Origin: Pectobacterium actinidiae
Lineage (GTDB): Bacteria; Pseudomonadota; Gammaproteobacteria; Enterobacterales; Enterobacteriaceae
NCBI RefSeq assembly: GCF_000803315.1
Contig: NZ_JRMH01000001.1
Location: 2,356,001 to 2,420,000 of the forward strand
Length of the DNA stretch: 64,000 bases
Reading direction: 5' to 3'
Part shown: in pieces, positions 1 to 64,000 of the stretch
Numbering within the stretch: position 1 is the first letter of the stretch
Layout: the number at the start of each line of letters is the position of its first letter
Notes under the pieces: generated by a model
What the model was told of the DNA's origin: nothing
Seen by the model: the letters and a program-made list of their open reading frames with translations, nothing else
Database searches by the model: none
Position numbers and translations under genes: made by a program

Positions 1-319
1 CAGCACCACCGATGAAATCAAACGCAACGCACAGGAAAAAGGCTTAACGCTGCGTCAGGTTGCGCTGGAAGCCGCGTCACCGCGTCCCGTCTTCAGCGGC
101 ACGCCTGAGCAGGTGGCGGATGGTTTACAGCGCTGGTTTGAAAACGGTGCGGCCGACGGTTTCATTATTCAGGGCGGCACGCCGGATACGCTCAACCACT
201 TTGTCGATCGCGTCGTTCCTCTGCTACAACAGCGTGGCCTGTTCCGTCAGGAATATCCTGGCTACACACTGCGGGAAAATCTGGCGCTGGATTATCCGGT
301 GAATCAATTCACGCGCTAA
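1..319 (+). CDS. C-terminal end of a flavin-dependent monooxygenase (NtaA/SnaA/DszA type), partial
   Basis: The reading frame is open from base 2 to the stop at 319, so only about the last 105 residues are present and the start lies outside the window. The fragment contains FSGTPEQVAD followed by a tryptophan-containing helix (GLQRWFENGAADGFII) and a tail ending REYPGYTLRENLALDYP. This is the usual ending of bacterial luciferase-fold, FMNH2-dependent monooxygenases of the nitrilotriacetate/alkanesulfonate/dibenzothiophene type. Those enzymes often sit beside ABC importers for sulfur or nitrogen compounds, and here two solute-binding proteins, a permease and an ATPase follow on the same strand. 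The substrate cannot be inferred from the fragment. Confidence 0.72.
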   Translation, partial: STTDEIKRNAQEKGLTLRQVALEAASPRPVFSGTPEQVADGLQRWFENGAADGFIIQGGTPDTLNHFVDRVVPLLQQRGLFRQEYPGYTLRENLALDYPVNQFTR

Positions 320-341
320 TTCGCGCAACAGGAGATTCACT

Positions 342-1277
342 GTGAAACGTTCCCCATTTATCACGCTAACCCACGTGGCGGCACTTTTGAGTACCACGCT
401 GGTGGCAAACGTGCAGGCGCAAGACGCGGGTTTCGTGAGCCGTATCGATCTGAAAGCCAACCAAACGCCTATTCGTACCGATAAAAATGCTGAGGCCATT
501 GCACAGATTCCGGCTCATTTCAAATTCGTCACACCGGGTAAATTGACGATTGCCGTTTCAGCGCTCAGTTCACCGCCGCTGTCACTGCTGGCTGACGATA
601 ACAAAACGCTTATCGGCAGCGATGCCGATATTGCGCGACTGGTGGCTGACGGCCTCGGGCTGGAGCTAAAGCTGGTGCCCGCCTCTTGGGAAGACTGGCC
701 GCTGGGCATCACAGCGGGGAAATACGACGCCGCCATTTTTAATATCACGGTAACGAAACTGCGCAAAGAAAAGTTCGACTTCGCCACGTATCGCATTGAT
801 ACGCTAGGTTTCTACGTGAAATCGACCAGCAAGATTACGTCGATTAACAAGCCAGAAGACGTCGCAGGTCTGAAAGTGATTGTCGGTTCTGGCACCAATC
901 AGGAAAACATTCTGCTGGGCTGGGATCGGCAAAACCGCGCCAGCGGCCTGCCTCTTGTACAACCCGTTTACGTCACCGACGATGCCGCCGCCAACCTGAG
1001 TATTCAGTCCGGGCGCGTCGATGCGTTTTTCGGCCCGCACTCCATCGGAGCTTATAAAGCGGCGCTGACGGGCAAAACCCGCATGGTGGGCAAAGGCCCG
1101 ACGGTCGCTTACGTCGCAGTCACCACGCAGAAAGGCAACGGACTGGCACAGCCAATCAGCACCGCTATCAATCATGCGATCCACAACGGCAGCTATGCAC
1201 AGGTACTGGATCGCTGGGGTGAAGACGATGAAAAAATCACGCAATCCGTGGTGAACCCGCCGGGTATCGGCGATTAA
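342..1277 (+). CDS. Polar amino acid-type ABC transporter substrate-binding protein (paralogue 1)
   Basis: Periplasmic ligand-binding protein of 311 aa, family 3 (SBP_bac_3, amino-acid type). The start is GTG at 342 because GGAG lies seven bases upstream and the N-terminus is then a clear signal peptide (KR, hydrophobic core, likely cleavage after VQAQ). The mature part has the family's GKYDAAIFNITVT and EKFDFATYR segments, where the ligand pocket and hinge are built. It lies 22 bp after the monooxygenase stop and is followed by a close paralogue, a GNAT gene, and the permease and ATPase of the same import system. Family knowledge says it delivers a small polar ligand to the permease; the actual ligand is unknown. 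The linked monooxygenase suggests a sulfur- or nitrogen-containing compound. Confidence 0.85.
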   Translation: MKRSPFITLTHVAALLSTTLVANVQAQDAGFVSRIDLKANQTPIRTDKNAEAIAQIPAHFKFVTPGKLTIAVSALSSPPLSLLADDNKTLIGSDADIARLVADGLGLELKLVPASWEDWPLGITAGKYDAAIFNITVTKLRKEKFDFATYRIDTLGFYVKSTSKITSINKPEDVAGLKVIVGSGTNQENILLGWDRQNRASGLPLVQPVYVTDDAAANLSIQSGRVDAFFGPHSIGAYKAALTGKTRMVGKGPTVAYVAVTTQKGNGLAQPISTAINHAIHNGSYAQVLDRWGEDDEKITQSVVNPPGIGD

Positions 1278-1348
1278 GTAAAAACAGCACGCCACAAAGT
1301 GACATTGTCACTAAAGCCATTATAAATAGTCACCTGCAAGGGAAAAAA

Positions 1349-2320
1349 ATGCAAAAAGAGATCGCATATTCATCCAACTCACATCGCATACGTCCATCGC
1401 GTTTGACAAGGCTACTGACGGGATCTCTGCTGCTCGGCACGCTGTCTGTCACGACCGGCGCACAGGCAGCCATCGACCTGAAAGCTAACCAGCAGCCGAT
1501 CCATGCACCGAAAAATGCGGAGGCTATTGCGCAGATTCCGGCCGATTTTAAATTCGTCACACCGGGCAAACTCACCGTCGCCATCGCCGCGCTCGGGTCG
1601 TCACCGCCGTTGGCGTTTCTGGCCGATGACAACAAAACCGTAGTGGGCAGCGAGCCGGATATCGCCCGGCTGGTAGCCGATAGCCTCGGGCTGGAACTGA
1701 ACATCGTTCCAACCTCGTGGGAAGACTGGCCGCTTGGCGTGGCTTCCGGTAAATATGATGCCGCCATCATCAATATTACTGTCACTAAGGAGCGCAAGGA
1801 AAAGTTCGATTTCGCCACCTACCGCATCGACTCGCTCGGCTTCTACGTGAAATCCACCAGTAAAATTCAGTCTATCAAGGAAGCGAAGGACATCGCCGGG
1901 CTAAAGATTATTGTTGGTTCCGGCACTAATCAGGAAGCAGTACTGCTGGCGTGGGATAAACAGAATCGCGCCAACGGCCTGCCCGCCTTTCAGCCGATTT
2001 ATGTTACGGACGATGCGGCTGCCAACCTGAGCCTGCAATCCGGCCGTTCTGACGCCTATTTCGGCCCCAACGTGATCGGTGCATACAAAGCAGAGTTGAC
2101 AGGCAAAGTTAAGCATGTCGGTACGGTCAACGGCGGTTACCCCAACGTCGCCCATATCGCGGTCACCACGCGTAAAGGCAGCGGACTGGTACAGCCGATT
2201 AATACCGCGTTGAACGGCGTGATTAAAAGCGGTGAATACGACAAGGTGCTGAACCGTTGGGGAGAAAGTATCGAACGTATCGACCGTTCAGAAATCAATC
2301 CGCCAGGACTGGGCGATTAA
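1349..2320 (+). CDS. Polar amino acid-type ABC transporter substrate-binding protein (paralogue 2)
   Basis: A 323-aa family 3 periplasmic binding protein and a clear tandem duplicate of the preceding gene. Both share the mature N-terminus IDLKANQ.PI, KNAEAIAQIPA.FKFVTPGKLT, the hinge GKYDAAI.NITVTK and an ending NPPG.GD. The signal peptide here is longer (about 45 residues before IDLKANQ). AAGGG stands six bases before ATG 1349. Differences cluster around the predicted ligand lobes, for example LGSSPPLAFLADDNKT against SSPPLSLLADDNKT in the first copy, so the two may bind related but distinct ligands. One permease and ATPase pair downstream probably serves both. The 71-bp gap between the copies shows no terminator. 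Confidence 0.85.
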   Translation: MQKEIAYSSNSHRIRPSRLTRLLTGSLLLGTLSVTTGAQAAIDLKANQQPIHAPKNAEAIAQIPADFKFVTPGKLTVAIAALGSSPPLAFLADDNKTVVGSEPDIARLVADSLGLELNIVPTSWEDWPLGVASGKYDAAIINITVTKERKEKFDFATYRIDSLGFYVKSTSKIQSIKEAKDIAGLKIIVGSGTNQEAVLLAWDKQNRANGLPAFQPIYVTDDAAANLSLQSGRSDAYFGPNVIGAYKAELTGKVKHVGTVNGGYPNVAHIAVTTRKGSGLVQPINTALNGVIKSGEYDKVLNRWGESIERIDRSEINPPGLGD

Positions 2321-2393
2321 TACCGTTCGATGGCTATCGGGACACGCAATGGTTACCGATAGCCCCTATACGCTAACGAATCAGGAGCACCCC

Positions 2394-2948
2394 ATGTCCG
2401 ACGATATTTTCATTGTTACCCAGCCCGAAGATCCTATCGTGGCACCCATTATCGACGGCCTGTTCGCGGAATATGAACAGCGCTACGGCGACTTTTTTGG
2501 CGAACGGGAAAGCGATCCACCAGGCATCTACCAGCAGCCGCACGGCATTTTTATTGCGCTGCTGCGTCACGGCGTTCCCATTGCCACCGGTGCGTTTAAA
2601 CGCTACGACAGCACCACCGCTGAGATTAAGCGGGTATGGACGGATAACTCGCTGCGCCGTCAGGGGCTGGCAGGGAAAGTGATGCAAGAGCTGGAGCAAC
2701 ACGCCCGGCGATTAGGCTATCAGCACTTTTTCCTGACCACCGGTTTCCGCCAGCCTGAGGCCGTGCGCCTCTACCTGAGCCACGGTTATACCCCGCAGTT
2801 CGACATTAACGTCGACCCGGTAACTTACAGTATTCCGCCTTACGATGGGCGACTGCCGTTTAAGAAAGCGCTGTTTGACGCGGCAATGCCACGGATTGCG
2901 CGGCAAACGGAAGTCGATCTTATCGCTCGCCATTTGAAAGTGTGTTGA
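2394..2948 (+). CDS. GNAT-family N-acetyltransferase
   Basis: A predicted 184-aa acetyl-CoA-dependent acetyltransferase. The start at 2394 is preferred over an in-frame ATG at 2349 because AGGAG precedes it by five bases. The acetyl-CoA loop is visible as RRQGLAGKVMQELEQHARRLG (R-x-x-G-x-G/A pattern, quoted in part), followed by the beta-bulge and the C-terminal EAVRLYLSHGYTP motif typical of the fold. It lies between the binding proteins and the permease on the same strand, so it may acetylate the imported compound or its breakdown product, as GNAT genes often do in sulfur-compound or toxic-analogue uptake operons. Substrate unknown. Confidence 0.8.
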   Translation: MSDDIFIVTQPEDPIVAPIIDGLFAEYEQRYGDFFGERESDPPGIYQQPHGIFIALLRHGVPIATGAFKRYDSTTAEIKRVWTDNSLRRQGLAGKVMQELEQHARRLGYQHFFLTTGFRQPEAVRLYLSHGYTPQFDINVDPVTYSIPPYDGRLPFKKALFDAAMPRIARQTEVDLIARHLKVC

Positions 2949-3025
2949 CCCTTGCGCACGGTAATAGCCCTATGCATTCACAACAAAACGACACTTTTTA
3001 GCATCACCTTCAACGGGTATCGATC

Positions 3026-3970
3026 ATGACGCAATCTCTACACACGTCTTCTCAACAGCCACCGCTGAGCCAGACACAGGAACCGCCGTTGAACATTGTT
3101 CCCGCGCGTTACCCTTTTCGCTTTGCCGGTGCGCTGTTTTCTCTGTTTATTTTTGCCGGCATTATTCAGTCAATCGCGCTGAATCCGCGCTGGGAGTGGG
3201 CGGTCTTTGCCGAATGGTTTTTTAATCCCGTAATCCTTGCTGGGCTGGGTCAGACACTGCTATTAACCGCACTGGGTACGTTATTCAGTATTTTTTTCGG
3301 CACCGCGCTGGCGCTGGCCCGGCTTTCGCCGTCTTACCTGCTGTCCACGCTGTCGTGGCTGTATATCTGGCTGTTCCGATCGCTGCCGCTGATTCTGGTG
3401 CTAATCATTCTGTACAATTTCTCATATCTCTATGACGAGCTGGCGCTGGGGATCCCCTTCACCTCTATCGTCTTCCTGAACTATCCGACGATTGATCTCC
3501 TGGATCAATTTTCCGTTGCCGTGCTGGGTCTGACGCTGGTGCAATCCGCGTATACAGCGGAAATTATTCGCGGCGGTATTCTTGGCGTGGACGCAGGCCA
3601 GTTTGAAGCCTCTGCGGCACTCGGCCTGCCCGGCGGTCGCCGCACTGTGCGCATCATTCTGCCGCAGGCGCTGCGTTCGATTCTGCCCACCGGTTTTAAC
3701 GAAATCATCAGCCTCGCGAAGGGGACCTCAATTGTCTATGTGCTGGCGCTGCCGGAGCTGTTTTACACCGTCCAGGTCATTTACAACCGTACGCAGCAGG
3801 TTATTCCGCTGCTGATGGTCGCCACTATTTGGTATCTGCTGATCACCACGGTGCTATCCGTCGTCCAATACTACGTGGAACGCTATGTGTCCCGCGGTGC
3901 GGTGCGTGAAATGCCGCCAACGCCGCGCCAGAGACTCGTCCGTTTCCTGACGCGCCAGCGCGCACGCTAA
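3026..3970 (+). CDS. Amino acid-type ABC transporter permease
   Basis: Inner-membrane permease of 314 aa of the His/Glu/Arg type. After a cytoplasmic leader of about 30 residues come at least five hydrophobic spans. The coupling EAA loop is recognisable as [23 protein letters not shown] (quoted in two parts: [14 protein letters not shown] and [12 protein letters not shown]), which binds the ATPase, followed by [17 protein letters not shown], the usual continuation in this family. It is 77 bp after the acetyltransferase and 23 bp before the ATPase, so it is one operon with them. With a single permease gene the transporter is expected to be a homodimer. Long N- and C-terminal tails are slightly unusual. 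Confidence 0.88.
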
Positions 3971-3993
3971 CCCCCAGACTCTGGAGACTCACC

Positions 3994-4818
3994 ATGTCTG
4001 AAGCTATCGATTATTTTGCTCATGCCCGCACCACCATACAGCCACAGCCAGAAAACGCGGTTGGGCTGATCGAAATCCGCAACGTAGCGAAACATTTTGG
4101 TCAGCACAAAGCGCTGGAGGATATCAATCTGACGCTGGCACCCGGCTCTGTCACGGTGATCCTCGGCCCGTCCGGTTCGGGAAAATCCACATTGCTACGC
4201 ACCATTAACCATCTTGAACGCGTAGACGAAGGCTTTATCCGCATCGACGGCGATTACATTGGTTACCGCCGTAAAGGGAATACGCTCTATGAGTTAAAAG
4301 AAAAGGACGTGTTACGCCAGCGCATCAACGTCGGCTATGTATTCCAGAATTTCAATCTGTTCCCCCACCTTTCCGTGTTGGAAAACATCATTGAGGCACC
4401 GCTGGCGCATAAACTGTATTCGCGTCAGGAAGCGGAAGATGTCGCCTTTACCCTGCTGGAAAGCGTCGGGTTACGCCATAAAGCCCAATCTTACCCACGC
4501 CACCTTTCCGGCGGCCAGCAGCAGCGCGTCGCGATTGCCCGCGCGCTGGCGCTCAAGCCGAAAGTCATGCTGTTTGATGAACCGACGTCCGCACTCGATC
4601 CCGAACTGGTTGGCGAGGTGCTGGATGTGATCAAATCGCTCGCCCGCTCCGGCGTGACACTGGTCGTCGTCACACATGAAATCGGCTTTGCGCGCGAAGT
4701 GGCAGACCGCGTGGTGTTCATGGTGGATGGCAAAATTGTCGAAAGCGGGGATTCCTGGCAGGTGTTGAACCATCCCCGTCACCCGCGAACGATCAATTTT
4801 TTGAATAAGGTGTTGTGA
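3994..4818 (+). CDS. Amino acid-type ABC transporter ATP-binding protein
   Basis: A 274-aa ABC ATPase that energises the permease encoded just upstream. Canonical motifs are all present: Walker [11 protein letters not shown]-loop in [16 protein letters not shown], signature LSGGQQQR, Walker [13 protein letters not shown] and the switch histidine in [15 protein letters not shown]. The last segment, with the ending [13 protein letters not shown], is typical of the GlnQ/HisP subfamily. The N-terminus carries an extra 25-30 residues before the first beta strand ([13 protein letters not shown]); an alternative internal start is not supported by an SD, whereas GGAG sits eight bases before ATG 3994. 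No further gene follows on this strand, so this closes the operon. Confidence 0.9.
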
Positions 4819-4897
4819 GGAAAAGAGAAGGCTATTCATTGATGACATACGCATTGGGCTCGCTACGAGTGAGCCTAATGAGATCGCGCGTAAATGA

Positions 4898-5347
4898 TTA
4901 TTTTGCTGCCAATGGCGCAATATACGGGCTGCTATAAACCTGAACCATTACGCTTTTATCCGCATCAAACGTCGCCACCGTCACAACGTCATGAGTGCCC
5001 GCCGCTCGCCAACATTCAGCTTCAACATCGCAACGATCCTGTTTCTCATAACCTATCGACGTCAGGTAACTATGAACCTTGCTGGTATCGTCCGCGCCAT
5101 AGAAGTTCACCGTCCATATTTTAGCTTCCGGCCCCGTTACGTTTGAAAAATTGAAGTCATAGCGAGCGGTAATACGTGGCATTGCTCTTAGAATATCGGG
5201 GGTATAGAACACATATTCCCTTTTGTCTTGCTCGGTATAGTGTGAACTGCCAGCAAAATTCATTTTGATGTAGGGCCATAGAGAACCGACCGCAACAGCA
5301 ATAACGGTGATGCCAAGCACGGCAAAAATTTTCAGCGGTTTACTCAT
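4898..5347 (-). CDS. Small membrane-anchored protein of unknown function
   Basis: A 149-aa protein that I do not recognise. With ATG 5347 as start (GGGGGA lies ten bases upstream) it begins [10 protein letters not shown] and then has one hydrophobic segment (about residues 5-26), which is either an uncleaved anchor or a signal peptide. The rest is soluble, contains two cysteines close together ([15 protein letters not shown]) that could form a disulfide in the periplasm, and ends with a beta-rich tail. It sits alone between the end of the amino-acid importer (convergent) and urtE (same strand, 127 bp upstream). No operon partner is evident. Confidence 0.6.
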
Positions 5348-5474
5348 CCTTAATCCCCCTTTCCTTTTTAGCTGAAGATACACAAAAATTATCCGCTTAA
5401 GGCAGTATTTTACAAAATCTGCTCGTTAGGTCTGAAACTTTTGTCCTGCCAGCGTAGCGTTAACGCAACCACAT

Positions 5475-6173
5475 TCAAATCGCCACCAGTCCCCGCACGC
5501 CATCCTGTTCCATCGTTTCACCCCGTCCGCGTTGTATGATTTCCCCACGGGACATCACCAGATAGCTGTCGGCCAGGTCGGCGGCGAAGTCGTAAAATTG
5601 CTCGACCAGCAGAATCGCCATATCGCCACGCTGTGCCAGTTGGCGAATCACCGCGCCAATCTCTTTAATCACCGACGGCTGTATGCCTTCGGTTGGTTCA
5701 TCCAGAATCAGCAACTGTGGTTTACAGGCCAGCGCACGTCCAATCGCCAGCTGTTGCTGTTGTCCGCCGGACAAATCGCCGCCGCGCCGCTGCTTCATTT
5801 CATCCAATACTGGGAAAAGCTGGTAGATCTCATCCGGCACCTGCCGTGCCTGTTTGCCCGGAAAGCGCGATAGTCCCATCAACAGGTTTTCTTCCACGGT
5901 TAACCGTGGAAATATTTCCCGCCCCTGTGGCACGTAGGCAATACCAGACTGCACGCGCTGATAGGGTTTACGCGAGTTAATCGCGTCACCCTGCCAGCGA
6001 ATCGTGCCGGACTTCGCCGGAATCAGCCCCATCAGACATTTCAGCAGCGTAGTTTTTCCGACGCCATTGCGCCCTAACAGGCAAGTAATCTCACCGGGTT
6101 TTACCTCAAAAGACAGGCCGCGCAGAATGTGGCTGCCGCCGTAATATTGATTCAGTTCTGAAATTTCTAACAT
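5475..6173 (-). CDS. urtE: Urea ABC transporter ATP-binding protein UrtE
   Basis: One of two ATPases of the UrtABCDE urea importer, 232 aa. The start is placed at MLEISELNQYYG (6173), one base after the stop of urtD, rather than at an upstream in-frame ATG inside urtD. Motifs: Walker A GRNGVGKTT, Q-loop VPQGREIFPRLTVEENL, signature LSGGQQQQ, Walker B LLILDEPTEGIQPS. GREIFPRLTV and EPTEGIQPS are the features that set branched-chain/urea LivF-like ATPases apart. It is the last gene of the operon. Transport acts on urea delivered by UrtA and powers import together with UrtD. Confidence 0.93.
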   Translation of the reverse strand: MLEISELNQYYGGSHILRGLSFEVKPGEITCLLGRNGVGKTTLLKCLMGLIPAKSGTIRWQGDAINSRKPYQRVQSGIAYVPQGREIFPRLTVEENLLMGLSRFPGKQARQVPDEIYQLFPVLDEMKQRRGGDLSGGQQQQLAIGRALACKPQLLILDEPTEGIQPSVIKEIGAVIRQLAQRGDMAILLVEQFYDFAADLADSYLVMSRGEIIQRGRGETMEQDGVRGLVAI

Positions 6174-6174
6174 G

Positions 6175-7017
6175 TTAGCGCCCCAGATAAACGTCAATCA
6201 CCTGCTCATTCGCCTGCACTTCACGCAGCGATCCTTCCGCCAGCACCTGCCCCTGATGCAGTACGGTGACGCGGTCAGCAATGCTTTCGACAAAGCCCAT
6301 GTCGTGCTCCACGACCATCAGCGAGTGTTTGCCCGCCAGGCTGCGGAACAGCTCGGCGGTATAGGCCGTTTCGGCGTCCGTCATCCCGGCGGCGGGTTCA
6401 TCGAGCAGCAGCAGATGCGGCTCCTGTACCAGTAACATACCGATTTCCAGAAACTGCTTTTGCCCGTGTGACAACAGCCCTGCCGGTCGTTGCCGCTCGT
6501 GACCGAGCCGCAGCAGCGCCAACGTGTCGTCTATACGGTCACGCTGCTCGCTGTTCAGCCTGGCGCGCAGGCTCGCCCACACCGATTTGTCGGTTTTTAG
6601 TGCGATTTCGAGGTTTTCAAATACCGTCAGCGCTTCAAACACCGTCGGCTTCTGGAATTTCCGCCCAATTCCCGCGCGGGCGATATCGACCGGCGATAGC
6701 GTCGTCAGGTCGGTATACTGATCGTAAAATGCTTTGCCGTTATCCGGTCGCGTTTTACCGGTGATGACATCCATCAGCGTGGTTTTCCCCGCACCGTTAG
6801 GGCCAATGATGCAACGCAACTCCCCGATGCCAATCTGCAATGAGAGATCCGTGAGCGCGCGGAAACCGTCAAAGCTCACGTTAATCTTGTCGAGTTGCAG
6901 TACCGGATCGGTCTGATGCCGATGGCGATCCGACGGATGCGGCTGTGCGAACATCGTCTGCGTCTCGACGGTTTGTGCAGGCGCGGGAACCAATGGCTCA
7001 GATAAAGACTCAGTCAT
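6175..7017 (-). CDS. urtD: Urea ABC transporter ATP-binding protein UrtD
   Basis: Second ATPase of the urea importer, LivG-like, 280 aa. Walker A is GPNGAGKTT, the Q-loop IGRKFQKPTVFEALTVFENLEIA, the signature-region variant LLSHGQKQFLEIG and Walker B LLLLDEPAAGMT. The LSHGQKQWLEI-type signature is a hallmark of UrtD as opposed to LivG. It has an N-terminal extension of about 40 residues rich in Pro and Gln before LQLDKINVSFDGF. The gene overlaps the end of urtC by 8 bp and ends one base before urtE, which indicates translational coupling. Confidence 0.93.
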   Translation of the reverse strand: MTESLSEPLVPAPAQTVETQTMFAQPHPSDRHRHQTDPVLQLDKINVSFDGFRALTDLSLQIGIGELRCIIGPNGAGKTTLMDVITGKTRPDNGKAFYDQYTDLTTLSPVDIARAGIGRKFQKPTVFEALTVFENLEIALKTDKSVWASLRARLNSEQRDRIDDTLALLRLGHERQRPAGLLSHGQKQFLEIGMLLVQEPHLLLLDEPAAGMTDAETAYTAELFRSLAGKHSLMVVEHDMGFVESIADRVTVLHQGQVLAEGSLREVQANEQVIDVYLGR

Positions 7018-8098
7018 GTTTCTTCCTCGTCAGCAGTCCAATCACGCCACGCGGCAAAAACAGCGTGACGAGAATAAACATCATCCCCAAAAAGAACAGC
7101 CAATACTCGGGAAAGGCCACGGTAAACCAGCTTTTTGCCCCGTTGACGATACCCGCCCCGAGCAACGGCCCGATCAGCGTCCCGCGTCCCCCCAGCGCCA
7201 CCCAAATGGCGGCTTCGATAGAGTTGGTCGGCGACATTTCGCCTGGATTGATGATGCCAACCTGCGGCACATACAGCGCTCCCGCCAGCCCGCACAGCAC
7301 GGCGGAAAGTATCCAGACAAACAGCTTGAAGCCTTTCGGATCGTAACCACAGAACATCAGACGGTTTTCCGCATCGCGTACCGCCGTCAGCACGCGGCCA
7401 AATTTACTGCGCGCCAGCGCAAATCCCACTAGCAGGCTAGCAATCAACAACAGCACGGTAGCGACAAATAGCCCAATGCGCGTACCAGTTGCCGTAATAG
7501 GGAACCCCAGCAACGTCGTAAAGCCGGTAAACCCGTTATTACCGCCAAAGCCCGTTTCGTTACGGAAGAACAGCAACATTCCGGCGTAGGTCAGCGCCTG
7601 CGTCATGATCGAGAAATACACGCCTTTGATTTTGGAGCGGAACGCGAACCAACCGAACACAAACGCCAGCACACCCGGCACCAGCACGATCAGGCACAGC
7701 GCCCAGGCAAAATACTGGGTTCCCGCCCAGAACCACGGCAGTTCGGTCCACGACAGAAAGGACATAAACGCGGGCATTCCCTCTCCAGCGGCCTGCCGCA
7801 TCAGGTACATGCCCATTGCGTAGCCGCCCAGCGCGAAAAACAGGCCGTGACCGAGCGACAGCAGCCCGGCATAGCCCCACACCAGATCCAGCGCAACGGC
7901 GACAATCGCATAGCACAGGATTTTGCCAATCAGCGTCAGCGTATAAGTGGAGATCGCCAGCGGATGCTCTGCGGGCAGCAGCGCGAGAAACGGCAGGATC
8001 AACAAGGCCAGGAAAACCGCAGCCCCCAGGCCAAGCATGAGTCGCGGTGCACGCTGCGTCAGCGTTATCGTCATGGGTTGCGTAATAGATTGCGTCAT
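7010..8098 (-). CDS. urtC: Urea ABC transporter permease UrtC
   Basis: Inner-membrane permease of 362 aa of the LivM/UrtC type, with about ten hydrophobic spans. The segments VWGYAGLLSLGHGLFFALGGYAMGMYL (seen in the N-terminal third) and AVRDAENRLMFCGYDPKGFK (coupling loop) are characteristic. UrtC differs from LivM by the long insert after the first GHG motif containing PAFMSFLSWTELPWFW. ATG 8098 overlaps the urtB stop as TGATG, so the two permease subunits are made in a coupled manner. They form the heterodimeric urea channel. Confidence 0.94.
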   Translation of the reverse strand: MTQSITQPMTITLTQRAPRLMLGLGAAVFLALLILPFLALLPAEHPLAISTYTLTLIGKILCYAIVAVALDLVWGYAGLLSLGHGLFFALGGYAMGMYLMRQAAGEGMPAFMSFLSWTELPWFWAGTQYFAWALCLIVLVPGVLAFVFGWFAFRSKIKGVYFSIMTQALTYAGMLLFFRNETGFGGNNGFTGFTTLLGFPITATGTRIGLFVATVLLLIASLLVGFALARSKFGRVLTAVRDAENRLMFCGYDPKGFKLFVWILSAVLCGLAGALYVPQVGIINPGEMSPTNSIEAAIWVALGGRGTLIGPLLGAGIVNGAKSWFTVAFPEYWLFFLGMMFILVTLFLPRGVIGLLTRKKHD

Positions 8099-9672
8099 CA
8101 GTCAATCACCCGTCCTTTGAATGCAAACAGCCCCTGTGGCCGCTTCTGAATAAACAGCACGATCAATACCAGAATGACAATCTTGCCCAGCACCGCGCCA
8201 ATCTGCGGTTCCAGCACTTTGTTGAGAATACCAAGGCTGAAGGCGGCGACCACCGTCCCTGCAAGCTGCCCGACGCCCCCCAGCACGACGACGAGGAAGG
8301 AATCGATAATGTAGCCCTGTCCCAGCTCCGGTCCGACGTTACCCAGTTGCGACAGCGCAACGCCTCCTAAGCCCGCGATGCCGGAGCCCAGCCCAAAGGC
8401 CAGCATATCAACGCGGCCGGTCGGCACGCCGCAGCAGTCCGCCATCGCCCGGTTTTGCGTCACTGCCCGCACATTCATGCCAAGGCGAGTTTTATTGAGG
8501 AGTAGCCAGGTGAGCAACAGCACGCCGAGGACGAACACAATCACCGCGATGCGGTTATACGGCAGCACCAGATTTGGCAGCAGACGCAGCCCGCCGGACA
8601 GCCATGCGGGATTGGCGACTTCCAGATTCTGCGTGCCGAACAGCATACGCACCAGTTGGATCAGCATCAGGCTGATGCCCCAAGTCGCCAGCAGCGTTTC
8701 CAGCGGTCGGCCATAAAGATGACGAATCACCGTGCGTTCCAGCACCATACCGACGCCAGCGGTAATAAAGAAGGCAACAGGCAATGCCAGCAACGGATAA
8801 TACGCCAGCCAGCTCGGCGCAAACTGCTGACACAGCGACTGCACCAGCCAGGTTGCGTATGCACCCAGCATCAACATTTCGCCGTGTGCCATGTTGATGA
8901 CGCCCAGCAGCCCGTAGGTGATCGCCAGCCCCAGCGCCGCCAGCAGCAGGATAGAACCGAGCGACAGCCCGGTAAACGCCTGTCCCAGCAGATCGCCGAC
9001 GATCAAACTTTGCTTAATCTGAGTCAGGCTCTCCTGCGCCGCCGCACGCACGCCGGTATCTGGTTCGTTCTGCGCCTGCGTTAACGGCTGTAAGCGTGCC
9101 TGCATATGCGGGTCACCGGTCTGTCCTAAGCGTTTGACCGCCTCAAGGCGCACCAGCGGATTAGGATCGCTTAATTGCCGAGTCGCAATCGCGGTATTCA
9201 GCGCATCGCGTACCTGCGCATCTTTCTCTACGCTAAGGCGCTGCACCAACAGCGGCAACTGTTCCGCACTGCTGTCGCTCTGTAGCTGCCGTACCGCATT
9301 CAGACGCGTTGCGGCGTCATTGCTGACGAGCTGATGCGCGGCCAGCGCGGTGGCAACAAGACCGCGAAGGCGGTTATTCATAAACAGTTTTTTGGTCGCA
9401 CCCACCGGTTCTGCGTTCGCGTCCAGCGGCGTTAATGTGCCCTGCACATCCCTAAACGGCTGCTGGTTCTTATCAAGCACCACCGATTCATCGCGCAGCG
9501 CCTGTAACAGCGGCAAGCGTGCGGGTTCCGGCGCTGCGGCCCATTGCTGCAACAGTTCGGCCTGCTGCGTGCGGCTGGCCGTGGCAAAATCAACCGCAGA
9601 TCCGGCCTGTGCCAGCAGCGGAAGCACCAGACACAGCGACAGCACAAACGTAGATAATCGACAACTCATCAT
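8098..9672 (-). CDS. urtB: Urea ABC transporter permease UrtB
   Basis: A 524-aa permease. Unlike LivH it carries an N-terminal periplasmic region of about 220 residues after a signal peptide (MMSCRLSTFVLSLCLVLPL), with helical repeats such as DPNPLVRLEAVKRLGQTGDPH; this extension is normal for UrtB. The C-terminal half is the LivH-like membrane domain beginning LGLAITYGLLGVINMAHGEM. ATG 9672 is preferred because it gives the signal peptide directly; in-frame ATGs at 9687 and 9717 add residues with no purpose. It is separated from urtA by about 250 bp that include a hairpin at 9831-9858, a common arrangement that lets the binding protein be made in excess. Confidence 0.92.
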   Translation of the reverse strand: MMSCRLSTFVLSLCLVLPLLAQAGSAVDFATASRTQQAELLQQWAAAPEPARLPLLQALRDESVVLDKNQQPFRDVQGTLTPLDANAEPVGATKKLFMNNRLRGLVATALAAHQLVSNDAATRLNAVRQLQSDSSAEQLPLLVQRLSVEKDAQVRDALNTAIATRQLSDPNPLVRLEAVKRLGQTGDPHMQARLQPLTQAQNEPDTGVRAAAQESLTQIKQSLIVGDLLGQAFTGLSLGSILLLAALGLAITYGLLGVINMAHGEMLMLGAYATWLVQSLCQQFAPSWLAYYPLLALPVAFFITAGVGMVLERTVIRHLYGRPLETLLATWGISLMLIQLVRMLFGTQNLEVANPAWLSGGLRLLPNLVLPYNRIAVIVFVLGVLLLTWLLLNKTRLGMNVRAVTQNRAMADCCGVPTGRVDMLAFGLGSGIAGLGGVALSQLGNVGPELGQGYIIDSFLVVVLGGVGQLAGTVVAAFSLGILNKVLEPQIGAVLGKIVILVLIVLFIQKRPQGLFAFKGRVID

Positions 9673-9830
9673 CGCAATGTCCGCCATATAAGAGAGATAA
9701 TATCTATTCGGCACCATTTATTTTGCCTTATATATCAGCAGCCTCACCGCCACACATTTATGCTGGCACAGTGAGTATTTCGTGCGCTATAACGCCGCCA
9801 TTCATATGCAATACCGTATACGCGCCCGAC

Positions 9831-9858
9831 GCAGGGCGCTCAATCGCCGCCGCCCTGC
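9831..9858 (-). terminator. Stem-loop between urtA and urtB (possible partial terminator or mRNA stabiliser)
   Basis: GCAGGGCG at 9831-9838 pairs with CGCCCTGC at 9851-9858 around a 12-base loop. It lies about 60 bp after the urtA stop on the minus strand and is not followed by a T-run, so it fits an mRNA-stabilising or leaky terminator hairpin better than a full terminator. Such elements are commonly found after periplasmic binding-protein genes, where they raise binding protein above permease levels. The rest of the urtA-urtB gap shows nothing else I can name. Confidence 0.45.
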
Positions 9859-9920
9859 GAACCCAGGCTTCCGGCTAAATTACACCGGATAACAAAACGC
9901 TTAAGACCTGAAATTCAGAT

Positions 9921-11189
9921 TTACTGCGCGGCTTTAATTGGGTGATCGGGTTTCTTATCGTTACCGGAGATGTACGGGCTCCACGGTTGCGCGCGAACCG
10001 GTTTATCCGTCTGCCAGACCACGTTGAACTGACCATTTTCCTCAATCTCACCAATCATCACCGGTTTGTGCAGGTGGTGGTTGGTGCTGTCCATCGTCAG
10101 CGTAAAGCCATCCGGTGCGGCAAAGGTTTGCCCTGCCATCGCGGCGCGCACTTTATCCACGTCTGTCGTGCCCGCTTTTTCTACCGCCTGCGCCCACATA
10201 TGAATGCCGACATAGGTCGCCTCCATCGGATCGTTAGTCACCACCGTGCCCGCATTCGGCAGATTTTTTGCTTTGGCATAGGCTTTGTAGGCTTCCACGA
10301 AGTCGGTATTGGTTGGGTTATCTACCGACTCAAAGTAGTTCCAGGCGGCTAAATGACCGACCAGCGGTTTGGTGTCGATCCCGCGCAGTTCTTCTTCGCC
10401 GACCGAGAACGCGACAACCGGCACATCGGTCGCTTTGATTCCCTGATTCGCCAGCTCTTTATAGAACGGTACGTTGGAATCGCCGTTGATGGTGGAAACC
10501 ACCGCCGTCTTGCCGCCCGTCGAGAATTTCTTGATGTTGGAAACAATGGTCTGGTAATCACTGTGGCCAAACGGCGTATAGACTTCCTCAATATCTTTGT
10601 CCTGTACGCCTTTGGAATGCAGGAACGCGCGCAGGATTTTGTTGGTGGTACGTGGATACACATAGTCCGTACCCAGCAGGAAGAAACGCTTCGCCGCCCC
10701 GCCGTCTTCACTCATTAGGTATTCCACGGCCGGGATCGCCTGCTGATTCGGTGCCGCGCCGGTGTAGAACACGTTCGGTGACATTTCTTCACCTTCATAC
10801 TGTACCGGGTAGAACAGCAGCCCGTTCAGTTCCTCAAACACGGGCAAGACCGACTTACGCGACACCGATGTCCAGCAGCCGAACACCACCGCCGCTTTAT
10901 CCTGCGTCAGCAACTGACGCGCCTTTTCGGCAAACAGCGGCCAGTTCGAAGCGGGATCGACCACCACAGGCTCCAGTTTTTTACCCAACACACCGCCTTT
11001 AGCGTTGATTTCATCAATGGTCATCAGCGCCACATCCTTCAGTGGCGTTTCCGAAATGGCCATCGTGCCGGACAGGGAATGCATAATGCCGACTTTGATG
11101 GTGTCTGCCGCCTGCACGCTCCAGGTCAACCCCATACCAACCACCGTTGCGGAAAGCGCAAAAACTTTTAGCAATGAACGTCTTTTCAT
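9921..11189 (-). CDS. urtA: Urea ABC transporter substrate-binding protein UrtA
   Basis: Periplasmic urea-binding protein of 422 aa. A signal peptide (MKRRSLLKVFALSATVVGMGL, cleavage near VQAA) precedes the family sequence IKVGIMHSLSGTMAISE, then VFGCWTSVSRKSVLPVFEELNGLLFYPVQYEG, which is diagnostic for UrtA/FmdD proteins (quoted in pieces). FmdD, which binds short-chain amides, is the main alternative; the complete urt set and the urea-degrading genes upstream make urea far more likely. ATG 11189 overlaps the stop of the upstream GntR gene as ATGA, so it is translated from the same message as the regulator. Confidence 0.93.
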   Translation of the reverse strand: MKRRSLLKVFALSATVVGMGLTWSVQAADTIKVGIMHSLSGTMAISETPLKDVALMTIDEINAKGGVLGKKLEPVVVDPASNWPLFAEKARQLLTQDKAAVVFGCWTSVSRKSVLPVFEELNGLLFYPVQYEGEEMSPNVFYTGAAPNQQAIPAVEYLMSEDGGAAKRFFLLGTDYVYPRTTNKILRAFLHSKGVQDKDIEEVYTPFGHSDYQTIVSNIKKFSTGGKTAVVSTINGDSNVPFYKELANQGIKATDVPVVAFSVGEEELRGIDTKPLVGHLAAWNYFESVDNPTNTDFVEAYKAYAKAKNLPNAGTVVTNDPMEATYVGIHMWAQAVEKAGTTDVDKVRAAMAGQTFAAPDGFTLTMDSTNHHLHKPVMIGEIEENGQFNVVWQTDKPVRAQPWSPYISGNDKKPDHPIKAAQ

Positions 11190-11944
11190 TTATTAGCCCT
11201 TAAGTCGTGTTGAGTGATAATGGAATCATGTGATGCGTCAGGTGAAACTGATTGAGGTCGCGCCTGCTGTAACATGTGTAAGGTAATCTTCCTGACTTCG
11301 GCCTTACTGACGGAAATGTGCTCAGTCAGAATGCGCTGCGCCTCCTCGGTGTGCTGTTGCAATACCGCCAGCAAAATGCAGGCATGCTCTTTATAGGTCG
11401 CGTCGATGCGATCTTCGCGGGTGAAATCGAGACGGCGAATAATGCGGATTTTCTCCGTCAGTTCGCCGTGTACTCGCGCCATTTCGCTGTTTCCCGCTAC
11501 CGTCACCAGCCCGCGGTGAAACCCTTCATCGTAGCGGGAGACGATCTTGCCGTCGTCCAGACGCGGTTCCTCAATCCAAAAGCGTTTTAGATCCGCTAAT
11601 AACTCGGCGCAGCGCCCCGGCGGCATCCCGCATAGCCGCCGAATGGCTTCGCGCTCCAGCACAATGCGGAAGTCATACAGTTCCTCGAAATATTCGAAAT
11701 CAAATGGACGAACCTGCCAGCCACTGCGGAAATAGACTTCGACATAGCCTTCTCGCTCCAGCCAAAACAGCGCCTGGCGCACCGGTGTACGGCTGACCGA
11801 CATCCGTTCGGCAATTTCATTTTCACTAAAACGGTCGCCCGGCATCAGGCGAAAGTCGAAAATGTCGTTTTTCAGGGTTTGATACACCCGCTCCGCCAGT
11901 GCTTCCGGGCGATCTTTGCTGCGCTTTTGTGTGCCTGTTCGCAT
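11186..11944 (-). CDS. GntR/FCD-family transcriptional regulator inside the urea operon
   Basis: A 252-aa regulator with an N-terminal winged helix (LAERVYQTLKNDIFDFRLMPGD, ending SVSRTPVRQALFWLEREG) and a C-terminal FCD ligand-binding domain containing the expected metal-site pattern (FRIVLEREAIRRL, D-x-x-FH in YDEGFHRGLV, and the histidine in EHACILLAVLQQH). It lies 50 bp after the urea carboxylase gene and overlaps urtA, so it is co-transcribed with the genes it probably controls. FCD regulators usually respond to small organic acids or their products; allophanate or a metabolite of urea breakdown is a reasonable guess but not shown by the sequence. Confidence 0.88.
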   Translation of the reverse strand: MRTGTQKRSKDRPEALAERVYQTLKNDIFDFRLMPGDRFSENEIAERMSVSRTPVRQALFWLEREGYVEVYFRSGWQVRPFDFEYFEELYDFRIVLEREAIRRLCGMPPGRCAELLADLKRFWIEEPRLDDGKIVSRYDEGFHRGLVTVAGNSEMARVHGELTEKIRIIRRLDFTREDRIDATYKEHACILLAVLQQHTEEAQRILTEHISVSKAEVRKITLHMLQQARPQSVSPDASHDSIITQHDLRANK

Positions 11945-11994
11945 CGTTTTCTCCGCCTCATCGTTGATTCAGGCTTGTCCCTTTATTTCCATCT

Positions 11995-14900
11995 CTATTC
12001 CAACCACAGTAAGGCATCACCGGGGCTGACGGGGCGTCCCGGCTGGCAGCCGATGCGTTTCACCCGACCCGACTGCGATGCACTAATCGTCAGCTCCATT
12101 TTCATCGCTTCAACGATAATCAGCGGCTGTCCGGCTTCGATGACATCCCCCACATTCACCAACACTTTCCAGATGTTGCCGTTCATATCCGCACTGACCT
12201 GAAACGCGTCTTCGTCGTTTTCTACGGGAGCGATTGAAACGTCCTCCTGCGGCGAGCTGTCGTCTTCTTGCTGCCACAGCGCCACTTCGGTTTCAAACGC
12301 CGAGGCTTGACGCTGGCGGAACGCGGTGATGTCGTCGGCCTGCTCCGTCAGAAAGCGCGAATGCTCGGCAAAATCAAATTCGGTTTCGTCGATGCGGATC
12401 GCCGCGCGTCCTTCGCGGAAGTCATCGCGCAGCGCCGTGAGTTCGGCCTCGCTAACCGGATAAAACCGCACCTGATCGAAGAAGCGCAGCAGCCACGGTT
12501 CACCTGCGATGAACTGATCGTTTTTAAGGAATTTGTTCCAGATAGGCAGCGTGCGCCCCACCAGTTGATAGCCGCCCGGCGAGTCCATACCGTAAATGCA
12601 CATGTACATGCCGCCGATACCGACTGTGCCTTCGGCAGTGAAGGTACGCGCAGGATTGTATTTGGAGCTAAGCAGGCGGTGGCGCGGATCGATTGGCACC
12701 GCACAGGGTGCGCCGAGATAAACATCCCCCAGTCCCAGAATCAGATAGCTGGCATCGAAAATGATGTCGCGCACGTCATCACGGTGTGGTAACCCGTTAA
12801 TACGCTGAATGAAATCGACGTTATTCGGTAGCCAGGGCGCGCTGGCTCGTACGGTCTCACGGTAGCGTTCCACCGCGCCGAGCGTGGCGCTATCTTCAAA
12901 CGCCATCGGTAAATAGACGATGCGCGACGGCACTTTCATCTGGCTCACGTCACCCAGTTGACTTTCCAGATGAAGCAGCACGTCCAAGAGCGCCCGCTGG
13001 CGGATAATCCGGCTGTCATAACGTACCTGTAGCGAACGCACGCCGGGTGACAGTTCTTCGATCCCCGCCGTCTCAGAAGCACGGATCGCCACCATGAGCA
13101 GATGAATACGCAGCCGCAACGCCAAATCCAGCACGTTTTCGCCATACTCAATCAGAACGTAGTTATCCCCCGCCTGACGATATACGGCGGCTGGCGTGGT
13201 CACGGTTGCCGGTACCGCAGCCAGCACTGTTGCGGAGCCGAATGCCGTTGTCGCCAGCGAAGGAACGTCAAATGCAGGGGCATGCGCCGTACCCAGCGTA
13301 GAAACGCACGCAGACTGTGCCTGTTCCAGCGCCAGCGCTTCATCCGCACTGATTGGGTGGAAACGAATACGATCGCCCGGCTTAACCTGACCGACTTTCC
13401 ACAGCTCCGCTTTGGCAATCGTGACCGGACAGACAAACCCACCCAGACTCGGTCCGTCCCGCGTGAGGATCACCGGAAAGTCGCCAGTAAAATTCACCGC
13501 ACCAATCGCGTATTCACAGTCGTGAACGTTGGAAGGATGCAGCCCCGCCTCGCCGCCGTTTTCTCGCGTCCAGCTTGGCTTGGGCCCAACCAGACGCACG
13601 CCCAATCGGTTCGAGTTGTAATGCACCTGCCATTCCGCTGCGAAAAATTCATCAATCGCCGCGTGAGTAAAGAAATCCGGCGCGCCATGCGGGCCGTAGA
13701 GCACGCCAATACGCCACTCATCGCTGTACTGCGGAATCACCGCAGCATCCACGGCCTGCGGTGCGCTCACGGGCGCGGGCGTCGTGCAGGCTGGCAAATC
13801 GGGTTGAGAAATCGCCAGCATATCTGCCACTCGCAAGGTTCGTCCGGCATGACCGCCAAATTCCCCGAGCGCGAAAGTCGAACGGCTGCCGAGATACTGC
13901 GGCACATCAATGCCGTTGCGCACCGCCAGATAGGTGCGGCAACCAGACTGCGCGCGCCCCAGCGTCAGCGTCTGCCCAGCCATTACGGTAAGCGGCTGCC
14001 AGTATGGCACCGTTTCGCCATCCAGCGTCGCCGGACAGTTTGCCCCCGTCAGCGCAATCACTGCTGTACGGTGGAAGCACAGCGTCGGGCCTTGCAGCGT
14101 AAATTCCAGCCCGGCTGCGGCTTCATCGTTGCCGACAATACGGTTTGCCAGACGAAACGCGAAATCGTCCATTGGGCCGGACGGCGGCACGCCGATATCC
14201 CAATAGCCGAGGCGTCCGGGATAGTCCTGCACACTGCTCCAGGTGCCGGGTTGAATCACCTCAATCACCGACGCGGACGGCGTAAAGCTGTCGAGCATCC
14301 GCGTCCACACGGTTCCGTTGCGGAACGCCTCGGTGGCGACAATTTGGCGCAGGTAATCGAGGTTGGTGGCAATACCGTGTAAGCGCGTGGCATTCAGCGC
14401 CTGTTGCATCTTCTCCAGCGCCAGCTCACGGGTTTCCGCGTGGACAATCAGCTTGGCGATCATCGGATCGTAATACGCCGACACCTCGGTGCCCGTGCTC
14501 ACCCAGCCGTCAACCCGCACGCCATTAGGAAACGCAACTTCAGTCAGCACGCCGGGGCTAGGCTGGAAGTTCTTCAGCGGATCTTCCGCATAAATGCGCA
14601 CCTCAATCGCGGCTCCACGCGGTGCCTGCGTCAACTGCACCCAGTCCAGCGGTTCATCCGCCGCAACACGTAGCATACATTCGACTAAATCCAGCCCGGT
14701 GACACACTCTGTCACCGGATGTTCAACCTGCAAACGGGTATTCACTTCGAGGAAAAAGAACGCATCGCGTTCGGCATCGTAGATATATTCCACCGTTCCC
14801 GCACTGCGATAGCTGACGAGTTCGCCCAGCTTCACCGCGGAGGCCAGCAGCGCTGCTCGCGTGGCATCCGGCAAATGCGGTGCGGGTGTTTCTTCCACGA

Positions 14901-15609
14901 CCTTCTGGTTACGCCGCTGCAATGAGCAGTCGCGTTCGCCCAGCGCGACCACGCGCCCTTTGCCATCGCCAAAAATCTGTACTTCAACGTGACGCGCCCG
15001 ATCGATACAGCGTTCGAGAAAGACGCCTGCATCGCTGAAGAACTGTTCGCCTAAACGGCGCACGCTCTCCCACGCCGCCCGTAACGCCACCGCATCCGCA
15101 CAGCGCGTCAGCCCAATGCCGCCGCCACCAGCGGTGCTTTTCAGCATGACCGGATAGCCGATGCCTTCGGCGGCGGCCAGCGCATCCTCCAGCGAGGCCA
15201 GCAGCGGCGTTCCCGGCGTCATCGGCACACCGGCGGCAGCGGCTAATTCACGGGCACGGTGCTTCAAGCCAAATTCACCAATTTGCTGCGCGGTTGGCCC
15301 GACAAACGCAATGCCCGCTTTTTCACACGCCGCGGCAAATGGCAGGCTCTCTGACAGAAAACCGTAGCCCGGCCAGATCGCCTCAGCCCCCGTCTGCTGT
15401 GCGGCGGCAAGAACTTTATCGATACGCAAATAGCTGTCGCTGGCCTTCTCACCACCAATCAGTACCGCGATGTCAGCATCTTTTACATGCTGCGCGTTTT
15501 TATCCGCATCGGAATAAATCACCACGCTGGTTATCCCCAGGCGTTTCAGCGTGCGTATGGCGCGACAGGCAATTTCGCCCCGGTTAGCGATCAGTACGGT
15601 CTTAAACAT
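11995..15609 (-). CDS. uca: Urea carboxylase, biotin-dependent
   Basis: A 1204-aa multidomain enzyme that carboxylates urea to allophanate with ATP, bicarbonate and biotin. Order of domains: biotin carboxylase (VLIANRGEIACRAIRTL at the start; glycine loop KSTAGGGGIGL; KVVEETPAP; LEVNTRLQVEHPVTE), then the carboxyltransferase halves of the KipA/KipI type (GYWDIGVPPSGPMDDFAFRLANRIVGN and later GMYMCIYGMDSPGGYQLVGRT, quoted from different places), and a C-terminal biotinyl domain with the biotin site EAMKM close to the end. ATG 15609 has AGGAGG eight bases upstream and overlaps the atzF stop by 8 bp. Some members of this family act on guanidine instead; with a urea transporter in the same operon, urea is favoured. 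Confidence 0.92.
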   Translation of the reverse strand: MFKTVLIANRGEIACRAIRTLKRLGITSVVIYSDADKNAQHVKDADIAVLIGGEKASDSYLRIDKVLAAAQQTGAEAIWPGYGFLSESLPFAAACEKAGIAFVGPTAQQIGEFGLKHRARELAAAAGVPMTPGTPLLASLEDALAAAEGIGYPVMLKSTAGGGGIGLTRCADAVALRAAWESVRRLGEQFFSDAGVFLERCIDRARHVEVQIFGDGKGRVVALGERDCSLQRRNQKVVEETPAPHLPDATRAALLASAVKLGELVSYRSAGTVEYIYDAERDAFFFLEVNTRLQVEHPVTECVTGLDLVECMLRVAADEPLDWVQLTQAPRGAAIEVRIYAEDPLKNFQPSPGVLTEVAFPNGVRVDGWVSTGTEVSAYYDPMIAKLIVHAETRELALEKMQQALNATRLHGIATNLDYLRQIVATEAFRNGTVWTRMLDSFTPSASVIEVIQPGTWSSVQDYPGRLGYWDIGVPPSGPMDDFAFRLANRIVGNDEAAAGLEFTLQGPTLCFHRTAVIALTGANCPATLDGETVPYWQPLTVMAGQTLTLGRAQSGCRTYLAVRNGIDVPQYLGSRSTFALGEFGGHAGRTLRVADMLAISQPDLPACTTPAPVSAPQAVDAAVIPQYSDEWRIGVLYGPHGAPDFFTHAAIDEFFAAEWQVHYNSNRLGVRLVGPKPSWTRENGGEAGLHPSNVHDCEYAIGAVNFTGDFPVILTRDGPSLGGFVCPVTIAKAELWKVGQVKPGDRIRFHPISADEALALEQAQSACVSTLGTAHAPAFDVPSLATTAFGSATVLAAVPATVTTPAAVYRQAGDNYVLIEYGENVLDLALRLRIHLLMVAIRASETAGIEELSPGVRSLQVRYDSRIIRQRALLDVLLHLESQLGDVSQMKVPSRIVYLPMAFEDSATLGAVERYRETVRASAPWLPNNVDFIQRINGLPHRDDVRDIIFDASYLILGLGDVYLGAPCAVPIDPRHRLLSSKYNPARTFTAEGTVGIGGMYMCIYGMDSPGGYQLVGRTLPIWNKFLKNDQFIAGEPWLLRFFDQVRFYPVSEAELTALRDDFREGRAAIRIDETEFDFAEHSRFLTEQADDITAFRQRQASAFETEVALWQQEDDSSPQEDVSIAPVENDEDAFQVSADMNGNIWKVLVNVGDVIEAGQPLIIVEAMKMELTISASQSGRVKRIGCQPGRPVSPGDALLWLE

Positions 15610-17407
15610 GGGATGCCTCCTGACGAGCAAGCCAGTGACGCCAGCCGCCGAATTCGGTGATATCTACGGCGTCACTCAGCGCAGCCGGTTCGCAGATAAA
15701 GCCTTTAACCTGCCGTCCGTCGATTAACGTCAGCGTGCCGATGCCCAACGGCGCAGGAATTTCTGCGACAAACTCACCAAAGCGTGCCAGCGGGATGTCC
15801 CACAGTTCGACGATAATCGCTGCGCCGTCGGTACTTTTCGCTAAACCGGGCTTGGCCGGTTGCGTATTCGCCAGCGCATAAAGACGATAGTTCTCCGCCG
15901 TGCGTGTCTCCTCCACCCGTACAGCATCGCGGGTGGTAAGTTGATGATTCAACGGCATGCCTGTCAGATGCGCGCCGACAACGGCAAGTCGGACGTGTAA
16001 TGCAGAGGGCGGCAAGGTGGTCAGCCCCGCAGCAGGCCGTGTTTTTCCCGTTGCGCCCAATGTGAGCGCCAGTTGTGTTTGCCAGCGCAGACCAAAACTC
16101 GCTAATGCACGGTCATGCCAGGTGGGCGCAATCAGCGTGATCCCCGCCGGCAAGCCATCGGTACGAAAAGGGGCTGGCAGCGCCAGTGCCGAAAGATCGG
16201 CCAGATTGGTAAAGTTGGTATAGGCACCTAACTGGGAGTTATAGCGCACCGGCTCCTGCTTCATTGCCTCACGCGTATGAATGGTCGGTGAAGTCGGCAC
16301 GACTAACGCATCAAACGACGCCAGCGTCTGCTGGATCTGGCGCGCCAGTTCGGCACGCAGGTACTCTGCTTTGAAGGCTTCTACCGCGCTGAAACGCTCG
16401 CCGCTCGCCACAATGCCATGCACCACCGGATCCATGTGTTCTGGCTGCTGTAGCATGTCGCCCACCGCAACCGTGCGTTCTGCCACCCAAGGGCCTTGAT
16501 AAAGCTGCTCGGCGAGTTGCGTGAAAATGCTGAAATCGATCGGGTGCAGCGTCGCGCCCGTCGCTTCTAATTCGACCAGCGCGTGCTGCCATGCCGCCTG
16601 TGCGACAGCATCAGCAAAAAAGGTCGGATCGCTGGGGATAGCAAAGCGCGGCTTCGCGGGCAGCGCAGCAGGTGCATTGGCGGGATGGCTGCGTGAGTAG
16701 GCATCCGCCCCATCGTATCCGCCAGCCAGTTCGGTGACGGTAAATGCATCCTCGACGGTCAGCGCAAACACGGAAATGGTGTCGTTCAGGCGACAGGCCG
16801 GTACGACACCGCTTGCCGATAGCCATCCTTTCGTCGGCTTCAGGCCGACAATATTGTTAAACCCGGCGGGAACGCGCCCCGACCCCGCGGTATCGGTTCC
16901 CAGCGAAAAAGCAACCAGCCCGCGCGCCAGCACCGAAGCCGATCCCGAACTGGAACCTCCGCTGATATAGTCCGCATTAAAGGTGTTTGGCACTTCACCA
17001 AACGGCGAACGCGTGCCGACCAGACCGGTCGCAAACTGATCGAGGTTGGTTTTGCCAATGACAATCGCCCCTGCCGCTTTCAGTTTGGCAACGGCCGTCG
17101 CATCCTTATCTGCCAGATAGGTAAATGCCGGGCACGCTGCGCTCGTTGGCCAGCCTGCAACATCAATGTTGTCTTTGACGGCAAAGGGAACGCCGAACAG
17201 CGGCAGCGCGTCCGGGTTTTCACGATACTGAGGCAACAGCGCCGCGATCTGCGCCTGAAGCAGCTCAGGTGTCGCCAGCATGATCCAGGCCGGATCGTCT
17301 TCCGACAAGCTGGCAAGCAGCGCACCGAGTGTTTCATCAACGCTATCGGCCTGCTGATGATAATGCTGTTTCCATTCCTGAAGCGTGAGTCCTGTCATTC
17401 TTGGCAT
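15602..17407 (-). CDS. atzF: Allophanate hydrolase
   Basis: A 601-aa enzyme that converts allophanate to ammonia and CO2, the second step of ATP-dependent urea use. The amidase-signature triad is visible: Lys78 in VPFAVKDNID, the cis-serine region GGSSSGSASVLARG and the nucleophile Ser176 in GTDTAGSGRVP. A separate C-terminal domain (from about residue 470, LHVRLAVVGAHLTGMPLNHQL) is the second domain of full-length AtzF that catalyses decarboxylation. It is the first gene of the long minus-strand operon and is fused to the next gene by an 8-bp overlap. A sigma-54-like promoter lies 42-56 bp upstream. Confidence 0.93.
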   Translation of the reverse strand: MPRMTGLTLQEWKQHYHQQADSVDETLGALLASLSEDDPAWIMLATPELLQAQIAALLPQYRENPDALPLFGVPFAVKDNIDVAGWPTSAACPAFTYLADKDATAVAKLKAAGAIVIGKTNLDQFATGLVGTRSPFGEVPNTFNADYISGGSSSGSASVLARGLVAFSLGTDTAGSGRVPAGFNNIVGLKPTKGWLSASGVVPACRLNDTISVFALTVEDAFTVTELAGGYDGADAYSRSHPANAPAALPAKPRFAIPSDPTFFADAVAQAAWQHALVELEATGATLHPIDFSIFTQLAEQLYQGPWVAERTVAVGDMLQQPEHMDPVVHGIVASGERFSAVEAFKAEYLRAELARQIQQTLASFDALVVPTSPTIHTREAMKQEPVRYNSQLGAYTNFTNLADLSALALPAPFRTDGLPAGITLIAPTWHDRALASFGLRWQTQLALTLGATGKTRPAAGLTTLPPSALHVRLAVVGAHLTGMPLNHQLTTRDAVRVEETRTAENYRLYALANTQPAKPGLAKSTDGAAIIVELWDIPLARFGEFVAEIPAPLGIGTLTLIDGRQVKGFICEPAALSDAVDITEFGGWRHWLARQEASHV

Positions 17408-17448
17408 AGTGTGAATCCCATCTGGTATACAAGATTGAATTCACTAAA

Positions 17449-17463
17449 GCGAAAACCATGCCA
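17449..17463 (-). promoter_or_regulatory. Sigma-54-like promoter for the urea operon
   Basis: On the minus strand the sequence reads TGGCAT-GGTTT-TCGC, close to the -24/-12 consensus TGGCAC-N5-TTGC with both key GG and GC pairs at the right distance. It is 42 bp upstream of the atzF start, a natural position for a promoter. Nitrogen-scavenging operons in enterobacteria are often NtrC/sigma-54 controlled, which makes the match credible. No NtrC site was identified with confidence. Confidence 0.42.
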
Positions 17464-17588
17464 GCTTTTACTCTGTTGATTTTTATGAAATTAACTGAGA
17501 TAGAATGATTATCATGCACAGAAAAGGCACAACCGTGCGCCATCGTAGAGCACGGTGCTATGGGGTAATGAGAAAAGACAGTAGTCTC

Positions 17589-18596
17589 TTAGACAATCTT
17601 CTTCGCCGCCTGCTGCGCCAGAATCGACAGCTCCGTTGCCTTGAAAATATGCGCTTGCGACATCGCGGTTTCGGTGCGCTCACGGCAGTCACGAAGGAAA
17701 TCCGCGAAAAAGGGGCGTTCGACGCTGCCTGCGGGGGTAAAGCGCTGTTCGCCTTTGCCATTCACCAGATAAACGACGTTGCTTTCTCCGCGCGTGAGAT
17801 CGACATATTTCCTGATTTCGATATAGCCTTCCGTTCCTAGTATCGTCAGACGACCATCGCCCCAGACGCTCAGCCCATCCGGCGTAAACCAGTCACAGCG
17901 GAAATAGCCGGTTGCCCCATTGTCGCCCAGCAGCATGGCATCGCCAAAATCCTCAAATTCGGGCTGGTGCGGGTGGTGATAATTCGCCGTTTGGCTGGTC
18001 ACCACTCGCGCATTAGTATTACCAGTAAAATAGAGAAACTGTTCAATTTGGTGGATACCGATATCACAGAGGATCCCACCGTACTGGCGCTTTTGATAAA
18101 ACCAGTCAGGCCGCGCGCCGCGCTCACGGTGTGGGCCAACGCCAATGGTCTGAATCACTCGCCCAATCTCACCCCGTTGCACCAGTTCACCGGCAAACAG
18201 CGCGCTATCCACATTGATTCGTTCATTAAAGTACACGGCAAACTTGCGGCCAGTTTCCGCTACCCGACGTTGGACGACATCCAACTGCTCCAAGGTGGTC
18301 AGCGGCGGTTTGGCGGTGAAGAAGTCTTTGCCAGCATCCAGCGTGCGCAGCGCCAGTTCAGCTCGGTCACAGGGAATGACCGCACAGGCAATAAGATCGA
18401 TAGACGCGTCGGCAATCAACTGTTCCGCAGAGTCAGCAAAAGGAACGGAGGGGAAAAGTGAGATGAATTTTTCCCGATGATTAAGATCGGGTTCAAACAC
18501 GCCGACCAGTTCCGCGCCCGCATCAACCAACTGCCGACACATGTCATAAATGTGGTTGTGCGCTAGCCCAATCGCCGCAAATCGCCTCTTTTTCAT
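17589..18596 (-). CDS. Gfo/Idh/MocA-family NAD(P)-dependent oxidoreductase
   Basis: A 335-aa oxidoreductase. ATG 18596 is chosen because GAGGTGAAG directly precedes it; an upstream ATG at 18620 lacks such a site. The N-terminal Rossmann fold begins RFAAIGLAHNHIYDMC, where the usual GxGxxG is altered to GLAHNH. The family catalytic EKP motif appears as AKPP (FFTAKPPLTTLEQLD), and the second domain carries GGILCDIGIHQIEQFLYF, the D-x-x-x-H element of the active site. The changed EKP lysine context (AKP) and glycine motif suggest an unusual substrate. It lies 181 bp upstream of atzF on the same strand and is probably a separate unit. Sugar- or inositol-like substrates are typical; none can be named. 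Confidence 0.85.
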   Translation of the reverse strand: MKKRRFAAIGLAHNHIYDMCRQLVDAGAELVGVFEPDLNHREKFISLFPSVPFADSAEQLIADASIDLIACAVIPCDRAELALRTLDAGKDFFTAKPPLTTLEQLDVVQRRVAETGRKFAVYFNERINVDSALFAGELVQRGEIGRVIQTIGVGPHRERGARPDWFYQKRQYGGILCDIGIHQIEQFLYFTGNTNARVVTSQTANYHHPHQPEFEDFGDAMLLGDNGATGYFRCDWFTPDGLSVWGDGRLTILGTEGYIEIRKYVDLTRGESNVVYLVNGKGEQRFTPAGSVERPFFADFLRDCRERTETAMSQAHIFKATELSILAQQAAKKIV

Positions 18597-18741
18597 CTTC
18601 ACCTCTGCCGATATCGTCATGCCGAAGCACTACAATAAGGCGGAAACCCAGCGGGCTAAAGACAAAAGCCGCGTAACGCGTTAGAATTTTACCTGTTTTT
18701 TTAACATATCCACATTTTTCGCAACGCAACTAAAGATAACC

Positions 18742-18918
18742 ATGAAAAGAAAACGTATCCTGATCCCCCTCATCATTCTGATCCTGTTTGTGCTTTATCT
18801 GAATCGCGATGCGTTGAATCCCTTTGCGACGGATTGTAAAAACCTCCCTGCGAATCAACCTAAACCGGAAGAGTGTAAAAAACCGGTGAAGGAAGTCGCC
18901 CCCGGTTTTGAAATTTAA
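18742..18918 (+). CDS. Small single-span membrane peptide, 58 aa
   Basis: A short gene in the gap between the oxidoreductase and the hrpK-like gene, transcribed from the opposite strand. It starts MKRKRILIPLIILILF, a basic N-terminus followed by one strong hydrophobic helix (about residues 6-20), then a polar tail with two cysteines (DCKNLPANQPKPEECKK) and the ending VAPGFEI. The composition (positively charged start, membrane span, Cys-containing polar tail outside) is that of a real small envelope protein rather than a chance frame. The ribosome binding site is weak. The function is not recognised. Confidence 0.55.
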   Translation: MKRKRILIPLIILILFVLYLNRDALNPFATDCKNLPANQPKPEECKKPVKEVAPGFEI

Positions 18919-18942
18919 GCCTTTGAAATTTACGCTGGCGCA

Positions 18943-20703
18943 TTAACGCGGTTTGGGAATATTGAACTGTTCTAGCGCGGGATTAACCGTTTTGGCAAAA
19001 TCTTCCCGCCGGTGTTTGAGTTTGCTTTTGGCATTGAAGAAATTTACCAGCTCAGCAATCCCCATGCCGATGCTGAGCGCCCCGCTCACGGCCCATCCTA
19101 CCGGTCCAACTGCCGCGCCAACGGCAGATGCCGCCGCCGCACCAGCGGCTTCACCCGCGATGGCACCGACCACCTTTCCGGCAATCGCTGCGCCCGCCTT
19201 GCCAGCCAGACCAATGGCCGTTTTACTTCCTGCCGCTTTGGTTAAATCCTCTGCGTGTAGCGATGATTTAGCAAAATTCATCACGCTGCGCCCGGCATCT
19301 TTCACCGCCTGCGCATCGTTTTTTACTCCCGATCCCGCATGGGGTACAGCCGAAGGCGAGGCATCAAGCCCAACCGTTCGCGGAGCGGCAGGTGACGTCG
19401 TAGAGAAACGCTGGCTCATCGCCGTCTGCGCCAGCAGCGGATCGGAGCGTAAAATGGTGTTTATCTCGTGCGGTACCGCTTGCTCAAAATGCTGAATCAC
19501 ATCCCCGTCTTGCTGTAGCGCTTCGATACGTTGATGTAATACCTTTTCCGTTTCTTCGGTATTGCGGTATTCGCGCCCTGCCATCACCTGTTCCAGCGTC
19601 TGTTGCAGTTTGACCAGCGTCGCCGACTTTTGCGCCCCGCTGTAAAGCTGCGGCTGGGAAAAAACCGCTTCATCCAGCTTGCTGATATCCGTTTTTGCCG
19701 CCAGCCCCAACGCCGCCGCATTGTGTAGCGTATCCGTCGCTTCCTGAAGGTTCACAGGCGCTTGTTCACGAATCCAGCTTTTCATGTCCTTCATCATCAA
19801 CTTGCCATCATGCGAGACTCGCGCCAGTTTCTCCCCTTTGACATCCGCATGCTCCAGAATCCCGAATAACCCAGGGTGCGACCACAGCCGGGCAGCCGCT
19901 TTTAACTGAGGCGACAGCGTCGGGTTGTCGGTGATAATCGCATTCAGGTCGGTCAACGTGCTGGTACGGTCATTCTTCTGCGGCGGGGAATGCATATAGG
20001 ATTTTTTAGCATCGGCGGCATTAAGCAGCGGCTCGTTAGCCAGTAACAGCGCGGAAGATTGTACTAAGCGCAGCGACTGCGCATCGGCTGCCGGATTTTT
20101 CTCCCGATATTCTTTCACGGCGTGGTTGGCATCGCTGGCGCGTCGCTCCATATTTTTAATAAAGGATTGGGTATCACGATTAGAGATATGTCCATCGGCT
20201 CTGCCACCGTCTTTTGCCGTATCCATCGCCGTATAGATCGCGGGATTTTCACGCAGGTAGGCGAGCGCTTTTTCCGCGTTCGCCCCGCCATCCTGTAGCA
20301 TTTTCGCCGCTGCCAGCGGCCGGTTCAGTTCCTTTGCCGCCTTCTCGCGTTCAGGTTCCGGCAGATCGCTCAACAGCGCCGACCATTTCTCCAACGCCCT
20401 GGCATTACTGTGCACCGAGCTATCTATCGCCTGAAGATCGACGGGTGGTCTGGGCTCTGCAATCAGTGAACTGTCAGCAATTTGCATGGTTGGTAATGCG
20501 CGCGTAGGTGTCATTGTCCTCAAGTCAGAAGGAACTGGCGACATGCTCGGCGACGTCCCGCCAAAATCGATGGAACGAGCACCCGACCGCGCAGTGGGCA
20601 ATGGGGCTTGTTGTCCACTCAGCCTACTCATCTCTGTATTATGCTGCGCGGGCAAAGGCGCGGTATTTCCCCAGCGGCTTCCATTCTCAATACGATTGAT
20701 CAT
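18943..20703 (-). CDS. hrpK: Type III secretion translocator candidate, NolX/HrpF/HrpK-like
   Basis: A 586-aa protein. The start is ATG 20703 with GGAG seven bases upstream; an earlier ATG at 20778 has no SD. Features: a Ser/Pro-rich N-terminus suited to type III export, an EF-hand-like DGGRADGHISNRD segment resembling that of NolX/HrpF/HrpK proteins, a helical middle part, and a long Gly/Ala-rich hydrophobic stretch near the C-terminus (AAAASAVGAAVGPVGWAV within it) that could insert in a host membrane. A perfect hrp box lies 113 bp upstream of the start, so expression through HrpL is expected. The family forms or assists the translocation pore. The alternative is a secreted effector; the assignment to the HrpK group is by pattern, not alignment. 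Confidence 0.66.
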   Translation of the reverse strand: MINRIENGSRWGNTAPLPAQHNTEMSRLSGQQAPLPTARSGARSIDFGGTSPSMSPVPSDLRTMTPTRALPTMQIADSSLIAEPRPPVDLQAIDSSVHSNARALEKWSALLSDLPEPEREKAAKELNRPLAAAKMLQDGGANAEKALAYLRENPAIYTAMDTAKDGGRADGHISNRDTQSFIKNMERRASDANHAVKEYREKNPAADAQSLRLVQSSALLLANEPLLNAADAKKSYMHSPPQKNDRTSTLTDLNAIITDNPTLSPQLKAAARLWSHPGLFGILEHADVKGEKLARVSHDGKLMMKDMKSWIREQAPVNLQEATDTLHNAAALGLAAKTDISKLDEAVFSQPQLYSGAQKSATLVKLQQTLEQVMAGREYRNTEETEKVLHQRIEALQQDGDVIQHFEQAVPHEINTILRSDPLLAQTAMSQRFSTTSPAAPRTVGLDASPSAVPHAGSGVKNDAQAVKDAGRSVMNFAKSSLHAEDLTKAAGSKTAIGLAGKAGAAIAGKVVGAIAGEAAGAAAASAVGAAVGPVGWAVSGALSIGMGIAELVNFFNAKSKLKHRREDFAKTVNPALEQFNIPKPR

Positions 20704-20815
20704 TGATGTCTCCATTCTGCTGTCGTCAGGCTTAACAAACGAATTTCCCGCGTCATTCGAATACAGAGAGGCCAGCACGCTTACCGAGTGCAGTATGACG
20801 GAGATAGCGAAGATA

Positions 20816-20843
20816 TGAGTGGAATGAAAACGGCATGGGTTCC
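20816..20843 (-). promoter_or_regulatory. hrp box upstream of the hrpK-like gene
   Basis: On the minus strand GGAACC (20838-20843) is followed by a 15-base spacer and CCACTCA (20816-20822), a full match to the HrpL promoter consensus GGAACC-N15/16-CCACNNA. The spacer length equals that of all other hrp boxes found in this window. Confidence 0.85.
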
Positions 20844-20893
20844 TGAAAATGTTCAGGATAGTTAATTATTATTGACCGTTTATTCATTTTGAT

Positions 20894-20907
20894 GGAAAGC
20901 GCTTTCC
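20894..20907. promoter_or_regulatory. Perfect 14-bp palindrome, possible operator
   Basis: GGAAAGCGCTTTCC is an exact inverted repeat in the 625-bp divergent region between the hrpK-like gene and the first porin gene. Its central CG step and A/T arms look like operators of LacI-family regulators. It lies about 190 bp upstream of the hrpK-like start and 560 bp upstream of the porin, so the gene it controls is uncertain. Confidence 0.4.
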
Positions 20908-21117
20908 GCAGGATATTTTCGAATCGATGGCGGAAATAAGGCAGATAACAGGTTAACTGTTGTTCAATTACATATCATTATCATCATTAACGATCAAGAG
21001 AGACACCCCTCAATCTGACAACAACGATCGCCGCAACTCCACGTCCTTATCCTTACAATAATCAGGCTAAATGATTACAAAAAATTTCAAACAGCAACCA
21101 AATGTGTGATCAACATA

Positions 21118-21134
21118 AATGAAACAGCGTTTCC
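21118..21134 (+). promoter_or_regulatory. KdgR-like operator upstream of the first KdgM-type porin
   Basis: AATGAAACAGCGTTTCC fits the partly palindromic KdgR box (TGAAA-N4-5-TTTCA type) that represses pectin-catabolism genes in soft-rot bacteria. A TGTGATCAACATAAAT stretch immediately to the left could be a weak CRP site. The operator is 335 bp from the porin start; the long leader between them (AT-rich, with no convincing gene) is otherwise unexplained. Confidence 0.5.
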
Positions 21135-21468
21135 TTTTCACCATAATGCCATACAACCTAATTATCAAGTCTGATGATAATTATGAAAAACAGTAAGAAG
21201 TATAAATTATCGACATTCACTCATCAGCATAAGCCATTTCGCTGATTGAAATATTCATAAGCAACGCCGTATATAAGGAAACGTAAATGAATTGATAGAA
21301 ACCTGATTTACCAGGGAGAAAGCCCTGCCTGACATTATAAATGGCGTCATCATTATTTCTGGTGATTCTATTTTTACGTCCAAAAAATGACATCAACTGT
21401 CTGGTTTGAAAGATAGAGACTGCGTTCGCCAATAATATTATTTATTCATCAAAAAAGAGAAAGATAGA

Positions 21469-22287
21469 ATGAAAGTATACACACGTAACCTACTCATTGT
21501 TTGTGCCGGATTCACGCCTTTCCTCACTCAGGCAGAAACCGACGGCAAAACCACTTTCCAATATGAACATAACTGGAAGACAGAAGACCGCCGCCACTCA
21601 GACTCCATTAAGCTCATTCATAAGAAAACCAACGGCTGGTCGTACGAGGTCAAATTCAGTACGTCGGCAGGCGGGAACAGCAACTATGACGTTGCCTATG
21701 ATGATATGCAGGGCGGATCTGGCGGCATGGTGATCGGTAAGGATTTCAAGCTCAGCAAGGCCGCGACCTTGACCCCTAGCTTTGAGTTCTCCATCGGGAA
21801 CGCAAGCATGATGTACCAGCCGGGGCTGAAATATAACTACCGCATTAACAGCGACTGGTCCACGTATGCCCGCTACCGCTATGAATATAAAAAACCGACG
21901 CGTAGCTCACGCTATTCGACCATTTCTACGTCAGATAAATATGGTTATGCAGGGGAATCTTATTTATCAAAATCCGATACTGGGCGCCATCGTCTGGATA
22001 CCGGGGTAACCTATTCTGGTTTTGATAAAATTAATCTAACTTACGTCTTTAACTACTATATCGGTGATAACACCACAAAATCGTATAAATATAGCAAGGG
22101 TGAGTTCACCGAAAGAGAATACGCCGTCTATGACAATGGAAAAACGGATTATGAGCATCAATTCAAAGTTCAATATAAGTTAAACAAACAGCTAACTCCT
22201 TACATTGAGTATGATGATATTAGCCAATCCAGCACATCATCAAGCCGTCAAGGGAAAATCAAAGTTGGTTTCAACTACGTTTTCTAA
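21469..22287 (+). CDS. KdgM-family oligogalacturonate porin (first copy)
   Basis: A 272-aa outer-membrane beta-barrel of the KdgM type, allowing pectin oligomers into the periplasm. Signal peptide: MKVYTRNLLIVCAGFTPFLTQA. The mature chain alternates polar and aromatic residues and has the family start FQYEHNWKTEDRRHSDSIKL and the ending GKIKVGFNYVF with a terminal Phe, the outer-membrane assembly signal. It contains an insertion rich in Ser/Tyr (RSSRYSTISTSDKYGY) that makes it longer than the following paralogue. GAGAAAG precedes ATG 21469. It is followed by a second porin and pelX on the same strand. Confidence 0.85.
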   Translation: MKVYTRNLLIVCAGFTPFLTQAETDGKTTFQYEHNWKTEDRRHSDSIKLIHKKTNGWSYEVKFSTSAGGNSNYDVAYDDMQGGSGGMVIGKDFKLSKAATLTPSFEFSIGNASMMYQPGLKYNYRINSDWSTYARYRYEYKKPTRSSRYSTISTSDKYGYAGESYLSKSDTGRHRLDTGVTYSGFDKINLTYVFNYYIGDNTTKSYKYSKGEFTEREYAVYDNGKTDYEHQFKVQYKLNKQLTPYIEYDDISQSSTSSSRQGKIKVGFNYVF

Positions 22288-22419
22288 GAAACACAGAATT
22301 TTATAAAATAAATACGCCGTATTTCGTGCCGTGTTGATGAAGAAAATGAATTCATGAATGAATTTTGTCTATCAGCGCACAGTTTTCATAATTAACGATC
22401 AATATTAATGGTGCCCATA

Positions 22420-23172
22420 ATGAAAAAACGCTACCTTGTGGCCGGTATTCTCTTTGCCCAAATTTATGCTATTTCCGCGTCAGCCTCTGATACCAAACTC
22501 AGCTATGAACATAGCTGGGGAACCATGAATCGCTATCACGGTGATGAAATTGGTATGCGGCATTTTATGGATAATGGCCTGTACGTTGGCGTTGAGTTGA
22601 ATTTTTATAATAAGAATAAAGATCTGACCATCGATGATGTCGTCTCGAATTCTTATGCTTTTTATACCGGCTATGCCTATCGCTTAACGCCTGAGTTAAC
22701 CCTGACGCCTAATCTGGAAGCACGCTTCTATTCCGGTGGCACCAGCGGTGAAGGCACCGTGGGCGACATCGGCGCTAGCCAGAGTTCTGGCGCACGCTAT
22801 ACGCCGGGTTTGAAACTGAGCTGGGCTGTTACGGATAAGACGGATCTTCATGCGCAATATCGTTATGACCTCAGAAAAATTACCCGCAGCAAGCGTACCA
22901 GCACAGATGATGACACTCACCGTCACCGCTATGAAGCGGGCGTGGCCTACAAAGGTTTCGGCAATTTCACGCTGGCGTACACCGCTTACTATTATCATGC
23001 GGATTACGTGCTGCAAAACAACAAAAAGCATGATTATCAACAGGATTTCGACGTGTCTTACACCCTCAACGACAACTGGACAGCCCACATTGGCGTTGAA
23101 GATGTCGCCAGCGGGCGCGATGTGAAATCGCGTGAAGGAAAAGGAAAAGTCGGCTTCACTTACACGTTCTAA
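22420..23172 (+). CDS. kdgM: KdgM-family oligogalacturonate porin (second copy)
   Basis: A 250-aa monomeric porin. The signal peptide MKKRYLVAGILFAQIYAISASA is read from ATG 22420; an in-frame ATG at 22408 adds four residues before the basic N-terminus and is less likely, though neither has a strong SD. The mature barrel starts TKLSYEHSWGTMNRYHGDEI and ends GKGKVGFTYTF. Arg-rich stretches such as RKITRSKRTSTDDDTHRHRYEAG could line the pore and attract acidic oligogalacturonates. It stands 133 bp after the first porin and 111 bp before pelX, with a hairpin in the latter gap. The ordering porin-porin-lyase matches uptake followed by periplasmic cleavage. Confidence 0.85.
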   Translation: MKKRYLVAGILFAQIYAISASASDTKLSYEHSWGTMNRYHGDEIGMRHFMDNGLYVGVELNFYNKNKDLTIDDVVSNSYAFYTGYAYRLTPELTLTPNLEARFYSGGTSGEGTVGDIGASQSSGARYTPGLKLSWAVTDKTDLHAQYRYDLRKITRSKRTSTDDDTHRHRYEAGVAYKGFGNFTLAYTAYYYHADYVLQNNKKHDYQQDFDVSYTLNDNWTAHIGVEDVASGRDVKSREGKGKVGFTYTF

Positions 23173-23221
23173 CAACGGCTTCCCTTTCTAACCGCAGCTT
23201 ACCGCTATGCCATTTTTCTCG

Positions 23222-23248
23222 GGGATCCTGTTCATCAAGCGGGATCCC
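23222..23248 (+). terminator. Hairpin between kdgM and pelX
   Basis: GGGATCC (23222-23228) pairs with GGATCCC (23242-23248), loop of 13 bases, followed by TTTATTA. It can terminate or attenuate transcription after the porin, so that porin is made in excess over the lyase. Confidence 0.55.
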
Positions 23249-23283
23249 TTTATTACAAGCATGAATCATCACAGGTAAATAAA

Positions 23284-24990
23284 ATGAAAAGATTTGCGCT
23301 GTCGCTCCTTGCGGGTCTGGTCGCTTTACAGGCCAGCGCCGCTACGCCTGACCGTCTCACCATCGTCAATCAATATGTTGATAACGTGCTGACAAAAGCC
23401 GGCGATCGCTATCATGGTCAGTCGCCGACGCCATTACTTGCTGATGGTGTCGATCCTCGCACGGGTAAACAAATGGAGTGGATCTTCCCCGATGGTCGCC
23501 ACGCCGTGTTATCCAACTTTTCCGCACAGCAGAACCTGATGCGCGTGCTGGTCGGACTCAGTAATCTGAGCGGGAATCCCAGCTACAAGCAACGTGCCGA
23601 AGCGATGGTGAAATACCATTTTCAACATTATCAGGATGAGAGCGGCCTGCTGATTTGGGGCGGCCACCGTTTTGTGGATCTAAAAACGCTGCAACCGGAA
23701 GGCCCCAGCGAAAAAGAGATGGTGCATGAGCTGAAAAATGCCTATCCCTACTACGATTTGATGTTCAGCGTCGATAAAGACGCAACCGCACGCTTTATTC
23801 GCGGTTTCTGGAATGCACACGTTTATGACTGGAAGATCATGGAAACCAGTCGCCATGGTAAATACGGGCAAAAAATAGGTGCGCTCTGGCAAAGTCCGTT
23901 TGAGCAACAGCCGCCCTTCTTCGCCACCAAAGGCCTCAGCTTTCTGAATGCAGGGAACGATCTGATCTATTCCGCATCACTGCTGTACAAATACAATAAA
24001 GAAGACGGTGCGCTGGTTTGGGCGAAACGTCTGGCACAGCAGTACGTGCTGCCGCGGGATAAAGCGACCGGGCTAGGCGTGTATCAGTTTACGCAGGCGC
24101 TGAAGCGTGAGGAAACCACCGACGATGCCGATACGCATTCCAAATACGGCGATCGCGCCCAGCGCCAGTTTGGCCCAGAGTTCGGCCCCACCGCGCTGGA
24201 AGGCAATATGATGCTGAAAGGACGCACCAGCACAATCTATTCTGAAAATGCGCTCATGCAGCTTCAGTTGGGTAAAGATTTAGGTGCGGAGGGCAAAGAA
24301 CTGCTGACGTGGACAACCGATGGCCTGAAAGCCTTCGCCAAATACGCCTACAACGAGTCGGATAACACATTCCGCCCAATGCTGGCTAACGGCAAAGATC
24401 TCTCCAACTACGTTCTGCCACGTGACGGTTACTACGGCAAAAAAGGCACCGTGATCAAGCCTTATCCTGCGGATAATTCATTCCTGCTTTCCTATGCTCG
24501 CGCCTATACCGTGTTACCGGACGCAGAACTGTGGCGTGTCGCACGCGGCATCGCTCATGCTCAGGGACTGGGTGAGTTAGGTTCAGCGCCGGGTAAAGAC
24601 ACCAAAGTAGATCTCGCGACTAAGAACAATGATCCTTACGCCCTGTTCGCGCTGCTGGATCTGTATCAGGCGAGCAAAGTGAAAGACTATCTGTCGCTGG
24701 CGGAAAAAGTGGGCGATAACATTATCAGCACACGCTACCAAAACGGCTTCTTTATGGAGGATTCCAAGCGACAGTATGCCGATATCGACACCATCGAGCC
24801 TTATGCCCTGTTAGCGTTGGAAGCTGCGGTGCGCAATCAGCCACAGTCCGTTGCGCCATTCCTGAATGGTGCGGGCTTCACTGAAGGCGGCTACCGTATG
24901 GAAGATGGATCAACTCGCGTGTCTACTCGCGATAATGAGATCTTCTTGCTGAACGTTGGCGAAACCTTAAAACCCAACAACAAGAAGTAA
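23284..24990 (+). CDS. pelX: Periplasmic pectate lyase, polysaccharide lyase family 2 (PelX type)
   Basis: A 568-aa lyase with signal peptide MKRFALSLLAGLVALQASA. PL2 enzymes have an (alpha/alpha)7 fold; the sequence shows the family pattern, including WIFPDGRHAVLSNFSAQQNLMR near the N-terminus, LIWGGHRFVDL, FWNAHVYDWKIMETSRHGKYG and the acidic-rich region EGNMMLKGRTSTIYSENALMQLQLG (quoted in parts). The enzyme cleaves pectic oligomers entering through the KdgM porins, releasing mainly unsaturated digalacturonate from chain ends. The alternative PelW is cytoplasmic and lacks a signal peptide, so the exported PelX is the better match. Its length is typical. Confidence 0.9.
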   Translation: MKRFALSLLAGLVALQASAATPDRLTIVNQYVDNVLTKAGDRYHGQSPTPLLADGVDPRTGKQMEWIFPDGRHAVLSNFSAQQNLMRVLVGLSNLSGNPSYKQRAEAMVKYHFQHYQDESGLLIWGGHRFVDLKTLQPEGPSEKEMVHELKNAYPYYDLMFSVDKDATARFIRGFWNAHVYDWKIMETSRHGKYGQKIGALWQSPFEQQPPFFATKGLSFLNAGNDLIYSASLLYKYNKEDGALVWAKRLAQQYVLPRDKATGLGVYQFTQALKREETTDDADTHSKYGDRAQRQFGPEFGPTALEGNMMLKGRTSTIYSENALMQLQLGKDLGAEGKELLTWTTDGLKAFAKYAYNESDNTFRPMLANGKDLSNYVLPRDGYYGKKGTVIKPYPADNSFLLSYARAYTVLPDAELWRVARGIAHAQGLGELGSAPGKDTKVDLATKNNDPYALFALLDLYQASKVKDYLSLAEKVGDNIISTRYQNGFFMEDSKRQYADIDTIEPYALLALEAAVRNQPQSVAPFLNGAGFTEGGYRMEDGSTRVSTRDNEIFLLNVGETLKPNNKK

Positions 24991-25007
24991 GCGTTAATCC
25001 TCAACAC

Positions 25008-25033
25008 GCCAATGGTGGTTCGCTGCCATTGGC
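25008..25033 (+). terminator. Probable terminator after pelX
   Basis: GCCAATGG (25008-25015) pairs with CCATTGGC (25026-25033) around a 10-base loop, 18 bp after the pelX stop. The following bases AACCCTCTTGTTACC give only a poor T-tract, so it may be an intrinsic terminator of moderate strength. Confidence 0.5.
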
Positions 25034-25191
25034 AACCCTCTTGTTACCCTGCTCAACTATTCACAGCACAAAACAGGCCATTATCGGGTGTGATATTTAA
25101 CGATGTGATGCTTAATCATGTGGTATTGACAGGATGCCATGCCGACCACGATTAACGTGGCCAACATAAGTTAACTCAATAATTTTACGCG

Positions 25192-26313
25192 TTAGTTAAC
25201 CAGAGGCACCTCTGGGTTCACACCCAGCCAGCCCGGCGTGGGTTCGCCTTTCGCTTCACCGACATACAGGCTCATCTGTGCGCGGAAGCGCTCGACCGCA
25301 CCACGGTCATACATGAAATCAGCAAATGCCTGCGGACGAGTATTGCGGTATTCCCAGATGTGCTTGTAACCCTCTGGCGGGGCAATGTCAGTACGCACTG
25401 ACCACATACGCGAAACCTGAGTCTGCGTGTACGGATCCAGCAGCCAGCTTAGATACAGCTTGGCGCTTTCTGGGTGTTTAGCCTTTTTGAAGATAGCGGC
25501 ACGCTGAGCCCAGGACACAAAAGGATCGGACTTCGGCAGAACAAAGCGGGTGACGGAATCCGCAGCCGGAACGAGCGCACCAGAACTGGTAAAGGTGGCG
25601 CTGTATTTTCCCGTCGCGATTTCAGTACCGGGTACGTTGGTGCCACGCACGTAAACAGGATCCTGATCCTGCAATTTTTTCACAAAATCCCAGCCGTATT
25701 TATCCACGACCAGCTTATACCAAAACAGCACCGCATCGTCGTCGTTAGGATAGGCCAGAATCAAATTGCCTCTCAGGTTCAGACGAAGGTAGTCATTGGC
25801 TTCACGCGGCCAGGATTTTTCATCCAGAAGCTGGGTATTGACAAGGTTACTGAACGCGATGACATAGGCACCGATCCACGCCCCGTCTGCATCACGAAAT
25901 TCCGGGTAAATCTTGTCCCAGCCACGTGGTTTGTAATTCAGCAGCACGCCTTCTTTTTTCCAGCGTGGAAAATTCTGCACCGTTTGCAACTGCACCACAT
26001 CCGGAATCAAGGTATCGGTCGCCAGCTGGTTATCGATACGGGCGTCATGATATTTGCTGTAATCGACAATCACATTCAGTTTGATGCCAGGAAAACGCTT
26101 CTCAAATTCCTGCTTGAAACGCGCCTGCTGCGACTGCACATCACCGCCAGCATAGACCGTGACCGTACCGCCTTCTCTCAGTGCACTCTGATAGATTTGA
26201 TCCAGCGAACGCGTCTCCAGTTCGACTGCCGCCTGACTTTGCCCGACGCTGAGTCCGGCCATCATGGCCAGCATCAGCACTGTTTTCTTCAGGTACTTCC
26301 CAGTGTATTGCAT
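25192..26313 (-). CDS. Extracellular solute-binding protein (family 1/AfuA-like), orphan
   Basis: A 373-aa exported binding protein. ATG 26313 is used because AAGGA lies eight bases before it; the earlier ATG at 26328 starts within the SD. Signal peptide: KKTVLMLAMMAGLSVGQSQAA. Mature part: REGGTVTVYAGGDVQSQQARFKQEF (quoted in part), FEKRFPGIKLNVIVDYSKYHDARI, and GTNVPGTEIATGKYSATFTSSG, the pattern of binding proteins for Fe3+, phosphonates or organic acids. Such proteins normally pair with a permease and an ATPase; none is nearby, so it relies on a transporter elsewhere or has a sensing or scavenging role. The ligand is unknown. Confidence 0.75.
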   Translation of the reverse strand: MQYTGKYLKKTVLMLAMMAGLSVGQSQAAVELETRSLDQIYQSALREGGTVTVYAGGDVQSQQARFKQEFEKRFPGIKLNVIVDYSKYHDARIDNQLATDTLIPDVVQLQTVQNFPRWKKEGVLLNYKPRGWDKIYPEFRDADGAWIGAYVIAFSNLVNTQLLDEKSWPREANDYLRLNLRGNLILAYPNDDDAVLFWYKLVVDKYGWDFVKKLQDQDPVYVRGTNVPGTEIATGKYSATFTSSGALVPAADSVTRFVLPKSDPFVSWAQRAAIFKKAKHPESAKLYLSWLLDPYTQTQVSRMWSVRTDIAPPEGYKHIWEYRNTRPQAFADFMYDRGAVERFRAQMSLYVGEAKGEPTPGWLGVNPEVPLVN

Positions 26314-26891
26314 TGTGATTTCCTTCACTTAATGAATAAAACCCGTACCGACAAACGACAACGATAGGCCGTTAAAACGGTAACGGTGTGACCAGCGGTT
26401 CGCCATCGAGCGACGCGCAGGATTGGCTTAACGAGATGAGATCGTCAAAAATAAAATCAGAGTAGAAAACCCATAGTCCGTCATTGATATCTCTCCCGTT
26501 CGAGGATAATCTCCCCACTTCCATTAGGGTATTTAGCCTTGAGTTTAGCGGATTAAATAAAAGTACATGCGAAGAAAAAACGAACAATATAGTTAAAAAT
26601 ATTGAATGGATAAAATGAGATTACGCTTTCCCGTAGGAACAGGTTAACTATCAGAAACAGATAGAATGGAATTATTTATCCATCGCAATAATTAAAAATT
26701 TAATTATATCGAGAAGAATCATACTCACTAAGAACATTAGGATGCTGTCACTCTGCCATCTCAGACGTTGAAAATAGAAATCTAAAAATAAAAGCCTGAA
26801 ATAATCATCATGAAATTAAAGGTGAGCGCTTATATGCTCACCGAATGCAATAATACATCAGTGTTAATATTCATATAATGACTATTATGGG
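26314..26891. other. AT-rich intergenic region without a convincing gene
   Basis: About 580 bp between the orphan binding protein and the nitrilase-like gene. A 71-codon frame at 26372-26587 on the minus strand has no ribosome binding site and no recognisable domain. The 26560-26880 part is strongly AT-rich. I see no tRNA, repeat or hrp box here. Confidence 0.5.
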
Positions 26892-27632
26892 TTAGGATGA
26901 ATGATCCTTTTCAATCATCATGACCTTGCCTGTCTCGGTGTCCAGAATAAGCAAGGCTTCTTGTGTTGCATTAGCCTGTATGAGACATTTTCCCTCACGA
27001 TCCCAAACCGCCGACTGCCCTGCACAGATAAAATTATCGGCTTTTCCAACAGCATTCGCCATCAGAACAAACATCCCATGCTGCCTGGCAATGACAGGAT
27101 AATGCGCATAAGCCTGCACCACGCCATTAGCGGACTTTGCCACACTCGCCGCATAAAGATTGGCCCCCAATTTCGCGGCCTCAAGTGCATGGGCTGGTTG
27201 CAAAGACTCATAGCATATTGCTGGCACAACGACTTTCCCTTCAACGCTAAGTGTCGCTTGCTGCTTACCCTGTTTAAAAAAAGGCATTTCATCAGGATGC
27301 AGTAACTGCTTTGAATAAAATAACATCTCTTTTTCAGGCTGGAAGATAATCATGGTAATTTTTATCCCATCGCTGAATTTGACAGGATAACCTACCGCAA
27401 TAGAAATGCCATATTCATCACTCATTGACTGAAAGACATCAAATTTACTCTCTTCAGATGGCAACGCCACTATTTCAGCTAATGAAGGTTCATAGCCGCT
27501 TAATGAAAGCTCAGGAAAGACAATAATATCGACAGCATTCTGTGACGCGGTAATTACCATGTCCTGATGCTTTTTCACATTCTCATCGACATGACCAGCC
27601 ACGAACAGTATTTGCGCGATACAGATTTTCAT
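26892..27632 (-). CDS. Carbon-nitrogen hydrolase (nitrilase superfamily)
   Basis: A 246-aa amidase-like enzyme with the nitrilase-fold catalytic triad: Glu in VFPELSLSGYEP (near residue 41), Lys in YSKQLLHPDE (near 107) and Cys in VPAICYESLQPA (near 139). It starts MKICIAQILFVAGHVDENV, as is usual for the family. The small size matches single-domain amidases rather than aromatic nitrilases. Local base composition is more AT-rich than the hrp and pelX genes around it, suggesting a different origin. No operon partner lies within 300 bp. The natural substrate, probably a linear amide or carbamoyl compound, cannot be named. Confidence 0.85.
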   Translation of the reverse strand: MKICIAQILFVAGHVDENVKKHQDMVITASQNAVDIIVFPELSLSGYEPSLAEIVALPSEESKFDVFQSMSDEYGISIAVGYPVKFSDGIKITMIIFQPEKEMLFYSKQLLHPDEMPFFKQGKQQATLSVEGKVVVPAICYESLQPAHALEAAKLGANLYAASVAKSANGVVQAYAHYPVIARQHGMFVLMANAVGKADNFICAGQSAVWDREGKCLIQANATQEALLILDTETGKVMMIEKDHSS

Positions 27633-27960
27633 TGTAAATACCTTGTGCTTATCTGAATAAACTCATTGATACGTTGTATCAGGAAATATAAATAATTGAA
27701 AATAGGAAATATTTATTTACATAGAAGCCGATTTAAATAAATAGCAAACTTAGAATCGTTGTTACCTAACGTACCGCCCTCCGTCCATTGGGACGACACC
27801 GTCATCGGATCGTGGAATAGATTATCAGTATCAACTGACCTAACCATAGCGTCTTTGATGCATCATATTGTATATTAACGCCTCGTTGCCGCGGGTCGTT
27901 GCGGTATCAACCTATCTCTCTATCTCATCACGTTGCGCAGCGCTTCTCTCTGGGGGAACA
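27633..27960. other. Divergent intergenic region, nitrilase-like gene and GntR gene
   Basis: About 330 bp with no gene. It must hold promoters for both flanking genes; an AT-rich stretch at 27655-27740 precedes the hydrolase. A frame extends upstream of the GntR start to 27868, but the GTG at 27961 with GGGGGAAC ahead of it is the better start. No hrp or KdgR box was seen. Confidence 0.4.
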
Positions 27961-28626
27961 GTGAATTATCCAATTGGGCAGATCAATCACAGCTATCTGG
28001 GTTCCAGCGTTTATACCATGCTGCGTGAGGCGTTAATTACCGGCCAACTCAAACCAGACGATCGCCTGAGAATACGCGAGCTTGCCGCGCAGGTTGGCAC
28101 CAGCGTCACACCGGTGCGAGATGCTATTCTGCAACTGGCGAAAGAACAGGCGCTGGTGCTCAAAACGCCGCGCGATATCCGCGTTCCCCAATTGACCGAA
28201 GCCCAGTTTATCGAGATCCGCACATTGCGGCTGGCGCTGGAAGGTACGGGAGCTGAACAGGCTGCCACGCACATTACGCCGAAAATGCTGGAACAGATCG
28301 AAGAAAATATTCGCCAGAATCGTCTGGCGATTGATGACAAAAATCTACGGGAAGCGCTGCGGTTAAATAGCGAATTTCATCTGTTTCTGGCACAGGCGGC
28401 GCGTATGCCGCTGTTGACGCAGTTTATCGGTAGCTTATGGATGCGCACGGGCCCGCTGATTGCGCAGGCCTATGCACATTTCTCCGTGCAGATGGCGATC
28501 GAACATCACGAAGAGGTTTTCGCGGCGCTACAGCAGCACGATACCCGCGCCGCCAGGCGGGCTATCCAATCCGATATTCTGGACGGCAGCGAAACGATGC
28601 TGGCCTTTATTGCCATCGACCAATAG
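27961..28626 (+). CDS. GntR/FCD-family transcriptional regulator
   Basis: A 221-aa regulator started at GTG 27961, where GGGGG lies five bases upstream. The N-terminal winged helix reads SSVYTMLREALITGQLKPDDRLR and RELAAQVGTSVTPVRDAILQLAKEQAL (quoted in parts), the recognition helix being TSVTPVRDAILQL. The C-terminal FCD domain has the metal-ligand pattern: R-x-x-LE in EIRTLRLALEG, the NSEFHLFLAQAA segment, and EHHEEVFAALQQHD. It is convergent with dspF (20-bp gap), so it is not in the type III regulon by arrangement. Divergent position relative to the nitrilase-like gene makes that gene a candidate target. Confidence 0.85.
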   Translation: MNYPIGQINHSYLGSSVYTMLREALITGQLKPDDRLRIRELAAQVGTSVTPVRDAILQLAKEQALVLKTPRDIRVPQLTEAQFIEIRTLRLALEGTGAEQAATHITPKMLEQIEENIRQNRLAIDDKNLREALRLNSEFHLFLAQAARMPLLTQFIGSLWMRTGPLIAQAYAHFSVQMAIEHHEEVFAALQQHDTRAARRAIQSDILDGSETMLAFIAIDQ

Positions 28627-28646
28627 TGTGCCGTGGCTCAACCACG

Positions 28647-29069
28647 CTATGCCGCGATAAACCGTGGTAACAAGCCGCGAATCAGCAGTCGGGTCTCTTT
28701 GGCCTGGCTGATAAAAGCAGGCAGCAGCGCAGTAAAACTCGGTTCATCCAGCGATTCTGCGGTGTGCTGCGTGCACAAACGCAGCGTGGCATTCTCATCC
28801 AGCGCCAGCCAACAACCTTTCATCGCCGCCATTTCAAAGTTAAGCATCAGCATGAACTGATACACCGCCGTGTTAACCGGCTCCTGAAATCGCATCACAT
28901 CGCTGTGTAATAGCAACACGCCGCTGCTGGCGGGGACTTCCAGCACCACCGCCTCCTGACCGTCAGGTTCGCGTAGTGCGCAAACGCCGTCCTGCAAGCC
29001 CAACTGGGTACGACTGAGCGCACCGTAATGGCGTAATAGCCGCGTAATATGCTGTTGTGTGGGTGTCAT
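28647..29069 (-). CDS. dspF: DspF, type III chaperone for DspE
   Basis: A 140-aa small acidic protein directly following dspE (36 bp) on the same strand. This is the class IA (CesT-like) chaperone that binds the N-terminal part of DspE in the bacterial cytoplasm, keeping it ready for secretion. The sequence has the mixed alpha-beta pattern of these chaperones, including VVLEVPASSGVLLLHSDVM and a Leu-rich C-terminal helix. Length equals the usual DspF size. It should be co-transcribed from the hrp box at 34238-34265. Confidence 0.9.
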   Translation of the reverse strand: MTPTQQHITRLLRHYGALSRTQLGLQDGVCALREPDGQEAVVLEVPASSGVLLLHSDVMRFQEPVNTAVYQFMLMLNFEMAAMKGCWLALDENATLRLCTQHTAESLDEPSFTALLPAFISQAKETRLLIRGLLPRFIAA

Positions 29070-29104
29070 CCTGTTCTCCTTTAATCACCGCATGTTATTT
29101 ACGA

Positions 29105-32100
29105 TTAACCGTTAATTTGCAGGCCTTCCTGCTGAAGCTGTTGCAATGCGTTGGCAGTAGCCGGATTGGCTTTGGCAATCTCGCCGCTCAGTTTGTAACT
29201 TTGCGGTACGGTTTGATCCTGTCCGTAGCTAAAGCTGACGCTGCCGAGCAGTTTATTCATACTGACGCCCGCGCTGCTTGACGCGTTGATGATGACCGCC
29301 GGGGTATTGAACCCCTCGCTCTTCTTCACCGCCTTCGAGACGTCAATGCTGGCAAGTCGCAAATTATTGCCATCTTTAAACAGCGCGATGACGTCATCTT
29401 TGCCGTGCGTCTTGTTCTGAATACCCTTCTCGATCTTTTCCCGCACATCGTCTTTTAGCTCTAGTGCAACCGTCACCGAGGCTCTGTCGTTATCCTGTAA
29501 GCGACTCACGATATCCTTCAGTGCCGGGTTGTCGGCGATCAGTTGATTGATGCGATCGGCATTGCTCGGTGGCAGAGAAGAAAACAAATGGTTACCGATA
29601 ACCTGAAACAGCCCGTTTTCTGTCAGCTTGCTGAGATTGGTGTAGGACGTTGTGTGCTTGACGCTATCGAGCGTGGCGCCATCACGCTGCGCGACATCCT
29701 GCCGCACGTTCAATTTTTGCAAGCTCATCAATCCCTGATGCTGATCGTCGGTTTTTGCCGTTTTACCCGCAAAATGTTGACTCAGGATGGCAAGCTGATC
29801 GTCCGGTTCTGCGATTTTTTTCACACTGTCGATCAGGAGCTGACTGGCAGGATCGTTAAAGGCAGAGTTCAGCGTTTTAGTCAGCGCATCGATATCTTTT
29901 TTCTCCAGCGGTTCGGCTTTCTTCATGCCCAGGCTGATCGATTGGTTCGTGCGCGAATCTACCGCCACATTCACCCCGATGCTGGCCGAAGTAAAGAACG
30001 GGACGGTGCCATCTGGCGTGGTTCTGGCAGCACCCGCGCTGAGGGTCGCGTTGGCCCCCATCGCTCCCTGACTCAGGAAGCGCAGGCGGTTGTCCGACTC
30101 TGTATAGGTGGTGGATTTCTCACCTTGCGCGACGCTGGACGCACTGCTACCAGACAGCACATTGACGCTCGCCGTCAGGCCGACGGATCCGCGTAGTGTG
30201 GCACTGGTGGGTGCCGCGCCTTTTTCCGTCAGGTTGATGCCACCACGCAGTTCCAACGCCCCATTACCATCCAGATTGAAGCTGACCGTTTTACCCGCCT
30301 TAACGCTGTGCTGCTCCCCTTTATCCAACAGGGCAAGCGGGTTGATCGTGCCGCTCGACAGGCCGTCAATAAATCCGGGGAGTTCCTCTTCACTGAGGGT
30401 AAAGTTCAGGGCGTTTTGCTGTGCGACTTGCAGGCTGGCGGATACGCCGAAGGAAGCACGGACATCCGGTGCAAAACTGTGTTTACTGTTAATGTCTTGC
30501 GTCATCTGCGCCGAGGTTTTCCCTGCCAGATACTCGCTGACGTCGTATCCGCCGGAATAGCTCACTTTCCCGGTAATGCCGCCCGAACGTTCGAAAGCGA
30601 CATTGATGCCGTTTTCACCACGGGAGAAACTCAGGTTGTAATTTCGTTCACCGCTGACGCCACCGCCCGGCACCGGAGGGAAAGGCAACGGTGTACCGCT
30701 GACCACAAACGACATGGATGCCCCGCCGCCATAGGTTCGGTTAAAGGCAATACTTTCGTTGCTATCCAGCGACAGCACGGTCGACTTCATTTTGTCGATC
30801 ATGTCCGTCTGGCTGGTCGCCTGCATCACGGTTTTTGAGGTTACGCTGACGGCGTTCTCTTCTTTCCTGAACGCCTTCATAAAGGTTTTAACCGAATCGT
30901 AATCCGCCTCCAGCGACTTATGATTGGTGAACCCCATGTCGGTCATCTTCTTAACCGGGTTTTCGCCGTAATCTCCCTGCCGCAGCGCGTTAAGTTCCTT
31001 CATCATCGATGCCAGTGCCGCCTCACCCGGCGATGTGCCGGATAGCGCATCGATTCGATCGGTCAACTTATGCAGGTCTCCCAGCACCAGGGTATCCAGC
31101 ACCAGTCGCGTTTTTGCCAGTGACAGCGCATCGCTGGTATCCCGCTGCTGCCCAAACGCTTCGCTATTCGGCTTTTGGGCTAGTGGCGTTTTACTGTCTA
31201 CGAAGGTTTTTAGTAGCGTCGCAGCGGTACTTGTTTTTGATGATGGATGGCTTTCCATCGCCGCCAGCAGCATCGGAGCCAGATCTTTTTCTCTGCTATG
31301 CAGGCTGGCGGGCTTGCCTTCCGTGTTCATCACGCCGTTATCATTCACGACGCCCTGCTGTCTGCCGATAAGCAATGCCGCCTTGGACGAGCTGCTTTCC
31401 AGTTCGGTATGGAACTGTTTTAACAGGCTAACCAGCGGTTTCCCTTTCTCCCCCAGATCCAGCTTGTCGATCTTCGTCGCCAAATCCGTCACCGTTCCCT
31501 GCGGCTGACTGGCCGTCGTATCCAGTTTTTTTAGTAATTCGGTCTGCATGTCGTACACCGGTTTCAGGCCTTCACGCCCGTTGAACTGGTGCTGAACATG
31601 GTCGGCAAAGGTTTTTATCGGTCGCGGCATGTCCAACGTGAACGAGACAATATGGGCTCTGACCAGATCGGACAGTTTACTTTTAACCTGCTGCGACTCT
31701 TCACCCGTTTTCCCCAGAACCTGAACATCGGCCTTAACCGTGACTCCGGTTAACGGTATCTTCATGCCCTTTGTCGCCACATCCAGCCGGCCAAACACCG
31801 TTTCTGCGTCACGAGGCTCTGCGGGTAACGATGCCTCTCCTTTTGGCACAGTCGTTTTCCACGCGTTCCCTTGCTGGGTGTGTAATTCATGCTCGTCATG
31901 CGCAACCTGCAAATGATGCTGTGCGTCTGTGCTCAACGAACTCACCTTGCCCTCTACTGGCGTTTTCACCTGTTGCCATTGCGCACTGTCGTGATTCGCT
32001 GCATTTTGCCAGTCGGTTTTCGGCAGTTGAAAAAGCTGCCCGTCTTTATTCAAGACAAAGAGCGTTTGCTGGTGATCCAGCGTGATGTCCTGTATCTCAC

Positions 32101-34201
32101 CGGACAACCCATTTTTAGGCAACGCCAGCGGTGGCGCGGCGATCTTATCCGTTCCTGGCTTGATTTGGTGGAAATGCAGATCGCCCTGCTTATCGACGGC
32201 AATAAATTTATTACGGTTGATCACCGCCATCGCCGAGACGCCATCGTCCTTGTCAATGCCGGGGAGCGCGGTGCCCGCAGACGGCGTCATACGCACCTGC
32301 GGCAGCGCAAATACGGTGTTGTCGCCGTGCGTAAACGTATCTGACTTCTGATTGATAGACAGCGGCGTGATTTCACCGTCTTTCAGCGTGTAAGCCTGAT
32401 TGTCCAGCCCGCGCTTTAGCTGACTGGCTTCAACGCTGGACGCCTCCCAGTTCTTGGTATTGCCGTTATAAAATTGGACTTTCCCGTCCTGTAGCCCAAT
32501 TTGTCCCAACCGTCCTAGATCTAAGGTGTCTTTCGCCGCAAGTGCCGTCGTGGTTAGCCCCAGTTTATTGTCCACCACCAGACTGTCGCTCAGGTTCCAT
32601 CCCGGCGTTGGCGACAGCCCACTTTGCCCCAGAGGCGCGACGTGTTTTTGTCCTTGACGATCGGTGGCGAGCGCCTGCGTCTGACCGCGTTCATCATGGG
32701 CAAATCCGGTAATACGATGGTCGTCGCCCAGCACCGCATTCAGTTCTGGCGTGCTGGCCGGGGTTAATGTGACGTGCGGTTCACCCGCCTCAGGCAGCGG
32801 TGCGTGGTAAAGCTTGCCGTCATTATCGGTAATCAGCAGGTGTTCTGCGGTTAACCCCACCGCTTTCGCATATACCGGTTCGCCGCTTTCCAGTTTGAGA
32901 TCCACAGGCTGCGGTGTGGCCTCCAACGAGCTCATCAGATGCAACTGCGTAAGGTGATCTTGCTCGGTCAGCACGGCCGATTGCCCGTTCTGATTGGCAG
33001 AAAACGCCGTAATCTTATCGCTGAAGGTGGATGACACGCTGCCCGACGACAAGTTGCTCAGCGTGTGGTCGTCTTTGACTGCATACAGTTGGCCATCCCC
33101 CTGTCGGGATAACTGGCTGTGGGCGACATCGCTGGTTTTCTGCCAGACGCCAAACTCGGTATTTAACGCAAAGAGCTTGCCGTCATGAAGACGCAGTTGC
33201 TCACCCGCGCCTGACGCGGAATCGGGCTGTCGGTGGACACCGGTTAACAGTTCGTGGTTCATACGCCCGGATAGCGGCACACTCGTAGATTCGCCGGAGG
33301 TTGTTTTCACAGAAATACGTTCCGGCGTGGACGCTAACTGTACGTTATTCGCACTCAGCTTGCCTGTTGGCATCGCACTGCGGCCGCTGCTATGGAGCGC
33401 GATATGCTGATTTCCATCGCTTTGAATCACGAACAGCCGCCCTGATTTGTCGGCTAACGCGTGCTGCTGCGCATCCTGATTTTCATGATGAGCGACGAAC
33501 GGCTGGCTATTTTTCCCGATAGTCTGTTGCAGCAGCGTGGTCAATGCTTCCGGCAACGCCTTACCAAGCTGAAGTTTGCCATGGTGGTCAATTTTAACGC
33601 CAAAATCAGGTGTGGACGCAGAACTCGCAGAGTCACGGAGTAACGGCGATGGTTGACTCTGAAAACTTAACCGATCGCGGCCTCTGGTTATGGATATACT
33701 CGGCTCTTCGGCGATCGGCGCACGATGTGAGTGAGTGGGAGAAAGGGACTCTCGCGGAGTGAAGAATCGCTCGCTGTCGCTACCAGACTCGCTATGGCGC
33801 AGTGAACTGGATGCGGTATGAAAACTATCGTTGTGCTCAAGGTAACGGCCAGACAGGCTACTTTCACGAGAAAGCATCGGCGTATCGCCAAACCGGGAAA
33901 AGCTTTGGATCGGTCCGCCCGATGCCAGCGAATCACGCGGTAAACCCTGGCGCATCCCTTCCGATGAGAAAAGCTCGCGCAGGGTGGTCGAGCGTGAGTC
34001 CTGGCTCTTCACCGAACTACGGCTTCCCTGCTCCAGTTCGGGCGGTTTATTTTTATCATGCAAACCTTGTTGAACCAGAGACTGCGCGCCTTTCTGGCTC
34101 GCACTGGTGCTCGTGCTCTGCGATAACGATGTTTTCGCTAGCGTGGCAGGTGCAATTTCCGACGTGGATAGGCCGGGCTGAACATGCTGGATTTTCTGCA
34201 T
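29105..34201 (-). CDS. dspE: DspE, AvrE-family type III effector
   Basis: A giant effector of 1698 aa, injected into plant cells, where it is needed for disease in Pectobacterium and Erwinia. The start is taken as ATG 34201 (MQKIQHVQPGLST); an in-frame ATG at 34297 would extend across the hrp box and is rejected. The N-terminal 250 residues are Ser-rich and disordered (secretion and chaperone binding), followed by a long beta-rich region with repeated KDGE, DKQGDL and LNKDGQLFQL units resembling beta-propeller blades, and a C-terminal region with GGxxxSFVVSGTPLPFPP. Established work on AvrE/DspE shows that the family forms water- and solute-permeable channels in host membranes. It reads from a perfect hrp box 37 bp upstream. 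Confidence 0.95.
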   Translation of the reverse strand: MQKIQHVQPGLSTSEIAPATLAKTSLSQSTSTSASQKGAQSLVQQGLHDKNKPPELEQGSRSSVKSQDSRSTTLRELFSSEGMRQGLPRDSLASGGPIQSFSRFGDTPMLSRESSLSGRYLEHNDSFHTASSSLRHSESGSDSERFFTPRESLSPTHSHRAPIAEEPSISITRGRDRLSFQSQPSPLLRDSASSASTPDFGVKIDHHGKLQLGKALPEALTTLLQQTIGKNSQPFVAHHENQDAQQHALADKSGRLFVIQSDGNQHIALHSSGRSAMPTGKLSANNVQLASTPERISVKTTSGESTSVPLSGRMNHELLTGVHRQPDSASGAGEQLRLHDGKLFALNTEFGVWQKTSDVAHSQLSRQGDGQLYAVKDDHTLSNLSSGSVSSTFSDKITAFSANQNGQSAVLTEQDHLTQLHLMSSLEATPQPVDLKLESGEPVYAKAVGLTAEHLLITDNDGKLYHAPLPEAGEPHVTLTPASTPELNAVLGDDHRITGFAHDERGQTQALATDRQGQKHVAPLGQSGLSPTPGWNLSDSLVVDNKLGLTTTALAAKDTLDLGRLGQIGLQDGKVQFYNGNTKNWEASSVEASQLKRGLDNQAYTLKDGEITPLSINQKSDTFTHGDNTVFALPQVRMTPSAGTALPGIDKDDGVSAMAVINRNKFIAVDKQGDLHFHQIKPGTDKIAAPPLALPKNGLSGEIQDITLDHQQTLFVLNKDGQLFQLPKTDWQNAANHDSAQWQQVKTPVEGKVSSLSTDAQHHLQVAHDEHELHTQQGNAWKTTVPKGEASLPAEPRDAETVFGRLDVATKGMKIPLTGVTVKADVQVLGKTGEESQQVKSKLSDLVRAHIVSFTLDMPRPIKTFADHVQHQFNGREGLKPVYDMQTELLKKLDTTASQPQGTVTDLATKIDKLDLGEKGKPLVSLLKQFHTELESSSSKAALLIGRQQGVVNDNGVMNTEGKPASLHSREKDLAPMLLAAMESHPSSKTSTAATLLKTFVDSKTPLAQKPNSEAFGQQRDTSDALSLAKTRLVLDTLVLGDLHKLTDRIDALSGTSPGEAALASMMKELNALRQGDYGENPVKKMTDMGFTNHKSLEADYDSVKTFMKAFRKEENAVSVTSKTVMQATSQTDMIDKMKSTVLSLDSNESIAFNRTYGGGASMSFVVSGTPLPFPPVPGGGVSGERNYNLSFSRGENGINVAFERSGGITGKVSYSGGYDVSEYLAGKTSAQMTQDINSKHSFAPDVRASFGVSASLQVAQQNALNFTLSEEELPGFIDGLSSGTINPLALLDKGEQHSVKAGKTVSFNLDGNGALELRGGINLTEKGAAPTSATLRGSVGLTASVNVLSGSSASSVAQGEKSTTYTESDNRLRFLSQGAMGANATLSAGAARTTPDGTVPFFTSASIGVNVAVDSRTNQSISLGMKKAEPLEKKDIDALTKTLNSAFNDPASQLLIDSVKKIAEPDDQLAILSQHFAGKTAKTDDQHQGLMSLQKLNVRQDVAQRDGATLDSVKHTTSYTNLSKLTENGLFQVIGNHLFSSLPPSNADRINQLIADNPALKDIVSRLQDNDRASVTVALELKDDVREKIEKGIQNKTHGKDDVIALFKDGNNLRLASIDVSKAVKKSEGFNTPAVIINASSSAGVSMNKLLGSVSFSYGQDQTVPQSYKLSGEIAKANPATANALQQLQQEGLQING

Positions 34202-34237
34202 AACAGGTTCCAAGAATGATGAAGTGATCGTGTCAGT

Positions 34238-34265
34238 TAAGTGGTCATGTTCTGCTTTCGGTTCC
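34238..34265 (-). promoter_or_regulatory. hrp box for dspE-dspF
   Basis: Minus strand: GGAACC (34260-34265), 15-base spacer, CCACTTA (34238-34244). Full match to the HrpL consensus, 37 bp from the dspE start, back-to-back with the hrpW box. Confidence 0.92.
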
Positions 34266-34289
34266 CGATATCTTTCTCCTCCCCGATCG

Positions 34290-34317
34290 GGAACCACATC
34301 ACCCCTTCCCTCACTTA
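34290..34317 (+). promoter_or_regulatory. hrp box for hrpW
   Basis: GGAACC (34290-34295), 15-base spacer, TCACTTA (34311-34317). Only the first base of CCACNNA differs, as in the hrpN box. It lies 64 bp before the hrpW start. Confidence 0.85.
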
Positions 34318-34381
34318 ATACGCAACAGACGTAAGCCTGTTAATGACTCATCACTATTCACTTCACTTTCAAGGAGATGTT

Positions 34382-35800
34382 ATGGCTGATATGACGATTA
34401 CGCTCAGCATACAACCCGGCGCAGGACTGTCATCGACAGGTCTTAATTCCCCACTTTCGGGCAGTAACAGCGGAGCTTCACCGCGTTCTGCACAGCAAGA
34501 TAGCCAACTTATGGAGGCGCTGGGCACATTGCTCAGCGCGCTCTTGCCTAATGCACAGAATACGCCATCCTCAACCGATGGCGGCACGCAGAGCCAGCCA
34601 GGTGCAGGCAACAGTAGCAGCTCGGCGTTAGGGCAAAACGGCAGTCCTGCCGATATGCTGATGAAACTGCTGGAAACACTGATTCAGGGCAAAAATGGTC
34701 AGGACGCGGGAAACCCTCTCTCTTCCGGTACGGCAGGCGGCAACGGCGGTGCTTCACCGCTGGCGGGTTCATCCGGCACGGGCGGCGCAAGCGGTACGCA
34801 AAATCCAGAAAATCTGAGTCGCTCTCTACTGCAAGATTCGGCGGGCAGCGCATTAGACAATGCCATCAGCCCAACGGCAGACGGAGGGGGACAACTGAGT
34901 AGTAACGATCTGTTGAAAGCGCTGCTCGAATTGATCGGTAATCTGATGGATTCACAGAAAGGTGAGTTCGGTCAGCCGCAAGAAAAAGGACAATCACAAG
35001 GTGGTGGCGCGCCGTCTGTGGGCGCACCGCAGGCTTCATCCGGTGGTGGCTCTGGGTCACCTGCTGCGCCGTCTTCACCCGTTGGCGGTAACGGTGGCGC
35101 AGCACCTGCTCCACTAACGGCCGCCCCAACCCGCGTTGATGGCGGTTCAACGACATCACCCACGACGTCAACAGCAGGCGCTGGCCCGGTTGCATTCCCA
35201 AAGGCCAGCGGTGATGCCACTGTGGTCAATGACACTATCAAAGTTGGCCCCGGTGAAGTCTTTGATGGCGGAGGTAAAACCTTTACCGCTGGCAGCAAAT
35301 TAGGCGACGGCGGCCAGGCTGAAGGTCAGAAGCCAGTATTTGAACTGGCTCCGGGCGCAACGCTAAAAAACGTGGTGTTTGGTGATAATGCAGCGGATGG
35401 CGTACACGTTCGCGGCGATGCCAAAATTGACAACGTACATTGGACCAACGTGGGTGAAGATGCGCTGACGGTGAAATCCAACACGGGTAAACCTGCCAAT
35501 GTTGAAATCACCAACAGTAGCGCTCAGGGCGCTTCCGATAAGATTTTTCAGTTGAACGCGGATGCCAACCTGACCATCGATAATTTCAAAGCGAAAGATT
35601 TCGGTACGTTTGTTCGCACCAACGGCGGACAACAAGGTAACTGGAACTTGAACCTGAGCAACATTGACGCAGAAAACGGCAAGTTCTCGTTCGTGAAAAG
35701 CGACAGTGAAGGGCTGAACGTCAAAGGTAGCAACATCAACCTGACGAACGTCAATAATCACTACAAAGTGCCGGATTCCGCCAACTTGCAGGTGAATTAA
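34382..35800 (+). CDS. hrpW: HrpW, harpin with pectate lyase domain
   Basis: A 472-aa type III secreted protein. ATG 34382 has AAGGAG five bases upstream; an earlier ATG at 34343 is outside this context. The N-terminal 270 residues are the harpin-like part: rich in Gly, Ser, Asn and Gln, no cysteine, with runs such as GGSGSPAAPSSPVGGNGG. The C-terminal 200 residues (from VVNDTIKVGPGEVFDGGGKTF) are a PL3 pectate lyase-like beta helix with DGVHVRGDAKIDNVHWTNVG and the conserved EDALTVK. HrpW is thought to act at the plant cell wall, helping the translocon pass. It reads divergently from dspE. Confidence 0.95.
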   Translation: MADMTITLSIQPGAGLSSTGLNSPLSGSNSGASPRSAQQDSQLMEALGTLLSALLPNAQNTPSSTDGGTQSQPGAGNSSSSALGQNGSPADMLMKLLETLIQGKNGQDAGNPLSSGTAGGNGGASPLAGSSGTGGASGTQNPENLSRSLLQDSAGSALDNAISPTADGGGQLSSNDLLKALLELIGNLMDSQKGEFGQPQEKGQSQGGGAPSVGAPQASSGGGSGSPAAPSSPVGGNGGAAPAPLTAAPTRVDGGSTTSPTTSTAGAGPVAFPKASGDATVVNDTIKVGPGEVFDGGGKTFTAGSKLGDGGQAEGQKPVFELAPGATLKNVVFGDNAADGVHVRGDAKIDNVHWTNVGEDALTVKSNTGKPANVEITNSSAQGASDKIFQLNADANLTIDNFKAKDFGTFVRTNGGQQGNWNLNLSNIDAENGKFSFVKSDSEGLNVKGSNINLTNVNNHYKVPDSANLQVN

Positions 35801-35801
35801 G

Positions 35802-36125
35802 ATGCCAAACACGATGACCTCTCCCGCCCCGACACGCTGGGCGGATATCGCCAGACAAGGCGGATACATTACGCCGGCGCAACGTGAATCGTTCGCTCAG
35901 GCTATCCATTTAGTGAGAACACAGTTGAACACGGTGCTCAGCCAGTCAGGATCGCTGCGACGGGGTGAGTTCGAGTTCGATGCCTTTGTGGATTCACTGG
36001 AGCAGGATTTCCTGCATCAGGCCGACATCCATACGAAGAACGGGTTGCATAGCGACGTGGCACAAACCTCGTTCTGGGTCGCTCGCCTGATCGCCGATCG
36101 CTTTATTGCAGTGCGCCAAATGTAA
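35802..36125 (+). CDS. Unknown 107-aa protein in the hrpW operon
   Basis: The start codon follows the hrpW stop by one base, so the gene is translated from the same HrpL-controlled message, with AGGTGAAT at the end of hrpW as the ribosome binding site. The protein is mostly alpha-helical (WADIARQGGYITPAQRESF, then long helices with FEFDAFVDSLEQDFLHQ) and has no signal peptide or membrane span. I do not recognise the family. Position and size would suit a secretion helper for HrpW or a small secreted protein, but the helical profile is not that of a standard class I chaperone. A terminator follows. Confidence 0.7.
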   Translation: MPNTMTSPAPTRWADIARQGGYITPAQRESFAQAIHLVRTQLNTVLSQSGSLRRGEFEFDAFVDSLEQDFLHQADIHTKNGLHSDVAQTSFWVARLIADRFIAVRQM

Positions 36126-36150
36126 CACTTGCGCCATACCGCACCGGGGA

Positions 36151-36185
36151 AAAGCCAGCCAGGGCAACTTGCGCTGGCTTTTTTT
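36151..36185 (+). terminator. Intrinsic terminator after the hrpW operon
   Basis: AAAGCCAGC (36151-36159) pairs with GCTGGCTTT, loop of about 13 bases, followed by a run of seven T. It is 25 bp after the stop of the 107-aa gene and closes the transcript. Base composition changes to AT-rich right after it. Confidence 0.85.
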
Positions 36186-36472
36186 AGCTCGAGGAACCAG
36201 ACATCCGGTGTAAGTACCCCATCGTCCCTCCTGTATGTTTCTGGTAAAAATAACAGAAACACGAGTTAGGATTTCCAGAGCTAATAGATCTAAAATGTAT
36301 AAATTGGCTCAAGCATCTACCTTATAGTTCAGTCGCCCAAAAAGATTCCTTATCTTTTTTGCATTTGAAAAATAGAAAAAACCTAACCCTACGCCATGAT
36401 CGTAATAAGCCCAACAACTCATCTCTGATAGCTCTTTTTCTGCCCCCAATTATAGAGAGACATTCATCTAAT
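36186..36472. other. AT-rich junction between the hrpW operon and the peptide locus
   Basis: About 290 bp with no gene. It marks the left edge of a segment (to about 41.3 kb) whose bases and codons differ from the GC-richer hrp genes on both sides. The ABC transporter gene ends at 36473; I found no clear terminator behind it. Confidence 0.4.
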
Positions 36473-37810
36473 TCACTGTACCTTATGGCGTATTTCGATG
36501 ATTAAGTTACTTAGTGACAAAATATTGAGTCGCTCATCAATTTCGCTTGTGTTGAAAGCATCTAGATTTGCATCCCACTCATCTAAAAGGATAATACGGT
36601 TCCGTATCCCTGATAATGATTCAAGTTGATACAATTGTTTTTGTCCTGTGGAGCCAGGCACTGTGTCATCATCTATATCAATGCCAGGACCAAAAAATAA
36701 AGCATCGGAATGTTGGCTCTTCAAATATTTTATGAGCGATGATTTACCTGCGCCATTCGTCCCCATGATCAATATCCTTCCATTAGGATTACGATCAATG
36801 AAATTGTCACCTAAGATATCCTGTACGTTTATCTCATTCCCATTATAAAGATTGGTAATTGACAATTTCACAGGATCAATGTTAGCAAGATAATCATAAC
36901 CTTTGAGTGTTGTAGAAAAGGAATACAATTTTGTAACTTTTCTCTTCAACAATAAAATCTGGCTTGTACTCATACTTGCAGCATGAATGTTCTGGAACAA
37001 CTGTAAACTTCTTGGCAGTACAGCAACCAGCGCACCGATAGCGACTTCATTCACTGAAACCTGATAATATGAAAACCCTACCAATAATGGAATAGAAATA
37101 AGAATAGGCGTACAGGAAATTATCTGCTCCAATAATTTGTACGACTCTTTTCGCTTGAAATAAATAGACGCTTTCTCTCGGGTTAATGACTGTGCAGAAG
37201 CCAAACGCTCTCGATCACCATAGAACATGCTATCCCATATTTTACTCAAAAAATGCAATGTCGTGATTTTATCATTTTGCATATTTCCAGCCAATCCCCC
37301 TATCTTTCCTTTTGCCAGAAATAAGAGCATGACTGAAAATAACATGCAGAATACAATAACCCCAGCCAACTCCACGCCCAAAATGACAAATAGTGCGATA
37401 GTAGTGAAAATGACGTTAAAATATATGGCGAGAATCTCAACAAACTCAAAGCCAACCTCATCAAAAGTGCTAAGCGCTTCACCACTGAGCCATAGTTGAG
37501 TTAATTTTTTATTCTCATCCGTCGAAAGTGAATGATTACGAGAAACACTTTCCAAAGTTGATAGATAATATTTTTGCCACAGCGAATTCGATAATTTAAC
37601 ACGATAAAATAAAGACACCGAACCCAAAAAATAAGCAATAAAAATAGAAAAAAAGAACAACCCAGTATAAAAAAAAGCCCCAAAGGAGCTTAAATTAATA
37701 TTTTCTCCAGCTCGACCAATAAAATAGGTCGATAATCCAACAAGTATTTGCTGAAGGCAGACAAAGCCAACGCTGATTATAAAAAACTTGTTAAAGAAAA
37801 CGTTATTCAT
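36473..37810 (-). CDS. ABC exporter with reduced nucleotide-binding domain (peptide locus)
   Basis: A 445-aa transmembrane-ATPase fusion. Residues 1-300 form a membrane domain with about six spans. The ATPase part is very short: Walker A GTNGAGKSS at 350-358, a degenerate signature GSTGQKQ at 386-392, Walker B IILLDEW at 406-412 followed by DANLD, and the switch histidine at 442. Only about 35 residues separate Walker A from the signature, against roughly 90-100 in ordinary ABC proteins, so the helical subdomain with the Q-loop is largely missing. The LLDEW Walker B recalls exporters of the YojI/SyrD group for small peptides. Last gene of the minus-strand peptide locus, overlapping the preceding gene by 8 bp. 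Probable role: export of the modified peptide, or immunity. Confidence 0.75.
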   Translation of the reverse strand: MNNVFFNKFFIISVGFVCLQQILVGLSTYFIGRAGENINLSSFGAFFYTGLFFFSIFIAYFLGSVSLFYRVKLSNSLWQKYYLSTLESVSRNHSLSTDENKKLTQLWLSGEALSTFDEVGFEFVEILAIYFNVIFTTIALFVILGVELAGVIVFCMLFSVMLLFLAKGKIGGLAGNMQNDKITTLHFLSKIWDSMFYGDRERLASAQSLTREKASIYFKRKESYKLLEQIISCTPILISIPLLVGFSYYQVSVNEVAIGALVAVLPRSLQLFQNIHAASMSTSQILLLKRKVTKLYSFSTTLKGYDYLANIDPVKLSITNLYNGNEINVQDILGDNFIDRNPNGRILIMGTNGAGKSSLIKYLKSQHSDALFFGPGIDIDDDTVPGSTGQKQLYQLESLSGIRNRIILLDEWDANLDAFNTSEIDERLNILSLSNLIIEIRHKVQ

Positions 37811-38159
37811 ATTTTTTAATGATTGTCCCTGTTAGCTTCAGAGCATGTAACATACGGGGTTTGAGATGCGATGGCAAATTATCTACTATACTATAAATTA
37901 CGTCATCTGAGTTTTCAACACCCAATTGATGAAAAATTTTAACTCTATCTTCTTGATTGTAAGAAGCAGCAAGGCAGGACAATATAAGTCTTTGCTCATT
38001 GTTATCAAATAGAGGTTTTACTTCATCAATAAAAAACTGAGATGTTTTACGCAATGTTACTGCGGAGACTACTTTTACTTTTCGTTTCTTTTCATCTTCC
38101 GTAGTTGCCAAGTTAACATATTCATTGAGTAATTCTATATTTTCCGAATGATAAATCAT
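37803..38159 (-). CDS. Unknown 118-aa helical protein of the peptide locus
   Basis: I do not recognise this protein. It starts at ATG 38159; a TTG at 38168, two bases after the previous stop, would give 121 aa and may be used by coupled translation. The sequence is all-helical in appearance, charged, with a Leu-rich middle (NEQRLILSCLAASYNQ) and ending KPRMLHALKLTGTIIKKYE. No cysteine pair or catalytic motif is seen. It lies between the cupin gene and the exporter, with an 8-bp overlap to the latter. In a modified-peptide locus a small helical protein could carry the precursor, act as adaptor or give immunity; this is inference. Confidence 0.6.
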   Translation of the reverse strand: MIYHSENIELLNEYVNLATTEDEKKRKVKVVSAVTLRKTSQFFIDEVKPLFDNNEQRLILSCLAASYNQEDRVKIFHQLGVENSDDVIYSIVDNLPSHLKPRMLHALKLTGTIIKKYE

Positions 38160-38170
38160 CTTTGACAATT

Positions 38171-38884
38171 TTAGAATGAACCAAATTGTTCAGTTAATGA
38201 AAGCTGTTTTAATTCATGCAACATTTGCTTTCTACACTGAACAGAATCGATCATATTTAAAAGTCTAAAATATTTTATTTTCTTATTAAACATAATATCA
38301 GTCGCAGAGTGATTAACTCTCAACCCAGGAGGAAAGTAGTTAAGCTGCGGAGACAATTCCATGACTGGATGAGTCCTTACTATCAAGCTGACTGTCGGTT
38401 TTTCTAAGTGAAGAACAGCATGTTTTTCCTTTCTGCCATAGGGGATGACCCGGCAGTCTCCTTTTTTACTGATATAGGCCTCAGTGAGTTTGATGTCACC
38501 TAAACTAAGGTTATGGCTAACTTCGTCGGTTTCATCAAATGAATATATCGCATTCAAAGAACTTCCTTCAAGCTGTAGCAGAACCCCAGAAAATCCATGA
38601 TCATGAATTGAGGTATCATTATCCCACCAATTAAGTACCTCAATGTAAAAACGAGAATTGTCGAAAAGTTTCAGGTGTAACTCAGAGAATTCAGAGACTA
38701 TTTGGATTTTAGACATTTCACTATTGTCTAAAACGTCGATTAGTCTAGTAAAAGAAAAGAGAGAGGTTAAATCAATCTTATCTAACTCTGATTTTGCGAT
38801 ATCGGCGAAAGTGTAACAACTATAGTCATCCTCACGCCACCTAGCATCAATATTTCCTGCCAAAGACTTAATTAAATTTAACAT
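38171..38884 (-). CDS. Cysteine dioxygenase-like cupin protein of the peptide locus
   Basis: A 237-aa protein. ATG 38884 has GAGGTG six bases upstream; an ATG at 38896 contains that SD and is rejected. The cupin core shows TSIHDHGFSGVLLQLEGSS (His94 and His96), then IPYGRKEKHAVLHLEKPTVSLI with His155, which together match the 3-His iron site of thiol dioxygenases in order and spacing. The region VRTHPV closes the barrel. The N-terminal 80 and C-terminal 60 residues are helical. It starts 4 bp inside the upstream gene's end. A mononuclear non-haem iron oxygenase acting on the peptide is the natural reading; cysteine dioxygenation is unlikely here because the putative precursor has no cysteine. 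Confidence 0.68.
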   Translation of the reverse strand: MLNLIKSLAGNIDARWREDDYSCYTFADIAKSELDKIDLTSLFSFTRLIDVLDNSEMSKIQIVSEFSELHLKLFDNSRFYIEVLNWWDNDTSIHDHGFSGVLLQLEGSSLNAIYSFDETDEVSHNLSLGDIKLTEAYISKKGDCRVIPYGRKEKHAVLHLEKPTVSLIVRTHPVMELSPQLNYFPPGLRVNHSATDIMFNKKIKYFRLLNMIDSVQCRKQMLHELKQLSLTEQFGSF

Positions 38885-38885
38885 A

Positions 38886-39743
38886 TCACACCTCATGGCT
38901 AAGATTGTTCTGAGCTTTTAATAAAAAATCTCTGGTTCTTTGGGTTATTAAATCATTCAAATTTTTCATTGCTAGTGTTTCTGCAATAGAGTTCATTGTA
39001 TTATTCTTTAATATATCAGTAGCAGGATGAATTGTAACCATATCTGATTCAAGATAATTTCTGCGCGCATTGAGAATTTCATGAGAGACAAGAATGCTAT
39101 GCACAACTTTATCCAATGGCCTTCTTTTCCCAAGTAGAGCAGACATTGAATAATTTTCAGGCTTAACGATTTCCTGATAGTTAAATTGCTCGTGGCACCG
39201 CTCATCAATAAATAACAAATGGTGCGTCAATTCATGCAACAAAAATTCTGCGACATCATGAGATGTCAAGTCGCCATGACCACTAATCCAGATACTGCCT
39301 ATTGCAGTTGAAGAAGAACCACCAAATGATGCAGTATTAAATTCATTAGTAGATTTCCTGAAAAAAATTGTGTGGATAACCAGAGCAAAGATTAACTTAA
39401 TATCAGCATTGCTACTGGATAGTTGATTGTACCCTTTTATAATGAGTTCAGAAAGTTCTCTGTATCTCTCAACACTATGCTTATCGCCTATCATTTTTAA
39501 TTGATTTAGATCATCAAGCTTGCTTGGTTGATAGGCATTTTTTAGCGCATTTATTTTTTCATCATCGACAACAATGATGTTCTCGCTCACGTTAACAGGT
39601 TGATAAGGCTGGTGCTTCTGAATAAATTTCAAATAGAATGGTTTAAGCTCATGAGTATTTTTAACTGATTTATCCCCGAGGAATGGCTGGGATAAAAGAT
39701 AGACATTTTTAACTAACTCTTGCTTACCAAGGATACTTAACAT
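38886..39743 (-). CDS. HExxH-motif protein, putative peptide-modifying (beta-hydroxylase-like) enzyme
   Basis: A 285-aa protein with GGAG five bases before ATG 39743. The metal motif HELTH is at residues 170-174 (FLLHELTHHLLF), and a third candidate ligand, His221, is in HSILVSHEILNARRNYL. This HExxH...H layout, in a protein with a helical C-terminus and no signal peptide, is seen in the HExxH-motif peptide-modification family whose characterised members are, as I recall, 2-oxoglutarate-dependent peptide beta-hydroxylases rather than proteases. A metalloprotease that removes the leader is the main alternative. It is the first gene of the four-gene block and lies just downstream of an IS200-type element that separates it from the putative precursor gene. 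Confidence 0.7.
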   Translation of the reverse strand: MLSILGKQELVKNVYLLSQPFLGDKSVKNTHELKPFYLKFIQKHQPYQPVNVSENIIVVDDEKINALKNAYQPSKLDDLNQLKMIGDKHSVERYRELSELIIKGYNQLSSSNADIKLIFALVIHTIFFRKSTNEFNTASFGGSSSTAIGSIWISGHGDLTSHDVAEFLLHELTHHLLFIDERCHEQFNYQEIVKPENYSMSALLGKRRPLDKVVHSILVSHEILNARRNYLESDMVTIHPATDILKNNTMNSIAETLAMKNLNDLITQRTRDFLLKAQNNLSHEV

Positions 39744-39757
39744 ATAGGCTCCAATAA

Positions 39758-40372
39758 GTAAAAATCCACCTCTTGAAGAGGTGGCTTTAAGTGGGGCCCC
39801 TAGAAGGGGGCCTTGTCCGTTTTAATCCTGCAATAACTCCATTTGCTGTTCGTATTCTTGGTCTTTCTTATCCTGATGCCTCACGTAACGTCTGATAATT
39901 TCTTCGTTCACTCCCACCGTGTCCGCAAAGTATCCTCTAGCCCAAAAGTGATTGCCCCACAGTTTCTTTCTTATATGCGGGAATTTATTGTAGAGACGAA
40001 TTGCCGTGCGCCCTTTCAGGACGCCCATTAGCGTTGAAATTGAGAGTTTCGGTGGAACCATCACGACAAGATGAACATGGTCTGGTTGAACATTTAGTTC
40101 CAATATCTCGCAATCTTTCATATTGCAAAGTATGTAAATCGAACGGTAAAGCTCTTTCCCTACTGTGCCCGTTAAAATCTTGTAGCGATATTTTGGGGTC
40201 CAAACCAAGTGGTATTTGCAACGCCAAAACACATGTGCTGAACTTCTATAACTGCTCATGTCAGTGATTTCCTTCTTACTTGTGGTGAGTAAGCTGGAAT
40301 TTTCTGGCATGGGCTTCCTTCAGGCTATAGCCTCACAGGGACAATCACCACCTCCCGAGGAGGTGGTTTAAG
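39758..40372 (-). mobile_element. IS200/IS605-family insertion sequence (IS200 group)
   Basis: A single-gene element with a Y1 transposase and no terminal inverted repeats, but with subterminal hairpins, as expected for IS200. At the left the palindrome CCACCTCTTGAAGAGGTGG is at 39766-39784; at the right CCACCTCCCGAGGAGGTGG is at 40348-40366. A second stem, GGCCCC...GGGGCC, lies at about 39795-39812 between the left end and the gene. Exact ends are uncertain by a few bases. It has inserted between the precursor gene with its terminator and the modification genes. Confidence 0.85.
39822..40259 (-). CDS. tnpA: IS200-type Y1 (HUH) transposase TnpA
   Basis: A 145-aa transposase that cuts and joins single-stranded DNA. 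The start at MSSYRSSAHVFWRCKYHLVW (40259) is the usual one for IS200; the frame is open to 40310. The HUH motif is His61-Val-His63 in QPDHVHLVV, and the catalytic tyrosine is Tyr125 in EEIIRRYVRHQ. All active-site residues are in place and the length is normal, so the element may still move. It reads in the same direction as the peptide locus. Confidence 0.93.
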   Translation of the reverse strand: MSSYRSSAHVFWRCKYHLVWTPKYRYKILTGTVGKELYRSIYILCNMKDCEILELNVQPDHVHLVVMVPPKLSISTLMGVLKGRTAIRLYNKFPHIRKKLWGNHFWARGYFADTVGVNEEIIRRYVRHQDKKDQEYEQQMELLQD

Positions 40373-40377
40373 GCTGA

Positions 40378-40410
40378 CAATAAAAGCACCCAAACATCGG
40401 GTGCTTATTG
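40378..40410 (-). terminator. Hairpin terminator/attenuator directly after the putative precursor gene
   Basis: On the minus strand CAATAAGCACCC (complement of 40399-40410) pairs with GGGTGCTTTTATTG (complement of 40378-40391), loop of seven bases and a two-T bulge. It begins one base after the precursor stop. Partial read-through at such a hairpin gives more precursor than enzyme message, an arrangement common in peptide loci. Confidence 0.75.
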
Positions 40411-40411
40411 T

Positions 40412-40543
40412 CTACGCATCAAAAGCAAGCATGTTCATTGGCCCAAGAATGGATACTTCTTCACTTTCCATCTTGTTAACTTGATTTTCCGTTGCTTCAA
40501 TTTCCATTTCCTTCACTGAATTAATCAGATCTTGAATATCCAT
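40412..40543 (-). CDS. Putative RiPP precursor peptide, 43 aa
   Basis: A short gene with a strong ribosome binding site (GAGGTAA eight bases before ATG 40543). The peptide begins MDIQDLINSVKEMEIEATE, an acidic, amphipathic helical segment like many RiPP leaders, continues through QVNKMESEEV, and ends with a different, hydrophobic stretch SILGPMNMLAFDA. It has no Cys, Trp, Thr-rich or Gly-rich core, so lanthipeptide, thiazole and sactipeptide types are unlikely; Asn, Asp, Pro, Met or Phe could be targets of oxidation. A terminator follows immediately, then the IS200 element and the HExxH, cupin, unknown and ABC genes on the same strand. The leader/core boundary is not visible. Confidence 0.66.
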   Translation of the reverse strand: MDIQDLINSVKEMEIEATENQVNKMESEEVSILGPMNMLAFDA

Positions 40544-40639
40544 AGTGTATTACCTCATATATGAAATTTAATACCCATGCAAAATCACCGGGCATTTCGA
40601 CACTACAAAAACAGACCACAAAAGTAAACAAAAAAAATA

Positions 40640-41118
40640 CAATTAATGTCAAATTAAATAACAAATAAATATAATAATTATGACCAAAAAAATATCATCA
40701 AAGTAATATCAACTGATATTATTTTGATGATTAACTGTGGGGGTGAGTTAATTCCTTCCGTTATCCCAACGCTGTATTCATTGAAAAACTTAGAGCAGAA
40801 TGGAGTACTGAAGATACTTCTTAAAAGCACCAGTAACGATCGAAAGCACAATACCCAACAACACAGCTGCGGGTAAGAGCGACAGATTCGACCACACAGC
40901 AGTTGGTCAGGACAAATACAACATACAGGGGACATACATAGCAGGCTTCACAAACCGCTTAGCATGATAATGGATAAAACAGGATTCGTAGCCAGCGCCG
41001 TAGAGCCGTAAATCCCCATGAACCAGACCATCAGCGCCCTCTGTCACTCCAACCATGATAAAAGGCGGTACAGATAGCACCAGAATGCCAACCTGTATAG
41101 CAAAAATGATCGTTGAAG
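40640..41118 (-). pseudogene. Decayed membrane-protein gene (permease-like remnant)
   Basis: On the minus strand two neighbouring frames give hydrophobic fragments, first TIIFAIQVGILVLSVPP near 41100, later LSLLPAAVLLGIVLSIV near 40870, interrupted by stops and frameshifts. They look like spans of a transporter, but the family cannot be named. The remnant ends where the IS3-type remnant begins at 41119. The remaining part toward 40544 is AT-rich and probably holds the promoter of the precursor gene. Confidence 0.4.
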
Positions 41119-41330
41119 TGACACAGTAAATTTGGCCACCTGAATTGGGGGGATATTCTTACCTCAACACAAAACAGGTGACTTCATGAATAAGAAAATA
41201 AAGCGTACCTTTTTCCCCCTAGTTCAGACTAGAAGGTGATCTACTTATTACTGATAAGGGGTATTCATGTCGCGTAAAGGATAGCAAGCGAAGTGAAAAC
41301 GCAATAATGCGGAGAAATAACTGAAATCAG
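41119..41330 (+). pseudogene. Remnant of an IS3-family element (left end and orfA start)
   Basis: Starts TGACACAGTAAATTTGGCC like an IS left end, then ATG 41186 opens MNKKIKRTFFPLVQTRR and stops; a second frame continues LLITDKGYSCR, which corresponds to the usual orfA sequence after MNKK.KRTF.P (QLIVDKGYSYR-like). So this is orfA broken by a frameshift, with the rest lost. It forms the right edge of the AT-rich insert next to hrpN. Confidence 0.6.
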
Positions 41331-41373
41331 GGCAACCAATTAATTAATAATTAATTTAATTATGATTAATAAC

Positions 41374-41403
41374 CAGGGAGCAGCGCTTCCGCCCTGCTCC
41401 CTG
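41374..41403 (-). terminator. Terminator-like hairpin after hrpN
   Basis: CAGGGAGCAG (41374-41383) and CTGCTCCCTG (41394-41403) form a perfect 10-bp stem, 13 bp after the hrpN stop. On the minus strand it is followed by GTTATTAATC, a modest T-tract. Confidence 0.7.
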
Positions 41404-41416
41404 TAGTTTCTTCGCT

Positions 41417-42523
41417 TTAGCTGGAGAGCTTTTGCAGCCCCATATTAACGATACGGTCACCAATCATCGACGCATCAATGCCCAGAGACGCGCCGCCGTT
41501 GCCGCGAGCGTGCAGGTTGGTATTGCCGGTATCGCCCGCTACCGCGCTCTTGATCATGCCGACCGCCTTCATGAATTTATCCATGCTGCCTTTGGTCATG
41601 CCATCATCATCCGGCTTGCTCAGCGCTTTCGCCCAGGATTTGTCATCCTGCTTTGCCGTCTGCCAGTTATCTTTCTGGTATTCCGGTTTACCGAAGACTT
41701 CAGGATATTGATCCATAAACTGACCAATTTCTTTCGCCATCTTACGGTCTTCTTTATCGACGAAGTAACGCGTCGGACTGTCGTTGTGCGTGCTAATGTT
41801 GTTCAGTTCCTGCAAACCGGCTTTTTGCCCAACGCTCATCCCCAGTGTGTTGCCCAGCTGATTAAACGCACCCGCGCCGCTCAAGCCTTGCAGGCCGTTG
41901 TTGCCCAATTGCAGCGGTGACGTTTGCCCTTTCGTCTGGCTCAGACCATTGCCCAAAATCGCGGACAGCGCATCGTTTACGCCTTGGGTATACGCAGAAA
42001 TTTCCGGCGACGTTGGCTGTTTGTTGCCGAAAAGCCCACCTTGCTGTTGTGACATACCACCGCCCAGCAGATCCTCCAGGGCGCTAGACAGGAGGCTGCC
42101 CATCATCGCGGCTGGGTTCATGGCATTCATACCCGCACCTAGCGCCCCGCCCAAACCACTGCCGAGCGCACTGCCAAGGCTACTGCCGAGACCGCCGCCC
42201 AGGCCACCGCCCAGCAAACCGCCACCGAGTCCACCTAAACTGCTGCCCAAGCCACCGAGCCCGCCGCCCAATCCTTGTCCCAGTAAACCACCACTCAGTC
42301 CGCCTAAGCTGCTACCCATGCCACCACCCATCATGCTGCCCATGAACATCATGGATGTCATAATGTCGGACAGCTGTTCTGCGATGTTGCTAAGCTGACC
42401 ACCCAGTGCTGACTGCGACGACGATGCGCCATTTTGTGAAGACTGAGGTTGAAATAAATCGCCGTTACCGCTTGCTTTGATCGTGATTTGCAGAGAAGTA
42501 CCGCCACCAAGAGAATTAAGCAT
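41417..42523 (-). CDS. hrpN: Harpin HrpN
   Basis: A 368-aa type III secreted harpin: no cysteine, Gly-rich, heat-stable in family members, elicits the plant hypersensitive response. The N-terminus [19 protein letters not shown] is characteristic. Residues about 60-135 are a long run of GLGG/SSLGG-type imperfect repeats; the C-terminal half ([20 protein letters not shown] and after) is conserved among HrpN proteins. GAGGAAAC stands before ATG 42523. It has its own hrp box at 42606-42633 and a terminator behind it, so it is an independent unit as well as the last gene of the hrpA operon direction. Confidence 0.95.
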
Positions 42524-42605
42524 AATGTTTCCTCAATGAATAAATGGGTTATGAAAGCGCCACTGGATGTGCGGTTAACCCGCGTAATTGTGACTCTCCC
42601 CCCAT

Positions 42606-42633
42606 TAAGTGATTTTCTTGCCTGCTCAGTTCC
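42606..42633 (-). promoter_or_regulatory. hrp box for hrpN
   Basis: Minus strand: GGAACT (42628-42633), 15-base spacer, TCACTTA (42606-42612). Two deviations from the consensus GGAACC/CCACNNA, but exact spacing and position 83 bp from the hrpN start. The upstream half overlaps the hrpV stop codon. Confidence 0.75.
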
Positions 42634-43018
42634 CCCCGTACGCACGAAAACACATGACTTTTTCATGGTTCAGCGCGTCGGCAGACCGGCCAAACGCCAC
42701 AGTTTCGTCGATTGCCATCGCTGAATCAGTGAATGTGGATAATGGCCGACGTAACCGCAGATGTTGCTGTTCATCCAGGCTCAGGCTAATAGCAAACAGT
42801 GCGTCAGCCTCCAGAAAGCGACGTTGTAAAATTTGCCGCAGCATTCCGGGGTAATGTCGGGCAGGAGCCAGCGTTAAGGTGAGCGTCGCCTGCCGCGCCG
42901 ACACAGCCGTAAACCACAGCGTGACGCCCGGCTGTACCGTCCAACAAGCGGCCGGCGTCGTTTCCAGCGCCGTGAGAAAGTCATGCTGATTGTCGAATTC
43001 CGCTGCTGGCTCACTCAT
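42626..43018 (-). CDS. hrpV: HrpV
   Basis: A 130-aa cytoplasmic protein. In Pseudomonas syringae HrpV restrains the HrpS/HrpR activators; the Erwinia/Pectobacterium gene in the same position, between hrpT and hrpN, is taken to be its counterpart. Sequence: FDNQHDFLTALETTPAACW near the start, and a long helical middle MLRQILQRRFLEADALFAISL. Start ATG 43018 overlaps the hrpT stop by 8 bp. Assignment rests on gene order plus size, since these proteins vary. Confidence 0.82.
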   Translation of the reverse strand: MSEPAAEFDNQHDFLTALETTPAACWTVQPGVTLWFTAVSARQATLTLTLAPARHYPGMLRQILQRRFLEADALFAISLSLDEQQHLRLRRPLSTFTDSAMAIDETVAFGRSADALNHEKVMCFRAYGGN

Positions 43019-43202
43019 CCACGCTGACCCTGCTGTAATCCGCCGGGCCGCTACGCAAATCGGGCTGCCACCAGATGATTAATTGCCGCGTTTCCGGCTG
43101 CGGACGGCAGGTCACCGAGGCGCAGTTGGCGACCTGGCGCGGGGCATTGCAGGCGCTCAGCAAGAGTGCTATCAGCGCAGCGGACAGTGCTTTATGATTC
43201 AT
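43011..43202 (-). CDS. hrpT: HrpT, outer-membrane lipoprotein
   Basis: A 63-aa lipoprotein: MNHKALSAALIALLLSACNA has a signal peptide with lipobox LSAC (Cys18), and three further cysteines follow (NCASVTCRPQ). Located after hrcC, as in other group-I hrp clusters. In Erwinia-type systems HrpT is thought to help the HrcC secretin assemble in the outer membrane (pilotin-like). Good SD GAAG at nine bases before ATG 43202. Confidence 0.88.
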   Translation of the reverse strand: MNHKALSAALIALLLSACNAPRQVANCASVTCRPQPETRQLIIWWQPDLRSGPADYSRVSVDE

Positions 43203-43229
43203 GACAACTTCCTGTTTTAATTGAGATCG

Positions 43230-45299
43230 CTACTGAGATATCAGCAGATTACGTCGGGCTGGCTGGGGCGTTAGCGCGGGCTGTAAAGCCAGGAAAACCT
43301 CGCTGGACTCTCCCGGTGCCAGCGTGGTTTTCGGCCACACGGCCACCGCCAGCGTGCGGCTGCTGGCACAGGCAGCTTCATCAAAACGCTGTGGCTGTGT
43401 GCCGCCGTTACGCACGACACCGACACTCAAGCGCACCTGACCGTTGCTGTACCACTGATAGCGCGAACTGTCGTAGATCAGACCCGACTGTGAACGACAT
43501 ACCTCTCCTAATCGCGCACCTTTGCTGTCGGCCTGAAATCCGGCAGGAAGCTGGCGGCTGGCGAGATCGCGAAATGCACCTTCAATTAGGCTGTAGAGAT
43601 CCGTTTTACCGTTGCGCTGCGCGACGCGATTCATCGCACCATTCAGCTGCTGGCGATTAGCGGAGGAAACATAGCGCGTGGGATCGGTTTGATCGCCGAC
43701 CAGATGTGGTGTCAGGATAAACAGGCGTTCACGACGGGAAACTTCATGGCGCGTCGAGGTAAACAATTTCCCCAACAACGGGATATCCCCGAGGATCGGA
43801 ATGCGACGATCGCGGTCACCGCTCTCCTCAACGTGGAAACCGCCCAACACCAGCGCACGGTTCTCGCCAATCAGCGCCTGCGTGCTGACGGTGCCGCGTT
43901 TCACACCGGATGCTTCACCTTCACGCCCCGTTTCCACCTGACCATCTTCGATATCGATAACCAGTTGGATGCTGCGCTGTGCGCCTTCGCCGATCACACG
44001 CGGCGTCACTTGCAGACTGGTGCCAGCGGTCACGGGTTGAATATCCGCGACGCGCTCACCCGTCGCCGTGATGAACGCCGTCCGGCTGAAATCGACAATC
44101 GCGGGCTGATTTTCCAGCGTCAGCACGGAAGGATTAGCAACGATGGAGGCCGTTCCTTCCCCTTCCAGTGCCTGAATATCGGCGAAGAAGCGTTTGAAAT
44201 CGCTGACAAACAGGGTGCTCCGCCCCATCATCATCGTGCTGCCCGCGCTCACATTGCCGAGCTGTGCCTGCCAGTTTGCTTCCAGCCGTGACAGGGCGGT
44301 CCGGTCGACATCCAGAATAATGGCATCAATGTTGACCAGATTTTGCGGTACGTCGATATGCTCGACGAGCTGCTGATACTCCGCGCGGCGTTTTTCGTCA
44401 TCCCTAATCAACAGTGCGTTATTACGCACATCGGCGGAAATCTTGCCGCTCAGCGACATGCGGCCTGATGCCTCACCGTTACGACCAGGGTTGTTACGCG
44501 TTGCCAGCCGGGTCATCAGCGAACGCGTACTGTCCCGCATCGCTTCCATGCCGGTATCCGGCTGCACGGGCATCGGGCCGGAAGCGCCCGCCGGTGCTGC
44601 GCGTTGACCATCCATCAATTCATTAAGAATGGTCGCAACGCCGGGAATGGTGACTTTTTGGTCGCGATATTGCAGTGTCCGGTCGGATACCGAGGCATAG
44701 CGCAACGGAAAAATCATGACCTTGCGCCGTTCGTCCTGCTTTTCCCGCTGCTGGCTGAAATTACGAATCAGATCGATATACGCCTGCGGGCCGGTGACCA
44801 GCACTACGCCCTCTTCTGGCAATTCACCCCAGCCGAAGCGCGCATCGAGCAACCCGATACCGCTGAGCGCCTGTTTGATATCGGGCGCGGCGTCTGGGGA
44901 AATCTCCAGCCGAACCGACGCCTGTTCATCCTGCGGGCTGACATAGAGCGCATTGTTATACACAAACCACTGAAAACGGTGCTCCAGCGACAGCCTGTCG
45001 AGAAACAGCGCGGGGTTATCCGCCCGAATTTTCGCCGTAACCTCATTGTCTGCAATATTGCCCAGCACCAAATCCACGCCGTGGCTGTTGGCAAAATCCG
45101 TCAAAATCGCAGACAGCGGTGTTTGCTCGGCAGAATAGGCATACGCGCCCTTATTCCAGTCGGGTGGCGTGGCGGCGTGCGCCAGCGAAACGATCCCGTT
45201 CACGGGGATAATCCCCATCAGCACCACCGCCCAGCAAAACCAGCGATAGGCCGCCAGCAAAATGCGATATGATCGATAATGCTTCAGTCCCTTACGCAT
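43230..45299 (-). CDS. hrcC: HrcC, type III secretion outer-membrane secretin
   Basis: The 689-aa secretin (SctC) forms the outer-membrane ring through which the pilus and effectors pass. Signal region residues 1-42 end SLAHAA. N0/N1-like domains (SAILTDFANSHGVDLVLGNI) precede the secretin core, recognisable from VNIDAIILDVDR, TFFADIQALEGEG-type context, VNPSVLTLENQPAIVDFSRTAF (as VANPSVLTLENQPA) and GGFHVEESGDRDRRIPILGDIPLLGKLFT (quoted in part: IPILGDIPLLGKLF). A C-terminal domain of about 120 residues follows. It overlaps hrpG by 8 bp. Confidence 0.95.
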   Translation of the reverse strand: MRKGLKHYRSYRILLAAYRWFCWAVVLMGIIPVNGIVSLAHAATPPDWNKGAYAYSAEQTPLSAILTDFANSHGVDLVLGNIADNEVTAKIRADNPALFLDRLSLEHRFQWFVYNNALYVSPQDEQASVRLEISPDAAPDIKQALSGIGLLDARFGWGELPEEGVVLVTGPQAYIDLIRNFSQQREKQDERRKVMIFPLRYASVSDRTLQYRDQKVTIPGVATILNELMDGQRAAPAGASGPMPVQPDTGMEAMRDSTRSLMTRLATRNNPGRNGEASGRMSLSGKISADVRNNALLIRDDEKRRAEYQQLVEHIDVPQNLVNIDAIILDVDRTALSRLEANWQAQLGNVSAGSTMMMGRSTLFVSDFKRFFADIQALEGEGTASIVANPSVLTLENQPAIVDFSRTAFITATGERVADIQPVTAGTSLQVTPRVIGEGAQRSIQLVIDIEDGQVETGREGEASGVKRGTVSTQALIGENRALVLGGFHVEESGDRDRRIPILGDIPLLGKLFTSTRHEVSRRERLFILTPHLVGDQTDPTRYVSSANRQQLNGAMNRVAQRNGKTDLYSLIEGAFRDLASRQLPAGFQADSKGARLGEVCRSQSGLIYDSSRYQWYSNGQVRLSVGVVRNGGTQPQRFDEAACASSRTLAVAVWPKTTLAPGESSEVFLALQPALTPQPARRNLLISQ

Positions 45300-45726
45300 G
45301 TCGTTCTCCTTGCAAAAAAGCCAGCGTGTTCAGATTCAGAGGAGCGGGAACGGGCGCTTTCACACGCGGTGTGAGCAGGCTCAGCCAGACGTCCCGTTGA
45401 TTCAGTAAGGTTTCCAGGCTGCGGCACAGTTGCATGACGTCATCGGCATCAGGTCGCATCCAGAGCCAGAACTGTTCATCCTGCGGTGAGAGTGACAGTA
45501 TGGCGGTGTCATCCTGAAACTGGGCGTGGGCGGCGTCAGCCAGTTGTAATGCACGCGCCAGCATCGGCTCATCCGGCAACGTGCGCAGCGGAATGGCCGC
45601 GCGGCACGCCACCCCCGATGACTGCCGCACCATCGCTACCGCGCCACCATCAATGTCCAAGTGCAGCGTCGGCGTCCCGCCGTTTAGCCAACGCTCCAGC
45701 ATCGCGGCCAACTCAGTTGAAGTCAT
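45292..45726 (-). CDS. hrpG: HrpG
   Basis: A 144-aa cytoplasmic protein in the fixed position between hrpF and hrcC of group-I clusters. In P. syringae HrpG binds HrpV and is chaperone-like (CesT-like fold). The sequence MTSTELAAMLERWLNGGTPTLHLDIDGG and the beta-rich middle (DTAILSLSPQDEQFWLWM) suit such a fold. It overlaps both neighbours (14 bp with hrpF, 8 bp with hrcC). It should not be confused with the unrelated Xanthomonas regulator of the same name. Confidence 0.82.
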   Translation of the reverse strand: MTSTELAAMLERWLNGGTPTLHLDIDGGAVAMVRQSSGVACRAAIPLRTLPDEPMLARALQLADAAHAQFQDDTAILSLSPQDEQFWLWMRPDADDVMQLCRSLETLLNQRDVWLSLLTPRVKAPVPAPLNLNTLAFLQGERHA

Positions 45727-45937
45727 TGATGATGGCCTTTGCCAAGCCGTGTTTAACGCTCAACAGTTGCCCGACAGCCCAACTGGCATTGGAATAATCC
45801 ATGCTGGCTTCAAAAAAGGCGTAACTGTCAGCCTGACTGGCTCCGCCTTCGGCAACATTCAGCGCAATATCATCAAGTTGCTTCTGCGAATCGACCAGGT
45901 GCGCGTCAAGGCGACGCTGAATGGGGTTAAGGGACAT
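45713..45937 (-). CDS. hrpF: HrpF, small type III secretion protein (needle-assembly helper)
   Basis: A 74-aa helical protein, MSLNPIQRRLDAHLVDSQKQ at the start, in the order hrpE-hrpF-hrpG. Group-I HrpF is unrelated to the Xanthomonas translocator; in P. syringae it binds the pilin HrpA and acts as its chaperone/co-chaperone. GAGGAGAACGTGCT lies before ATG 45937. The gene is preceded by a 146-bp gap. Confidence 0.82.
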   Translation of the reverse strand: MSLNPIQRRLDAHLVDSQKQLDDIALNVAEGGASQADSYAFFEASMDYSNASWAVGQLLSVKHGLAKAIINDFN

Positions 45938-46083
45938 AGCACGTTCTCCTCATAAGGTATTTTCCTCACAAACGGTTTGGGTCGTTGACCTGACGTTTTG
46001 GCCGTTAACCTAAACGTTCTCGTCATTGACTCAATAGTGAGTGGTTAACCCGGGCGTGCAGTTCCCATCGGCGAGCCGTGATT

Positions 46084-46686
46084 TCACATCGCGGTGGGAT
46101 AATATTCAGGCGGAATGAGCTGCGCCGTCGCTTGTCGCCAGCTCAGCGACATCACGCCATGCGCCGTAATCAGTTTCATGGCATCGCTATCCAGCGCCTC
46201 ATCGCTGGCGAGACGCCACTCCAGATGCGCATGGGCATCCAGCCAGTGCTGCACATCGGCCAACTGGGCGGGATGGCAGTACAGCGTTCCCCGGCTTTCT
46301 CCCTGCTGTTGCTTCAGCAGTTGTCGTAATAAAGCGTGATGACGCGACGGTGCAGGCGTTTTATCCAGCAACTGCGCCAACGCATCGCGCAGCAGCTGTC
46401 CGGCTTGCGTAATCATCATTTTCTCCAGCTCCATCCGTTCTTGCTGAACGCCCTGTAATAGCGCGTTTGCCTGCTGCCAGAATTCCGCTTCTGCGTGTTC
46501 TACCGCCTGCTCACAGAGCATTCGGGCACGGTCATGCGCCTGCGCCACAATCGTCTCGGCCTGCACATTAGCCTCTTCCCAGAGTGTCCGACTGCGCCGA
46601 TGCGCTGCGATGCGCTCCGCCGGAATAATCACCGTTTCATCCCGACTCGCGCCGGGTAATGTCATAAACGTCTTCGTTGTCAGCAT
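46084..46686 (-). CDS. hrpE: HrpE, SctL-type stator protein
   Basis: A 200-aa cytoplasmic protein of the YscL/FliH family, which tethers the ATPase HrcN to the export gate. The N-terminal half is a long Ala/Glu/Gln-rich coiled coil (AQAHDRARMLCEQAVEHAEAEFW in part), and the C-terminal half is the globular SctL domain. GGAGG lies six bases upstream of ATG 46686. Follows hrpD at 40 bp. Confidence 0.9.
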   Translation of the reverse strand: MLTTKTFMTLPGASRDETVIIPAERIAAHRRSRTLWEEANVQAETIVAQAHDRARMLCEQAVEHAEAEFWQQANALLQGVQQERMELEKMMITQAGQLLRDALAQLLDKTPAPSRHHALLRQLLKQQQGESRGTLYCHPAQLADVQHWLDAHAHLEWRLASDEALDSDAMKLITAHGVMSLSWRQATAQLIPPEYYPTAM

Positions 46687-46726
46687 TACGTCCTCCTTCT
46701 TTGCTAAATGAAATGGGATAAGAAAG

Positions 46727-47335
46727 CTAGGCCGGTACAGACGTCTTCCAGATCAGGGCATCGCACAGTGCATGTAGCCGGGCTGCGGGTAATGGCATCA
46801 TCGGAGTTTGGCAATCGGTGCCCCACTCACGGGGGAAAAGCAGCCGCAGACGCGGCCAGCACGTTTCACCGTAACGAATACGCAGCAACATCAGCACATC
46901 CTGATAGCGAGTGGATGGCGATGAAGATGAAAAGGTGATTGTTGACGGTAACCATAAGCCCGGCCGCAGCGCCTTTGCCAGTCGCGCGCACCATATGCCC
47001 TCAGCATCCGAGCGTTCCAGGTGAGGTACGGGCTGACACACCCGTAACATCAAACGCAATACCCTTTCTCGCTGCACCGTATCCAGCGCCCCCATTTGTA
47101 TCAGTGAGGCAAGCGGATCCGGCGGCAGCACTGGCGACAGAGAAAAATGGCGATGAAGTTGCACAGCATTCACATGCAGCCAGTCTCGACGCTGCGGCGA
47201 ATCAGGCAACCTCACCTTCCCGTCCCACCAACTGGGATCGGCCTGTAACAGGCAGTCTTCTGCCCACCAGATCAGCCAGGCAAGCGGTGTGATGTCGCCC
47301 GATTCACGCCCCTGTTTTTGCGCTTGTGTGGTCAT
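46727..47335 (-). CDS. hrpD: HrpD, SctK-like type III secretion protein
   Basis: A 202-aa protein; ATG 47335 overlaps the hrcJ stop as ATGA, and a longer frame to 47446 is rejected for that reason. It contains TPLAWLIWWAEDCLL near the start and Trp-rich segments. The position after hrcJ and the size match HrpD/HrpK-YscK-type proteins, which sit in the cytosolic sorting platform in better studied systems. The sequence of this subunit is poorly conserved, so the assignment rests largely on position. Confidence 0.85.
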   Translation of the reverse strand: MTTQAQKQGRESGDITPLAWLIWWAEDCLLQADPSWWDGKVRLPDSPQRRDWLHVNAVQLHRHFSLSPVLPPDPLASLIQMGALDTVQRERVLRLMLRVCQPVPHLERSDAEGIWCARLAKALRPGLWLPSTITFSSSSPSTRYQDVLMLLRIRYGETCWPRLRLLFPREWGTDCQTPMMPLPAARLHALCDALIWKTSVPA

Positions 47336-48099
47336 TGTGACGACGACGCCCCCGCTTTTTTCTGCTGCCACTGCCGCAGGTAAGGCGTACCCACGCGCCA
47401 GCCTAATAGCCCGGCCAGTAGCAGACCGAACAGCCCGGCGCTCCACTGCCAGCGCCGCATCTCATCCGGCGTGAGCGTAAACGGCCCCAGCGTGACGACG
47501 GGAATCGTGTCCTGATACGGTTCCGCCGGAACAAAGACGATCGCCAGTTCTTTATCATCCTTGCCAGACAGGCCGGGGATGCTGCTGGCAACCATACGAC
47601 GGATTCGTTGCTCCATCCCATCAGGCTCCAGTTCGGCACGATATTTGATAAACACCGCCGCCGAAGCTGGCTGAACTGGCTCGCCGGGGGCAATACGTTC
47701 AGGTAGCACCACATGCACCCGCGCCACCAGCACGCCGTCGATCTGCGCCAGCGTCGCCTCCACTTCCTGCGACAGGGCGTAGATATAGCGGGCGCGCTCT
47801 TCCAGCGGCGTTGAGATCACGCCGCTTTTCTGAAAGACCTCACCCAAATTGGTACGCGATTGCTTCGGTAAACCCGCCGCATTGAGAATATTGACGGCAC
47901 GTTCCATGTTTTTTGCATCGATCACCAGCGTAACGCCGGTTTTGTCCACCCGTTTCTCCGCGCCGATCTGATAGCGGCCAAGCATCGAAATCGCTTCGTT
48001 GGCATCGTTCTCCGACAGCCCGCGATTCAACTCAATCGGCTCGCCACAGCCAGCCAATAGCCCGACCAGCAGAAGAAACACTCGCTTATCGATTTTCAT
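47332..48099 (-). CDS. hrcJ: HrcJ, inner-membrane ring lipoprotein (SctJ)
   Basis: A 255-aa YscJ/FliF-type lipoprotein. Signal peptide with lipobox LLAGC (Cys18, MKIDKRVFLLLVGLLAGC); ring-building motif regions GLPKQSRTNLGEVFQKSGVIS and RYIYALSQEVEATLAQIDGVL, VHVVLPE; a transmembrane helix close to the C-terminus (WSAGLFGLLLAGLLGWRVG). Together with HrpQ it forms the inner-membrane ring. Starts 6 bp after hrpB. Confidence 0.95.
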   Translation of the reverse strand: MKIDKRVFLLLVGLLAGCGEPIELNRGLSENDANEAISMLGRYQIGAEKRVDKTGVTLVIDAKNMERAVNILNAAGLPKQSRTNLGEVFQKSGVISTPLEERARYIYALSQEVEATLAQIDGVLVARVHVVLPERIAPGEPVQPASAAVFIKYRAELEPDGMEQRIRRMVASSIPGLSGKDDKELAIVFVPAEPYQDTIPVVTLGPFTLTPDEMRRWQWSAGLFGLLLAGLLGWRVGTPYLRQWQQKKAGASSSQ

Positions 48100-48105
48100 A
48101 GGCCG

Positions 48106-48477
48106 CTACTGTAAATTGGTGAGTTTTTCCAGACTTTGTACACTTTTCGCCACCAGTTTGGCGCTCAGTAAACTTTCGAGATAGAACGACGACAGCGTTC
48201 GGGTCGCATCCAGCACATCCTTTGGATTATTGGAACGCATCGACTGGCTCACATCGCGTTCGGCGGATTTAAAAACGCCGTTCAGTCCCTGAGATTTTTC
48301 CGCCAGCGCACCCAGCCATTGGCTGTTGCCGCTTTCTGCCGTCATCGGTGGCGACGACAGCGCCGCGCTAAACCAGGAAACATCCTGATCGGTAGCGGAA
48401 GAGGAAAAAGACGTACCGTTGTCCGCCAGCGGAGCATCCCCCGGCTGGGACAGCGTAGTAGCGTGGTTGATTTTCAT
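48106..48477 (-). CDS. hrpB: HrpB, inner rod protein
   Basis: A 123-aa protein following hrpA. The group-I HrpB is a YscI/PrgJ-type inner rod; here the N-terminal part is Ser-rich and disordered and the C-terminal half is the expected helix with SMRSNNPKDVLDATRTLSS and a hydrophobic end. ATG 48477 lies just after the hairpin behind hrpA. It is the first of the genes reached only by read-through. Confidence 0.9.
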   Translation of the reverse strand: MKINHATTLSQPGDAPLADNGTSFSSSATDQDVSWFSAALSSPPMTAESGNSQWLGALAEKSQGLNGVFKSAERDVSQSMRSNNPKDVLDATRTLSSFYLESLLSAKLVAKSVQSLEKLTNLQ

Positions 48478-48502
48478 GGTGTGAATTCCATCGCGGACGG
48501 GA

Positions 48503-48534
48503 TAAAAAAATAAAGCCGGAGCAAGGCTCCGGCT
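48503..48534 (-). terminator. Terminator/attenuator between hrpA and hrpB
   Basis: On the minus strand AGCCGGAGC and GCTCCGGCT form a 9-bp GC-rich stem with a 3-base loop, followed by TTATTTTTTTATCC. It lies 14 bp after the hrpA stop. A strong but not absolute terminator here would give many pilin transcripts and fewer for the machine parts behind it. Confidence 0.85.
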
Positions 48535-48547
48535 CGTTGCATCACGA

Positions 48548-48754
48548 TCAGAACTGGATGGCTTTCGCTGCTTTCTGCCCGGAGTTCAGTGATTTGGACG
48601 CGGAATCCATCTGACCATCCAGAATGGAGTTTTCTGTATCCAGCGCAATTTTTTCTGCCTGAGCGCCGGCAGCACGAGTCAGAGAACCGGCCATCGCGGT
48701 ATCCAGAGTCTGAGAAGCCGTCTGAGATGCAACCTGAGAAAGTCCTAAAGCCAT
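48548..48754 (-). CDS. hrpA: HrpA, Hrp pilus subunit
   Basis: The 68-aa pilin: small, Ala/Ser-rich, without aromatic residues in the N-terminal half, starting MALGLSQVASQTASQTLD and ending GQKAAKAIQF. These are standard Erwinia/Pectobacterium HrpA features. GGGAGATATATC stands before ATG 48754. Reads from the hrp box at 48831-48858. Confidence 0.94.
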   Translation of the reverse strand: MALGLSQVASQTASQTLDTAMAGSLTRAAGAQAEKIALDTENSILDGQMDSASKSLNSGQKAAKAIQF

Positions 48755-48830
48755 GATATATCTCCCAATATAATGAATATTTACGGTAGTGAACTGTCAT
48801 GCTGTACATACAGTCATCTTGTTCATTCAT

Positions 48831-48858
48831 TAAGTGGGAAAGCGGGTCAGTGAGTTCC
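48831..48858 (-). promoter_or_regulatory. hrp box for hrpA operon
   Basis: Minus strand: GGAACT (48853-48858), 15-base spacer, CCACTTA (48831-48837), 77 bp before the hrpA start. One change (last C to T) in the first half, as in the hrpN box. Confidence 0.85.
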
Positions 48859-49089
48859 AACTGAAAGCAAATTCTTTCTGTAATGCCATTCGAGAGGAAG
48901 AACTAGCCTAGTTTTATCTGTGTTTCCGGCCGTTCGTTATCATAGATTTCTTTTAAAATAATAAAAAACGTTATTACCTTACCGAAAGGCCGTGCGTTAT
49001 TTCTGATTTTCAGGAACGTTTTTATTCTGTGCAACTGGCAAGGATGCAATACCTGAACCCATGCCGTACTATTCCCGTCACGCTGCCAA

Positions 49090-50679
49090 ATGGTTGCTAT
49101 GCCCAACTTAACTACCAACACCGGATTGTGGTTCAGACTTGTTTTGATTTCATTTGCCAGCGCATTGCTGGCACTGTTTATTGGGCAAGGAATTGTAGCC
49201 AGACAGGAACAAACACAGTTGCAGCGCTACAGTCAGGAAGTGCTCGATCAGGGAATTGCTGTCGCGAGTGAAGGCCGGGAAACCATCAACCGCGTGTTGA
49301 CGTTAAATAACGTCCCTTGCTCTACTGCCGACCTGAAAGAATTACGCCTGATCTCCTTTTACTCCGTTTACCTGCGTGACATCGGACGTATTAAAGATAA
49401 CTATCTCATCTGTTCTGCGGGCTGGGGTATGCTCAACCCACCGATTTATCTGCTACAGCCAAACCTTACGACCCCCGAAGGCGTACAGCTGTGGACCGCA
49501 ATGAAAGATGTGATTGATCCACGTATTACCGCCGATATGGCAAGCCTCAACGGCGTTGTCACCATCACCGCAGCCGCTGCATTTCGCCGTTTTACTCAAC
49601 CGCCAGCCGAACATAACGCAATGCTGCTCACGCGCAATTTGAGCCATGTTTACCAAACCTTCGGTAATATCGACCTCACGGCATTCCAGCAGACACAGCA
49701 CCTGAATAATTCATGGCTAACGATGGGAAAACGCCAGACGTTTTTCTGCGCGCAGAACCGGGATATCTGTGTACTGGCTCAGTTGAACTCCGCAGGTATT
49801 CTGTCTCGTCCGTGGTATATCATCACCGCCCTGTTTTTTATCGGTGCGCTCATTGGTGCCAGTTTTACGCTGTCCTATCAGCTCTACTACGATCGGCACC
49901 ATGCTCTGCCATCACAGCTAAAACGCGCGATCAAACACCAGCGATTTCAGGTACATTATCAGCCGCTGATCAGCCTGCCACAGCGTGCGATTATTGGCGT
50001 AGAGGCATTGGCGCGTTGGAAAAACGAGCGTGGCGATAACGTCTCGCCAGAGTTTTTCATCGGCATCGCAGAAAAAATGGGGTACTCCGCCGAGCTAACC
50101 CGCATTATTACGCGCCAGGCTCTGCACGATATGCAGCCGTACCTCACGCAGGAAACGCCTTTTCTTCTGAGTATTAACCTGTCCGTATCCGATATTGTTT
50201 CCCGCGATTATCTTCGTTTCCTACAGCAAATGTGTGACGAGTTGGCGATCGATAAAACACGCATCATGCTGGAGCTGACGGAACGATCGAGCACGTCTCA
50301 TAAGACGCTGGCTAACGGTCTTGAGGCCTTACGCCGTTCAGGTTATAAGGTCGCCCTTGATGATTTCGGCACAGGCTATTCCAATCTCGACTACCTGAGC
50401 CACTTACCGTTCGATATGATCAAGATCGACAAAATTTTCGTCGATGCTATCGGCACGGACACGGTGAATGCCGCGATGGCCGATCTGCTATTCACCTTGA
50501 TCAAAAAGCTGGACGTTCCGGTGATCATTGAAGGGGTAGAAACACGCGAGCAAGCCGCCTACATCCTGCAACAGTGCCCGTCGGCGATTATGCAAGGATG
50601 GTATTTCAGTAAGGCGGTGCCATTGCGCGACCTACCGGATGTCCATCACTATCAGTGTCCGCCGATAGAAACGGCGTAA
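49090..50679 (+). CDS. ecpC: CSS-motif EAL-domain c-di-GMP phosphodiesterase
   Basis: A 529-aa inner-membrane enzyme. A transmembrane helix at about residues 10-30, a periplasmic CSS-type sensor domain with two cysteines (NVPCSTADLKEL, YLICSAGWG), a second transmembrane helix (PWYIITALFFIGALIGASF), then an EAL domain with all catalytic elements: GVEALARW (EAL), LLSINLSVSD, LELTERS, DDFGTGYSNLDYLSHLPFD and EGVETREQA. No GGDEF domain. In Dickeya the EAL gene ecpC occupies the hrp locus and lowers c-di-GMP, which affects type III expression; position between hrpA and hrpS is the same here. CSS-type enzymes are regulated by periplasmic thiol oxidation. Confidence 0.88.
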   Translation: MVAMPNLTTNTGLWFRLVLISFASALLALFIGQGIVARQEQTQLQRYSQEVLDQGIAVASEGRETINRVLTLNNVPCSTADLKELRLISFYSVYLRDIGRIKDNYLICSAGWGMLNPPIYLLQPNLTTPEGVQLWTAMKDVIDPRITADMASLNGVVTITAAAAFRRFTQPPAEHNAMLLTRNLSHVYQTFGNIDLTAFQQTQHLNNSWLTMGKRQTFFCAQNRDICVLAQLNSAGILSRPWYIITALFFIGALIGASFTLSYQLYYDRHHALPSQLKRAIKHQRFQVHYQPLISLPQRAIIGVEALARWKNERGDNVSPEFFIGIAEKMGYSAELTRIITRQALHDMQPYLTQETPFLLSINLSVSDIVSRDYLRFLQQMCDELAIDKTRIMLELTERSSTSHKTLANGLEALRRSGYKVALDDFGTGYSNLDYLSHLPFDMIKIDKIFVDAIGTDTVNAAMADLLFTLIKKLDVPVIIEGVETREQAAYILQQCPSAIMQGWYFSKAVPLRDLPDVHHYQCPPIETA

Positions 50680-50725
50680 CCTGAAGGCAGGTCACTCCAC
50701 AAAACAGGCCTGCCGTCTTCGGCTC

Positions 50726-51766
50726 TCATGCCTGACAGGCTTCCACTCCTCCTGCGCACATTTCTCGTACTGTCACATTCAGCACTTTCAGGCGGTGATA
50801 GAGCGTCCGCTTGGGGATCCCCAATTCCACAATCACATCGTCAATGCAGTGGTCGTGGCGGCGCAGCGCATCCTGAATCAGAAATTTTTCAATCCGCTTT
50901 AACCGATCTTTTAACTGCAAGGGACGCGGGTGTAATAGCGGCTGAATTTCAGCCAAAGGCGACAGCCCCAACGCCCAGCGATCCGCCGCCGCTTTCAGCT
51001 CGCGAATATTGCCCGGCCAGCTGTGGGTCAGTAGCTGTTCATAAATTTCCGCCGTCATTGGTGGCAGCGTCATTCTCAGGCGTACCGCCGCTTCCTGACT
51101 AAAACGCTGAAACAGCGGCAGAATGAGATCGCTGCGAGAACGCAGCGTCGGCAATTGAATCTTTACCGTATCCAGACGGAAATAGAGATCGCGGCGAAAC
51201 AGCCCTTTTTCCACCAGTTGCAGCAGCGGCGTTTGTGTCGCCACAATCACACGCATGTCCACGGGCGTGAACTGGGTGCTTCCCAGCCGTTTTACGCCAC
51301 GGCTTTCCAACACGCGCAGCATCTTGGCTTGCAGCGTCATGGGCATACTGTCGATCTCATCCAGAAACAGGATCCCCTTATCAGCACTTTCCAGATAACC
51401 GGCACGAGAGCGATTCGCACCGGTATAAGCGCCCGAAACCACGCCAAACAATTCGCTCTCGGCCAGATTTTCCGGTACGGCGGCACAGTTCACTGCCACC
51501 AGCGGACCACTGCATCGAGAAAGTTGATGTATGCGATTCGCCAACGTGTCTTTACCCGTACCGGTTTCACCTTCCAGCACGATGTCGACATTGAGGGGGG
51601 CAATAACATTAATGATGGGCGAGAGCGATGAGTGAATATCATCAGCGGTGTGTGTGGAATGTCCCGATAATGACGGGAAAGCGTTTACTGATGACGGTGC
51701 TTTTTCTGATGACGAATGCGCTAATGATGAATAGCCCTGTCTGTCCTGATGGTAATGATTATTCAT
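50726..51766 (-). CDS. hrpS: HrpS, sigma-54 enhancer-binding activator
   Basis: A 346-aa activator of hrpL transcription. The start at ATG 51766 has AGGAG eight bases upstream; an open frame to 51859 is rejected. The AAA+ domain shows Walker A GETGTGKD, the sigma-54 contact loop GAYTGA (AYTGANRSRAG), Walker B GILFLDEID and the arginine finger region FRRDLYFRLD. A C-terminal helix-turn-helix follows (DDVIVELGIPKRTLYHRLK). There is no N-terminal receiver domain, which is typical of HrpS; activity is set by HrpY-dependent expression. Confidence 0.94.
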   Translation of the reverse strand: MNNHYHQDRQGYSSLAHSSSEKAPSSVNAFPSLSGHSTHTADDIHSSLSPIINVIAPLNVDIVLEGETGTGKDTLANRIHQLSRCSGPLVAVNCAAVPENLAESELFGVVSGAYTGANRSRAGYLESADKGILFLDEIDSMPMTLQAKMLRVLESRGVKRLGSTQFTPVDMRVIVATQTPLLQLVEKGLFRRDLYFRLDTVKIQLPTLRSRSDLILPLFQRFSQEAAVRLRMTLPPMTAEIYEQLLTHSWPGNIRELKAAADRWALGLSPLAEIQPLLHPRPLQLKDRLKRIEKFLIQDALRRHDHCIDDVIVELGIPKRTLYHRLKVLNVTVREMCAGGVEACQA

Positions 51767-52072
51767 TGACGACTCCTGGAGCCCAAACGGGCTAACTAAT
51801 TGCTTTCCATAATGTTGGCGTACCACCTCGCCCCCGTGGCTTTTCTCCGCATAACGCACACGGGTGCCTTACCGAGGGAACGATGACAAGCATTACCGTC
51901 ATTGCACAATGAAACCATCAGGCATCGCTGAACATCAGGTAGGAATTCCAGAGGAATTTGTAAGGAAAGGCCTACAAAAAGGGAGTAATAGCAAAAAAAA
52001 ACAGTCGATTACTCTTTTACATTACACGCAGGAAAACGAAAAGATACCGTAAGAAAAGCGTAAGCCCACAAT
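51767..52072. other. hrpS upstream region
   Basis: About 300 bp between hrpS and the hrpXY terminator. It should hold the hrpS promoter and the HrpY binding site. A 62-codon frame at 51864-52052 on the plus strand shows no SD or domain. No hrp box was found, in keeping with a position above HrpL in the cascade. Confidence 0.45.
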
Positions 52073-52102
52073 AAAGGGATTCACCGACTGTTGAATCCCT
52101 TT
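52073..52102 (-). terminator. Terminator after the hrpX-hrpY operon
   Basis: A perfect 11-bp stem, AAAGGGATTCA (52073-52083) with TGAATCCCTTT (52092-52102), loop of eight bases, 35 bp after the hrpY stop. AT-rich on both sides, so it may work in both directions. Confidence 0.8.
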
Positions 52103-52137
52103 GATTTGTTATCTTTTACCACGTCGGGTTCCCATCA

Positions 52138-52779
52138 CTAGGGAATGAGCTTCTTGCTCACGACGTATTTAACAATCTCCACATTGGTGCTGAACTGCAT
52201 TTTTTCCATCAGACGCGCCTTGTGAGTGCTGACCGTTTTATTGCTGATGGCCAACTCATTGGCGATGGCATTGATGCCCATCCCCTGTGCAAACATAATC
52301 ATGATTTGGTGCTCTCTGGCAGTCAGCACATCGTGCTCGGCTCTGCCGCCCTCCGTGTAGTTGGAAAACACCAACTGCTCGGCAATCGTGTGGTCAATGT
52401 AGCGCGCCCCCTGTGCGACACGCCGAATGGCTGCAAGCAGCGCCTCCGGGTCTTTATCTTTAGTGATGTAACCTCTGGCACCGCTTTTCAGCGCATGCTG
52501 CGCAATTTGCGCCTCGCTATACATGCTGAGCACCAGAATCGGCAGCCGTGGATATTGCGCCACCACGCGTGAAATCAACGCTTCACCGCTGATTCCGGGC
52601 ATCGACATATCCAGCAGCAACAAATCGGGCTTCACGCTACGCAACTGCGCTAGTACCTGTGCGCCATTTCCAGCTTCAGCGACAACGCTCAGCGAGTCAT
52701 CCAACGCAAAGATCTGCTTGAGCCCTTCCCGCATGATGACGTGATCGTCTGCGATCATTAAACGTATTGGTTTACCCAT
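52138..52779 (-). CDS. hrpY: HrpY, response regulator
   Basis: A 213-aa NarL/FixJ-type regulator. Receiver domain: IRLMIADDHVIMREGLKQ with the acidic pair, phospho-acceptor Asp in DLLLLDMSMPG (near residue 55), Lys in GYITKDKDP. C-terminal LuxR-type helix-turn-helix: TAREHQIMIMFAQGMG, and ELAISNKTVSTHKARLMEKM. Phosphorylated by HrpX, it activates hrpS. Lies 36 bp after hrpX on the same strand. Confidence 0.94.
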   Translation of the reverse strand: MGKPIRLMIADDHVIMREGLKQIFALDDSLSVVAEAGNGAQVLAQLRSVKPDLLLLDMSMPGISGEALISRVVAQYPRLPILVLSMYSEAQIAQHALKSGARGYITKDKDPEALLAAIRRVAQGARYIDHTIAEQLVFSNYTEGGRAEHDVLTAREHQIMIMFAQGMGINAIANELAISNKTVSTHKARLMEKMQFSTNVEIVKYVVSKKLIP

Positions 52780-52815
52780 CGCTCATCTCTTCCTTTTGTT
52801 ATTCTTATCCCGCGG

Positions 52816-54285
52816 TTAACGGGTGTAGCCATTTTTAGGAAACGTTAACTGCACCGACGTGCCTTCGCCGATCGCACTTTCAATAACCACTTCGCCTCCC
52901 AGCATCCGTCCACGTTCTTTCATGCTCATGAGTCCAAAGGCATTTTTATTTTTAGCGTGAGAATCAAAACCTTTGCCGTTGTCCTTGATGCACAGCACAA
53001 TGCAGTCATGCTGGTTATCCAGCGTAATAATTACCTGTGTGGCGGCAGCGTAGCGCGCCACGTTAGTCAATGACTCCTGCACGACGCGAAAGGCCGCCGT
53101 GGCGCTCTCGTCATTGAGCGCCAGCGGTTCTCCCGACGTTCGTAGCAGACAGGTGGCGCTGTAATGCCGGTTAAATTCGTCGCACAGCCATTCCAGCGCA
53201 GGCGTCAGCCCCATATTCAATACGTTCGGCCTGAGCCGAGTCGAAACGTTACGCACCACCTGGATCGTTTGGTCCGCCAACTGCATTAGCTTTTGCAAAT
53301 GCGCCTGCATCTCTGGATTTTCCTTGGCAAAACACATGCGCATTAGCGACAGGCTCATGCGGATCGTGGTCAGGTGTTGCCCCAATTCATCATGAATTTC
53401 CTGTGCAATATGCTTGCGTTCTTCCTCGCGTGAAATCTCACGCTGGCGCGCCAGTAAACGCAATTGCATATGCGAATCGGCCAGTTTTTTCTCCGCATAG
53501 CGAATCGCTGTAATGTCCCGTCCGACGGTCAGAATGGACACCAGCGCGCCGTGCTGATCGAATTCAGGCACGCAGCGAATATGGTGAATATGGTGATGCA
53601 GCTGCTCACCTCTCCCCAGCGCTTCCATGACTTCGCCTTCCGCACTGCTGCGGGTATCCACAACCTGCTGCACCAGTTGTTCTATGCGGATCGCGCAGCC
53701 CACGCCGGGCATCAATTCCGTAATCATACGGCCCCGAAGTTGCTCTATGGTGAAATCCAGGTGTTTCAGACTGGCGGGGTTGGCGTACAGGCAATTCAGG
53801 TTGGGATCAAAGCGGATAATCAAATCCGGCGTGTTCTCAACCAGCGCGCGAAATTCCTGTTCTCGCGCGTAGGCCAACTGTTCAATATGTTTACGTTCCC
53901 TGATATCTCTGACGACACACATGTTGTAGCTACGTCCTCTGTGTTGAAAATGCGTGAGATTGACTTCAACGGGAATGGTCATGCCGTGGCGGGTGAGGTG
54001 TCGTGTTTCAAACGTGGTACCCACGCCCGATTCACACGCCTGCAACCAGTCGGGTGAGTTATGCTCGGCGGCCCATTGCGGGTCGATATCGGCAACGCTC
54101 AAATGCATGAATTCCGTAATGCTGTAGCCCAGCGTCTGGCTGGCGGCCTCATTGACGTAACAAAAACGCTGATCTTCGTTGACGATATAGATCGCGTCCT
54201 TGATACGGCCAAATGCAAAATCCACCAGTTCCAACTGAGGGGCTCTGGTTTTACTATCGGAACGAAAAGGTTGGGTGAACATCAT
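52816..54285 (-). CDS. hrpX: HrpX, PAS-domain sensor histidine kinase
   Basis: A 489-aa soluble kinase of the NarX type. ATG 54285 is preferred: AAGGAG lies six bases upstream, while the ATG at 54291 touches that SD. Two PAS domains (VDFAFGRIKDAIYIVNEDQRFCYVN in part; ALVENTPDLIIRFDPNLNCLY in part) precede the HisKA_3 dimerisation helix with the phospho-histidine in HIAQEIHDELGQHLTTIRMS and the ATPase domain CIKDNGKGFD...GLMSMKERGRMLGG. No transmembrane helix, so it senses an internal cue through PAS. First gene of hrpXY; upstream is a 240-bp gap to hrpL. Confidence 0.93.
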   Translation of the reverse strand: MMFTQPFRSDSKTRAPQLELVDFAFGRIKDAIYIVNEDQRFCYVNEAASQTLGYSITEFMHLSVADIDPQWAAEHNSPDWLQACESGVGTTFETRHLTRHGMTIPVEVNLTHFQHRGRSYNMCVVRDIRERKHIEQLAYAREQEFRALVENTPDLIIRFDPNLNCLYANPASLKHLDFTIEQLRGRMITELMPGVGCAIRIEQLVQQVVDTRSSAEGEVMEALGRGEQLHHHIHHIRCVPEFDQHGALVSILTVGRDITAIRYAEKKLADSHMQLRLLARQREISREEERKHIAQEIHDELGQHLTTIRMSLSLMRMCFAKENPEMQAHLQKLMQLADQTIQVVRNVSTRLRPNVLNMGLTPALEWLCDEFNRHYSATCLLRTSGEPLALNDESATAAFRVVQESLTNVARYAAATQVIITLDNQHDCIVLCIKDNGKGFDSHAKNKNAFGLMSMKERGRMLGGEVVIESAIGEGTSVQLTFPKNGYTR

Positions 54286-54524
54286 TGCCATCTCCTTATT
54301 TAAAGTAAGACTGTTATGCAGCCCCGCCGTGCAGGTAGCGCAATACGGCGTCTCAACATTCCAGAAGATGGACAGGGAACCCTGCAACGGCATAAATGCG
54401 GCCTGATATCACGGCGTGTGACCACAAACTGAGCGGTAACCGCCATTATTAAATCAAGCGGTCACCCCATCAGTCAGTGAAAAACGGCAGGTGCAGGCAC
54501 GTCCTTTCGTCCCGTGCAATACCG

Positions 54525-55067
54525 TCAGGATTCAACAGCCTGACGGATCACACTTCGGGCACGAGACAACCGTGACCGCACCGTACCGATCGGGATCTCC
54601 AACTGCAACGCGAGATCTTGATAGCTGGCATCGGTATCCAGCAATTGCATCAGCATCTGACGGGTATCCTCAGGCAGTGAGACGATGGCATCCATCGCGC
54701 GTTTCAATGCCCGCTGACTTTCGGTAATCGCGCCAGGATCGAGTTCTATCGCGATATGTTCCAGCATCTCATCGCCCATTTCCTGAGCGCGCTGGCGTGC
54801 CTGCTTGAAATAATTGCGCACCAGGTTGAGGGCAATGCCGAACACCCACGTCTCCGGCCGTGACGCTCCCGCAAATTTATCCTGATGTTTGAGCACTTCC
54901 AGATAGGTCATTTGCTGTAAATCCTCAACGTCATCATGGTTGCTGACGCGCTTGCGGATAAAGTTATGCAATTTCTTTCCGTGTTGACGAAACACCTGTT
55001 CCCAATCGACAGATAACGCTGGGTAAAGCGAAGGGGTCTGTTCGATGTGGTTGGTAGACATTTCCAT
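54525..55067 (-). CDS. hrpL: HrpL, ECF sigma factor
   Basis: A 180-aa alternative sigma factor that recognises hrp boxes. Region 2: VEDLQQMTYLEVLKHQDKF and ETWVFGIALNLVRNYFKQ; region 4 with the DNA-binding helix: SYQDLALQLEIPIGTVRSRLSRARSVIRQ (quoted in part: IPIGTVRSRLSRARSV). No anti-sigma gene is nearby, as is usual for HrpL. A consensus sigma-54 promoter lies 45 bp upstream. Confidence 0.95.
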   Translation of the reverse strand: MEMSTNHIEQTPSLYPALSVDWEQVFRQHGKKLHNFIRKRVSNHDDVEDLQQMTYLEVLKHQDKFAGASRPETWVFGIALNLVRNYFKQARQRAQEMGDEMLEHIAIELDPGAITESQRALKRAMDAIVSLPEDTRQMLMQLLDTDASYQDLALQLEIPIGTVRSRLSRARSVIRQAVES

Positions 55068-55111
55068 TTGCTGACTCTCCGTTGTTATGCCCTATTGGCA
55101 AAAACGGAAGA

Positions 55112-55126
55112 GCAAGCCTTGTGCCA
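55112..55126 (-). promoter_or_regulatory. Sigma-54 promoter of hrpL
   Basis: Minus strand: TGGCAC-AAGGC-TTGC, a perfect match to the -24/-12 consensus (TGGCAC at 55121-55126, TTGC at 55112-55115), 45 bp before the hrpL start. HrpS is the enhancer-binding protein expected to act on it from upstream. Confidence 0.9.
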
Positions 55127-55301
55127 GCCCTAAAAATTTTATATCACACTGATTTTTAATAATTTATTATTTAACTTATCTTTTATCGTGCCATTTTTTG
55201 CCAGCGCCCACAGCTCGGAATTGCAAGTTATTGCAATCAGTAAAACGACATTTACGCCAATCCGCCATCAAATTCAGCCTGCTTCAATCACTTCACGTCA
55301 G

Positions 55302-55329
55302 GGAACCCATCCTTTTCTGCGTCCACACA
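55302..55329 (+). promoter_or_regulatory. hrp box for the hrpJ operon
   Basis: GGAACC (55302-55307), 15-base spacer, CCACACA (55323-55329); perfect match to GGAACC-N15/16-CCACNNA, 65 bp before the hrpJ start. Confidence 0.92.
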
Positions 55330-55394
55330 GCAATACATTCATACCGCTGCACGTTCATACCACGACACGTAGCCGACTTATTCAGGATGACATC

Positions 55395-56600
55395 ATGATC
55401 AAAATGCCGACTGTCCTTCCCGCCAGCAGCGCCCTGCCGCGTCCCGTCGTGGTGGATGACGATCCCGTGCCACAAACCGCGGTGCAGCAGACGAGTTCTC
55501 ACCACGCCGCCCCCGGCTCGCCGTTATCCACCTCAATGGAAGAGGTGGCGATGGCATTTGGCGAGCAAGCTGAGCGAAGAAGTAAATCGCTGAATCGGCG
55601 CCACATCGCCCAGCAGCCGGACGCACGCGCTGCTGCGAATGTCGAACGGATTGAGAAACTGACGGAACTGTTCAGGATGTTGGAAAATCCGTCACAAAGC
55701 ACGCTCGACCAGCAGCTGAGCCGCCTGCGCGATCTGCTGACGCGACAGGATTCGCCGTCGCTTGAGGCGGTGTTGGAAGCCGCAGGCAACGATCCGGCGC
55801 GCGGCGATATCCTATTGCGCCACATCCAGCAGCAGTCTCAACAGCCCGAGCTGACAGCGGCGGCCGAAAGTGCGCTACAGCAACTGCATCAGGAGAAAGG
55901 TCCAGAAGTTCGAGCTGGTCTGAATACGGCAACGGCCATCGCGCTATTCAGCACTCAGCCGGAACAAAAACAGGCGATGCGCGAGCTGTACTACCAAAAA
56001 ATCGTGCATCAGCAATCGGCCAGCGCGCTGCTGGATTCTCTGCTGGAGCGCTTTGACGCCGCGACTTTTTCCATTGGGCTGCGCACGTTGCAGCGGGCGC
56101 TGGCGGCGGATATTGCCTCGCTAACGCCGTCTATTTCGAAAGCCGTGCTCAGCAAAATGCTGAGCAACCTCAACGATTCCCGCCACCTGAGCCATACGCT
56201 GTCATCGAGCCAGACGCTGCTCACTCGGCTAGCGAATAAAGTGCCCGCCTTTACGCTCGGTGCCGTGGAGCTCACCCGCCGCCTGATAGGCCTCAGCGCC
56301 AACGGAGCCTATGCCCGCGACCTGCACAATCTCGGACGGGAAGTAGCCGGTACCCAAATGCAACATCAGGCGATGTTTTTCAGCGCCCTGCTGCCGCTCG
56401 TCAGCGATCTGCCGCATCCGCTGTGGCGAGACAGTAAAAACCGACAAACGGCGATCCAACTGATACGCGGCATGATTGGCGATATCGCTCAATATGAAAA
56501 GCAACAGGCCAAAAGTACTCAGCATGATGAACTGACGCAGCGTGATACCGCATCGCGGCAAAAACAGGATGCACGCGACTCCGATAAGGGACAGCCATGA
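55395..56600 (+). CDS. hrpJ: HrpJ, SctW-type gatekeeper
   Basis: A 401-aa protein of the YopN/InvE/HrpJ family, which controls the order of secretion (translocators before effectors). ATG 55395 (MIKMPTVLP) has AGGA nine bases upstream and lies after the hrp box, whereas the open frame back to 55188 would run through the promoter. The N-terminus is Pro/Ser-rich and disordered, followed by the helical HrpJ domain (EKLTELFRMLENPSQSTLDQ, RLRDLLTRQDSPSLEAVLEAAG). First gene of the operon; its end overlaps hrcV by 4 bp. Confidence 0.93.
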   Translation: MIKMPTVLPASSALPRPVVVDDDPVPQTAVQQTSSHHAAPGSPLSTSMEEVAMAFGEQAERRSKSLNRRHIAQQPDARAAANVERIEKLTELFRMLENPSQSTLDQQLSRLRDLLTRQDSPSLEAVLEAAGNDPARGDILLRHIQQQSQQPELTAAAESALQQLHQEKGPEVRAGLNTATAIALFSTQPEQKQAMRELYYQKIVHQQSASALLDSLLERFDAATFSIGLRTLQRALAADIASLTPSISKAVLSKMLSNLNDSRHLSHTLSSSQTLLTRLANKVPAFTLGAVELTRRLIGLSANGAYARDLHNLGREVAGTQMQHQAMFFSALLPLVSDLPHPLWRDSKNRQTAIQLIRGMIGDIAQYEKQQAKSTQHDELTQRDTASRQKQDARDSDKGQP

Positions 56601-58699
56601 ATCTGTTGATTATCTGGCTGAACCGCATTGCGCTGAGCGCGATGCAGCGCTCGGAGGTCGTTGGCGCGGTCATCGTGATGTCCATCGTCTTCATGATGAT
56701 CATCCCGCTGCCCACCGGGCTGATCGATGTGCTGATTGCGCTCAATATCTGCGTCTCTTCCCTGCTGATCGTGCTGGCAATGTATCTGCCCAAGCCGCTG
56801 GCTTTCTCGACGTTCCCGGCAGTGCTGCTGCTGACCACCATGTTTCGGCTGGCGATCTCTATTTCCACCACGCGCCAGATTCTGCTCCAGCAGGACGGCG
56901 GCCATATCGTCGAAGCCTTCGGTAACTATGTGGTGGGCGGGAATCTGGCGGTCGGTCTGGTGATTTTCCTAATTCTGACGGTGGTGAACTTTCTGGTGAT
57001 CACCAAAGGCTCCGAGCGCGTGGCCGAGGTGGCGGCGCGCTTCACTCTGGATGCGATGCCCGGTAAACAAATGTCCATCGACAGCGATCTGCGTGCCGGA
57101 TTAATCGAAGCCCATCAGGCACGGCAGCGGCGAGAAAATCTGGCAAAAGAAAGCCAGCTATTCGGGGCGATGGACGGTGCGATGAAGTTCGTTAAAGGCG
57201 ATGCCATTGCGTCGCTGGTGATCGTGTTCATCAACATGATCGGCGGTTTTGCCATCGGCGTGTTGCAGCACAACATGGCCGCGTCCGATGCCATGCACGT
57301 CTACTCGGTGTTAACCATTGGCGACGGGCTGATTGCCCAGATCCCAGCACTGCTGATCTCACTGACTGCCGGGATGATCATCACCCGCGTCTCAGCAGAT
57401 GGGCAAAAGGTCGATGCCAATATTGGTCGCGAAATTGCCGAACAGCTCACCAGCCAGCCCAAAGCGTGGATCATCTCCTCCATCGGCATGTTTGGCTTTG
57501 CGCTGCTGCCGGGGATGCCGACGCTGGTGTTTGTCACCATCAGTCTGGCATCGCTTGGCAGCGGTCTGTTCCAGCTCTGGCGCATCAAGCAGCAGGGCCA
57601 GCTCGATGCCAACCAGTTGGAAGCGGACAATATGCCCGCTGAACAAAACGGCTATCAGGATCTGCGGCGCTTCAACCCAACCCGCGCCTATTTGCTGCTG
57701 TTTCATCCGGTCTGGCAAGGGCAGCCAACGGCGGCGGCGCTGGTACAAAATATCCGCCGCCTGCGTAACAAGCTGGTCTATCGTTTTGGCTTTACGCTGC
57801 CGTCCTTTGATATCGAATTCAGCGATCGGGTAGCGGAGGATGAATTTCAGTTTTGCGTTTATGAGATTCCCTACGTTAAAGCCACGTTTGCCACTGACCG
57901 GTTGGCCATTGCCAGCAGTGCCGTCGAACCGACCGATGCCGCCCTCGCTACCCCCGGCACCATGCTGCGAGATGAAAATCAGTGGCTCTGGTTGCCGCTG
58001 ACACATGTCTCGCAGCAGCCCGACGGTGTGCCGCGCTGGACGGCGGATGAGCTGATTCTGGCACGTATGGAACAGGCCATTCACCGCACTGGTTCACAAT
58101 TTATTGGTTTGCAGGAAACCAAATCCATTCTGGCCTGGCTGGAGAGCGAACAGCCGGAATTGGCGCAGGAGCTTCAGCGCATCATGCCGCTCTCGCGTTT
58201 TGCCAGCGTGCTACAACGGCTGGCTTCCGAACGTGTGCCTCTGCGCTCGGTGCGCCCCATCGCCGAGGCGCTGATTGAAGTCGGCCAGCACGAACGGGAC
58301 ACGCTAGCGCTGACCGACTACGTGCGTCTGGCACTCAAATCGCAGATCTGCCACCAGTACAGCAACGAAAACAGCCTTGCCGTCTGGCTGCTGACGCCAG
58401 AAAGCGAAGAGCTGCTGCGCGATGCGCTGCGCCAGACGCAGAACGAAACCTTCTTCGCTCTGACGCAGGACTATGCCGCCACGCTGATTGGCCAGTTGCG
58501 ACAGGCGTTTCCGCCGTTTTCGTCGCATCGCAGTCTGGTGCTGGTGGCGCAGGATTTACGTAGCCCGCTGCGCACGCTATTGCAGGACGAATTTCACCAC
58601 GTTCCGGTACTGTCCTTCACCGAACTGGAATCCACCTTGTCGATCAACGTCATGGGGCGTCTCGATCTGTACGACTCCCCCGATCCCTTTAGCGCATAG
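56597..58699 (+). CDS. hrcV: HrcV, export gate protein (SctV)
   Basis: A 700-aa FlhA-family protein with seven to eight membrane spans in the first 320 residues and a cytoplasmic ring domain after them. The conserved FHIPEP motif region KPLAFSTFPAVLLLTTMFRLAISISTTRQILLQ (quoted in part: FPAVLLLTTMFRLAIS), GDAIASLVIVFINMIGG and DGLIAQIPALLISLTAGMI are intact. Forms the nonameric export gate. Length is typical. Confidence 0.96.
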   Translation: MNLLIIWLNRIALSAMQRSEVVGAVIVMSIVFMMIIPLPTGLIDVLIALNICVSSLLIVLAMYLPKPLAFSTFPAVLLLTTMFRLAISISTTRQILLQQDGGHIVEAFGNYVVGGNLAVGLVIFLILTVVNFLVITKGSERVAEVAARFTLDAMPGKQMSIDSDLRAGLIEAHQARQRRENLAKESQLFGAMDGAMKFVKGDAIASLVIVFINMIGGFAIGVLQHNMAASDAMHVYSVLTIGDGLIAQIPALLISLTAGMIITRVSADGQKVDANIGREIAEQLTSQPKAWIISSIGMFGFALLPGMPTLVFVTISLASLGSGLFQLWRIKQQGQLDANQLEADNMPAEQNGYQDLRRFNPTRAYLLLFHPVWQGQPTAAALVQNIRRLRNKLVYRFGFTLPSFDIEFSDRVAEDEFQFCVYEIPYVKATFATDRLAIASSAVEPTDAALATPGTMLRDENQWLWLPLTHVSQQPDGVPRWTADELILARMEQAIHRTGSQFIGLQETKSILAWLESEQPELAQELQRIMPLSRFASVLQRLASERVPLRSVRPIAEALIEVGQHERDTLALTDYVRLALKSQICHQYSNENSLAVWLLTPESEELLRDALRQTQNETFFALTQDYAATLIGQLRQAFPPFSSHRSLVLVAQDLRSPLRTLLQDEFHHVPVLSFTELESTLSINVMGRLDLYDSPDPFSA

Positions 58700-58708
58700 G
58701 AACACACC

Positions 58709-59644
58709 ATGTTTGAATTACGCGTGCTGACTGGTTTACATCGCGGTGCGGCACTGCCGCTCTGTGGACATACCTGGCGCATCGGTGCAGCCGATGACGC
58801 CGATCTCGTGCTTTACGATCCCGGCATTGCGCCGTATCACGGCCAGTTGGAAAAGACCGCTGACGGCTGGGTACTCAGCGCACAGGATGGCGCGTTGTGT
58901 AATGCGGAAGGCCATACCGTCGAACAGATTGACGCTCTGCCACCCGGCACGCCATTTGCGCTGGGGCAGATTTGGCTCTGCATTGTGGCGGCGGATACCC
59001 CCTGGCCTGACGACAGCGAAGCCCCTCCGACCGCGGAAGAGCACGTTCCGTCTGCGGATATGCCTGCCGACGAACCACCGGTTCATGCCGTCGCGCCGAT
59101 TCCTACCCCCGCCCCCGCAACACGTCTGCCGCTATGGGCTAAAGCCAGCTATTTGCTGCTTGGTGCGTTGCTGCTGGTGATGGTTGGCAGTTGGCAGCTA
59201 CAGGAGAGCGTCGCAATGCCCGCGGCTCCGTCGCCGCAGGATACCCGTAAGCCGCTCGGCACGCTGCCACAATTGGAAAGTACGCTGCGCATTATGTTGC
59301 AGGAGCGGGAACTGAGCACGGCCGTGAAAGTGGCGGCGTATCAAGATCGCCTCACGCTTACCGGACAATTAACGCCGGACGATCAAAAAAAACTGGAACG
59401 GATGCTCGCCCAACTCCACCAACGTTATAGAACCGCGCTGTCCGTGGATAACCGCACGCAGTTGAAAACGGAGCAACTGCCGTTTCAGATCGTTCAGGTG
59501 ACCAGCGGGTCGCGCGCCAACGTCGTCACGGCGGACGGTCAGCGCTTTTTCATCGGCGATGAGATAGACAACCTGCGTCTGGTAAGAATTGATGAGCACC
59601 AGATTGAATTCAGCGGCAGACAACAGATAACGGTGAACTGGTAA
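58709..59644 (+). CDS. hrpQ: HrpQ, SctD-type inner-membrane ring protein
   Basis: A 311-aa protein. The N-terminal cytoplasmic FHA-like domain (MFELRVLTGLHRGAALPLCG, WRIGAADDADLVLYDPGIAPYH) is followed by a Pro-rich linker, one transmembrane helix (SYLLLGALLLVMVGSW, about 147-162) and a periplasmic ring-building part. With HrcJ it builds the inner-membrane rings. The stop of hrpQ overlaps the start of hrcN. Confidence 0.93.
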   Translation: MFELRVLTGLHRGAALPLCGHTWRIGAADDADLVLYDPGIAPYHGQLEKTADGWVLSAQDGALCNAEGHTVEQIDALPPGTPFALGQIWLCIVAADTPWPDDSEAPPTAEEHVPSADMPADEPPVHAVAPIPTPAPATRLPLWAKASYLLLGALLLVMVGSWQLQESVAMPAAPSPQDTRKPLGTLPQLESTLRIMLQERELSTAVKVAAYQDRLTLTGQLTPDDQKKLERMLAQLHQRYRTALSVDNRTQLKTEQLPFQIVQVTSGSRANVVTADGQRFFIGDEIDNLRLVRIDEHQIEFSGRQQITVNW

Positions 59645-61011
59645 TGCAGACACAACCTTCTTCTTTTCCGCTGCTCGACCAGTGGGTCGCCCAGCAGCGC
59701 CAGCATCTGGCGAACTACGCCCCCGTGGAGAAAAAAGGCCGCGTGATGGCCGTCAGCGGCATCTTGCTGGAGTGCAGCCTGCCACAGGCACGTATTGGCG
59801 ATCTGTGCTGGGTGGCCCGTCAGGACGCCAGCCAGATGATGGCCGAAGTCGTAGGGTTCAGCCCGGACAATACCTTTCTTTCCGCGCTCGGCGCGCTGGA
59901 CGGCATCGCTCAGGGTGCCACCGTGACGCCGCTGTATCAGCCGCACTGCATTCAGGTGTCGGAACGTTTGCTAGGCAGCGTGCTGGACGGGTTTGGTCGC
60001 GCGCTGGAAGACGGTGGCGAGAGCGCGTTTGTCGAACCGGGTCATGCTACGGGACGCACGCAGCCGGTACTGGGCGATGCCCCGCCGCCGACCTCCCGAC
60101 CACGCATCAGTCAGCCGCTCCCTACTGGGTTACGCGCCGTCGATGGCCTGCTGACCATCGGTCAGGGGCAGCGTGTCGGCATTTTCGCCGGTGCGGGCTG
60201 CGGTAAAACCACGCTGCTGGCAGAACTGGCACGTAATACGCCGTGCGATGCCATCGTTTTCGGGCTGATTGGCGAACGTGGCCGCGAACTGCGCGAATTT
60301 CTCGATCACGAACTGGACGATGAACTGCGTAGCCGCACGGTGCTGGTGTGTTCCACCTCTGACCGCAGCAGTATGGAACGCGCCCGTGCGGCATTCACCG
60401 CCACCGCCATCGCCGAGGCTTACCGAGCCGAAGGCCGTCAGGTACTGCTGATTATTGATTCTCTGACGCGTTTCGCCCGCGCCCAGCGCGAAATCGGTCT
60501 GGCGCTCGGCGAACCTCAGGGGCGTGGCGGGCTACCGCCGTCGGTCTATACGCTGCTGCCGCGTCTGGTTGAACGCGCCGGACAAACGGAAGACGGCGCC
60601 ATCACCGCGCTCTATTCCGTGCTGATCGAACAGGACTCCATGAACGATCCGGTCGCCGACGAAGTGCGTTCGCTGATCGACGGGCATATCGTGCTCGCCC
60701 GACGACTGGCGGAACAGGGGCACTATCCGGCTATCGACGTGCTGGCCAGCCTGAGCCGCACCATGAGTAACGTCGTGGATACCGATCACACCCGCAATGC
60801 GGGCGGCGTGCGACGCCTGATGGCCGCTTACAAACAGGTTGAAATGCTGATCCGCCTCGGTGAATACCAGCCAGGTCATGACGAACTGATCGATTCTGCC
60901 GTCAACGCGCATTCAGAGATCACACAGTTTCTACGTCAGTCGATGCGTGAACCGATGCCGTATGGCGTGATTCAACAACAGCTCGCCGGAGTCAGCCGCT
61001 ATGCCCCATAA
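59644..61011 (+). CDS. hrcN: HrcN, type III secretion ATPase
   Basis: A 455-aa hexameric ATPase of the FliI/YscN family, which detaches chaperones and unfolds substrates. Walker A GAGCGKTTL (IFAGAGCGKTTLLAEL), Walker B LLIIDSLTRFARAQREI, and the FliI family region RPRISQPLPTGLRAVDGLLTIGQGQRVGI (in part: GLRAVDGLLTIGQGQR). The catalytic Glu lies in GLIGERGRELREF. Length normal; its end overlaps hrpO by 11 bp. Confidence 0.97.
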   Translation: MQTQPSSFPLLDQWVAQQRQHLANYAPVEKKGRVMAVSGILLECSLPQARIGDLCWVARQDASQMMAEVVGFSPDNTFLSALGALDGIAQGATVTPLYQPHCIQVSERLLGSVLDGFGRALEDGGESAFVEPGHATGRTQPVLGDAPPPTSRPRISQPLPTGLRAVDGLLTIGQGQRVGIFAGAGCGKTTLLAELARNTPCDAIVFGLIGERGRELREFLDHELDDELRSRTVLVCSTSDRSSMERARAAFTATAIAEAYRAEGRQVLLIIDSLTRFARAQREIGLALGEPQGRGGLPPSVYTLLPRLVERAGQTEDGAITALYSVLIEQDSMNDPVADEVRSLIDGHIVLARRLAEQGHYPAIDVLASLSRTMSNVVDTDHTRNAGGVRRLMAAYKQVEMLIRLGEYQPGHDELIDSAVNAHSEITQFLRQSMREPMPYGVIQQQLAGVSRYAP

Positions 61012-61438
61012 CACCGAACGCGATGCGGAGTTACAGACCGTGTTGAACCTGCTGATGCCGATACGCCGCCAACGCTTAAGCCGCAGTGAACGCCAGCAGC
61101 GGCAGGAAGAACAGCAGTTGATCCGAATTGCGGAGCAGCAACGCCATCATCAGCAGCAGGTCGACATGTTGCGACAGGCCAGCCAGACGCAGCGCGACCA
61201 GTTTGCCCAAGAAACCCAGGGGCGACCCCAAACGCTGGAAAACCTGAAAAAGCGTCTTACCGCCGAACAGCGCTTACTCAGTGAGATAGCGACAGAAACA
61301 CAGCAAGTGCAGGCCACACAGCAACAACGCCACAACCAGCAATGTCAGGTTGATCGCGCCCGAGACGCCACTCGCCAATGCCAGAAAGCGGTGGAGAAAC
61401 TGGACTATCTGCTTACGTTACCTCAGGAGCACGTATGA
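61001..61438 (+). CDS. hrpO: HrpO, SctO-type coiled-coil stalk protein
   Basis: A 145-aa protein, almost wholly alpha-helical and rich in Gln, Arg and Glu, forming a two-stranded coiled coil like FliJ/YscO. It links HrcN to the export gate. The sequence has runs of Gln (QQRHHQQQVDMLRQASQTQ). Start overlaps hrcN; the stop overlaps hrpP as ATGA. Confidence 0.92.
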   Translation: MPHNTERDAELQTVLNLLMPIRRQRLSRSERQQRQEEQQLIRIAEQQRHHQQQVDMLRQASQTQRDQFAQETQGRPQTLENLKKRLTAEQRLLSEIATETQQVQATQQQRHNQQCQVDRARDATRQCQKAVEKLDYLLTLPQEHV

Positions 61439-61956
61439 ATAACCGACAGATTGCGTCACCCGAATCCAAGGCGACGCAAAACGCGCAGGCCGCGCTGCAC
61501 GGCAAATCCTCACGCGCAGACGATCCACAACATAGGAATTACTGGGAGGCTTTCACATTTTCAGACGGCTTTGAAGACGCGTTCTATCAGGAAGCGTCTT
61601 TCGTCTTAACACCGGGCGGCCCCATCAACGCCCCGCCGTCATTACACAGTGAGGCACCGGATAGCCCACAAAACGTGACGCCGTCACAATGGCAGTCGCT
61701 GCAATGTGAGCTGATTGAGGCGATCGACAACATCTGCGCCCCGCCGTTTGCCTTCAGCCTGCAACTGCCGCAGTTAGGCGATATCGATGCGCGTTTAGCC
61801 ACGCTGGTGCCGCGCGGCTGGGATATTTCCCTGCGTTTCAGCCGGGAAAGCTACCACCAGTTAAAAGATCGGCGTGAAGCCTGCCGTCATTCGCTCTCCA
61901 GTGCGCTGGGCTGTCCGATAAATCTGCGTTTTGATGCCAGAGAGTATGAGCAATGA
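61435..61956 (+). CDS. hrpP: HrpP, needle-length/substrate-switch protein (SctP)
   Basis: A 173-aa protein; ATG 61435 overlaps the hrpO stop, so the longer frame from 61378 is rejected. Pro/Ser-rich N-terminus, C-terminal globular switch domain including SLRFSRESYHQLKDRREACR. In group-I clusters HrpP is secreted and controls pilus length and the change to effector export. Short for the family, as usual in Erwinia-type systems. Confidence 0.9.
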   Translation: MNNRQIASPESKATQNAQAALHGKSSRADDPQHRNYWEAFTFSDGFEDAFYQEASFVLTPGGPINAPPSLHSEAPDSPQNVTPSQWQSLQCELIEAIDNICAPPFAFSLQLPQLGDIDARLATLVPRGWDISLRFSRESYHQLKDRREACRHSLSSALGCPINLRFDAREYEQ

Positions 61957-63098
61957 ATCCGAATCTACAGCACATCAGACCGCTGACGCTGCCGTCCCTG
62001 TGCGCGCAGCACGCCCGTATCCGATCGGCGTTGGCCGCCGGATTATCGCTGCCATTTACCCGCGACGGACTGGCTGGCTGTCTGGACCTTCAACTGGCAA
62101 ATGTACGCGAGCAGGCAGAAGACTCGTTTACCACGCAGGCAAGCCGTTGGCGGAGCGATATCGGTAATCTCTCACTGACCGATCCGTCTCCTGTACTCAG
62201 TCTGCTGTCGGACTGCCCGCTGCTGCCCCTCACAGAAGACGATGACGCAGCACAGGAATGGTACTGGACACTCTACAACCAGTCGCTCAATCCCGTACTG
62301 CGGACGCTGATCGGGGAAATCTATCCGCTGAGCCTTCCTCAGAAAGAACAGGATTCAACAGAGCAGAATCACAATGCTGCCTGGCTCAGCGTGAGCTGGA
62401 ACGGCATGACCGTGCGCAGCCAGATGCAGGCCGCTGACGCCGTCTGGCTGGCGCTATTTTCCCGTTCTGACTGGCACCGCCAGCGCCACGCGCTCCCCGC
62501 AGGCATGGCTATCACTATCCCGCTCACGCTGGCTGATGCCGTACTGCCGCTGTCCGCGTTACACGGTTTGCGTACGGGCGATCTTATTCTGCCTCATCGC
62601 CCGTGGTTTACGCCTTCCGGCGAGGGAACACTGTCATCCGGCACGCTACGTCTGCGCGGAGTACTCCAACTCGCGGCGTTCGCCCCCTTTACCTTTACCG
62701 TTACCGACATGGAGACTGTCTCAATGCCCTCGTCCGCTACCGACACGATGTTAACCGCCACGCAGCCAGCTACTTCAGCGCTTGAATTCACGCCAATGAG
62801 TGACAACGTCACTGAAAACCTCCCCCCGCTGCCGGTCACCTTACATATTCGCTGTGGCAGCCTGACGATGACGCTGGCGGAATTGCAACACCTCGCCAGC
62901 GGTAGCGTGCTGACGCTGCGCGACGTAGTGCCGGGGCAAGCCTGGCTGTATCACGGCGATATCGCTTTGGCGAGTGGCGATCTGGTCGATGTGGAAGGCC
63001 GTCTGGGGCTACAGATTACCCAGTGCTTTTCCGTACCAGCACCCAAACTGCCGATAGCGTCTGAAGAACACGCCGCCGAACCGGAGCTGGCACCATGA
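61953..63098 (+). CDS. hrcQ: HrcQ, C-ring/sorting platform protein (SctQ), unsplit form
   Basis: A 381-aa protein made as one polypeptide, unlike Pseudomonas where it is split into HrcQA and HrcQB. The C-terminal SpoA/FliN domain reads [30 protein letters not shown] (in part) and [16 protein letters not shown]. It may also be produced as a shorter C-terminal product from an internal start, as known for SctQ proteins; an in-frame ATG at about 62721 ([14 protein letters not shown]) could serve. Overlaps both neighbours by 4 bp. Confidence 0.93.
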
Positions 63099-63748
63099 CC
63101 TCGGGCGCGTTCGATCCGTTGATGTTTGCGCTCTTTCTGGGCGCACTCTCTCTGATTCCGCTGATGATGATTGTCTGCACCTGCTTTCTCAAGATTGCGA
63201 TTGTGCTGCTGATTACCCGCAACGCCATTGGAGTGCAACAAGTGCCTCCCAACATGGCGCTGTACGGTATCGCACTCGCGGCAACGCTGTTTGTGATGGC
63301 ACCGGTGTTTCAGGACATCACCACACGTGTACAGGAAAAGCCGCTGGATATGACCGACATCACCTCGCTTCAGGCCAGCGTGACCTACGGGCTGGAGCCG
63401 CTGCAAACCTTTATGTCACGCAACGTTGACCCTGACATTCTTACCCATCTGCATGAAAACAGCCTGCAAATGTGGCCTGCCTCGCTATCCGAAAAGGTGA
63501 ATACGCAAAATTTGCTGCTGGTGATCCCGGCTTTCGTGCTGTCGGAACTACAGGCCGGATTCAAAATCGGCTTCCTGATCTATATCCCGTTTATCGTCAT
63601 CGACCTCATCGTCTCAAACGTGCTGCTGGCGCTGGGGATGCAGATGGTCGCGCCAATGACGCTCTCGCTGCCGTTAAAGCTGCTGCTGTTCGTACTGGTT
63701 AACGGCTGGACGCGGCTGCTGGACGGCCTGTTCTACAGCTACCTGTGA
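63095..63748 (+). CDS. hrcR: HrcR, export apparatus protein (SctR)
   Basis: A 217-aa FliP-family membrane protein. Segments [44 protein letters not shown] (in part: [19 protein letters not shown]) and [32 protein letters not shown] (in part: [17 protein letters not shown]) are the most conserved of the family. Part of the export gate in a 5:4:1 complex with HrcS and HrcT. Confidence 0.96.
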
Positions 63749-63755
63749 GGCTGCG

Positions 63756-64000
63756 ATGGAAATAATCACGCTTTTCCGTCAGGCCATGGTGATGGTCGTG
63801 CTGCTCTCTGCGCCGCCGCTGCTGGTTGCGGTGATTGTCGGCGTGCTGATTTCACTGCTACAGGCGGTGATGCAGTTGCAGGATCAGACGCTGCCCTTTG
63901 CCGTCAAACTGATTTCCGTCGGGCTGGCGCTGGCGCTCTGCGGGCGCTGGATTGGCGTAGAGTTGATGCAGTTGGCTATTACCGCATTCAACATGATTGC
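63756..64000 (+). CDS. hrcS: HrcS, export apparatus protein (SctS), cut by the window end
   Basis: FliQ-family membrane protein, 81 codons visible of about 86-88 expected. Starts MEIITLFRQAMVMVVLLSAP and continues with ISLLQAVMQLQDQTLPFAVKL, the conserved core. Two membrane helices. hrcT, hrcU should follow beyond the window. Confidence 0.94.
   Translation, partial: MEIITLFRQAMVMVVLLSAPPLLVAVIVGVLISLLQAVMQLQDQTLPFAVKLISVGLALALCGRWIGVELMQLAITAFNMI

What the first reader, a model, noticed from the sequence alone, without database searches (positions are those of the whole stretch)
36473..40543. Undescribed modified-peptide (RiPP-like) locus inside the hrp cluster
Seen: on one strand, a 43-codon gene with a strong SD, a hairpin terminator, then an HExxH protein, a 3-His cupin, a 118-aa unknown and an ABC exporter, packed with 4-8 bp overlaps. 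Established: RiPP loci combine a short precursor with leader-like acidic N-terminus, modifying enzymes and an exporter, and HExxH-motif proteins occur as peptide-modifying enzymes. Inference: these genes make and export an oxidised peptide. The absence of radical SAM, lanthionine, YcaO or ATP-grasp genes means it would belong to no classical RiPP class. The location between hrpW and hrpN in a plant pathogen suggests a role at the plant interface or in competition.
Basis: partly seen in the sequence, partly recalled or inferred. Interest (0 to 1): 0.95.

Follow-up and report, generated by a model that had tools for sequence, protein, structure and literature searches.

The report
Mobile oxidised-peptide cassette, broken here
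A gene cassette found at different chromosomal sites in soft-rot and insect-associated bacteria pairs a 43-residue peptide that has a conserved tail with enzymes predicted to oxidise it and a predicted exporter; in this genome an insertion element separates the peptide gene from the enzyme genes and one enzyme gene is split.

The parts
40412..40543 (-). 43-aa predicted precursor peptide; acidic N-terminal part, C-terminal GPMNMLAFDA with motif M-x-A-[F/Y]-[D/E]
   Evidence: (identical codons in L018 and L019; 7 aa differences from Xenorhabdus)
40553..40556 (-). Shine-Dalgarno GAGG of the precursor gene
   Evidence: read from the sequence
40384..40406 (-). terminator-like hairpin after the precursor gene; GCACCC...GGGTGC stem kept in Xenorhabdus
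39755..40385 (-). IS200/IS605-family element inserted between the precursor gene (with its hairpin) and the HExxH gene; ends approximate
   Evidence: absent at this place in L019 and L013-L015
39822..40310 (-). tnpA, IS200-like Y1 transposase, 162 aa
   Evidence: PF01797, NF033573
38886..39743 (-). aKG-HExxH-type peptide hydroxylase, 285 aa
38171..38884 (-). N-terminal piece of the thiol-dioxygenase-fold cupin gene (ORF ends early in this genome)
   Evidence: fold
37803..38159 (-). C-terminal helical piece of the same gene, in another frame here
36473..37810 (-). half-ABC transporter with a very short nucleotide-binding domain (Walker A G350 to signature S387: 37 residues), predicted exporter

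Best explanation
This is a modified-peptide (RiPP-like) cassette in which a 43-aa precursor with the C-terminal motif M-x-A-[F/Y]-[D/E] would be hydroxylated within that motif by an aKG-HExxH oxygenase, further oxidised by a thiol-dioxygenase-fold cupin, and likely exported by a small half-ABC transporter. Shown here: conservation of the peptide beside the HExxH gene in five lineages; family and predicted fold of both oxygenases; the transporter motifs; exchange of the second enzyme between lineages (cupin in Pectobacterium and Xenorhabdus, a methyltransferase-like protein in a Photorhabdus locus, none in Acerihabitans and Acinetobacter); an IS200 element and a split cupin gene in the window's copy. 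Inferred: that the HExxH enzyme acts on the motif common to all precursors, because it is the only modifying enzyme common to all these loci; that the cupin acts on the GPMN stretch that only the cupin-bearing loci have; that the N-terminal part is a leader removed by a protease encoded elsewhere; that a terminator-like hairpin makes more precursor than enzyme; that the product acts between bacteria. In this genome the IS and the split gene probably stop production.
Against: No modified peptide has been seen; no protease gene or peptidase domain was found in the cassette; no double-glycine site is visible. The cupin fold is that of thiol dioxygenases but these precursors have no Cys. Two HExxH relatives (L045, L022) lie in other contexts without such a peptide; the L022 protein does not match TIGR04267. 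The first profile (A1) did not find 8s5f by sequence; a wider one (A5) did, at E 0.00083. The cassette is rare: 3 of 25 genomes of the genus, 4 of 295 and 4 of 392 of the family in overlapping draws, only the own genome of 369 in the class draw.
Confidence: 0.6

Rival explanations
1. The HExxH enzyme does not stop at hydroxylation but cuts the backbone oxidatively at the invariant Ala of the motif, leaving a C-terminal amide on a shortened peptide, as PflC and PosC do at ARMD.
For: Ala is invariant in the motif of the four precursors aligned and is present in all eight database precursors. In PosC/PflC the first residue of ARMD, an Ala, is the critical determinant, extension beyond the tetrapeptide is tolerated and the AlphaFold3 model puts the iron next to this Ala (PMC12636437, abstract, Discussion and passages). 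The tail AFDA is, like ARMD, four residues long and starts with Ala.
Against: The motif is not ARMD; the pfl/pos loci have other partner genes (MNIO-nitroreductase, GNAT) and a long nitrile-hydratase-type leader; most characterised family members only hydroxylate.
Confidence: 0.2
2. The HExxH protein is a metalloprotease that removes the leader, and the cupin is the only modifying enzyme.
For: HExxH is the classical zincin motif; PflC hydrolyses leaderless substrate (PMC12636437, passages); no other protease gene was found in the cassette.
Confidence: 0.07
3. The small ORF is not a precursor but a regulatory or structural partner peptide of the enzymes, which act on another substrate.
For: Two HExxH relatives in the Photorhabdus-type genus (L045, L022) sit among other biosynthetic-looking genes without a motif peptide.
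Against: Peptide and enzyme occur together in five lineages, conservation is concentrated in the C-terminal motif, and an ABC transporter is always adjacent in those loci.
Confidence: 0.08
4. In this genome the locus is only debris of a mobile element and has no function.
For: IS200 between precursor and enzymes, split cupin gene; the G314 copy (L018) is also interrupted, by transposase genes before the HExxH gene and inside the ABC gene.
Against: Low omega for every gene piece and a precursor identical in its 43 codons to the two other copies suggest that decay is recent; a sequencing error at the split cannot be excluded. This concerns the copy, not the family: L019 and the Xenorhabdus copies are uninterrupted.
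Confidence: 0.65

Closest known systems
pfl and pos RiPP clusters of Pseudomonas (HEXXH enzymes PflC, PosC; PMC12636437)
   Same: aKG-HExxH enzyme family next to a short precursor, action at the C-terminal end of the precursor, no protease gene in the cluster, an invariant Ala in the C-terminal motif.
   Different: No MNIO-nitroreductase or GNAT; 43-48 aa precursors (71 aa in Acinetobacter) without ARMD or Gln run; a thiol-dioxygenase-fold cupin or a methyltransferase-like protein as second enzyme.
Nitrilobacillin pes cluster (PesO; PMC13060819) and biphenomycin bpm/bip clusters (BpmH/BipH; PMC12257519, PMC12707348)
   Same: aKG-HExxH hydroxylase as tailoring enzyme of a RiPP; the pbs relative of biphenomycin also has a cupin-like hydroxylase.
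   Different: Those clusters have MNIO, B12-radical SAM, arginase, AS-like or peptidase genes, none seen here; their cupin is described as related to a JmjC-domain protein, not as of thiol-dioxygenase fold.
ChlB HExxH domain (8s5f)
   Different: [quoted passage not shown] here it stands alone.
Cysteine/thiol dioxygenases (4qm9, 3eqe, 8vni, 4tlf)
   Different: About 11-21% identity, no Pfam match, an extra helical C-terminal part of about 120 residues, and no Cys in the cognate precursor.

Membership tests
aKG-HExxH peptide beta-hydroxylase (TIGR04267) | NCBIfam model above its curated cut-off | tested here: met
   46.4 bits against 40; relatives 47.1 (L013), 59.1 (L043), 55.0 (L035)
aKG-HExxH peptide beta-hydroxylase (TIGR04267) | HExxH plus further metal-site His conserved | tested here: met
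   H170, E171, H174 and H215 invariant in 37 sequences; H215 aligns with a His of 8s5f. That H215 is a ligand is inferred
aKG-HExxH peptide beta-hydroxylase (TIGR04267) | fold of the ChlB HExxH domain | tested here: met
   [not shown]
aKG-HExxH peptide beta-hydroxylase (TIGR04267) | Fe(II)/aKG-dependent oxidation of a peptide | not testable with these tools
   needs enzyme assay
RiPP biosynthetic cluster | short precursor gene conserved next to modifying enzyme | tested here: met
   10 of 12 stretches; shared motif at 21-24% identity
RiPP biosynthetic cluster | post-translational modification of the precursor and leader removal | not testable with these tools
   needs mass spectrometry; no protease gene found in the cassette
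pfl/pos-type HEXXH RiPP | MNIO-nitroreductase and GNAT partners, C-terminal ARMD | tested here: not met
   gene content; precursors
Thiol dioxygenase (CDO/PCO families) | Pfam membership | tested here: not met
   0 of 29 members of alignment A2 match any Pfam family at E 0.01; best PDB profile hit is a CDO at E 0.26
Thiol dioxygenase (CDO/PCO families) | cupin fold with 3-His site | tested here: met
   [not shown]
Thiol dioxygenase (CDO/PCO families) | thiol substrate | tested here: inconclusive
   no Cys in the cupin-type precursors; another thiol substrate is not excluded
Peptidase-containing RiPP exporter (PCAT type) | N-terminal C39 peptidase domain and double-glycine leader | tested here: not met
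   no peptidase domain in Pfam or NCBIfam scans of the 445-aa protein; no GG in the precursor

The most novel reading that the evidence does not exclude
A new RiPP family defined by the M-x-A-[F/Y]-[D/E] tail, in which the HExxH enzyme cuts the backbone oxidatively at the invariant Ala to leave a C-terminal amide, a thiol-dioxygenase-fold enzyme oxidises a non-thiol residue of the same Cys-free peptide, and the exporter runs on a dwarf ATPase domain; the second enzyme is a swappable module.
Probability: 0.2. Interest if true: 0.82.

Novelty: new variant of a known kind. Interest (0 to 1): 0.6.

Why it matters
It would add a peptide family with a simple recognition tail to the young aKG-HExxH field, where the reaction cannot yet be predicted from sequence, and offers natural variants (cupin, methyltransferase-like, none) on one core that separate what each enzyme does. 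If the cupin acts on a Cys-free peptide, it would be a thiol-dioxygenase-fold enzyme doing other chemistry. The genome comparison also shows the hrpW-hrpN interval of Pectobacterium as a site of variable cargo, a warning against reading function from position inside hrp.

Tried and rejected
Separate 118-aa gene: rejected. Metalloprotease reading: outranked. Anti-phage defence: PADLOC gave no match for the HExxH protein, the cupin piece or the peptide; the ABC protein has six weak matches in its ATPase part, the best mad3 at 25.6 bits, taken as generic ATPase similarity. A thioviridamide-precursor match of the 43-aa peptide (NF033415, 14.4 bits against cut-off 40) was dismissed. Fetching more loci: viral contigs gave no relative, plasmids only two Acinetobacter records for HExxH and none for the cupin, E. 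coli none, the class draw none beyond the own genome. (DNA between precursor and hrpN) matched 22 of 25 genomes, mostly at scattered short repeats, and was not used to place the site. L044 (broken HExxH copy of G693) was fetched but not analysed. The nomenclature hrpW/hrpN is taken from the finding and from recall; I did not test it with a family search, and the ORF 35802-36125 has no Pfam match. Literature: the searches listed no paper that describes this cassette; many papers are not held. That ordinary ABC domains have about 100 residues between Walker A and signature is recalled.
Full report
What is in the window. On the minus strand, 40543 to 36473, there is a 43-codon gene, a terminator-like hairpin, an HExxH protein gene, two ORFs that together make a cupin gene, and a 445-aa ABC protein gene.

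The split gene. The "3-His cupin" and the "118-aa unknown" are one gene elsewhere. In L018, L019, L013, L014 and L015 both parts are read in one frame, and each of the 33 database relatives of the cupin piece is 310-383 aa long. In the window the reading frame changes near 38171. Intact copies exist. Whether the change is real or an assembly error cannot be told here. Both pieces still show low omega against L019 (0.09 and 0.17), so decay, if real, is recent.

The genus. One search names the closest HExxH relative Pectobacterium polaris (93% identity); the contig of the 97-98% cupin relative "Pectobacterium sp. A5351" has the length of the G314 contig that holds L018, and G314 is in the window's genus. 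So the window is from Pectobacterium.

Is the peptide real? Its 43 codons are identical in three Pectobacterium copies, and against Xenorhabdus L013 it has 27 base but only 7 residue differences (dN 0.097, dS 2.19). A profile search with four precursors found eight 43-48 aa proteins, among them Rouxiella, Photorhabdus, Xenorhabdus bovienii and Acerihabitans. Two types appear...GPMNMLAFD[A/V], and, in the loci read here without the cupin...VRMIAYDDL[A/V]. They are 21-24% identical but share Glu12, Val22, Met25, Glu28, Glu29, Met38, Ala40 and Asp42. A 71-aa Acinetobacter plasmid ORF next to an HExxH gene has RMIAYED. As a control, of 1518 ORFs of 30-90 aa in 12 stretches, 9 carry M[LIV]A[FY][DE] within their last 18 residues, and all 9 are the HExxH neighbour. 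L014 is a tenth. L045 and L022, two distant HExxH relatives from the genus of G233, have none. The stretches fall into about five lineages, so this is fewer than ten independent cases.

The second enzyme is exchanged. In the Photorhabdus-type locus L043 a 292-aa methyltransferase-like protein lies between HExxH and ABC (Methyltransf_25 22.7 and PRMT_C 17.4 bits, both below cut-off). L021 has a 0.9-kb gap there that I did not annotate. L010/L020 (Acerihabitans, by identity of its peptide and contig length with P0154) and the Acinetobacter plasmid have no such gene. The HExxH enzyme, the ABC protein and the motif peptide are the common core; from this I infer that the HExxH enzyme acts on the common motif.

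The transporter. Six ABC proteins of the family share Walker A, STGQ, LDEWDANLD and a final RH, with 37 residues between Walker A and STGQ in the window protein. About 100 would be usual (recalled). No peptidase domain was found.

Position and mobility. Among 25 genomes of the genus, 3 have the HExxH gene. In G305 the cassette lies between two IS4/5-family transposase ORFs in the same orientation, in G314 beside a TraD/TraG-type gene and a DUF4400 gene, in neither case at hrp. The hrpW-side ORF and hrpN are on one contig in 18 of 25 genomes (one more has them on two contigs, six have neither): the gap is below 1.1 kb in 7, about 2.2 kb in 2 and 5.3-8.9 kb in 9, the window included. In the other eight long gaps, six hold ORFs with one VgrG-like N-terminus (Pfam-tested only in L059, with DUF4123, Tle1-like and DUF2931 genes), one (G305) a chaperone-usher operon and one (G303) a 1437-aa ORF without Pfam match. 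The site takes up varying cargo, so the cassette's place says little about its role.

How it would work. Precursor made in excess of enzymes, because a hairpin follows its gene (kept in Xenorhabdus; inferred). The HExxH oxygenase binds the acidic N-terminal part and oxidises the C-terminal motif (inferred; relatives hydroxylate His, Asp, Phe, Gln and Pro). The cupin works on GPMN (inferred). The ABC protein exports (inferred from its type and constant presence). An alternative is cleavage at the invariant Ala as in PflC/PosC, where the Ala of ARMD is the critical residue. No target or activity of the product is known; competition between bacteria is my guess, given the T6SS cargo at the same site and the insect-associated relatives, and is not evidence.

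Literature seen: PMC12636437 (outline, abstract, first part, Discussion, passages), PMC13060819 (outline, abstract, passages), PMC12257519 and PMC12707348 (passages). No paper on this cassette was listed.

Noticed in passing
hrpW-hrpN interval, window 36126-41416; L054-L061: This interval is a variable-cargo site in Pectobacterium: 0.7 to 8.9 kb in 18 genomes, with VgrG-like genes (Tle1-like effector set tested in L059), a chaperone-usher operon, or a 1437-aa ORF without Pfam match.
   Followed up: partly
L061:110-4423: 1437-aa protein without Pfam or PADLOC match at the same hrp site in G303.
   Followed up: no
36473-37810 and relatives: ABC protein family with a dwarf nucleotide-binding domain: only 37 residues from Walker A to the signature in the window protein, conserved LDEWDANLD.
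   Followed up: partly
L045:5475-6314 and L022:6009-6821: HExxH relatives in a Photorhabdus-type genus among other enzyme genes (E1-like, JmjC-like, aminotransferase-like and dioxygenase-like by my reading), without a motif peptide.
   Followed up: no
L018:5208-6650 and 8752-10052: The G314 copy is interrupted twice by transposase genes, one of them, as in the window, between precursor and HExxH gene, so that gap has been hit twice independently.
   Followed up: partly
36473-37810 against L019: The ABC gene is three times more diverged at silent sites (dS 0.35) than the HExxH and cupin genes (0.11) between window and L019, which suggests recombination.
   Followed up: no
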